Of a stretch of DNA of 35,856 nt, positions 1 to 35,856 are shown one piece after another. The DNA is from Prochlorococcus sp. AG-463-F15 (GTDB lineage Bacteria; Cyanobacteriota; Cyanobacteriia; PCC-6307; Cyanobiaceae), in assembly GCA_003211755.1 (NCBI GenBank), contig QCRS01000007.1:1-35856 (forward strand). The letters run 5' to 3'. The notes beneath the pieces are model-generated. The model was not told where the DNA came from and did no database searches. It worked only from the letters and a program-made list of their open reading frames with translations. Position 1 is the stretch's first letter, and each line of letters starts with the position of its first letter. Made by a program: the position numbers and the translations under genes.

Positions 1-1
1 T

Positions 2-172
2 TTAGCTATTGGAGAAGATTCCAAGGTGCTGAGGGATCGCCTTGAGTCCTTTGCAAGAGAACTGGACGATCGTTATACACAATTGGAATTAATTCGAAGT
101 GATAGCACTAGAAAGGAGGAAAAGAATCTTCTTGAGAATCAGCTACTTTCTCCACGGGGAGCCAATCCTTAA
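2..172 (+). CDS. C-terminal end of an unrecognised protein (partial)
   Basis: The frame beginning at base 2 is open from the window edge to a TAA at 170-172, giving 56 residues. The peptide is highly charged (RDRLESFARELDDRY, then RKEEKNLLENQLL), as expected of an amphipathic helix or coiled coil, and ends in a short SPRGANP tail. The 5' part lies outside the window, so no domain can be named. It lies 65 bp upstream of purC on the same strand and could share its transcript. I do not recognise the family. Confidence 0.6.
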   Translation, partial: LAIGEDSKVLRDRLESFARELDDRYTQLELIRSDSTRKEEKNLLENQLLSPRGANP

Positions 173-237
173 GTTGAGAGGGTGCGATTTTGATTAATTA
201 GCATTCTTTATCCCTATTCTCACCAAAAAGCTTGACT

Positions 238-990
238 ATGGATCCCGCTCACGGACAGCTGCTATATGAAGGAAAAGCAAAAAGGATTTTTCACACTGAT
301 TTTGATGATCGGGTTTTAGTTGAATTTAAAAATGATGCAACTGCCTTTAATGCCTTAAAGCATCAAGAATTAGAGGACAAGGGTCGAATTAATTGTCAAA
401 TCTCAGCACATCTATTTGAACTTTTGGAAGCAGAAGGGATTCCGAATCATTACCTTTCTTTGGCCTCTGAGTGTTGGATGGTTGCGCAACGTGTCGAAAT
501 AATTCCTTTGGAGGTAGTTGTTCGCAACATCGCAACTGGTTCATTGTGCAGAGAAACTCCAATAGCAGAAGGAAAAAAGCTTTTGCCACCTTTGTTAGAC
601 CTCTACTTCAAAGATGACAACTTGGGGGATCCGCTTCTTACTGAATCGAGATTGTTAAAACTGGATCTTCTGAGTTCCAAAGAAAGGCTGGAGATCGAAA
701 AGCTTGCTTTTAGGGTTAATCAATTGCTTAAATCTTTTTTAGAGAAATTAGATCTCACTCTTGTAGATTTCAAGCTTGAATTTGGTGTAAATAAACAAGG
801 TCAACTTCTTGTCTCAGATGAAATCAGCCCAGACACCTGCAGGATTTGGGACAAAAGGGAGGGTGATAATAAACGTCGAATCCTTGACAAGGATCGCTTC
901 CGTCAAGACTTGGGCGGTGTCGTTGATGCATATGGTGAGGTCCTTAAACGTATACAAGGTGTCTCGTCCAAACCCCGCAATTGCAGTTAA
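238..990 (+). CDS. purC: Phosphoribosylaminoimidazole-succinocarboxamide synthase (SAICAR synthase)
   Basis: The enzyme joins aspartate to CAIR with ATP to give SAICAR, a step of de novo purine synthesis in the cytoplasm. Family signatures are clear: LYEGKAKRI near the N-terminus (nucleotide-binding loop), VVRNIATGS with LCRE following in the middle, and [12 protein letters not shown] in the C-terminal half. Length is 250 aa, normal for a single-domain bacterial PurC. I chose the ATG at 238. An in-frame TTG at 232 would add two residues, and neither has a clear Shine-Dalgarno sequence. It is followed 46 bp later by bamA. Identity is secure; only the start is open by two codons. Confidence 0.96.
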
Positions 991-1036
991 GTAAAGGGAG
1001 GTTTACGGCAAAACTAGCCAGACTTCCTTTTCCTCT

Positions 1037-3310
1037 ATGGTCAGATTTCTCAAAGACGGTCCAACCTGGCTATTTCATCGAGGAGCATATGGTTTGGCTC
1101 TAGCCTTGCCTGTTCTCGCTGGCACTGGGGTATCCAGCCTTATCAATCTAGATGGAGCTTCTTCTACAAATGCTAGAAGCCTTAAGGCTTTCAGTGTCGC
1201 TCAGGTTCCCAACCCTAAGGAAGATGAAGGAGTTGAAACTATTCCATTCAACTCTTTCGAGGGTAAAGATCAGTTGAATAAAACCCGCACAAAGAAAGAA
1301 TCTAAAACAAGGGTTTTGATCACAGAGGTGGTCATAGAAGGCATTGATAATCATCCGGAAAAGGAACGCTTGGAATTTGCTGCTTATGACGCTATGAGTG
1401 TGCGCCCAGGAAGAAATGTCAGTCGGGATGAGTTGAAAAGTGATCTAGATGCTATTTATGCGACTGGGTGGTTTTCTGGCGTTCGAATTGAACCTATTAA
1501 TGGACCTTTAGGTGTTCAACTCTTAGTAGAAGTTGAACCTAATCCTGTACTTAAAAAAGTAGAGCTTCTCCCAAAGAAAGCAAAAATGCCATCGAGCTTT
1601 ATTGATAAGGTTTTTAAATCCGACTATGGAAAAACTTTAAATTTAAATGTTCTGAAGTTGAGAATGAAGGAATTAAAAAGTTGGTATATTGATCGGGGTT
1701 ATTCATTAGCCAGGATCTCTGGGCCAAATAGGGTTACAGCTGAGGGCGTTGTCCAACTTAATGTTGTAGAAGGAGTTGTTGCAGGAGTGGATATACAGTT
1801 CCTTAACGCCGATGGTGAGTCTAGTGATATAGATGGAAAATTGATTAAAGGGAAGACAAAACCTTGGGTGATTGAAAGAGAAATCTCAATGCAATCAGGT
1901 GATATCTTTAATAGGAAACAATTAGAGAAGGATATAAAAAGAATATACGGGACATCTCTTTTTAGCGATGTAAAAGTTACCTTGAGGCCAGTAGCAGGTG
2001 AAAAAGGAAAAGTAAGGATTGTCCTTGGAATTACTGAACAGTCAACAGGCTCTCTCTCCGGTGGCGTTGGTTATAGTGGAGGTCAAGGTGCTTTTGGTCA
2101 AGTAGGGGTTAAAGAGACTAATTTTTTCGGAAGAGCATGGAGCACTAGCCTTGATCTGACTTATGGGCAGTATGGTGGATTAGTTAACTTTTCTTTTGCA
2201 GACCCCTGGATTAAAGGAGATAGTCACCGGACATCATTTAGGGGTTCATTATTTATTAGTAGAGAAGTTCCGCAAGAATTTAGGAGTCAATCAGGAGGCA
2301 GTATTCGTAGTGTGGCTGATTATTATGATACTGGCTCTACTACTGCTTATGATATTGGAACTTCTTCTTTTGGAGGGCCTTTTGGGTCAGTAGTTGAAGC
2401 CCAGAATAACTCTTCAGATTCAACTGTTAGTTGGTTTGACTATGAGGGTGATTCTATTGTTCTACAAAGAGTTGGAGGTGGACTTTCATTCGCGAGGCCT
2501 CTTAATGGTGGCGACCCTTATAAGAAAGTTCCATGGAGACTTCTTGTAGGAGTTAATGCACAACAAGTTAAAGCAATTGACTATGCTGGCAATAATCGAC
2601 CTTATGGAGTCTTAATTGATAACTATGCAGATAACCAGGCCCCTAACAAAGAAGTTATTTGTGTAGCTTTTAATTGTGCTTCCGAAAATAATCTTTTTAG
2701 TTTAAGAACGGCAGCTTCATATAACACTCTTAATGATGCTAGAAATCCTACTACTGGTGATTACTTAACGCTAGCAACTGAACAGTACGTTTCAGTTGGA
2801 GAAGACTCGCCATCATTTAATCGAGCAAGGACTAGCTATGCCCATTTCTTTCCAGTCAACTGGATAAAGTTCGCCAAGGGGTGTCGTCCACAAGCGGGAG
2901 AAAAACTTAACTGCCCTCAAGCAATTGGTGTACAAGTTAAAGCTGGCACGATTGTTGGTGACCTTCCACCCTATGAGGCCTTCTGTCTAGGTGGTTCGAG
3001 TTCTGTGAGGGGATGGAATAATTGTGATCTTGCCGTCGGGAGAAGTTTTGGTGAGGCCACTGTTGAATATAGATTTCCCGTTTGGCGTTTACTTTCAGCA
3101 GCATTTTTTATTGATGGTGCTTCTGCTTTTGGCTCTCAAGAGAATGTTCCTGGGAAGCCAGGAAAATTATTAGGAAAAAATGGATCTGGGTTTTCGCCAG
3201 GAGCAGGCTTAATTGTTAATACTCCTGTAGGCCCTTTACGCCTTGAGGGGGCAAAACGAGATTTTTCAGGTGATTGGCGCTTCAACCTTGGAGTGGGTTG
3301 GAAGTTCTAG
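1037..3310 (+). CDS. bamA: Outer membrane protein assembly factor BamA/Omp85
   Basis: This is the outer-membrane beta-barrel insertase of the Omp85 family. An N-terminal hydrophobic stretch (about residues 15-35) looks like a signal sequence. POTRA-type repeats follow over roughly residues 90-330, with typical helix-strand phrases such as DLDAIYATGWFSGVRIE and DIKRIYGTSLFSDVKVT. The C-terminal half is a barrel. It contains the conserved LGGSSSVRGW (the VRGW of strand 6/loop 6) and ends FNLGVGWKF with a terminal phenylalanine, the usual barrel end signal. Length 757 aa fits cyanobacterial Omp85 proteins. The TAG stop shares one base with the GTG start of lpxC, so the two are probably translationally coupled. 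Putting bamA beside lipid A genes matches the E. coli outer-membrane cluster. Confidence 0.95.
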   Translation: MVRFLKDGPTWLFHRGAYGLALALPVLAGTGVSSLINLDGASSTNARSLKAFSVAQVPNPKEDEGVETIPFNSFEGKDQLNKTRTKKESKTRVLITEVVIEGIDNHPEKERLEFAAYDAMSVRPGRNVSRDELKSDLDAIYATGWFSGVRIEPINGPLGVQLLVEVEPNPVLKKVELLPKKAKMPSSFIDKVFKSDYGKTLNLNVLKLRMKELKSWYIDRGYSLARISGPNRVTAEGVVQLNVVEGVVAGVDIQFLNADGESSDIDGKLIKGKTKPWVIEREISMQSGDIFNRKQLEKDIKRIYGTSLFSDVKVTLRPVAGEKGKVRIVLGITEQSTGSLSGGVGYSGGQGAFGQVGVKETNFFGRAWSTSLDLTYGQYGGLVNFSFADPWIKGDSHRTSFRGSLFISREVPQEFRSQSGGSIRSVADYYDTGSTTAYDIGTSSFGGPFGSVVEAQNNSSDSTVSWFDYEGDSIVLQRVGGGLSFARPLNGGDPYKKVPWRLLVGVNAQQVKAIDYAGNNRPYGVLIDNYADNQAPNKEVICVAFNCASENNLFSLRTAASYNTLNDARNPTTGDYLTLATEQYVSVGEDSPSFNRARTSYAHFFPVNWIKFAKGCRPQAGEKLNCPQAIGVQVKAGTIVGDLPPYEAFCLGGSSSVRGWNNCDLAVGRSFGEATVEYRFPVWRLLSAAFFIDGASAFGSQENVPGKPGKLLGKNGSGFSPGAGLIVNTPVGPLRLEGAKRDFSGDWRFNLGVGWKF

Positions 3311-4146
3311 TGACCTCTTTGCCTAGTGATTATGAAGGTGCTTGGACTCTTGCAAGCAAAGTTTTGAGAAAGGGTATAGGTCTTCACAGTGGCTTTGAAT
3401 CAAAGGTAAAACTACGTCCATATGAGAAGGCTGGGTTTTATGTCTCGTGGAGTGATAGTAGCGATGCACCTATAAGACTTAATCCTCGGCAAGCTCGAGA
3501 TAGTCCTCTATGCACAACACTTGAGTTGGGTAACCGACATTTATCAACAGTTGAGCACCTTTTAGCAGCTTTAGCTGGATGTGGATTGAGCCACGTGCAT
3601 CTTGAGATGTGCGGTGAGGAAATACCACTTTTAGATGGCTCTGCTCTTGGTTGGGTTGAAGCAATTCTTGAAGCAGGCATTGCTCCTGCTCCAACGCCTC
3701 GCTTCGCGCCTCCAGTCCTAGAGGAACCATTGGTGATTAATCGTGGTAATAGTGTTATTACTGCTACAGCTTCTGATAATTTCGTTTTGGTAGGGATTAT
3801 TGATTTTCCATATCCAGCCATTGGGCAACAAATGCACAAGATTGAACTAACTCCAAATCTCTTTGTTAAAGAAATTGCACCAGCTAGGACTTTTGGCTTT
3901 TTCGATCAATTAGAGCAGTTGAAGAAGTCTGGTTTGATAAAGGGAGGAACTCTTAATAATGCATTGATATGTGATTCTGATGATTGGCTTAACCCTCCAT
4001 TGAGATTCGCAAATGAACCAGTACGCCATAAACTTTTGGACTTAATAGGTGATTTAGCACTTGTGGGGTTCCCTAAAGCCCAGATTCTGGTTTATAGAGG
4101 TTCTCACAGCCTTCATACTGATTTGGCAGTTGCTCTTCTTAAATAA
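3310..4146 (+). CDS. lpxC: UDP-3-O-acyl-N-acetylglucosamine deacetylase
   Basis: LpxC is the zinc deacetylase that commits UDP-3-O-acyl-GlcNAc to lipid A synthesis. Key residues are visible: Glu82-His83 in STVEHLLAAL (catalytic Glu, zinc His), the HKLLDLIGDLALVG block carrying the second zinc His and the Asp, and the late His in RGSHSLHTDLA (general acid). The start is the GTG at 3310, which overlaps the bamA stop as TAGTG and leads into VTSLPSDYEGAW, giving 278 aa. An upstream TTG at 3274 would overlap bamA by 37 bp and add 12 unlikely residues. Next in line is fabZ after 22 bp. Expression probably depends on bamA readthrough, since no internal promoter is obvious. Confidence 0.95.
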   Translation: MTSLPSDYEGAWTLASKVLRKGIGLHSGFESKVKLRPYEKAGFYVSWSDSSDAPIRLNPRQARDSPLCTTLELGNRHLSTVEHLLAALAGCGLSHVHLEMCGEEIPLLDGSALGWVEAILEAGIAPAPTPRFAPPVLEEPLVINRGNSVITATASDNFVLVGIIDFPYPAIGQQMHKIELTPNLFVKEIAPARTFGFFDQLEQLKKSGLIKGGTLNNALICDSDDWLNPPLRFANEPVRHKLLDLIGDLALVGFPKAQILVYRGSHSLHTDLAVALLK

Positions 4147-4168
4147 TTCCTAATGAGGTTCTTTCTTT

Positions 4169-4627
4169 GTGACTGATCTTTCTCCACCCAACTCTGTCGT
4201 ATTAAATAGTGAGCAAATCATGGGTTTATTGCCTCATAGATACCCATTTGCTTTGGTAGATCGGGTTGTTGAGCATGAGCCTGGAAAAAGAGCTGTAGCG
4301 ATTAAGAATGTGACCCTTAATGAACCTCAATTTCAGGGTCATTTTCCAGATAGGCCTTTAATGCCAGGAGTACTGATAGTCGAGGCCATGGCGCAAGTAG
4401 GTGGTCTTATCGTTACGCAAATGCCCGATTTGCCAAAGGGCCTATTTGTTTTTGCAGGAATTGATCGAGTTCGTTTTCGCAGGCCTGTAGTCCCTGGAGA
4501 CCAACTAATCATTACTTGTGAGCTTCTTAGCCTTAAGAGAAAGCGATTTGGGAAAATTAGCGGAGTAGCAACCGTTGATGACCAGTTGGTTTGCTCTGGT
4601 GATCTGATGTTTTCCTTGGTGGATTAA
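4169..4627 (+). CDS. fabZ: 3-hydroxyacyl-[acyl-carrier-protein] dehydratase FabZ
   Basis: FabZ dehydrates 3-hydroxyacyl-ACP in type II fatty acid synthesis and competes with LpxA for hydroxyacyl-ACP. The hot-dog fold signatures are present: [14 protein letters not shown], then [20 protein letters not shown] with catalytic His58 and Glu72. Length 152 aa is typical. The start is a GTG at 4169, with a GAGGT element about 10 nt upstream at 4154-4158. The gene ends 5 bp before lpxA, so it is part of the same transcript. Confidence 0.96.
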
Positions 4628-4632
4628 GGGTT

Positions 4633-5481
4633 ATGAGTGAGTTCCGCAATCCTTCGACTTTGACTGTTGAGAAGCCTCCAGAGGTTCATCCTTTGGCAGT
4701 GGTTGATCCGAAAGCAGAACTTGAGAAAGGCGTAGTTATTGGTCCTGGTTGTGTTGTTGGTGCTGACGTGAAGATAGGCACTAATACTTGGATTGGTGCC
4801 AATGTCGTTCTAGATGGACGATTAACAATTGGCTCTCAAAATAAGATTTTCCCTGGCGCATGTTTAGGCCTGGAGCCTCAAGACCTTAAGTACAAAGGAG
4901 CTCCTACTGAGGTGGTTATTGGTAATGGAAATACCATTAGAGAATTTGTGACTATTAACCGGGCTACCGAAGAAGGTGAAGAGACCAAAATAGGTGATGG
5001 GAATTTGTTGATGGCTTACTGCCATTTAGGTCATAACTGTTTGCTTGGGAATGGGATAGTGATGTCTAACGGGATACAGGTTGCAGGACACGTGTTAATC
5101 GAAGATCGAGCAGTAATTGGAGGTTGTCTTGGTATCCATCAATTTGTTCATATTGGTGGGTTGGCAATGGTTGGAGGAATGACAAGAGTTGATAGAGATG
5201 TCCCCCCTTATTGCTTGGTTGAAGGGCATCCAGGGAGATTGCGGGGGTTAAATCGAGTAGGACTTCGACGTAGTGGATTTGAGAGTCGTGATAGTGATGA
5301 ATGCCGACAATTACAGCAAATATGGACCTTACTATTTCGCTCTGACCATGTACTTTCTAAAGGAATTGAGTTGGCTAGAGAGAAACAATTAATGCCTGCT
5401 TCAGAGCATCTTTGCAATTTCCTTTATGACTCTATTCAGAAAGGTAGACGTGGACCGATGCCAGTAATTACATCCAGCTAA
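4633..5481 (+). CDS. lpxA: Acyl-ACP--UDP-N-acetylglucosamine O-acyltransferase
   Basis: LpxA transfers a 3-hydroxyacyl chain from ACP to UDP-GlcNAc, the first step of lipid A synthesis. The protein is built of left-handed beta-helix hexapeptide repeats ([16 protein letters not shown] onward). The catalytic histidine region reads [12 protein letters not shown], with His134 in the position of the E. coli active-site base. [15 protein letters not shown] is the conserved loop that contacts substrate. The C-terminal 80 residues are helical, as in the family. At 282 aa it is slightly longer than the E. coli enzyme (262 aa) because of an N-terminal extension of about 17 residues. It is 5 bp from both fabZ and lpxB. 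Confidence 0.95.
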
Positions 5482-5486
5482 TTGCA

Positions 5487-6662
5487 ATGCGATTGCTTAT
5501 AAGTACTGGAGAAGTATCGGGGGACTTACAAGGAAGTTTTTTGATAAAAGCTTTGAGGCTTGAGGCTTCTAGACGTTCTTTTCCACTTGAATTGATTGCT
5601 ATAGGGGGGCCTCGAATGCAGGCAGCTGGAGCCGAGCTGATCGCAGACACTACTCCTATAGGGGCAATTGGTCTTTTAGAAGCAATGCCATTAGTTTTGC
5701 CAACATTAAAAGTTCAGAAGAAAGTTGAGAACTTCCTAAAAAAGAAGCCTCCTGATGCTGTTGTCTTAATTGATTACATGGGGCCTAATATTAGACTTGG
5801 TAATAAGTTCAGAAGAGCTCAAGTTGATATCCCTATTATTTATTACATAGCACCTCAAGAATGGGCTTGGCGTTTAGGTGATGGCGGTACAACGGACTTA
5901 ATTGGCTTTACAAATAAGATTCTCGCTATTTTTAAGACGGAAGCGGATTTTTACCGACAACGAGGAGGAGATGTCACTTGGGTTGGACATCCAATGCTTG
6001 ACACATTGACAACCTTGCCAAGTCGACTTAATGCGCTTGAGAAACTTGGCCTTAAACCTAATCAAAAGCTCTTATTACTACTACCAGCCTCTAGATATCA
6101 AGAAATTCGTTATTTGATGCCAACATTGGCTAAAGCTGCCGCATTACTTCAGAAGCATGACCCTTCTATTAAGGTCCTCGTACCTGCAGGTTTATCTAGG
6201 TTTGAAGAACGCATTAATCAAGTAATGACATCTGCAGGAGTTTGTGGACGAGTCATTCCAGCGAATGAGACTGATCAATTGAAACCATTTTTATTTGCTG
6301 CAGCTGACCTTGCTTTATGTAAATCGGGCACAGTCAATATGGAGTTAGCTTTAAATGGAGTGCCTCAGATTGTTGGATACAAAGTGAGTAAAGCCACTGC
6401 ATTCATTGCCAGGAAAATTTTACATTTTAATGTTGACCATATATCACCAGTAAATCTTCTATTAAGAGAGCGTTTGATTCCTGAACTTGTTCAAGATGAA
6501 TTCACACCAGAATCACTAGTAGAATTAGCAATACCTTTATTAGAGAATTCTCAGTCTAGATTGTTTATTCTAGAAGGTTATAAGCGGCTTCGAAAATATC
6601 TTGGAAATCCAGGAGTGACTGATAGAGCTGCGAAGGAAATCCTTGATTTAGTAAACCAATGA
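5487..6662 (+). CDS. lpxB: Lipid-A-disaccharide synthase
   Basis: LpxB condenses UDP-2,3-diacylglucosamine with lipid X to make the lipid A disaccharide on the inner face of the inner membrane (GT19 family). Recognisable blocks are [12 protein letters not shown] at the N-terminus, [37 protein letters not shown], and the C-terminal donor-site stretch [21 protein letters not shown]. Length 391 aa matches the family. It follows lpxA by 5 bp. Its TGA overlaps the ATG of msrA by four bases (ATGA), which implies coupled translation with that gene. Confidence 0.95.
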
Positions 6663-7291
6663 GATATTTAACATGGCTTATTAAGCCCTACTTTGTTTTT
6701 GTTATTGGATGCATTCTCTTTTTTGCATCCCCAGACGTATTAGAGGCGAGTCAGCAAGAAGCAGTTTTTGCAGGTGGTTGCTTTTGGTGCCTAGAGCATG
6801 ATTTGGAGGATTTGCCTGGTGTTTCCTCAGTAGAGAGTGGTTATACAGGAGGAGATACAACCAACCCAACATATCGGGATCATGTAGGACATCAGGAAGC
6901 AGTATTGTTATATTTCGACCCTGTAAAAGTTAGTTATAAGAAGCTTTTGAGAAGTTATTGGAGAAATGTCGATCCCCTTGATGGTGAGGGACAGTTCTGC
7001 GATAGAGGAGATTCATATAGGCCTGTAATATTCACCAGCGATGAAAGTCAGCGCAATGATGCAATTGAAAGTGCTGAACAAGTTTCTAAAGAGTTAAATA
7101 AACCAATTAGAAGTATTAAGGTTCAGATTGAGGAGGCAAAGTCATTTTGGTTAGCTGAGGAATATCACCAGAATTTTGCAGAGAATAATCGATTTAAATA
7201 CAAATTTTATCGCAATAGCTGTGGGCGAGATAGTCGACTGGATGAGATCTGGGGCAAAAGAGCCAGAACGAATGATGAATGGCTCCAGTAA
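6659..7291 (+). CDS. msrA: Peptide methionine-S-sulfoxide reductase MsrA, with export-type N-terminus
   Basis: MsrA reduces methionine-S-sulfoxide in proteins. The catalytic GGCFWC motif (Cys41) is followed by the family landmarks SGYTGG and HVGHQEAV. Downstream EEYHQNF and the late Cys in YRNSCG are visible, the latter a possible recycling cysteine. Length is 210 aa. Residues 9-25 form a hydrophobic segment ([15 protein letters not shown]) ahead of the catalytic domain, as in a signal peptide or membrane anchor. I infer action in the periplasm or at the membrane rather than the cytosol. The ATG overlaps the lpxB stop (ATGA), tying it to the envelope operon. Family assignment is firm; location is inference. 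Confidence 0.93.
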
Positions 7292-7416
7292 ATATAATGA
7301 AAAGATTAAGAAATTCTTCCTTGTAGGTATTTTTTTCGGTGAAGATTCGGCTTTCCTCCTATTCCTAACCATTCGAGACCTATTACCATTCAATCGCGGT
7401 TAAGTGAAGTAGATGT

Positions 7417-7635
7417 ATGTATCTTCTGACAGTTAAAGACGGACTTGTTACTAGGCATGTAGGCCCTTACCTCACTCCTAAGCAAGCCTCTGATGATTTG
7501 GAGAGGGTTCTTTCTTCTTGTGCTGATAGAGATAGGGTTAGATGGCAGATTCATGCATTGGAAAGTCCAAAGAGGAGATCTTTTTCTGACAGAATTCATG
7601 AAAGAGATAAGTCTTTTACGATTGCAGCCTCATAG
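7417..7635 (+). CDS. Small conserved-type hypothetical protein
   Basis: This is a 72-aa soluble, basic protein beginning MYLLTVKDGLVTRHVGPY. A central helix (TPKQASDDLERVLSSC) is followed by an Arg/Lys-rich C-terminus (ESPKRRSFSDRIHERDK). No membrane segment or known motif is seen. A second ATG at 7413 is out of frame. It sits 125 bp after msrA and faces pepA across a 125-bp gap. The compact, regular composition suggests a real gene, but I cannot assign a function. Confidence 0.6.
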   Translation: MYLLTVKDGLVTRHVGPYLTPKQASDDLERVLSSCADRDRVRWQIHALESPKRRSFSDRIHERDKSFTIAAS

Positions 7636-7681
7636 GTATTGATTAGCTTTAAAGAGTTGCGCTTCAAATAAGTTGGTAAAT

Positions 7682-7731
7682 ATCTAACCTATAGATTCTT
7701 TACTATACAAAATAAATTATTCAGGTTAGAT
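7682..7731. repeat. 9-bp inverted repeat between convergent genes
   Basis: The arms ATCTAACCT (7682-7690) and AGGTTAGAT (7723-7731) are perfect complements separated by 32 nt. They lie between the stop of the small plus-strand gene and the stop of pepA on the minus strand. The spacer is too long and the stem too AT-rich for a standard Rho-independent terminator, so its role is uncertain. Confidence 0.3.
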
Positions 7732-7760
7732 CTAATTCAAATTTGATTATTTTAATTAAA

Positions 7761-9242
7761 TCAATACTTATCAACTTGGTCGCATACCCATTTTACTAAT
7801 GTTCTTACTCCGTAGCCTGTAGCCCCAGCAGGGTCAATTCCACGATCTTTCTCAGTCCAAACAGTTCCAGCAATATCAATATGAGCCCATGGAATTGATT
7901 CTTCTACAAACTCTTTAAGAAAAAGACTAGCTGTTATTGATCCGCCAGCTCTAGGTCCCGTATTCTTTATGTCAGCCAGCATTGATTTTAGTCCTTCTTT
8001 ATAAGATCTTTGAAGAGGCATTCGCCATATTCCTTCGCCTGAATTATTCGCCGCATCTATTAATTCTTTAGCAAGCTGATCATTTTCGGTCCAAAGACCA
8101 GCTATTTCATCACCGAGTGCAATTACGCAGGCACCTGTAAGGGTGGCAAGATCGACTATTGCGTCTGGCTCAAGCTTGCCTGCATAGACAAGCGCATCAG
8201 CAAGAGTAAGACGACCTTCTGCATCAGTGTTATTTATTTCTATGGTTTTGCCATTTGATGCTTGAACAATGTCTCCTGGATGGACTGCAGAGCCATTTAC
8301 CATGTTTTCGCAAGCTGCCACTATGAAGTGAACTTCTATATTCCTTGGGCGAACTTCTGCTATGGCCCTAGCTGCACCGATTACCGCTGCGCTGCCGCCC
8401 ATGTCGAACTTCATCATTTCAATTTGAGCTGCTCCAACTTTCAGGTTGTAGCCTCCAGAGTCAAAGGTAAGGCCTTTCCCAACCATTGCGAGACGGCGTT
8501 TTATTGGCCCTTCTGGTTGATAGATGAGATGAATAAATTTTGGAGTGAGATCCGATCCTTGGGCAACGGCTAAGTAAGCGCCCATACCTTTTGCTTCACA
8601 GTCTTCTCTCTCCAGAATTTTTGATTCAAGTGCATATTCTTTTGCAATTGAAAGAGCTGTTTCTGCAAGAGCACTAGGTGTAAGGCTATTTGGTGGGGAG
8701 CCAACAAGCTCTCTAGCCAACTCGACTCCTGAACATATCGGAGATATTTGGTTGAGAGAATTTTCCGCTGACTTTGGAATTCCAAGTAGTTCCACCATTT
8801 CGGGGATGACAATTGGATCAGCCTTGCTTTTGAATCTAAGATCTTTGAAAAGTGACAGTCTTACTGCCTCTCCTACAGCTTGAGCTGCTGAAGTGGTATC
8901 AAATAGCTCCCAAGGAAGTATTACTCCTAATTTTCCAGTACTTCCCAAACTCGCTCGTGCGCCTAAGGCTGCGGCTTTTCGCATATCATCTATAAGAAGA
9001 TTTTTGGGTTCCCCTAGCCCTATAAGGATTAATTTGTTGGATGTGCTTTTTAGTAATTCGAAACTTGCAATTTCTCCGGCTTTTCCATTGAAACTATGTT
9101 CCTTCAGTTTGCTTAGGAGGCAACTCTTGTTTGGAATTTCAAGGGGTTTGAGCTGATCTTCGAGGTCTCCCTGAAAGATACCCAAAAGAAGCACTGATCC
9201 ATCCCAGTCTTTTAACCCTTCAGAGTTGAGGGAAATTTTCAT
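7761..9242 (-). CDS. pepA: Leucyl aminopeptidase (cytosol aminopeptidase, M17)
   Basis: This is a two-metal aminopeptidase of family M17 that removes N-terminal residues from peptides in the cytoplasm. The diagnostic NTDAEGRL lies at 338-345 (metal ligands Asp340 and Glu342, active-site Arg344). VGKGLTFDSGG carries the catalytic Lys256 and ligand Asp261, and KFDMGG provides Asp280. The variable N-terminal macro-like domain covers about residues 1-160. Length 493 aa is standard. It is transcribed leftward 38 bp behind the GIY-YIG gene and probably cotranscribed with it. Confidence 0.96.
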   Translation of the reverse strand: MKISLNSEGLKDWDGSVLLLGIFQGDLEDQLKPLEIPNKSCLLSKLKEHSFNGKAGEIASFELLKSTSNKLILIGLGEPKNLLIDDMRKAAALGARASLGSTGKLGVILPWELFDTTSAAQAVGEAVRLSLFKDLRFKSKADPIVIPEMVELLGIPKSAENSLNQISPICSGVELARELVGSPPNSLTPSALAETALSIAKEYALESKILEREDCEAKGMGAYLAVAQGSDLTPKFIHLIYQPEGPIKRRLAMVGKGLTFDSGGYNLKVGAAQIEMMKFDMGGSAAVIGAARAIAEVRPRNIEVHFIVAACENMVNGSAVHPGDIVQASNGKTIEINNTDAEGRLTLADALVYAGKLEPDAIVDLATLTGACVIALGDEIAGLWTENDQLAKELIDAANNSGEGIWRMPLQRSYKEGLKSMLADIKNTGPRAGGSITASLFLKEFVEESIPWAHIDIAGTVWTEKDRGIDPAGATGYGVRTLVKWVCDQVDKY

Positions 9243-9280
9243 TTTCTAGCCGTTTGTTTGAATGATGTTAGACGTTTCTT

Positions 9281-9880
9281 TTAATTGATTTCTGCAGTAA
9301 AGGGAGTGCTCCATCGGGCTCTGGTTTCTTTGTTGAAAGGCGGGAGCCAGTTTCTTATGAGCTGTTGCTCAAGCTGTCTTCGTTTCTTAGTGTCCTCCGG
9401 GACATCAGACCAGAAACGAATACTTAATTGATTTTTAATTTCTGCATTACCCAGAGCTTCAGAATAAGCTGATAGGTAAGCTTTGCAGTCATGGTCCCCT
9501 TTCCATCTTTGTTCTGCAGCAATTGTTTCTCCTATATAAAGCAATAAGTGGGAGTTACAATTTTCGAGTCGATCCATAACCAAATATATTGCAGGACCAA
9601 GTGTCTGAGCCTTTGGCCATCTCCAGAAGCTCAAAGGAAGAGGTGTAAGTTTTAGGGGGTCAAAATTGTCAAAAGAAGTTTGTTCGCCATCTTTGAAAAA
9701 AGAACCTTGCTGATGGCTTTGGGCAACTCCTTTAAAAAGATTCGATTGATAATTTTGAATTCTCTTTTGCCAACTCCTTAAGAGGTCTTTGCTCAAGCTG
9801 ATTTCTTGATCAGTTGGGGAGGTGCCATTAATGGATCCATCGTTAAGGAATAATTTGCGTTGGCCTTTGGGGGTTTTCAT
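9281..9880 (-). CDS. GIY-YIG domain protein, probable nuclease
   Basis: This is a 199-aa protein with a GIY-YIG-like core in its C-terminal half. AIYLV stands for the GIY strand and LLYIGET for the YIG strand. An Arg follows in EQRWKGDH at the place of the usual catalytic arginine, and LEQQLIRNWLPPFNKE holds the Glu and the Asn expected at the end of the fold. The first 80 or so residues are hydrophilic, rich in Gln and Lys, and match nothing I know. Because the active-site residues appear intact, DNA or RNA cleavage is plausible, but the substrate is unknown. It lies immediately upstream of pepA on the same strand and diverges from the DUF1825 gene. Confidence 0.75.
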   Translation of the reverse strand: MKTPKGQRKLFLNDGSINGTSPTDQEISLSKDLLRSWQKRIQNYQSNLFKGVAQSHQQGSFFKDGEQTSFDNFDPLKLTPLPLSFWRWPKAQTLGPAIYLVMDRLENCNSHLLLYIGETIAAEQRWKGDHDCKAYLSAYSEALGNAEIKNQLSIRFWSDVPEDTKKRRQLEQQLIRNWLPPFNKETRARWSTPFTAEIN

Positions 9881-10062
9881 TGGTCTGGTTTCCCTACTTC
9901 CTTTTATCCAAAATTGTGAGCAGAATTGTTTGAAATTGTTTTAAAGGACCCTGCGAAATTTCAGTCACTATCATGGCGGACTCGATCAGGCTTTGAACTT
10001 CTAAAGATGATTCGTTCTACTTTTGTGGCTAAGAAGCTGCGCAATCCAATTGAATTAATTGA

Positions 10063-10069
10063 AAGGAGG
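10063..10069 (+). promoter_or_regulatory. Shine-Dalgarno sequence fixing the DUF1825 start
   Basis: AAGGAGG ends 4 nt before the ATG at 10074. It selects that ATG over an in-frame TTG at 10059. It is one of only two strong ribosome binding sites in the window. Confidence 0.75.
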
Positions 10070-10073
10070 CAAT

Positions 10074-10400
10074 ATGCCGTTCTTTGAATCAGAGATTGTT
10101 CAGGAGGAAGCTAAGAGGCTCTTTAATGATTATCAGGAACTTATGAAGCTTGGCTCTGATTATGGGAAATTTGATCGTGAGGGTAAAAAAATGTTTATCG
10201 ACACTATGGAAGCCTTAATGGAACGCTATAGGGTATTCATGAAGAGATTTGAGCTCTCTGAAGACTTTCAAGCAAAAATGACTGTTGAGCAGCTGAGGAC
10301 TCAACTTGGTCAATTTGGTATTACGCCTGAACAGATGTTTGATCAGATGAATACGACCTTGGCAAGGATGAAATCTCAACTTGAACAGTCATCTGGTTGA
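10074..10400 (+). CDS. DUF1825 family protein
   Basis: This 108-aa helical protein starts MPFFESEIVQEEAKRLF and is typical of the cyanobacterial DUF1825 family, whose function is unknown to me. It has no membrane segment or signal peptide. It is rich in Met, Glu, Lys and Gln with a regular heptad-like pattern (EALMERYRVFMKRFELSEDF), suggesting a helical bundle. The start is the ATG at 10074, set by a strong AAGGAGG. It lies 47 bp before tyrS. Confidence 0.85.
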   Translation: MPFFESEIVQEEAKRLFNDYQELMKLGSDYGKFDREGKKMFIDTMEALMERYRVFMKRFELSEDFQAKMTVEQLRTQLGQFGITPEQMFDQMNTTLARMKSQLEQSSG

Positions 10401-10447
10401 GTTGATTCTGGGCACGTACGATCTTCTCATCTAAATAAGATTTCTCT

Positions 10448-11698
10448 ATGCTGGGGAAGACAAGCTCATTACCTGCATGGCTGAAAAGGGGAGTAGCAGA
10501 TCTTTTCCCTGAAGGGACCAGCGACGAACTAGAGAAGAATCTGGCTTTACGTCTAAATGAGTCCTCAAAAGAACAAAAGCCTTTGCGAATAAAGCTAGGG
10601 ATTGACCCAACTTCTAGTGAGATTCATTTAGGACATAGCATTCTTTTTCGCAAGCTTCGAGCTTTTCAAGATGCAGGCCATACCGCAGTTTTGATTATTG
10701 GAGATTTCACAGCTCGTATTGGTGACCCATCAGGAAAAAGCAAAACGAGAGTTCAGTTAACTTCTGCGCAGGTCGAACAAAATGCAAAAACTTATTTAGA
10801 ACAACTTGGTTTCGGAAAGTCATCTGAAACATCCTTGTTGGATTTCACGACACCTGGGCGGTTAGAAATTCGCCGAAATAGTGAGTGGTTGGCTGAACTT
10901 GATCTTGCTCAAATTATTGATTTGCTGAGTAACGCCACTGTCGGACAGATGCTTGCCAAGGAGGACTTTGGGACTCGAGCTGATTCTGGAATACCTATTT
11001 CTTTGCATGAGTTTCTTTATCCACTTCTTCAGGGGTTTGACTCTGTGGCTGTTAATGCTGATATTGAACTTGGTGGAACTGACCAAAAATTCAATGTTGC
11101 AATGGGTAGAGATTTGCAGCGACACTTCAATCAAAGGCAGCAGTTTGGATTGCTGTTGCCAATTTTGACTGGTTTGGATGGAGTACAGAAAATGAGTAAA
11201 AGTCTAGGAAATACAGTAGGGATTAATGAAGACCCACTTTCGATGTATTCAAAATTGGAGAAGGTACCTGATGCACTCGTGATTAGCTACATGATGCTTT
11301 TAACTGATTTGGATATACAAAAGAGCTTGCCTGAAAACCTAAGAGATAGGCAGAAAGCTATGGCTTTAGCTGTTACTGCAAACTTTCATGGTGCATCTGT
11401 GGCGGAGGCAGCCCAGATTGCTGCTGGACGATTGGTTTTAGGTGTTGGGAATTTAATGGACAATGTCGCTGAAGTATCTATCTCAGCTGTAACTTTCCCA
11501 ACTAAAGCATTTTATTTTCTTAGTGCTATTGGTTTATGTTCAAGTAGCAGTGAAGCGAGACGGCAGATTCAAGGAGGGGCAGTTCGTCTTGATGGACAGA
11601 AAATTTTGGATCCAAACTTTGAATTCATTGATAGCAATGCATTGCTCGGTAAAGTTGTTCAAATTGGAAAGAAAACTTTTCGAAGACTTGTAGTTTGA
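10448..11698 (+). CDS. tyrS: Tyrosyl-tRNA synthetase
   Basis: This class I synthetase charges tRNA-Tyr. The HIGH signature appears as IHLGH within [15 protein letters not shown], and KMSKS in [31 protein letters not shown] is the tyrosine-binding region. A C-terminal S4 RNA-binding domain ([19 protein letters not shown]) covers about residues 355-416. The N-terminal layout ([26 protein letters not shown]) is that of the TyrRS type 2 subfamily. Length 416 aa is normal. Confidence 0.96.
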
Positions 11699-11724
11699 TC
11701 AATTATCTAAAAATTTAATTACTT

Positions 11725-12447
11725 ATGCTCAACGATTCAACTGAGAAACTGATTCTTGCTCTAGATGGAATGGACACGACTCAGGCCTTAGGCTTGATTA
11801 AAAAGTTGCCTAATTTGCGCTGGGTTAAAGTTGGTCTGGAGTTATTTATTAGCGCTGGACCAGAAGTGATTTTGGTTTTAAGAGACGCTGGATTAAGGGT
11901 CTTTCTAGATTTAAAGTTTCATGATATTCCCATTACTATGGCAGCAGCTTGTAAACAAGCTGCTCGATTGGGAGCAGAATTAATTACGGTTCATGCCTGT
12001 GCAGGAATTAATGCACTTAAGCAGGCAAATGTGGCCGCTTTTGAGGGTGCACTAGAGAAAGGATTACCAGGTCCAACTCTTTTGGCAGTTACGGTTCTTA
12101 CAAGTTGGGATGCCAAGCGCTTCGCTGGAGAACTTCTTATTAATCAGCCTTTAGAAAAAAGAGTCGAATTACTGGCTAATTTGGCGCAAGAAGCGGGATT
12201 GAGAGGTTGCGTTTGCTCTCCTTTAGAAGTTAAAGCTTTACGCAATCTCATCCCTAAGCCCTTTGAGTTTGTGACTCCTGGAATAAGACCTAAAGGGTTT
12301 TCTCTTGGAGATCAGTTGAGGGTCATGAGCCCAATAGAAGCTTTTAATGCTGGAGCAACAAGGATAGTCATAGGAAGACCAATTACGAGATCTAATGACC
12401 CTGTTGGCGCATTTGAAGGTATATGCCGTCAGTTAGAGAATGCTTAG
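11725..12447 (+). CDS. pyrF: Orotidine 5'-phosphate decarboxylase
   Basis: PyrF decarboxylates OMP to UMP in pyrimidine synthesis. The catalytic signature DLKFHDIP is present, preceded by VKVGLELF. The C-terminal phosphate-binding loop reads [12 protein letters not shown]. Length 240 aa is typical of the short monofunctional bacterial enzyme. It follows tyrS by 26 bp. Its stop codon overlaps the stop of the convergent plsY by 4 bp, so there is no room for a separate terminator. Confidence 0.96.
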
Positions 12448-13064
12448 CGAGATCGCCCGATTTTTGGCTCTTTGCCAACCAACAACCTCTGCAAATTACT
12501 TCTGTGCCTCCAAAGAACTATTGCCATAGTGATTACGCTTAAAGCTAAGTAGGCAATACGAAAATCATTTTCTTCGAAACTTAAAACCATCAGAAAGGGA
12601 AGGCTTATTGCGGCAACAACGCTAGATAATGAGACGATTCGACTAAAGCTCAGAACTGTAAGAAAGATGCCGAAACAAGCCATTCCAACTTGCCAGGTAA
12701 GACCTAAAAGCATTCCTAAACCAGTCGCAACAGCTTTCCCTCCCCTCCAGCCAAGCCAAACAGGCCAAATATGCCCAACTAGAGCTGTTAAGCCTGCTGC
12801 GACTTGCCAATAATCATTTAGGAGAAATTTCCTTGCAATTAGAACAGGAATTGCTCCTTTGATTACATCTAGTAAAAAAACTATTAAAGCTGGCCATTTC
12901 CCAACATGGCGGAGAACATTTGTTGCTCCAGTTGACCCTGAGCCTTGTTGACGTAAATCAATACCTGCAAGCCATTGGCCAGCCAAATATCCATTTGGCG
13001 TAGATCCGAGAAGGTAACCAAATCCAAGGATCAAGATTCCCGATGTTTCAGAAAAGAAATGCAT
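12444..13064 (-). CDS. plsY: Acyl-phosphate:glycerol-3-phosphate acyltransferase PlsY
   Basis: PlsY is a polytopic inner-membrane enzyme that makes lysophosphatidic acid from acyl-phosphate and glycerol-3-phosphate, the first acylation of membrane glycerolipid synthesis. Family motifs are [12 protein letters not shown] (motif 1), [14 protein letters not shown], and [19 protein letters not shown] (motif 2, glycine-rich). Hydrophobic segments occur about every 35-40 residues, consistent with five to seven helices. Length is 206 aa. The ATG shares one base with the TAA of the upstream DUF3086 gene (TAATG), so it is the last gene of a coupled minus-strand run. Confidence 0.95.
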
Positions 13065-14083
13065 TACAGAAGTTCTTCCTCTTCATATAGCTCTTCTGGT
13101 TCGGCCGCAAAAGCTAGCCAAAGTGGAAATTGTAGAACTGGGATTTCCACACTTTGCTCTGCAGCATCTATAAGAATCAATGGAACATCCCCTTTTTCTT
13201 CTAGTCGATCAGCACGCTCTAGGACACCATTAGACCGTTCGAATAGAACTATGCCACTGTTTGGTCCGAAGTCCTCTCTTTCTAGCCCTAATGCATCTTG
13301 AAGCCCTCGCCTCCATTCTCCAAGGCGTTCAGGTTGGCTCGCTAATACAAGAGTTTGAAAGTGATCTCCATAAAGTTCTCCAAGAATAGAGATCAAAGCA
13401 GCACTTACAAGAACATTTTTGGATCTACTTCCTCTACTTGGTTGAGCTCCTCTTCCACCCATACTGAAGAACCAGTCTTCGAGAAGCCCAATATCTTTTG
13501 ATGCAAGGCTGCGGCGCAACTTCCAGGGTTCAGCATAAAAATCTGGTTGGCCAAGAAATTGTTCTAGGCATTGTCGGATTAGGTCTTCGTCAGGCTTGAA
13601 AGTATCTGCTATAGCAATAATTTGACCAGAGACTTCTTCCTTAGTTTCATTGGTTTTATTATTGTCAAGCGGAGAGGGTTGAAGAACAACTGGTTGCACT
13701 ACTAATTCAAGTTGTTCAGCTGATTGAGCAAGGTTCTGGAGAGCACCTGTTAGGTAATCCTGGAAACCTTTTACGTGTCTTGCTATTGAATCAGATTGCC
13801 CTGTGAAGGTTGCGTTGATTTCTTTTTGAAGTTCAGATTTTCGATTTGAGAGTTCTTTTATCTCTTCGTTAAGTTCATTTCGCTTGCATTCAAGCTCTTT
13901 TAAAGCGACTTCTATTAGAGAAGAAATATTATTTTGTTCTGAATTAGCTTGGATAGACTCACTGGAGGGTTCTATTGGATCCAATAAAGACTTACTAACT
14001 TCTTTTATTACAGGTTTGCATTCATTCACAGCAGACTTTTCTGCTTGGGGCTCTTGTGGGGGAGGGAGAAAGTTTTCAGACAT
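13064..14083 (-). CDS. DUF3086 family protein with coiled coil
   Basis: This is a 339-aa cytoplasmic protein of a cyanobacterial family of unknown function. The first 55 residues are disordered and proline/serine-rich. Residues about 58-95 form a strong coiled coil (ALKELECKRNELNEEIKEL onward). The C-terminal 180 residues are a globular domain with WKLRRSLASKDIGLLEDWFFSMGGRG and ALISILGELYGDHF, ending in an acidic tail. The TAA overlaps the plsY ATG by one base, and the gene sits 20 bp behind DUF3119. Its fixed place with MlaE and PlsY suggests a link to membrane lipid handling; that is inference. Confidence 0.85.
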   Translation of the reverse strand: MSENFLPPPQEPQAEKSAVNECKPVIKEVSKSLLDPIEPSSESIQANSEQNNISSLIEVALKELECKRNELNEEIKELSNRKSELQKEINATFTGQSDSIARHVKGFQDYLTGALQNLAQSAEQLELVVQPVVLQPSPLDNNKTNETKEEVSGQIIAIADTFKPDEDLIRQCLEQFLGQPDFYAEPWKLRRSLASKDIGLLEDWFFSMGGRGAQPSRGSRSKNVLVSAALISILGELYGDHFQTLVLASQPERLGEWRRGLQDALGLEREDFGPNSGIVLFERSNGVLERADRLEEKGDVPLILIDAAEQSVEIPVLQFPLWLAFAAEPEELYEEEELL

Positions 14084-14103
14084 TAATCATGAAGACTCCA
14101 ATA

Positions 14104-14541
14104 TCAATTAGGAGGGCTTGGGAGGTCTTCCCTTGGAGTTTCAAGAGCCCCAACTCTTAGCTTTAACTGACTTTCTAGAGCGATTGGGTCAAAAAGGATT
14201 GGTAAGAGGTGCGGACTGGCTTCTTCTCGGAAGTAAAGGATTCCAGGTAGTTGTGGCAATAAAAGTCTCCATGCTAGCCAGCTTTTAAAAGGGAAGCGAC
14301 GTAATTCACGTCCTAATTGCCAAACAACTAGATCATTGGCAGTGAACTCCACGCGCAAAATGAACGATTGAATCAAAAGAAACAGTCCAAAACCAGTTAC
14401 TACTATCGATGGCCATGGAGTACTACCAGGTAGTGCTAGTAAAGGAAGGCCTAGTAAAGTTATAAGCAAAGGTAAACGATAAAAAGGTTTTAGGACCACA
14501 CTTTTAGAAGGGTCTAATTGGGTTTGAGAGTTAATAGACAT
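14104..14541 (-). CDS. DUF3119 family membrane protein
   Basis: This 145-aa protein has two close hydrophobic segments near residues 22-60 (FYRLPLLITLLGLPLLALPG, then WPSIVVTGFGLFLLIQSFI). A soluble PH-like stretch follows: VEFTANDLVVWQLGRELRRF, then WLAWRLLLPQLPGILYFRE. The start is the ATG at 14541, whose A is also the last base of the mlaE TGA (TGATG). A longer frame reaching 14670 only reads antisense-like, Cys- and Arg-rich sequence inside mlaE. The membrane hairpin followed by a PH-like domain resembles bacterial PH/DUF304-type proteins. Function is unknown. Confidence 0.82.
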   Translation of the reverse strand: MSINSQTQLDPSKSVVLKPFYRLPLLITLLGLPLLALPGSTPWPSIVVTGFGLFLLIQSFILRVEFTANDLVVWQLGRELRRFPFKSWLAWRLLLPQLPGILYFREEASPHLLPILFDPIALESQLKLRVGALETPREDLPSPPN

Positions 14542-15287
14542 CAGCCGAATAGGACTTGGGTTAGCAAAACATCCACCAAAGAAACAGTGACAAGAGTCAT
14601 TACTACGGCTCCTGTAGTACTGGTTCCGACTTCTTTTGGACCACCTTGTGTAGTTAGACCCCAGCCACATGCTATGACTGCAATCAGAAGGCCAAACACT
14701 ACTGCTTTTATGAGCATGAATGGTAAATCACTAAGAACTAGCCAGTCTCGAACGGAATTCCAGAAAACTCCTGGGGGGATTTGATAAAGGGCAGTGCTAC
14801 TAATTTGCCCACTCCAAAGAGCAACACTAAAAAACAACAAACATTGCACAGGCGCCATAATTACCATTGCTATTACCCTAGGTACAACGAGATATTCCAC
14901 TGGATCTGTACGTAACATCGTTATTGCATCAATTTGCTCAGTAACTTTCATTGTCCCAAGTTGCGCGGCATATGCCGTTGCGACTTTCCCCGTGAGGAGT
15001 GTTGCCGTCAATAATGGGGCAATTTCTCTAGCCATACCAATAGCCAAAAGACCTCCTACCTGAGATCCAACTCCTTGCCTACTTAGTTCCGCGGCAACTT
15101 GTATATTGAATACTGTGCCAGCTGCTATTCCTGTAATAAGAACAATTAGGAAGCTGCCTGGACCTGCTTCTAAAAGTTGATCGGATAGGTCGATCTTATT
15201 GATTCGACCTCTTGATGTTGCAGCTACTGCTTGCCCTCCAATAATCAGGCTGCTTCCAAGTCTTTTTAGCCAGCGTGGAGTCTTCAT
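14541..15287 (-). CDS. mlaE: MlaE-family ABC transporter permease
   Basis: This 248-aa permease belongs to the MlaE/TGD1 family, which moves phospholipids between envelope membranes in Gram-negatives and between ER and thylakoid-facing membranes in plastids. Hydrophobic helices alternate with conserved phrases such as GAAGTVFNIQ-type text (here GIAAGTVFNIQVAAELSRQG), GGLLAIGMAREIAPLLTATLL and MKVTEQIDAITMLRTDPVEYL, the family coupling region. Its MlaF-type ATPase and MlaD-type MCE partner are not in this window. It begins with an ATGA overlap on the upstream MFS gene and ends with a TGATG overlap on DUF3119. Confidence 0.9.
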   Translation of the reverse strand: MKTPRWLKRLGSSLIIGGQAVAATSRGRINKIDLSDQLLEAGPGSFLIVLITGIAAGTVFNIQVAAELSRQGVGSQVGGLLAIGMAREIAPLLTATLLTGKVATAYAAQLGTMKVTEQIDAITMLRTDPVEYLVVPRVIAMVIMAPVQCLLFFSVALWSGQISSTALYQIPPGVFWNSVRDWLVLSDLPFMLIKAVVFGLLIAVIACGWGLTTQGGPKEVGTSTTGAVVMTLVTVSLVDVLLTQVLFG

Positions 15288-16684
15288 GAATATTTGACTT
15301 TTTGTTGTTTACCCCTTTCATCCCAACGTCGCATAATCAGTATTCCTGTTCCAACAAGCAAGGCTGGTATTAAGCCCATACAGATTCGAATTGTTATTTG
15401 TGCGGTATTTGGCTGTTCAAGGCATTCGATTAACTCTTTGCAATTGATAGCTGATCTGTAACCAGACCATGAAAGAAGTACCCCAAGTAGTTGAACGCTA
15501 ATCCCAATGCCAAGCTTTTGAATTAAAACCATCCAAGCGGTATAAATTCCCGCTGGCTTTTCGGGGTCTTCGTCAATCGCATCTGGTAATAGTGACCAAG
15601 GGATGAGATAGGCAGTAGAGGCTCCAAATCCAACCATTAAAATTACTATTATTAGTGCAATCATCTTTAGACTATCTAAGTTATCAACTGAAAATAAAAT
15701 TAAGCCAGTCGAAGATTGAGAAAGTGGTGGAAGAATCATAGCGAGAGTGCAAGCGATTATCCATAATCCGCCACCCCAATAGAGGGCTGATATTCTCCCG
15801 AACTTATTTGAATAAAAACTCCAAACTTGAAGTCCTACTAATGCACTGATTTGAAAAGGAATAGGTATCCATTTTGAGATTTCTGTGGGTACGTTCATGA
15901 CTTCCTCGAGATATATCAGAGAAACTGTTTGCATGAGTTGAAGACCACACCAGAGAAGTAGATAAAGACAAATAACTTGCAGAAAGCGCCGATTTCGAAG
16001 AATTCTCTTAAGTTGCAGCCTAAAAGTTTCACGTTTGCTAATTGGTTTTCTTGCTTTTTTTGCAAAAGGAGCTAACCCCCAACATGAGACCAAGGTGGCA
16101 ATAGTTGCTATCGCTCCAGTGATCTTTCCCATTGAGGTATAGCCAGCATTGCTCTCCGAGAGGAGCCTGGCTGCAATTACAAGCCCGCTTAAACCAGCCA
16201 AAATTGAACCAGTGAATCTCGCGGCATTTAATCTTGTGCGAATACTTGTCTCTTCTGTGAGCTCAGTTGATAAAGCAGCGAAGGGCAAATTCACACATGT
16301 GTATGCGGTCATTAGCAGTACTGCCATAAAAATGTAATAAGTCGTTTTTTGGGTTATATCTCCGGGTGGTACCCACCACATTGCTGCAAGAGTTATTCCA
16401 AGGGGCATGGCTGCCCCCATCATCCAAGGCAGTCTTGGTCCCCAACGAGTATTTGTGTGGTCGCTCATCCATCCGATTAGCGGGTCATTAATTGCATCCC
16501 ACAGCTTTATGACCATTAAAATCGAGCCTGCAAGAACAGCTGGTAGACCTGCGTTCCCTATAAAGAATGGAAATAAGTAAAAACCTAGTTGTGTTGCCGC
16601 CAAGCCGGTCCCAGCATCTCCAAGTCCATAAGACAGCATTAGCCTTCTTCGGGCTCCCTTCTTGAGCGGTGTGGATTTGATCAA
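15284..16684 (-). CDS. MFS transporter of the GPH/MelB type
   Basis: This 466-aa polytopic protein has about 12 hydrophobic helices. Its N-terminal signature SYGLGDAGTGLAATQL, then LWDAINDPLIGWMSDHT and RWGPRLPWM, marks the glycoside-pentoside-hexuronide:cation symporter family; the Asp in DAINDP matches the cation-site region of MelB. The usual label would be sugar symporter. However, the same fold family includes the lysophospholipid carrier MFSD2A, and the gene is coupled by a 4-nt overlap to an MlaE lipid permease, so a lipid-like substrate is a real alternative. It is the first gene of the run; the 86 bp ahead of it hold its likely promoter. Confidence 0.85.
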   Translation of the reverse strand: MIKSTPLKKGARRRLMLSYGLGDAGTGLAATQLGFYLFPFFIGNAGLPAVLAGSILMVIKLWDAINDPLIGWMSDHTNTRWGPRLPWMMGAAMPLGITLAAMWWVPPGDITQKTTYYIFMAVLLMTAYTCVNLPFAALSTELTEETSIRTRLNAARFTGSILAGLSGLVIAARLLSESNAGYTSMGKITGAIATIATLVSCWGLAPFAKKARKPISKRETFRLQLKRILRNRRFLQVICLYLLLWCGLQLMQTVSLIYLEEVMNVPTEISKWIPIPFQISALVGLQVWSFYSNKFGRISALYWGGGLWIIACTLAMILPPLSQSSTGLILFSVDNLDSLKMIALIIVILMVGFGASTAYLIPWSLLPDAIDEDPEKPAGIYTAWMVLIQKLGIGISVQLLGVLLSWSGYRSAINCKELIECLEQPNTAQITIRICMGLIPALLVGTGILIMRRWDERGKQQKVKYS

Positions 16685-16770
16685 GCTCTTTAAAAGGTTC
16701 CGCGCAACGTCATAATGCAGTGGTACTTAAAAGAAGGTCCACCCTTTCTCGATGGTCTTTCTTTCTTAGT

Positions 16771-16841
<71 letters not shown>

Positions 16842-16855
16842 TAATTATTTTGAAA

Positions 16856-18928
16856 TTAGAGCTGCACTTTTGAGGCATATTGTTTAGAGAGCAAAACAAC
16901 AAGACTTTTGCTTTCTAGCTCAATGATTGTTTGGTCCAGTTGCGCTGTTGGAGTTGTTAGATCATTTGGACTTGCAATGGCTGTATTTAGCAAGACCTCC
17001 CAAGAAGAAAGTGGAGTTGGCAATTCAAAAACCATTGCTTTGCTATATGCGTTCAATCCCATCCACATCACAGCCCCTTTTGAACCTTGATTAATGCTGT
17101 AACTAATAGTGTGAGACCAATGCCCCCAGTCTGGCTTGTTAGTTTTAATGCCATGCCACTCGACCCAAAAGGCTTCTGGGCTCTTTTCGCAAATGTTTTT
17201 AGTTTCAGTAGGCAGATTTGTAGGGTTAAATAATTGGGGGAGTATTCGACGAACAATTAACAACTTTTTTACAAATTGGTGTAAGTCAAGGTCGCATTTG
17301 TCTGGATCCCAAATCATCCAACCAAGAGTATTATTTTGACACCAGGCATTGTTATTTCCACCTTGACTTCTCCCTACTTCGTCTCCCATCAAAAGCATTG
17401 GGATGCCAGGAGATAGTAGAAGGGAAGTAAGAAGATTCCGTTGTTGTCTTTTTCGAATCGTTGTTAATTCAGTGTCAGTAGTAGGTCCTTCTACATTGTT
17501 ATTCCAGCTGTTATTGTGATTCTCTCCATCACGATTTTTCTCTCCGTTAGCCAGATTGTGCTTAACATTGAAGCTTACTAAATCATTAAGAGTAAAGCCA
17601 TCATGCGCTGTAATGAAATTTACTGATCGCATTTGAGCATTCTGACTTTTGTAAAGATCGCTGTTACCTCTTAAACGATCTTTTAGTTGCCAAACGCTAT
17701 TTTTTTCTCCTTTCCAAAACTTGCGGAGATCATCTCTAAAGTGTCCATTCCAGGTGTTGATTTTGCTCGAAGGAAAATCTTCTAATCGATAAAGGCCTCC
17801 ACAATCCCAGGGCTCGCTAATTAGCTTTAAATCACTAAGTTTTGGGTCCGATTCGATCTCCTCGAATAATGGGGGATTATCAAGTGGGTATAGATCTTCA
17901 CCTCTGCTCAGGGCTATACCTAAATCAAATCTGAATCCATCAATGCCAAGCTCGATAGCCCAACAACGCATTGACTCAAGAATTAATTGTCTTACTAGTG
18001 GCCTATTGGCAGCAATACTATTGCCACAGCCACTTACATCAAGATATTCACCTTTTTTATTTTGATAGTAGTAAAGAGATTCATCAAAACCTCGCCAGCT
18101 GATTATGGGACCATCTTTGCCCCCTTCAGTGGTGTGGTTGTAAACCACGTCTAAAAGTACTTCTAAGCCTTGATCATGACAAGTTGCAATCAATTTTCGA
18201 ACTTGATCTCTCGCTTTTAAAGGGTCTTTTCCAACTATGTATTTTGGATGTGGAGTGAACCAGTTAAGAGGGCTATATCCCCAGTAATTTTCAACTCCTA
18301 GCGGTGCGTCAAAAGGGTCAAAAGAAAAAACAGGAAGCAATTCAATTGTTGTAATCCCAAGATCACGAAGATATGGAATTTTTTCTATTAACCCTATGAA
18401 AGTTCCTTTGTAAGGAGAATCAATTTTAGCCTCATCCCCATTGGTGAAACCTCCAAGATGTAGCTCATAGATAACACTTTTTTGCCAAGGATGCCTAGGG
18501 CGAGGGTGAGATGCAAAATCAAATTCATCTCTTTCGCACACTATTCCTTTTAAACATTCATGGATATTTGGTGAGATGCCTTTTGCTGACTTCCTTTCGT
18601 AATTATCCCAACCACTGATAGCTCTGGCGCATGGGTCTAATAAGACTTTGTTTGTATGAGGGAGATTATTTAAGTTATCTACATCACTAAAAACTCGATA
18701 GCAATAACAGGACCCAGCACCTAACCCTTCAATTTCTACATGCCAGTAGTCACCAGATTGATTTTCATGGTTCAGAGGAATGATTTGCTCTGGTTGAGTT
18801 TCTCTTTCATTCGTGAAAAGAAGTAGTTCTAAATGGCTAGCTTTAGGAGCAGCCACGCAGAAATTCACTCCTCTGCTAGTGATGGTGCTACCCAGGGGCC
18901 AAGGCTTTCCTTTATGAATTGCGCTCAC
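16856..18928 (-). CDS. glgX: Glycogen debranching enzyme / isoamylase-type (GH13)
   Basis: GlgX hydrolyses alpha-1,6 branches in glycogen. The N-terminal CBM48-like domain (residues 1-140) starts PLGSTITSRGVNFCVAAPKA. The GH13 barrel shows all four conserved regions: DVVYNHT (Asp260, His265), GFRFDLG (nucleophile Asp335), SEPWDCGG (acid Glu372) and TAHDGFTLNDLV (His442-Asp443). Length 690 aa is right for GlgX. The start ATG at 18928 lies 68 bp from the divergent MBL-like gene, and the two probably share a promoter region. In a photoautotroph it would release stored glucan in the dark. Confidence 0.95.
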   Translation of the reverse strand: MSAIHKGKPWPLGSTITSRGVNFCVAAPKASHLELLLFTNERETQPEQIIPLNHENQSGDYWHVEIEGLGAGSCYCYRVFSDVDNLNNLPHTNKVLLDPCARAISGWDNYERKSAKGISPNIHECLKGIVCERDEFDFASHPRPRHPWQKSVIYELHLGGFTNGDEAKIDSPYKGTFIGLIEKIPYLRDLGITTIELLPVFSFDPFDAPLGVENYWGYSPLNWFTPHPKYIVGKDPLKARDQVRKLIATCHDQGLEVLLDVVYNHTTEGGKDGPIISWRGFDESLYYYQNKKGEYLDVSGCGNSIAANRPLVRQLILESMRCWAIELGIDGFRFDLGIALSRGEDLYPLDNPPLFEEIESDPKLSDLKLISEPWDCGGLYRLEDFPSSKINTWNGHFRDDLRKFWKGEKNSVWQLKDRLRGNSDLYKSQNAQMRSVNFITAHDGFTLNDLVSFNVKHNLANGEKNRDGENHNNSWNNNVEGPTTDTELTTIRKRQQRNLLTSLLLSPGIPMLLMGDEVGRSQGGNNNAWCQNNTLGWMIWDPDKCDLDLHQFVKKLLIVRRILPQLFNPTNLPTETKNICEKSPEAFWVEWHGIKTNKPDWGHWSHTISYSINQGSKGAVMWMGLNAYSKAMVFELPTPLSSWEVLLNTAIASPNDLTTPTAQLDQTIIELESKSLVVLLSKQYASKVQL

Positions 18929-18996
18929 TGTGTTTCCCCCGACTAAGCAGTAAGCATTTAGCCCAAACTAATGGCTTAGGTCCTTTTAACAAACCA

Positions 18997-19644
18997 ATGG
19001 TGCCTACTTCATCAGCTGATTCTGTCAATTGCCCAGAACAACTAAGGGAGTGGCTTTGGGCCTTTCCCCCCAACAACCGCAGCAATGGAGTTCGATCTTG
19101 GTGGATTAGATGTCAACCTGAGCCTGTACTGGTTGATTGTCCTCCAGTAAGCAAAGCGACAATTGAATTCCTAAAAAACTGTTCATTTGGAAGAGCATCT
19201 CGAATTATTCTCACGAGTAGAGAGGCGCATGGAAGAGTTTCTGAACTACAGGAAGCATTAGGTTGGCCTGTACTTGTACAAGAACAGGAAGCTTATTTGC
19301 TCCCAGGTCTTAAGAAGCTAGATACTTTCTCTGAGGAATATTTAACTGCCTCAGGATTGCGTGTTCTTTGGACTCCTGGACCGACCCCAGGCAGTTGTGT
19401 TGTTTACGCACCAGCTCCTTGGAATGTGCTGTTCTGTGGACGTTTGCTAATTCCTTTGAAATTAAATCAGTTAGTAGCTTTTCGTACTAAGAGAACTTTT
19501 CATTGGACTCGACAGCAAAAGAGCTTGGAAAAGCTGCGCAAATGGCTCCCTCGAGATCCGCTGCCCTCACTGGCTTCTGGGGTAGGAGCTAAGTCTGTAG
19601 GAGGGGGTGCACTTGTTGATTGGGAGGGGTGGAAGGAGTTCTAA
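18997..19644 (+). CDS. Metallo-beta-lactamase-fold-like protein lacking the metal ligands
   Basis: This is a 215-aa protein. The order of elements follows the MBL fold: an early strand pair ending EPVLVDCPP, the segment IILTSREAHGRV where active enzymes have HxHxDH, and LWTPGPTPGSCVVYAP with LFCGRLL where active members have HTPGHTPG and GD. All but one of the histidines are replaced, so zinc binding and hydrolysis are unlikely. The ATG at 18997 is preferred over an upstream TTG at 18919, which would run through the glgX start. It diverges from glgX. Fold assignment is from motif spacing only. Confidence 0.7.
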   Translation: MVPTSSADSVNCPEQLREWLWAFPPNNRSNGVRSWWIRCQPEPVLVDCPPVSKATIEFLKNCSFGRASRIILTSREAHGRVSELQEALGWPVLVQEQEAYLLPGLKKLDTFSEEYLTASGLRVLWTPGPTPGSCVVYAPAPWNVLFCGRLLIPLKLNQLVAFRTKRTFHWTRQQKSLEKLRKWLPRDPLPSLASGVGAKSVGGGALVDWEGWKEF

Positions 19645-19703
19645 GAAGTGGGAGATTTAAGATTTATCCAAGGTATAAAGCGTTGCGCCACAGTCTCTTT
19701 CGG

Positions 19704-19713
19704 TTGCCGGCAA
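19704..19713. promoter_or_regulatory. 10-bp perfect palindrome upstream of the HU gene
   Basis: TTGCCGGCAA is a perfect palindrome 100 bp before the hup ATG, in the 168-bp gap after the MBL-like gene. It could be an operator, but one copy with no known regulator is weak evidence. Confidence 0.2.
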
Positions 19714-19812
19714 GGCATTTGCTCCATACGATTAACGCGTTCGAGATTTTTTGGTGATGAATTCCTTTTTGGTTTCGTCCCCTAATGCTCTCTGTTTCAT
19801 CACCCCTACCAA

Positions 19813-20088
19813 ATGAACAAAGCAGATCTGGTCAACTTAGTAGCAGCCCGTACAGAGCTCACTAAGACAGACGTTTCTCTTGTAATCGATGCCGCTATCG
19901 ACACCATTATTGATTCTGTCGTCGAGGGCAAGAAGGTCTCCATTCTTGGCTTCGGTTCTTTCGAGCCACGCGATCGCTCTGCTAGACAGGGCCTTAATCC
20001 AAAAACTGGAGAAAAAATCAAGATTCCTGCAAAGCGTGTCCCTGCATTTACGGCAGGCAAGATGTTTAAAGATCGTGTTCAGGGTTGA
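19813..20088 (+). CDS. hup: HU-family DNA-binding protein
   Basis: This 91-aa histone-like protein bends and compacts DNA as a dimer. The start MNKADLVNLVAARTELTK is classic for HU. The signature GFGSFEPRDRSARQGLNPKTG is followed by KIKIPAKRVPAFTAGK, the beta-arm and C-terminal helix. The 168-bp leader suggests its own promoter, and a strong hairpin terminator follows 20 bp after the stop, so it is probably monocistronic. Confidence 0.96.
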   Translation: MNKADLVNLVAARTELTKTDVSLVIDAAIDTIIDSVVEGKKVSILGFGSFEPRDRSARQGLNPKTGEKIKIPAKRVPAFTAGKMFKDRVQG

Positions 20089-20107
20089 TTCAAAGACTCT
20101 TTCAATT

Positions 20108-20140
20108 AGGTGGGTGGTTTAAACGACCGCTCACCTTTTT
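20108..20140 (+). terminator. Rho-independent terminator after hup
   Basis: The arms AGGTGGGTGGT (20108-20118) and ACCGCTCACCT (20126-20136) form an 11-bp stem with two G-U wobbles and a 7-nt loop, followed by a run of T to 20140. It lies 20 bp after the hup stop and 25 bp before gluQ. Confidence 0.85.
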
Positions 20141-20164
20141 GTTTGGTTAGTTGATGAGCTGCGT

Positions 20165-21094
20165 ATGTCAGCAATTTGCGCCTCTAAAAATCTTCCAGAA
20201 GAACTCCTCGAACTATTAAAAATTGGGCAGCAACTTCGGATGCAATGCTATCGCGGACGATTTGCTCCATCACCAACTGGCCCGTTGCATTTGGGGAATT
20301 TGCGAACGGCATTGGTCTCTTGGCTTAAGGCTCGGTTGAATGAGGGGGAATGGCTGTTGAGAATTGATGATCTTGATACTCCTAGAAATCGCTCAGGAGC
20401 AATTGAGAGTATTCAGAAAGACTTGCTTTGGCTTGGACTTGATTGGAATGGTCCCATAGTTTTCCAGAGCCAGCGCATAGAGCTCTATATGTCTATACTT
20501 TCGGCTTTGAAATCGCAGGGGAAGCTTTACCCTTGCCGTTGTACTCGGAGGCTTTTAGCTAAAAGGAATCAATCACAAAGTAAAGAATTTATTTATCCAG
20601 GAACATGCAGGGAACTGGGACTCTCTTGGGATATTAAGAGTGGAAGATTGCCTAGTTTGCGACTAATAGTAAGAGAAGAGTTTTCTATTTCTAGTGGTGA
20701 TGTTGTAGTAAGGCGAGCAGATGGACTCATTGCTTATCATTTGGCGACTGCAGCTGATGAGTTGCTTCTAGGAATTAATGAGGTTGTTAGAGGTCAAGAT
20801 TTAGCTAAAGCTTTGCACTCGCAACTTGCGATTATCGATGCGTTGGATCAAAAGCCTGTTTTTTATAGGCATGTGCCTCTTTTTTTTAATAATGATGGAA
20901 CGAAGATGTCTAAACGTGAAGGTGGGATAGGTATTCGAAGTCTTGGTGACAATGACATCCGAGCGGCAAATGTAATTGGCTATTTAGCTTCAAGTCTTGA
21001 TCTTGTCCCTAATGGATCTGTCTTGTCAGCTTTGGAGCTCCTAAGCCATGTAAGGAAAGATAAAGAGTTGCTTGAACCCTTATTGGGGTGTTGA
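20165..21094 (+). CDS. gluQ: Glutamyl-Q tRNA(Asp) synthetase
   Basis: GluQ attaches glutamate to queuosine at the wobble base of tRNA-Asp. It resembles the catalytic half of GluRS but lacks the anticodon-binding domain, as the 309-aa length shows. Signatures are RFAPSPTGPLHLGNLRTAL (HIGH region), LRIDDLDTPR, the zinc-site cysteines in YPCRCTRR and YPGTCREL, and TKMSKREGG (KMSKS). About 27 residues precede the catalytic YRGRFAPSPTG. An internal ATG at 20240 would remove most of them, so the start is uncertain. Confidence 0.92.
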   Translation: MSAICASKNLPEELLELLKIGQQLRMQCYRGRFAPSPTGPLHLGNLRTALVSWLKARLNEGEWLLRIDDLDTPRNRSGAIESIQKDLLWLGLDWNGPIVFQSQRIELYMSILSALKSQGKLYPCRCTRRLLAKRNQSQSKEFIYPGTCRELGLSWDIKSGRLPSLRLIVREEFSISSGDVVVRRADGLIAYHLATAADELLLGINEVVRGQDLAKALHSQLAIIDALDQKPVFYRHVPLFFNNDGTKMSKREGGIGIRSLGDNDIRAANVIGYLASSLDLVPNGSVLSALELLSHVRKDKELLEPLLGC

Positions 21095-21195
21095 AGTGGC
21101 TCTCTTCTTCTCAGCTCCTTCTTGATAACACCTTATTAGGCATAAATGCTTCTAAAAGCATCTAACTATTTTGGATTAAGTTTTGAAAAACATGA

Positions 21196-21239
21196 AAAAT
21201 CAACCAAGAAAGGTTTCCTAAAGCCTCTTGGTTGATTTT
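21196..21239. terminator. Bidirectional Rho-independent terminator
   Basis: A 14-bp perfect inverted repeat pairs AAAATCAACCAAGA (21196-21209) with TCTTGGTTGATTTT (21226-21239). The spacer can pair further as GGTTT with AAAGCC around a CCT loop. The A-rich left and T-rich right flanks let it work on both strands. It sits between gluQ (plus) and the small membrane gene (minus), which converge here. Confidence 0.85.
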
Positions 21240-21301
21240 GCAGATAAAACTAGCCTTTATAGAAGGCTCTCCTCGAATATAGAAGGAGGATTGCCTTGCT
21301 G

Positions 21302-21514
21302 CTAGAAGGCTGCAGGAGCTTGATTGTCGGTTATGAAGAAGAAAACGCCTGCAGCTGCACCAACAATGAACATTGGCAGACCCACGAGCAGATGGGAAGT
21401 GCTGAACCCGACTTGATTAGAACGCAGGGCGATATATCCGGCACCTGCTGCGCCCGCTGCCAAAGGAATAGCTGCGTGGAGAAAGCCTGCAACAGCGTGG
21501 TAATCGAAGTACAT
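21302..21514 (-). CDS. Small membrane protein, two helices, function unknown
   Basis: This 70-aa protein begins MYFDYHAVAGFLHAAIPLAA. It has two hydrophobic segments (residues about 9-29 and 45-65) joined by a polar turn (LRSNQVGFSTSHL), an Ala/Gly-rich composition, and a NQAPAAF tail. I prefer the ATG at 21514; a TTG at 21538 would add eight residues. An overlapping plus-strand frame is Cys/Glu/Asn-rich and looks like a shadow. A shared terminator follows its stop. The small hairpin shape recalls thylakoid or plasma membrane accessory subunits, but I do not recognise it. Confidence 0.65.
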   Translation of the reverse strand: MYFDYHAVAGFLHAAIPLAAGAAGAGYIALRSNQVGFSTSHLLVGLPMFIVGAAAGVFFFITDNQAPAAF

Positions 21515-21692
21515 CCTTAAAGTTGATTTTCTTGCCAAATAGAGTATCTCAGTAAATCCTTATTAGAGAAACTCTTGTTATCTATTTGATTGATAGTTCA
21601 CAAGTCGGAGGCCGATTTTGGCTCTTCATACGGAGCATCACGACGGATTGGTATTGAAAAGGGGTTCGAGTCAATGCTCCCAATCTCTAGAT

Positions 21693-22097
21693 ATGCGTTG
21701 TGCATTTTTCGCTCAAAACCCTTGCAGTGATTGTGTAAGTCATCTTTTCAGAAAGGGTTTCTTCTTTCAACAAAAGAGGTTTTGTATCTACATTGTGTGT
21801 TTTTCCCTTTTTGGAGGCTTTCTCCCTGAATCTTTTGCTTTAGAGAAGAACATTTTGTCAGAATTAGACTCTTTTTCTATTCAGTGCATTCAAACCGGTG
21901 AACTCTCACCTTGCCAGAGTGCACTTTCACTAGCTGAATTATTACAGCGTCATGCAGCTTCAGTTGGAAATTATGGTTGTCAATCGAGATTATTGGGCTT
22001 AGGAGCAGACTTGCTTATGATTTCTTTTAAAACAAGAACAGGGATAGTGGCCTTGGAGATGCTTGAAGAAGTTCAGAAATTTTGTGGGGAACAATAG
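21693..22097 (+). CDS. Hypothetical protein with hydrophobic N-terminal segment, Cys-containing
   Basis: From the ATG at 21693 it has 134 aa. A hydrophobic run (FCIYIVCFSLFGGFL) near residues 34-48 is followed by PESFALEKN, which could be a signal-peptide cleavage region. The start may therefore be further inside. The mature part carries cysteines (IQCIQTGELSPCQS, GNYGCQSRL, KFCGEQ) and two amphipathic helices, as in small exported helical proteins. An upstream TTG at 21618 is possible but poorly supported. I do not recognise the family. Confidence 0.55.
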   Translation: MRCAFFAQNPCSDCVSHLFRKGFFFQQKRFCIYIVCFSLFGGFLPESFALEKNILSELDSFSIQCIQTGELSPCQSALSLAELLQRHAASVGNYGCQSRLLGLGADLLMISFKTRTGIVALEMLEEVQKFCGEQ

Positions 22098-22524
22098 TTA
22101 AAAGCCTTAATTGCGAAAGAACTCTCAAATTATTTACTGGCAAATAAAATGTCTTTTTGGGTATTTAGTATATCAAGATAGCAAGACATATAGTAAATAA
22201 AGATTATTACTAAAGAACTTATATTGTCATTGTATGTTTTATAGCTTATCTTATTTAGAGCCTTCAAATAATAGCTTAGGAAGCAATTCTCGAGAGTACT
22301 TTGTTGGTTATAGAAACGAATATATTCTCGAAGACTTAGAATGGTCTGCTTACTAATTCTTTAGAATAAGTAAGTTGAAGAAGGGCGCAAGCTGTTTTTA
22401 TTATGCCTACCTGGATGCGTGCTCCCTGTATAGCTTATTTTAATGAGCAAGCTTTATTCTCAATAGTTCGGGCTAGGCTTTTGGAGTATTCATTCTCTTA
22501 TTAGGAAACAGGTTTTTTTGAAGT
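22098..22524. other. 427-bp AT-rich gap
   Basis: No supported gene is seen. The only intact short frame of note is 22403-22504 on the plus strand (33 aa, starting MPTWMRAPCIAYF), which has no Shine-Dalgarno sequence and no recognisable features. The stretch probably carries the promoter of the gene at 22525. A small RNA cannot be excluded by eye. Confidence 0.5.
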
Positions 22525-22827
22525 ATGGACGAAACTAAACAGTCTGCAGGTCAAGGTATGGGTTCTAGCAAGGGCTCAGACTCGTTAAGTGGTGAGAAAG
22601 CCCAAAAGCCAAAGAAGAAAAAATGGGCTAATAAGTCGGTTGAAAGTAATGAGAGCCAAGAGGTGCTATTAAAAGTTGGTAGCCTTGAATACAAAGCACC
22701 AGGCAAAAGGCAAAGGGTCGCATTAGGTGCAATTGTGTTAGGAGGAAATGTGCTTTTGGTTGTAGCTTCATTGCTTTATTTTTATAATCCTGCTTTTAAA
22801 GAATTTGTCTACAATCTGGGAAGATAA
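22525..22827 (+). CDS. Hypothetical protein with basic N-terminus and one C-terminal helix
   Basis: This is a 100-aa protein. The first 40 residues are polar and probably disordered, with a lysine cluster (KAQKPKKKKWANK). A short conserved-looking block follows (LLKVGSLEYKAPGKRQRVALG). One transmembrane helix covers about residues 68-88 (IVLGGNVLLVVASLLYFY), ending in FKEFVYNLGR. It reads like a small tail-anchored membrane protein with a cytoplasmic basic arm. Function is unknown. It converges with the aldolase gene across 229 bp. Confidence 0.65.
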   Translation: MDETKQSAGQGMGSSKGSDSLSGEKAQKPKKKKWANKSVESNESQEVLLKVGSLEYKAPGKRQRVALGAIVLGGNVLLVVASLLYFYNPAFKEFVYNLGR

Positions 22828-23056
22828 TCAACTCTCAAGGCTAGTGATATGCCATGAATAAGCTCTATTCTCTATCGCAAATCTTTGCCAATCTACCTAT
22901 AAATTGAAACTTGACCAATGTTATTTGCTTCCAAAACATATGTAATAATATTATCTTGTATATTTATGGCCTTATAATTTCCTTGAACATAGCAACTTCT
23001 TCGATTATTAGCCTTTAGAATTCTCTCTACAAATGAAGGACAATATATTTATAGCT

Positions 23057-23731
23057 CTATAGGCCTTGGCCGTAATTAAGGGATTTAAATTTTCTCAAAA
23101 TATTTGTCATTTCCAAACTGCTCAGTCGTTTTGGTTCGCCTAGTTGGCATGATTTTATATAAATATTGCATAGATTTTCAACCTCTATAGCAACCTTAAG
23201 TGCATTATCTAGATTTTTACCAATTGCTACCTGGCCGTGTTGAGCTAGTAAACATGCCAAACGTCCTTCTAGAGCCTTTATGGCATTTTTGGAGAGTTCA
23301 ATGGTTCCGAATGTTGCATATTTAGAACAGCGTATATTTTCTCCTCCTGCAACTGCAACCATATAGTGGAAACTAGGAATTTCTTTTGCATGGCAAGAAA
23401 GCGCAGCTGCATTTATTGAATGACAATGTACTATTGAATTTATTTCCTGGCGTTGGTTTAGAATTTCTGCATGTAGTCGCCATTCACTTGATGGTTTCAT
23501 AGAACTTTTATGCAAAGCTGTTTTCATAAGATTCCCCTTCATATCAATTTCTAGGAGATCATTAGGCCCCATATCTTTATATGGTATGGAACTTGGGGTG
23601 ATAAGCATTCCTCCATTTATCCGAGCAGAGATATTGCCAGAAGTTCCATTATTCATCCCATAAGAATCCATCTTCTCAGTAATCGAAATTATCTTTACCC
23701 TCAGGGAATGCTCATCTTCTATAAGCACCAT
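23057..23731 (-). CDS. Class II aldolase/adducin family protein (FucA-like)
   Basis: This 224-aa protein keeps the full active site of the zinc-dependent class II aldolase family. It shows NGTSGNIS near residue 28 (phosphate loop), SSEWRLH with Glu83 as the likely catalytic base, VHCHS with zinc ligands His102 and His104, and AQHGQVA with His165. Family members include L-fuculose-1-phosphate aldolase, ribulose-5-phosphate 4-epimerase and methylthioribulose-1-phosphate dehydratase. Sequence alone does not separate these here. No kinase, isomerase or transporter for such sugars is nearby. It stands alone in AT-rich DNA, which fits acquired or retained accessory metabolism. Confidence 0.82.
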   Translation of the reverse strand: MVLIEDEHSLRVKIISITEKMDSYGMNNGTSGNISARINGGMLITPSSIPYKDMGPNDLLEIDMKGNLMKTALHKSSMKPSSEWRLHAEILNQRQEINSIVHCHSINAAALSCHAKEIPSFHYMVAVAGGENIRCSKYATFGTIELSKNAIKALEGRLACLLAQHGQVAIGKNLDNALKVAIEVENLCNIYIKSCQLGEPKRLSSLEMTNILRKFKSLNYGQGL

Positions 23732-24141
23732 ATTTATTTACCATGTAATTGAATAATTCAAAATTCTAATTATCTCTCACCAATTTGGCTGGATTAAAAT
23801 GATTAATTAAAGTTTGAAGCAAATAAGCTTTATTTGCCTTCTTTCGAATCAAAAACAAACCTGAACTTCTTGCTTAGAAACTATCGCTAAATAGAGTTGG
23901 GTTGGTCACTCCCATAAGAGTAATTAGCTCAACTACTGCAGTAAAAGTTGGAGCAAATATTTAATTGTTATCCGACTTGCCTTATGGCAGAAAATGTTGT
24001 CACTTAATACTTGCTTATGCATCAAGTTCTTGCGCCACCACGAAACTATGGCTAAAAATTGAAGTGGAGCTTGTTCAGTGCAACCTGAATCTTTAAGTTT
24101 AAGTAAGAATATGCTCATAAAGAGCACTTTCGCTGTTGAAT

Positions 24142-24160
24142 GTATCGGCTGATACTTTTT
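24142..24160 (+). terminator. Small hairpin with T run in a leader
   Basis: GTATC (24142-24146) and GATAC (24151-24155) form a 5-bp stem with a GGCT loop, followed directly by five T. It lies immediately before the AAGGAGG of the next gene. The stem is short, so terminator or attenuator activity is only possible. Confidence 0.25.
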
Positions 24161-24167
24161 AAGGAGG
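24161..24167 (+). promoter_or_regulatory. Strong Shine-Dalgarno sequence for the GTG start at 24174
   Basis: AAGGAGG ends 6 nt before the GTG. It is the best support that the 60-aa frame behind it is translated. Confidence 0.7.
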
Positions 24168-24173
24168 CCTGAC

Positions 24174-24356
24174 GTGAGTTCGCAAAGCCCTCGACCCCTA
24201 AAGAAAGAAAAAGTTTCTCCTCAACGAAAAACTACTTTGAAGTGGAGCAGTGATGGGGAGCTTTCTTCTGTTGATATGACTAGGATTCTTGATAAATTGG
24301 CAAAGACTGAGCTGACTGAATGCGATTTAGCTTGCAACTTAGAAGAATTGCCCTAG
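24174..24356 (+). CDS. Small basic hypothetical protein
   Basis: This 60-aa protein has a GTG start and a near-ideal ribosome binding site. The N-terminal half is Lys/Arg/Pro/Ser-rich and probably flexible (RPLKKEKVSPQRK). The C-terminal half forms an amphipathic helix (DMTRILDKLAKTELTE) with two cysteines in ECDLACNLEELP. It has no membrane segment. I do not recognise it; such small proteins are frequent in picocyanobacteria. Confidence 0.6.
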   Translation: MSSQSPRPLKKEKVSPQRKTTLKWSSDGELSSVDMTRILDKLAKTELTECDLACNLEELP

Positions 24357-24565
24357 TACCAAAAGAATATAGATGTAAAAATAATTCCCTTTGCCTGTCA
24401 TTTCGTCATAGGAACGAAGGCTAAGAGAATAGGCTAAACAATGCCATCGGCATACAAATTTCTTTAGTAATGGATGTTCTTGTGAGTGTCTTAATTCCTA
24501 AATCTGAACATAGTTCAGTTAAGTAAACCCTTATTATTTAATCATTTTCAATCTTCCTACAAATA

Positions 24566-24805
24566 ATGAGAGTGTCTCTGTTTGTAATTGCTGCTTTGTT
24601 TTGCGGCTTTTCAGCTTTTTCTTTCTTTACAGGATATCGCTCAGCTTTTGAGGCTGATCAGGCATGTCATGCAGAAAAATGGAACATCTATGGAGAGGAT
24701 TCTACTTTTGATTGTGATCATGATTTAGAAACGAATAAATGGATTCTTTATCAAGTTGGATCGAATCACCAAGCTGCAAAAGTTGTAAAGCGCTATCATT
24801 ATTAG
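24566..24805 (+). CDS. Small exported or membrane-anchored hypothetical protein
   Basis: This is a 79-aa protein. Residues 4-23 form a hydrophobic segment (SLFVIAALFCGFSAFSFF) typical of a signal peptide or anchor. A polar domain with two cysteines follows (QACHAEKW, FDCDHDLE) and aromatic/basic residues to the end (QAAKVVKRYHY). The two cysteines could form a disulfide outside the cytoplasm. Gaps of 209 bp before and 545 bp after suggest a separate transcript. Function is unknown. Confidence 0.55.
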   Translation: MRVSLFVIAALFCGFSAFSFFTGYRSAFEADQACHAEKWNIYGEDSTFDCDHDLETNKWILYQVGSNHQAAKVVKRYHY

Positions 24806-25350
24806 TTAGATATCTTCAATAGAGAAGCTTAAATATTCAATAGTGATAGTTCCTTCCCCTATTTAGAAAACTTAGATTATACTTATTAGAAACTAATATT
24901 TTTTTAAAATTATACCTGGCATTTTAGACTCTAGATAAGTAGAGACTATTTGTTATGGCTACTACTCTAAACATAATTTAAATTATATTTATCAAGAAAT
25001 GAGTTTTTATGCTAACGACTTGGCTAAAAAAAAAGAAACTTTACTGTTGAACCTCTTGAAAAATAGGTCTTCGCAAGAATTCTCATGCACTTCGTTCCCT
25101 CTACTTAAACTGATAAAGACTGGACTCGGATAGTTTTATCTTTTCTGCTCCTCTTTTTTGCTTCTAAATTAGTGTGATGGCTGTCAACTATGTTTGACTG
25201 GATTCATCAAAGACTCATTTTCTTATAAGAAAGAATACCATTCAAATATTTCCCAGCCTTTATTTTAGTTCTTTTCTGATTAATATTCAAGAGTAATAGT
25301 TTGCCATAGTCTTACTTCATTAATGAAATTGCCTGATATAGCATTTAGAC
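24806..25350. other. 545-bp AT-rich gap without a supported gene
   Basis: This is the longest gene-poor stretch. A 44-aa plus-strand frame at 24999-25133 (MSFYANDLAKKKETLL at its start) has no ribosome site and ordinary composition, and I do not call it. No tRNA, hairpin terminator or repeat stands out. Confidence 0.5.
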
Positions 25351-25512
25351 TTAAACTTTGCGATCTCGTTTATGCCTATTTGGCTTCTTTCTTGGTGCTT
25401 TGATCATTCGAGATGTTTTCCCTGATAAATAAGAAGCTTCGGCATTGCTTACCCAAAAGCCTATTAATGAAATAATGATTACGATAAGTAGAATATAGAT
25501 ATAGACCCACAT
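25351..25512 (-). CDS. Small single-helix membrane protein, 53 aa
   Basis: The ATG at 25512 opens a 53-residue frame. Residues 1-20 are strongly hydrophobic (MWVYIYILLIVIIISLIGFW), followed by a short polar region and a very basic tail (APRKKPNRHKRDRK). This anchor-plus-positive-tail pattern follows the positive-inside rule and is unlikely by chance, so I consider it a real small membrane protein. No Shine-Dalgarno sequence is visible. A start-less frame ends 10 bp upstream on the same strand. Confidence 0.5.
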   Translation of the reverse strand: MWVYIYILLIVIIISLIGFWVSNAEASYLSGKTSRMIKAPRKKPNRHKRDRKV

Positions 25513-25522
25513 GAGGAATTAC

Positions 25523-25690
25523 TTAAAAGTATTTACTATCATAAAGTATATGCAATAATTCATTATCATGTAAAAAAAGAGCTCTAATTACTTTACGTTG
25601 GTTTTTATTGGGTAATCCTTTTGCAAGCTGCTGTTTGATTGCTAGTTGTGACGGATTATATTTCCATTCAGATTCATGTGGTCGATTAAT
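25523..25690 (-). pseudogene. Start-less protein-like frame, possible gene remnant
   Basis: On the minus strand a 55-codon frame runs from just after a TAG to a TAA at 25523-25525. It reads like a folded protein: PHESEWKYNPSQLAIKQQL, then GLPNKNQRKVIRALFLHDNE and LLHILYDSKYF. It has no ATG or GTG, and its only TTG is near the end. It begins at an ATT codon directly after the TAG. It may be the decayed end of a larger gene or use a non-standard start. I do not recognise the family. Confidence 0.35.
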
Positions 25691-25731
25691 CTAATCTTAG
25701 CTAGTAACGACTTGTTTTGATTATAGGCTCA

Positions 25732-25845
25732 ATGGATGTGATTCTTCCGTTTTCTCTTGTTTTCGTTTTTGTAATCCTTGCAATTATAGGAGTTATGAGA
25801 TTATTTTGGGAGTTAACAGTTTCAGCTAAACGTAGGCCTGTTTGA
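25732..25845 (+). CDS. 37-aa single-helix membrane peptide coupled to the NdhF-like gene
   Basis: The frame starts ATG GAT GTG and encodes one hydrophobic helix (residues 4-21, ILPFSLVFVFVILAIIGV) with a basic end (SAKRRPV). Its TGA at 25843-25845 shares the A with the next ATG (TGATG). This is the same coupling used at real junctions elsewhere in the window and strongly supports translation. It could be a small partner subunit of the NdhF-like membrane protein; that is inference from the overlap. Confidence 0.55.
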   Translation: MDVILPFSLVFVFVILAIIGVMRLFWELTVSAKRRPV

Positions 25846-26282
25846 TGCCCTCTTTATTAGACGTTGCTTGGATTATTCCATTCGCTCCGATTTTGGGAGC
25901 ATTTTTTGTATGGATATTGCTTATTAGCTTCAATAGAACAATAAACAGACTCACTAAGCCTGTTTCATATTTGTTGATTATTTGCGTTGGGATTTCAACA
26001 CTTCTTAGCTTTGCACTATTCCAAAAACATTTAAAAGGTAATATATTGGACTTGGATTTAATTCTACTAAGTCTCAAGTTACACCTAGATTTATATGTTA
26101 ATAACCTTGCAGCAATAGTATCAACGATATTTGGATTCTTTGTGATTTTAATAATGGCTACCTCCTATTATCTGATGGAGCGTAAAAAAGGATATGTGAG
26201 CTATTTTATTTTCTTAGCTCTTGCATGTGGTTCACTATTCTTCTTTATATTGAGTGGTGATCCTTTTCAGAGGTATTTTTAA
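25845..26282 (+). CDS. NdhF-like protein truncated to its N-terminal part
   Basis: This 145-aa polytopic protein starts MPSLLDVAWIIPFAPILGAF. It matches the N-terminal pattern of NDH-1 subunit 5 (NdhF): AWxIP at the start, then SFNRTINRLTKPVSYLLIICVG in two helices (residues about 27-55), then a third and fourth helix ending FILSGDPFQRYF. Full-length NdhF proteins exceed 600 aa and continue with the proton-channel helices, of which nothing is found downstream. Either it is a remnant of a duplicated ndhF or a short protein kept for its own role. Upstream coupling to a 37-aa peptide argues for the latter. The NdhF match is from memory of the family pattern. Confidence 0.6.
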   Translation: MPSLLDVAWIIPFAPILGAFFVWILLISFNRTINRLTKPVSYLLIICVGISTLLSFALFQKHLKGNILDLDLILLSLKLHLDLYVNNLAAIVSTIFGFFVILIMATSYYLMERKKGYVSYFIFLALACGSLFFFILSGDPFQRYF

Positions 26283-26286
26283 AGAA

Positions 26287-26314
26287 GTATCTTTTGTTAA
26301 TAAAAGTACCTTTT
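26287..26314 (+). terminator. Possible terminator after the NdhF-like gene
   Basis: GTA-T-CTTTT (26287-26295) can pair with AAAAG-TAC (26302-26309) around GTTAAT, with one bulged T, and is followed by a TTTT run. The stem is AT-rich, so strength is doubtful. It starts 4 bp after the stop codon. Confidence 0.4.
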
Positions 26315-26506
26315 AGATATATTCTATCTTTGATTTATTTATTGCGAATCAGATGTAGAGCACTATGAGTGTTTGCGATTGATTAGAATTAGCAAATGCT
26401 TTGTCTTTGTAGAAGTTTTCTGTTGTGACATCTAAATACAACGATTATGGAATTGTTTTGAACCCCTACACAATTGAATATGGTTTGGAGGGATGTTTAC
26501 TCCTAA

Positions 26507-27757
26507 TTGGAATTAGTTGTGAATAGAGCGACTCTTGCTGACCTCCCAACTCGAATAGCTTTGGTTCACGAGTGGTTCTCTCCAAGGTCTGTTGGAGGTT
26601 CTGAGCAGGTCGTTCAGGCTATAGATAAGGTTCTCACAGACTTAGGCTCAAGAACTCAATTAGCTGCTTTGGTTGATGGTGAAAGCAAGAGACCTAGTAG
26701 TTGGCTATTTGGTAGATCAATACAAACGAGTTTTATACAGCACCTTCCTTTTGGCGTAAGTCATGTACAGAGTTATTTGCCACTGTTGCCACTTGCGATT
26801 GAGCAACTTGAGCTTAGTGAATATCCTTTGGTGATCAGTAGTAATCATCTTGTAGCTAAAGGTGTACTGACTTCTCCAGATCAGCTTCACGTGAGTTATG
26901 TGCATACACCGGTGCGGTATGCATGGGATCAGATGCATATTTACTTGAGTCGTTCTTCTCGGACAAAGTTGATTTTTGGCCCATTTATACGTTGGCAGTT
27001 GCATCGCCTGAGGCAATGGGATCAATTAAGTGGTGCAAGAGTTAATTGCTTATTTGCTAATTCTCGATTCACAGCTAGAAGGATCGCTCAATACTGGGGG
27101 CGCCATGCAGAAGTTATACATCCTCCTGTCTTGATAGAACGTTTCCGCTGGGACCAATCAAGAGATGATTTTTACCTTTGCCTTGGTCGACTTGTGCCGA
27201 ATAAGAGAGTTGATTTAGTAGTTAAGGCATTTAATGAACTTCAACTTCCACTCTTAATAGTTGGAGAGGGACCTGAAAGGCGGTCTTTAGAGCTGATGGC
27301 AGGTCCAACAATAAAGTTTGTAGGTCATCAAACTATGAAACAAGTGGAAAGCTATATGGAGCATTGCAGAGCTTTTGTATATGCAGGTATCGAGGATTTT
27401 GGGATTGCCCCTGTTGAAGCAATGGCTGCAGGCGCACCAGTTATAGGCTTTGGCCGAGGTGGGCTACTGGATACCGTTCGTTGCGCGGCGAAGGGAGTTT
27501 CGGCTCCAACAGGGGTTCTTTTTCAAGAACAAACACAGCGCTCTCTTGTGGAAGCAGTTGTTTGGTTTGAAGAAAAGAGGCTTTGGGAAAAGCTTTCACC
27601 TGAATCCATGCGTTCATGGTCAGAACGATTTTCCACTAAGGCTTTTGCTTCTCGTTTCGAGATAGCCTTGCGAAAGGCTTGGCAAGAACATCAAAGTTCC
27701 TGTGCCGTTGCGTCCAGTGACCCTGGAGATCTTTCACCCCTTGGGGAATGGGATTGA
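26507..27757 (+). CDS. Glycosyltransferase, GT4 family (GT-B fold)
   Basis: This 416-aa cytoplasmic or membrane-associated glycosyltransferase starts its first Rossmann domain at RIALVHEWFSPRSVGGSEQV. The donor-binding domain shows LGRLVPNKRVDLVVKAF, PLLIVGEGPERRSLE and FVYAGIEDFGIAPVEAMAAG, with the EX7E pair of GT4 retaining enzymes. The TTG at 26507 is used because a GGAGGG lies 14 nt upstream; a GTG at 26519 is an alternative. With the sugar-phosphate transferase 124 bp downstream it suggests synthesis of a surface polysaccharide or lipid-linked sugar. The sugar donor cannot be told from sequence. Confidence 0.9.
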   Translation: MELVVNRATLADLPTRIALVHEWFSPRSVGGSEQVVQAIDKVLTDLGSRTQLAALVDGESKRPSSWLFGRSIQTSFIQHLPFGVSHVQSYLPLLPLAIEQLELSEYPLVISSNHLVAKGVLTSPDQLHVSYVHTPVRYAWDQMHIYLSRSSRTKLIFGPFIRWQLHRLRQWDQLSGARVNCLFANSRFTARRIAQYWGRHAEVIHPPVLIERFRWDQSRDDFYLCLGRLVPNKRVDLVVKAFNELQLPLLIVGEGPERRSLELMAGPTIKFVGHQTMKQVESYMEHCRAFVYAGIEDFGIAPVEAMAAGAPVIGFGRGGLLDTVRCAAKGVSAPTGVLFQEQTQRSLVEAVVWFEEKRLWEKLSPESMRSWSERFSTKAFASRFEIALRKAWQEHQSSCAVASSDPGDLSPLGEWD

Positions 27758-27881
27758 GTGGGCTGAGTCTATTTATCACTCGGTTCTTTGATTCTGCTTT
27801 TGTCTATTCCTTAGTCAAGGTGTATGAAAGTTTTGAACAGGATTTCTTGAAGCTTTATCGGTATCAACTTCACTATTTCTA

Positions 27882-28529
27882 ATGACTCTTCGCTACCTGA
27901 GCCAGAATCTCTTTGACAGGTCAGTTAAACGATTTGGAGATATTTTTTTTTCAATCATTGTTTTGATTCTGGGCGCCCCTCTTTTTGTCTTGTTGGCATT
28001 TTTGGTAAAGCTGAGTTCGGCGGGCCCTATTTTTTATATTCAGCAGAGAGTTGGTCGGAATTATTCTCACTTTGATTGTATTAAGTTCCGGACAATGTAC
28101 GCAGAATCTGACGATTTGCTTGCAAACCTACTTGCCAAGTCGCCAGAACTTAAGATTGAGTATGAAAGAGACTTTAAGCTTAGGAAAGATCCTCGAATCA
28201 CCCCAATTGGAACTTTTCTTAGAAGATCAAGTCTGGATGAGTTGCCTCAATTTTTAAATATTTTGAGAGGTGATATGAGCGTGGTTGGACCTAGGCCAAT
28301 TGTTTCTCAAGAGATTGTTAAATATGGAGACTCTATGGACTTGGTTATTTCTGTTAGACCTGGCTTAACAGGATTATGGCAGGTAAGTGGCCGAAATAAT
28401 CTTAGTTATCAAAGAAGAATTGAGCTTGACTTGATTTATGCAAAAAAACGAACATTTATATTAGACATTAGAGTAATGATTAGAACATTTGGTGTTCTAC
28501 TTTTCCCTAGAGATAGAGGGGCCTATTGA
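27882..28529 (+). CDS. Polyprenyl-phosphate sugar-1-phosphate transferase (bacterial sugar transferase family)
   Basis: This 215-aa monotopic phosphoglycosyl transferase is of the WcaJ-C/PglC/WbaP-C type. It starts glycan assembly by moving a sugar-1-phosphate to undecaprenyl phosphate. Visible signatures are KRFGDIFFSIIVLILGAPLF (re-entrant membrane helix), KFRTMY, the catalytic Asp-Glu in RRSSLDELPQFLNILRGDMS, VVGPRPI, and RPGLTGLWQVSGRN. It is the short form without extra N-terminal helices. It ends with a 7-bp overlap on the convergent cobD. Confidence 0.92.
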   Translation: MTLRYLSQNLFDRSVKRFGDIFFSIIVLILGAPLFVLLAFLVKLSSAGPIFYIQQRVGRNYSHFDCIKFRTMYAESDDLLANLLAKSPELKIEYERDFKLRKDPRITPIGTFLRRSSLDELPQFLNILRGDMSVVGPRPIVSQEIVKYGDSMDLVISVRPGLTGLWQVSGRNNLSYQRRIELDLIYAKKRTFILDIRVMIRTFGVLLFPRDRGAY

Positions 28530-29547
28530 GAGCTATGAATACCAATACTCAAAGCAATAATTCCAATTGTCGAAAGCCAAGCAAATTCCAATTTTAAAAT
28601 AAGTTCAAGTAATTGATTGATTGATTCAATACTGGCTGATGGTTTATTTTTTGCCAGTATTGGCTTTACAACTAATACCCCTTTATATCTATTCCTACCC
28701 CCCATTCTTACTCCTGCACAGTGAGCGAATATGGCCTCTGAGATTCCAGAATTAGGTGAGCTGTCTTTAGATCCTTCGATTAATGCGACTCTTACTAGAG
28801 CAGGTAGTTTGTTAACTGGCTGACTTACTAATGGCAGTGTGACCATAACTATTCTGCAAGGAAGCCAAGTTAGAAAATCATCAAGCTTAGCTCCAGCGGT
28901 GCCAAGCCATTTCATTCGCCCATGCTTATATCCGAGCATGGAATCAATTGTGCTACTTGCTTTGTAGATAAGGGCCCAGGCCAATGGACCGGGGAAGCTC
29001 GAGGATATGTTCCATAGTGAAGCTCCAACCAACATCCAAAAAAGAGGAGCAAATACTCCATCTACTGAGTTCTCACTAACTGTTTCTGCTGTTGCTCTAA
29101 GAATTTCAGATTTATCTAGTAGCGAAACATCACGGCCGACAATGTGACTGAGTTTTTTACGTGTTATTTGCAGCTGGTCATTATCCAGGTTTTGGGGCAA
29201 TTCTTTTAGAACGCTTAATGCACTTGAACGAAGACTCTTTGAAGCAATTGTGCTTGCCATTGAAATGACTACAACTATTGCGCCAAAAGATTGGGGCAAA
29301 GGTGATGTAGGCATAGCTAGTCGCTCTAACAACCATCCAACAAGCCCACTAATGAATATGAGAATAAATGTGATTAATAGTCCTCCAATTCTTAATGGCC
29401 AAATTCCGTCACCTGCAAATTTTTCAACACGTTGACGAAGAGACTCAATAAGGCTCCCCATAAATACAACTGGATGGGGAGTCCATCGGGGATCCCCTAT
29501 GAGCAGATCTAAAGCTGCTGAAGCTATTACCAGCGCGAATGCATCAA

Positions 29548-29548
<1 letters not shown>
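28523..29548 (-). CDS. cobD: Cobalamin biosynthesis protein CobD/CbiB, apparent ATT start
   Basis: CobD/CbiB is a membrane enzyme that attaches the aminopropanol arm to adenosylcobyric acid, giving adenosylcobinamide. Body motifs are AETVSENSVDGVFAPLFW, YKASSTIDSMLGYKH and SPNSGISEAIFAHCAGV. The first standard start in frame is the ATG at 29461, giving 312 aa, but the frame stays open upstream and encodes the family's conserved N-terminus, ALDLLIGDPRWTPHPV. No ATG, GTG or TTG lies between that motif and an upstream TGA. The best start is the ATT at 29548, which shares its A with the ilvC stop (TGATT) and gives 341 aa. A CTG one codon earlier is an alternative. The family is secure; the start is inference. 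Confidence 0.88.
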
Positions 29549-30555
<1,007 letters not shown>

Positions 30556-30691
30556 TCAGTGCAGGTTTAAGGCAGAGCTTAAGCAAAAGTGATGTCAGGT
30601 CAGTAAACCTTGATTTAAATATTTCAATGTTTAGTTGAATTTTGCCGTTTAGCCTTCAATTCGAGGTATTTGCTTTAATCATTTTTTGTAT

Positions 30692-31294
30692 TCAAGCCTC
30701 ACTCGGGTGAGCAATCACTTTGTCAATTAGGCCATATTCTTTAGCTTCGGCTGCGCTTAGAAAGTAGTCTCGGTCGGTATCCTTTTCAATTTTTTCAAAA
30801 GTTTGTCCTGTCATATCAGCCATTGAGTGATTCAGCATCGCCTTGATGCGAAGAATTTCTTTGGCCTCTATTTCTATATCACTGGCTTGTCTTTGCGAGG
30901 TTCCTCCTAATGGTTGGTGAATCATTATTCTGCTGTGGGGTAGAGCAAGACGCTTCCCTTTTGTGCCAGCACATAAAAGGAATGCACCCATTGATGCTGC
31001 TAGACCTACGCAAATAGTGACTACATCACTTTTTACATACTTCATTGTGTCGTAAATCGCTAGTCCTGCTGTTACTGAACCTCCTGGGCTATTGATATAT
31101 ACATATATCGGTTTGCTGCTGTCTTCTGAATCGAGATAAAGCATTTGAGCTACAAGACTATTTGCTACTCCATCATTTACCTCTTGTCCAAGGAATAGAA
31201 TTCGTTCCACTCCAAGCCTGGTGTATATATCTACCCATCTCTCCAATTGACTTCCAGGGAGGCGGTAGGGAACACTTGGGGTACCAATAGGCAT
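30692..31294 (-). CDS. clpP: ATP-dependent Clp protease proteolytic subunit (ClpP3-type)
   Basis: This 200-aa catalytic Clp subunit carries a complete triad: Ser101 in [11 protein letters not shown], His126 in MIHQPLGG and Asp176 in [28 protein letters not shown] is the conserved oligomer and substrate-strand region. It lies 90 bp downstream of clpR on the same strand. In cyanobacteria ClpP3 and ClpR form a mixed heptameric ring that works with ClpC, so I infer this is ClpP3; the paralogue number rests on context. Confidence 0.95.
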
Positions 31295-31384
31295 TGTGAA
31301 AAAAGAGTGAATTTTGGACTGATTTAAAGATTTTGAGTGAAGGGGGGAAACCCTATAAATGCATTAATGGTTAGGTCATTTCTT

Positions 31385-32056
31385 TTATTTGGGAGTAGTT
31401 GAGTTTGGCAAATCTTTGCGACTACTTAGTACACGATCAATTAGGCCATATTCAACGGCTTCATGTGGGTTTAGGTAACTCATTCGATCAGAATCTTTTG
31501 ATAATTGTTCAACACTTCTGCCAGTATTTTTGGAAAGGATTTCAAGCATTGCATGCTTGTTGTGTATTACTTCCTTTGCTCGTATTTGAATATCTGTAGC
31601 TTGTCCTTTCGCTCCACTTCTTGGCTGATGAAGCACGATGGATGCGTGAGGAAGGGCAGCTCTTTGCCCTTTTGTTCCTGCCGAGAGGATTACGGCTGCA
31701 GTACCCATTGCTTGGCCAATGCAAATTGTATGTACAGGCGGTTTTATATAACTAAGGGTGTCACAAATGGCAAATGCTTCTGTTTCGAAGCCAATAGCGT
31801 CACCTGTATACCAACTGGTTCCTGTTGAATTTATATAGAAATAAATAGGTTTCTCTGCATTGTCGAACTCTAAATAGAGCAGTTGAGCAATGATTAGTTC
31901 GGTTACATCCATGCCAAGTTGACGCTTGGCATCATCGTCAGAAAATAAAGGAAGCCCTAGGTAGACAATTCTTTCCTTAAGAAGAAGCGATGGCAGATCC
32001 GGAGGGGGTGTGCGCATCACCGCGGAGTCTCCGTAGTAGGGAGCGGACACCGTCAT
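31385..32056 (-). CDS. clpR: ClpR, inactive ClpP paralogue
   Basis: This 223-aa ClpP-fold protein has a broken catalytic triad. The serine position is Gly118 (CIGQAMGTA), the aspartate position is Met192 (SDRMSYL), and only His143 remains. An insertion after YINSTG (about 10 residues, SWYTGDAIGFETE region) is typical of ClpR. It is structural in the ClpP3/ClpR ring. The ATG at 32056 is used; a TTG three codons earlier is less likely. It precedes clpP by 90 bp. Confidence 0.93.
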   Translation of the reverse strand: MTVSAPYYGDSAVMRTPPPDLPSLLLKERIVYLGLPLFSDDDAKRQLGMDVTELIIAQLLYLEFDNAEKPIYFYINSTGTSWYTGDAIGFETEAFAICDTLSYIKPPVHTICIGQAMGTAAVILSAGTKGQRAALPHASIVLHQPRSGAKGQATDIQIRAKEVIHNKHAMLEILSKNTGRSVEQLSKDSDRMSYLNPHEAVEYGLIDRVLSSRKDLPNSTTPK

Positions 32057-32102
32057 ATGCAGCAAAACTTTTGCAGGAATTGGAGCCTAGCGGGCTCTGG
32101 TC

Positions 32103-33236
32103 TTAAGTTGCTTTTGTTTTGTTGGATTTATTAGGAGGTTGACCTTTTTCGAGTTGTCCAAAGATCATTCTTCCAGTTGAAGTTTGCAAGGCCCCTGTGA
32201 TTATTACTTCAAGGCGCTTACCTATTGATTCCCTAGCTCCTTCTATTACGACCATGGTTCCGTCGTCCAGATAGCCAACCCCCTGACTCTCTTCCTTGCC
32301 TTCTCTGACGATCTTAAGATTTAGTTTCTCGCCAGGCTGTACATCAGGCCTTAGTGCAATTACAAGTTCGCTGAGGTTTAAAACTTTTAATTCTTTTACC
32401 TTGGCTACTTGAGATAAATTGTAGTCTGCAGTTATCAACGTTCCACCAGTATCTTCAGTGAGTTTTAGGAGGCGATCATCTGCACCAGATCCTTCATAAC
32501 GAGTAGCATTTAATACTAGTCTTCTCCCATATATTTCACGTAATTTATTTAATAACTTAAGTCCGCGTCTTCCTTTGGCTCTTTTTTCGTTATTGCTCGA
32601 GTCGGACAACTGTTGCAATTCATCTATTACAGATTGTGAGACGATTACTTGACCTTCTATTAGTCCACAAGCTAACAGTGCGTTAATTCTGCCATCTATA
32701 ATGACACTTGTGTCTAATATTTTTGCGCTTGCAGGGGTAAGGATTCCTTCTGCTATTAATAATGCTTCAGTGCTATTCGGATTGAAAAGACGTAGCAGTG
32801 TTCTTCCATGAACTTCTGCTAGATTATATCCCAATATTCCAAAGAAAATATTACTAATAACTGCTAAAAAAGGCTTTGCAAATATGATTTCTCTAGGGAG
32901 CGGTAAGAACAGTATTGGTGCTATTAAAAGATTAGCTACAACTAATCCAAGGATTAGGCCTATTGACCTGCCAACCAAGAGGTCGGTTGGCATTGTTAGA
33001 GTTTTGCGAATGAACCTCTTGCGAAGTTGCTGGAAAGAAAATCCTGCTAATAATCCAAATAAAGCTCCAAAACCGGCCAATAGACTTTTTAAGTCTGCCT
33101 TATTTGCTAACTGTTCAAAAAAACTGTCTTCTAATAAGACATTTGCTAGAAAATCATCTGGCAGCAAGTCAACACAAATCCAGCCTGTAGTTGCTCCTGA
33201 GACCAGAAATAAAAACAGTAAGACGAGGTCCACCAT
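32103..33236 (-). CDS. PIN and TRAM domain membrane protein (YacL-like)
   Basis: This is a 377-aa protein. The N-terminal 150 residues contain about four hydrophobic helices. The PIN nuclease-like domain (about 175-300) opens with ILDTSVIIDGRI and has GADDRLLKLTEDTGGTLITAD, supplying the acidic metal-binding residues. The C-terminal TRAM domain (about 305-365) ends near GALQTSTGRMIFG. The architecture is that of Bacillus YacL and cyanobacterial homologues, thought to be RNA-binding membrane ribonucleases. It lies 46 bp upstream of clpR and diverges from hemW. Confidence 0.9.
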   Translation of the reverse strand: MVDLVLLFLFLVSGATTGWICVDLLPDDFLANVLLEDSFFEQLANKADLKSLLAGFGALFGLLAGFSFQQLRKRFIRKTLTMPTDLLVGRSIGLILGLVVANLLIAPILFLPLPREIIFAKPFLAVISNIFFGILGYNLAEVHGRTLLRLFNPNSTEALLIAEGILTPASAKILDTSVIIDGRINALLACGLIEGQVIVSQSVIDELQQLSDSSNNEKRAKGRRGLKLLNKLREIYGRRLVLNATRYEGSGADDRLLKLTEDTGGTLITADYNLSQVAKVKELKVLNLSELVIALRPDVQPGEKLNLKIVREGKEESQGVGYLDDGTMVVIEGARESIGKRLEVIITGALQTSTGRMIFGQLEKGQPPNKSNKTKAT

Positions 33237-33333
33237 TGAATCAGCTAGGAAGACCTCTCTCCGTATTTATGCAGGATGCTCCATTCTTGTGGTCTTGGCT
33301 CTGGAAGATCACCGCACCTTTGCAGAATAAGTT

Positions 33334-34644
33334 ATGGGCGACTTTAATTTTGTGAATGCTCCCAGAAGTGCATATTTGCATATTCCTTTTTGTCATAGAC
33401 GTTGTTTCTACTGCGACTTTGCTGTTGTGCCTCTAGGTGATAAAGCTAGTGGGGCTGATGGTCCAGGCAGCTCATCTATTGAGTCCTATTTAAGTCTCTT
33501 GCATAGAGAGATTTCACTTTCCCCTGAAGGCCCACCACTAGCAACTGTATATATAGGAGGAGGTACTCCTTCTTTACTAACTCCTTCACAGATAAGTTCT
33601 TTATTGAGAGTTCTTGAGAGTCGGTTTGGATTCCAGTACGGCGTAGAAATTAGCCTTGAAATAGATCCCGCAAGTTTCAATCTGGATGACCTTAAAGCCT
33701 ATGTAGAAGCGGGAATCAATCGGGTGAGTCTTGGGGGACAAAGTTTTGATGATTCTGTTTTGATGCAGCTTGGGAGAAGGCATCGCCGAAAGAATCTTCT
33801 TGAGGCATGTGATTGGCTTAATGATTTCTATCAAACTGGAGAAATTGCAACATGGAGTCTTGATTTGATTCAAAGTTTGCCTGGGCAGGATTTAGCGCTT
33901 TGGGAGCGAGAACTAAACCAAGCTATTGACACATGTGCTCCACATCTGGCTATCTATGATTTATCGATTGAACCTGGCACTGTTTTTTCTTGGAGACTAA
34001 AGCGAGGAGAATTAGAGCTACTTGATGATGAGTTGTCGGCAGACATCATGAGATGTACTAGTTCAGTTCTTTGCGAGGCCGGCTTTACTCGATACGAGAT
34101 TTCTAACTATGCATTTCCAGGCCATGCGTCGCGCCATAATCGTGTTTATTGGAGTGGTGCAGGATGGTGGGGGTTTGGCCAAGGAGCAACCAGTGCTCCT
34201 TGGGGACAAAGGTTCTCTCGCCCAAGGACTAGAGAAGCTTATAAAAGTTGGTTAGAAGATCAAGAACTAAATGGACTGCATATCTCTTTAGAAGCTTTTA
34301 CCGCAAAGCCAATGTCACTTGATGAAAAGTTGATGGTTGGCTTGCGTAGGCGTGAGGGTGTTGATTTGATGAAGCTCGCGAAAATTTGGGGTTGGGATTC
34401 CGATCAATGCAATGTTCACATGAATTCATTTCTCTTGTTTTTACAGGATTTAATTGAGCGAGATTGTTTGAAGCACAATGGTTGGAGGTTTAAATTGAGT
34501 CAGCCAAAGGGAATGGAACTGACCAATCAAGTTCTAGTTCAGATGCTTATTTGGTGGGATTCCCTCCCTCAAGACGCTGTTCATGGACCCAGTTTTGGAG
34601 AGCTTCTACACAAAGTTGGTGACCGGGAATTAGTGCCTGACTAA
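33334..34644 (+). CDS. hemW: Radical SAM protein HemW-like (HemN family)
   Basis: This 436-aa radical SAM protein has the 4Fe-4S motif CHRRCFYC (CX3CX2C) in [16 protein letters not shown] and then [26 protein letters not shown] and [12 protein letters not shown] are also family signatures, and the HemW-type C-terminal domain follows. HemW is a heme chaperone that was long mislabelled as coproporphyrinogen III oxidase. The motif lacks the fourth cysteine found right after it in true HemN, which favours HemW. Its last 98 bp overlap the end of panB on the other strand. Confidence 0.92.
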
Positions 34645-35338
34645 ATGGTGGTTGCTTTGTTGAGAAGCCAAGAAGGTCAGCAGTAACACGAACTTGGCCA
34701 TCACAGTCTTTGCCTGCACCAATTCCGATGACTGGGATTTCTAGTCTTTCCCGAAGATGGCTTGCAGCTGCAGCTGGTACATGTTCAATAACAAGGCTAA
34801 AACAACCTGCTTCTTCAAGTTGGAGGCCCTGAGAGAACATTCTCTCTTGACTGACCTTGTCTTCCGCTTGACGACGATATCCAATCTTATGGACAGATTG
34901 TGGCGTTAGACCTAGATGACCCATGACAGGTATTCCCATCCTTACCAGTCTTTCTATCACTGAAAGTACTTCAGGTTCTGCGCCTTCGATTTTTACAGCG
35001 GCTGCACAAGAATTTTTTAATAGAGAGCCTGCTGCTGCAACTGCTTTATCTTCTCCACATTGGTAGCTAAGGAATGGCAGGTCACAAACTACTAAGGGCT
35101 GTTTATTTATTGGATTTTTAAACCCTCTTCCTACCGCTTGAGTGTGGTGGAGCATTTGGTCCAAAGTTACTGGGAGAGTAGTTGCATGACCAAGAATCAC
35201 CATGGCAAGGGAATCCCCAACTAGCACTACATCTGCACCTGCTTCCTCAACCATGGCTGAAGACAAACTGTCCCAGGCTGTAAGCACTGTTATTGACTTC
35301 CCTCTTTGCTTGAAACCAATCAATTCTGCAGGGAGCAT
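34547..35338 (-). CDS. panB: 3-methyl-2-oxobutanoate hydroxymethyltransferase
   Basis: PanB adds a hydroxymethyl group from methylene-tetrahydrofolate to ketoisovalerate, the first step to pantothenate. Signatures are [33 protein letters not shown] (metal-binding Asp), VKIEGAEP (Glu), [16 protein letters not shown] and [14 protein letters not shown]. Length 263 aa is standard. The substrate comes from the same branched-chain pathway as IlvC, encoded 4 kb away, but there is no sign of co-regulation. Its 3' end overlaps hemW by 98 bp. Confidence 0.95.
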
Positions 35339-35383
35339 TTTTTTCTTAGAGAGTCCCTATGCATTCATTGCTAAAATTAAGTT

Positions 35384-35480
35384 GACTCGGACCCATGCGG
35401 CCTCGACTCCCAAACCTGGTCAGGACCGGAAGGTAGCAGCCACAAGGGATGCTCGTAGCAGGCGTGGATTCCGGGTCACC
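35384..35480 (+). ncRNA. ffs: Signal recognition particle RNA (small bacterial 4.5S type)
   Basis: The core GGTCAGGACCGGAAGGTAGC with GCCACAAGGG following is the universal helix 8 and GGAA tetraloop region that binds Ffh. The ends pair: GACTCGG (35384-35390) with CCGGGTC (35471-35477), and CCCATGC with GCGTGG inside them. Length is about 97 nt. An AT-rich tail with TTTTTG follows and may terminate it. It lies between panB and ftsZ, which are both on the minus strand. Confidence 0.95.
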
Positions 35481-35496
35481 TAAAAACAATTTTTGT

Positions 35497-35856
35497 TTAG
35501 CTATCTTCATTCTTGCGATTTTGGCGAAGTCGCAAGAAGTCAGGTATCCCTGGCCCAGGTTCTTTGATGTCAGTCTGGCTATAAGTCGATTGTGTAGTTA
35601 ACTTATTTCTTGTTTTTTGATTGCGATAAGGCTGATTGCTTTCAAAGCCAGTAGCAATAACAGTTACTTGAATTTCCCCTTCAAGCTTTTCATCTATTAC
35701 TGCGCCGACAATGATATTTGCATCTGGGTCAACTACGTCATAGATAACTTCAGATGCTGAGGTCATGTCTTCAAGGGTCATGTCTTTGCCCCCACTGATA
35801 TTGATTACACAACCTTTTGCTCCGTCTATTCGTCCAGCTTCAAGTAGAGGGCTATT
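35497..35856 (-). CDS. ftsZ: Cell division protein FtsZ, C-terminal part (gene continues beyond the window)
   Basis: The frame is open to the window edge and gives the last 119 aa of FtsZ. It begins SPLLEAGRIDGAKGCVIN, then ISGGKDMTLED, the T7-domain/central helix region, and continues with DPDANIIVGAVIDEKLEG and IQVTVIATGF. The linker is short, and the GPGIPDFLRLRQN tail is the conserved C-terminal peptide that binds membrane anchors and regulators. The GTPase N-terminus is outside the window. The stop is 17 bp from the end of the SRP RNA, with the two converging. Confidence 0.96.
   Translation of the reverse strand, partial: NSPLLEAGRIDGAKGCVINISGGKDMTLEDMTSASEVIYDVVDPDANIIVGAVIDEKLEGEIQVTVIATGFESNQPYRNQKTRNKLTTQSTYSQTDIKEPGPGIPDFLRLRQNRKNEDS

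Follow-up and report, generated by a model that had tools for sequence, protein, structure and literature searches.

A Prochlorococcus-specific NdhF1 paralogue, apparently cut to its first four helices and kept by selection

The locus and its two reading frames

The assembly of Prochlorococcus sp. AG-463-F15 is 55% complete and consists of 69 contigs, one of which (QCRS01000007.1) supplied the stretch of 35,856 nucleotides analysed here, hereafter the window. It contains a short peptide gene followed directly by a gene for a small NdhF-like protein. The features are as follows:

25732..25845, plus strand: single-helix peptide of 37 aa (ATG at 25732, 37 codons, stop TGA at 25843-25845)
25845..26282, plus strand: 145-aa protein with four predicted helices (NdhF helices 1-4 only), derived from NdhF1 according to sequence matches, tree and model
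25926..25967, plus strand: helix 1-2 loop (codons 28-41), the most conserved segment of the 145-aa protein
26181..26210, plus strand: helix 3-4 loop with the R..GYV motif (codons 113-122), second in conservation

The larger frame starts with ATG at 25845-25847, runs for 145 codons without an internal stop and ends with TAA at 26280-26282. Its start shares one base with the stop of the peptide frame in a TGATG junction. An earlier note, made from the letters alone, had described a clean start, no internal stop and a TGATG overlap with a one-helix peptide, and reading of the sequence bears this out.

Of the seven window neighbours scanned, five could be named and are not ndh genes but members of other Pfam families (class II aldolase, glycosyltransferase, sugar transferase, CobD and ketol-acid reductoisomerase), and two have no Pfam match; small unknown frames accompany them. 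Three such frames (100, 60 and 79 aa), at 22525-24805 upstream of the pair, keep their position beside the NdhF-like gene in many relatives, whose neighbours were grouped by clustering only, without annotation; upstream-frame clusters c3, c4 and c1 adjoin the gene at 14, 14 and 20 loci, respectively. Just upstream of the pair, on the minus strand (25351-25512), lies a 53-aa frame that probably forms a single membrane helix and ends in a basic tail. The element TTGCTA[GT], possibly part of a promoter, occurs within 220 bases upstream of the short gene (L067-L146) at 15 of 80 loci as compared with 3 in shuffles; its distance to the gene varies among loci, and its conservation was first judged by eye.

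Residues 1-142 of the 145-aa protein align with positions 1-146 of the 675 in the NCBIfam profile of NdhF (PRK07376; E = 1.2e-19), with a score of 70.1 bits, below the curated cut-off of 963. NdhF of Thermosynechococcus in the PDB also matches it (E = 4e-10), and a Pfam search gave no real match (best E 0.19). A chance match is excluded by these E-values together with the conserved relatives described below. Comparison with a full ndhF elsewhere in the genome, as the earlier note had proposed, revealed a separate, true ndhF in the same assembly (G000:C63), with 543 codons up to the contig edge, a score of 1017 bits, above the curated PRK07376 cut-off, and the glutamate motif WELVG retained. 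Because the real ndhF sits on that contig, the 145-aa frame is a second NdhF-like gene, not the ndhF of the genome.

An AlphaFold2 model built from 61 aligned sequences (pLDDT 87.7, pTM 0.80) has its main helices at residues 10-28, 37-60, 87-110 and 117-136, and two strands within 65-85. Ranks 1-9 of a Foldseek search of the PDB are NdhF of cyanobacterial and plant NDH, with TM-scores (by query) of 0.80-0.86, and the protein is thus predicted to have the fold of NdhF helices 1-4. In antiporter-like subunits the channel residues are a glutamate in helix 5, a lysine in helix 7 and a histidine in helix 8. The 145-aa protein ends before helix 5, so that it has none of the later proton-channel helices, and the three residues are absent together with their helices. 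Both the PRK07376 match and the model agree with the earlier description of N-terminal NdhF helices lacking the proton-channel part. Positive charges mark the cytoplasmic side of a membrane protein (the positive-inside rule); since both conserved loops are positively charged, the rule suggests that both face the cytoplasm.

Descent from NdhF1 and distribution

A search of 99 genomes, 61 of them from the same family (own genome included), found the paralogue in 28 of the 61: in 23 it is short, with open frames of 146-178 codons before trimming to the start, and in five (G021, G033, G035, G036 and G050) it has about 300 aa. Its size is about 145-160 aa in most lineages. The closest relatives of the window protein in this search share 52-59% identity with it and belong to the same genus. 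Full-length homologues at the locus, which the earlier note had named as the outcome that would speak against it, were found at none of the 27 relatives' loci fetched and read. A second genome scan matched 102 stretches, 94 of which were confirmed and 80 kept; the frame is 129-159 aa long at 78 of these 80 loci and 299-302 aa at the other two. Among the 78, L127 and L128 (129 and 135 aa) are so short probably only because an internal TTG was taken as the start. Since the two sets overlap, their counts are not independent. Together, 101 short rows collapse to 96 distinct ones.

All but one of the 80 loci are titled Prochlorococcus. The exception, L116 (NYVZ01000003.1), is a contig of a Pelagibacteraceae-labelled MAG that carries the Prochlorococcus paralogue, and is most likely a misbinned Prochlorococcus contig. 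Carriage by or origin from phages was considered and rejected: 50,697 phage records gave no match, 15 pattern matches in viral contigs yielded none that was confirmed, and a PHROGs search gave nothing below E 0.05.

Genomes were typed by inference from phycobiliprotein gene counts where these were made and from genome size elsewhere. The counts cover 26 family genomes: 18 have 0-2 such genes (Prochlorococcus type, including the own genome with none) and eight have 10-13 (Synechococcus type). Thirteen of the Prochlorococcus-type genomes carry the paralogue, as against none of the Synechococcus type. The five Prochlorococcus-type genomes without it (G014, G026, G027, G045 and G047) are 65-84% complete, and all ten tested that are at least 88% complete have it. 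Prochlorococcus is a group known for shedding genes, and such constant presence therefore indicates a needed function.

In a maximum-likelihood tree of 70 rows covering roughly 150 N-terminal residues, a single clade (support 100/99) unites the short forms with those of ~300 aa and adjoins the NdhF1 of Cyanobiaceae. NdhF3 and NdhF4 of the CO2-uptake NDH-1 complexes are distant homologues of the 145-aa protein, yet the rows resembling them, labelled so by inference from lower scores and separate grouping, stand apart as the outgroup (100/100). On this tree the 145-aa family arose from the NdhF1 of marine picocyanobacteria. The least changed ~300-aa form, that of G036, is the first to branch in the paralogue clade; the others are scattered among the short forms, and the positions of G033, G035 and G021, which are long branches, are unsure. 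Such scattering would mean that the cut was possibly repeated at nearly the same place, and truncation to about four helices may have occurred more than once. In alignment with NdhF1, the helix 5 glutamate is missing from all five ~300-aa forms, the helix 7 position is still lysine or arginine in each, and the helix 8 histidine remains only in that of G036; ordinary proton-channel activity is unlikely for these forms.

Selection on the protein, the peptide and the helix 1-2 loop

Of the 3003 pairs among 78 short genes, 1181 have dS of 0.1-1.5 by the Nei-Gojobori method, and 36 non-overlapping pairs were drawn from them. In 28 pairs (dS 0.107-0.908) dN/dS is 0.117-0.621, with a median of 0.23; the other eight (dS 0.98-1.43) give 0.42-0.92, a poor estimate at such distances. 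The gene thus does not follow the neutral pattern of a pseudogene, and purifying selection argues against decay. In this respect the earlier note was right to doubt simple decay, and neutral evolution across strains, which it had set as the contrary result, did not appear for the protein. A decaying remnant of a duplicated ndhF, which the shortness of the protein and its stepwise sizes (~300, then about 145-160 aa) would lead one to expect from erosion, is hardly credible given dN/dS well under 1, open frames at all 80 loci and nothing NdhF-like beyond the stop. NdhF remnants past the stop had been suggested by extended matches with internal stops; scored against shuffles, there were none (window -0.9 bits, best real sequence of 100 at 3.3 bits, shuffled 99th percentile 6.3 bits). 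By these comparisons of sequences, the gene is a Prochlorococcus-specific NdhF1 paralogue, cut to helices 1-4 and kept by selection.

Selection is distributed unevenly along the protein. With the 36 pairs pooled, pN/pS is 0.135 in the helix 1-2 loop and 0.32 in the helix 3-4 loop, followed by helix 1 (0.42), helix 2 (0.45), helix 4 (0.51), helix 3 (0.58) and the lumenal loop (0.71). Outside its two motifs the short protein changes fast, faster than NdhF1, relatives being 28-57% identical to the window protein; this pace would be compatible with a new role as well.

The peptide is less constant. In a strict pattern scan, which also took in two NdhF1 fragments left out of the count, it lies directly upstream of the paralogue at 9 of 28 loci, the window included; G002 has a 40-aa version there, as judged by eye, and the second genome scan found a 37-aa frame directly upstream at 20 of 80 loci. 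As the earliest-branching relative, G036, has the peptide paired with the paralogue, the pair is suggested to be as old as the paralogue. The peptide is missing or changed in many lineages, and eight close pairs of 37-aa frames give a pooled pN/pS of 1.06 (range 0.43-2.36), so that it appears relaxed or drifting in that group. The coupling proposed earlier is thus the weaker part of the note: it agrees with the pairing in G036 but not with these losses. The suggested search in relatives recovered the protein in Prochlorococcus-type genomes, often with the peptide absent or altered.

A peptide profile matched (E 0.01) in 35 of the 99 genomes tallied, and many of these have additional copies at other places. 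The pattern IPxxxGxxLxxLAxxGIxEL recurs in two longer kinds of about 47 aa; the window peptide is therefore read as a member of a small multi-copy one-helix family, 3 of 21 loci being without a match to its pattern. Members of this family, of 37-47 aa and with that pattern, occur at several loci of Prochlorococcus-type genomes among L155-L175 (e.g., L156:1474-1617, L168:1471-1614 and L173:1468-1611). A tie to NdhG was weak (PDB, E 9.7 with a single sequence) and vanished with a ten-sequence profile. The one-helix NDH-1L subunits NdhP and NdhQ are like the peptide in having one helix; among PDB chains including these two it found no lasting match, although in so short a sequence a match could be missed.

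The helix 1-2 loop is conserved in a mirror-image manner in the paralogue and in NdhF1. The two proteins share the loop motifs FNRTxNRLxKPV and GYV, and T32, R35, L36 and P39 are invariant in all 96 distinct short rows. In the short forms the loop (residues 29-41 for entropies, 28-41 elsewhere) has the lowest entropy of the segments, 0.50 bits, as against 1.97-2.48 bits in the faster ones (helices 2-4 and the lumenal loop). In NdhF1 of Prochlorococcus it has the highest, 0.87 bits (14 rows), and in NdhF1 of Synechococcus 0.18 bits (7 rows). With all rows obtained, 29 from Prochlorococcus and 21 from Synechococcus, the mean pairwise difference of the NdhF1 loop is 0.299 versus 0.123. The corresponding values are 0.234 versus 0.191 for helix 1, 0.353 versus 0.336 for helix 2, 0.231 versus 0.300 for the lumenal segment, 0.084 versus 0.156 for helix 3, 0.034 versus 0.054 for loop 2 and 0.039 versus 0.061 for helix 4; since helix 2 here slightly exceeds the loop, the loop is the least conserved segment only in the 14-row entropies. 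When NdhF1 was scanned in 132 windows of 14 columns, Prochlorococcus exceeded Synechococcus most in eight that start at 22-28 and 31, all of which overlap the loop; the one starting at 28 ranks fifth (excess 0.175, median window -0.021). R35 remains in 19 of the 29 NdhF1 rows from Prochlorococcus and in all 21 from Synechococcus, compared with 96 of 96 distinct short rows.

The correspondence is not complete from genome to genome. Where the paralogue has ~300 aa, NdhF1 retains the ancestral loop in three of five genomes (G033, G035 and G036) and has a changed one in G021 and G050. An ancestral NdhF1 loop stands beside a short paralogue in G004 and G005, and a relaxed loop occurs in five incomplete genomes in which the search located no paralogue (G007, G014, G043, G045 and G047). 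The relaxation is correlative and comes from a single large clade; it fits a takeover of the loop's function by the short form.

A possible place in NDH-1L

What could four helices of NdhF do by themselves? NDH-1 of Prochlorococcus serves cyclic electron flow and respiration. Because the loop is strictest in the short form and unusually variable in NdhF1 of Prochlorococcus but not of Synechococcus, we tentatively favor, at somewhat less than even confidence, a non-pumping accessory subunit of NDH-1L to which the contact made by the helix 1-2 loop has passed; binding to NDH-1, the membrane side and the partner are all what we infer. An outline would be as follows: the 145-aa protein, as an accessory or stabilizing subunit, would sit alongside the membrane arm at its NdhD1/NdhF1 end. 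Its basic helix 1-2 loop (FNRTxNRLxKPV), exposed to the cytoplasm, would be available there to a partner that NdhF1 once held through its own loop. After this takeover by the copy, the loop of Prochlorococcus NdhF1 would be free to change, as in subfunctionalization. The 37-aa peptide may have been an early co-translated partner, later dispensable in several lineages. A small partner of NDH-1, as the earlier note supposed, is thus the likeliest of the readings, with the peptide tied to it less firmly.

The protein resembles NdhF1 (PRK07376; chain F of 6l7o/6hum) in aligning over residues 1-145, in its predicted four-helix fold and in its loop motifs, and differs in having about one-fifth of the length, with no later helices, channel Glu/Lys/His or horizontal helix; its pattern of conserved sites is opposite to that of Prochlorococcus NdhF1. 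ND2 of higher animals has lost helices 1-3. There, too, the front helices of such an antiporter-like subunit prove separable from the rest, but they are the part lost, whereas here only they survive, as a separate protein. NDH-1L structures show NdhD and NdhF joined through NdhP, NdhQ, lipids and carotenoids (PMC6992706 and PMC7021789), and NdhP and NdhQ touch both (PMC6992706).

Next in standing, though rather unlikely, is that the paralogue no longer belongs to NDH-1 at all and works by itself as a small membrane protein, its loop binding a new partner and the change in NdhF1 being coincidental. The fast divergence of helices 2-4 and the lumenal loop (pN/pS up to 0.71) and the lack of ndh genes among the named window neighbors would suit it; however, the retained loop is NdhF1 sequence, the very one relaxing in NdhF1, and the model still has the NdhF fold. 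An assembly or replacement factor, binding NdhD instead of NdhF1 to give a shorter non-pumping or intermediate NDH-1, possibly with a second NdhD paralogue, is unlikely. Its NdhF-like front end without a channel agrees with this, as does the report of two ndhD paralogues with opposite diel timing in MED4 (accessible text of PMC2663038), but helices 1-4 may miss the NdhF-NdhD contacts made through the horizontal helix and carotenoid (accessible portion of PMC6992706). The bicarbonate/proton system that the earlier note had offered as another home is very improbable: relatives of NdhF do serve in such uptake systems, but the protein derives from NdhF1, not from NdhF3/F4-like rows, the channel glutamate is lost even in the ~300-aa forms, helices 5 onward are absent from the short one, and the named window neighbors are sugar transferases and metabolic enzymes, so that nothing points to such a system.

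Our literature search, with most subscription papers beyond its reach, found no description of a short NdhF paralogue in Prochlorococcus. The accessible text of the MED4 study that counted the ndhD paralogues names no second NdhF-like gene (PMC2663038), and the main text of a 2025 survey of NDH-1 evolution including Prochlorococcus CCMP1375 does not contain the term ndhF (accessible version of PMC12038448).

Few phototrophs on Earth are as abundant as Prochlorococcus. It is a speculative and improbable extension that a binding function of NdhF1 was split off onto the four-helix protein at about the time when Prochlorococcus gave up phycobilisomes, leaving an NDH-1 with a lineage-specific extra subunit that could dock it to photosystem I or the Pcb antenna, where links based on phycobilisomes would have served before. 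What the sequences point to is a conserved lineage-specific offshoot of NdhF1 that is a real gene family rather than a broken leftover, and the way in which paralogue and NdhF1 mirror each other in conserving the loop provides a direct, testable prediction of where this protein would bind.
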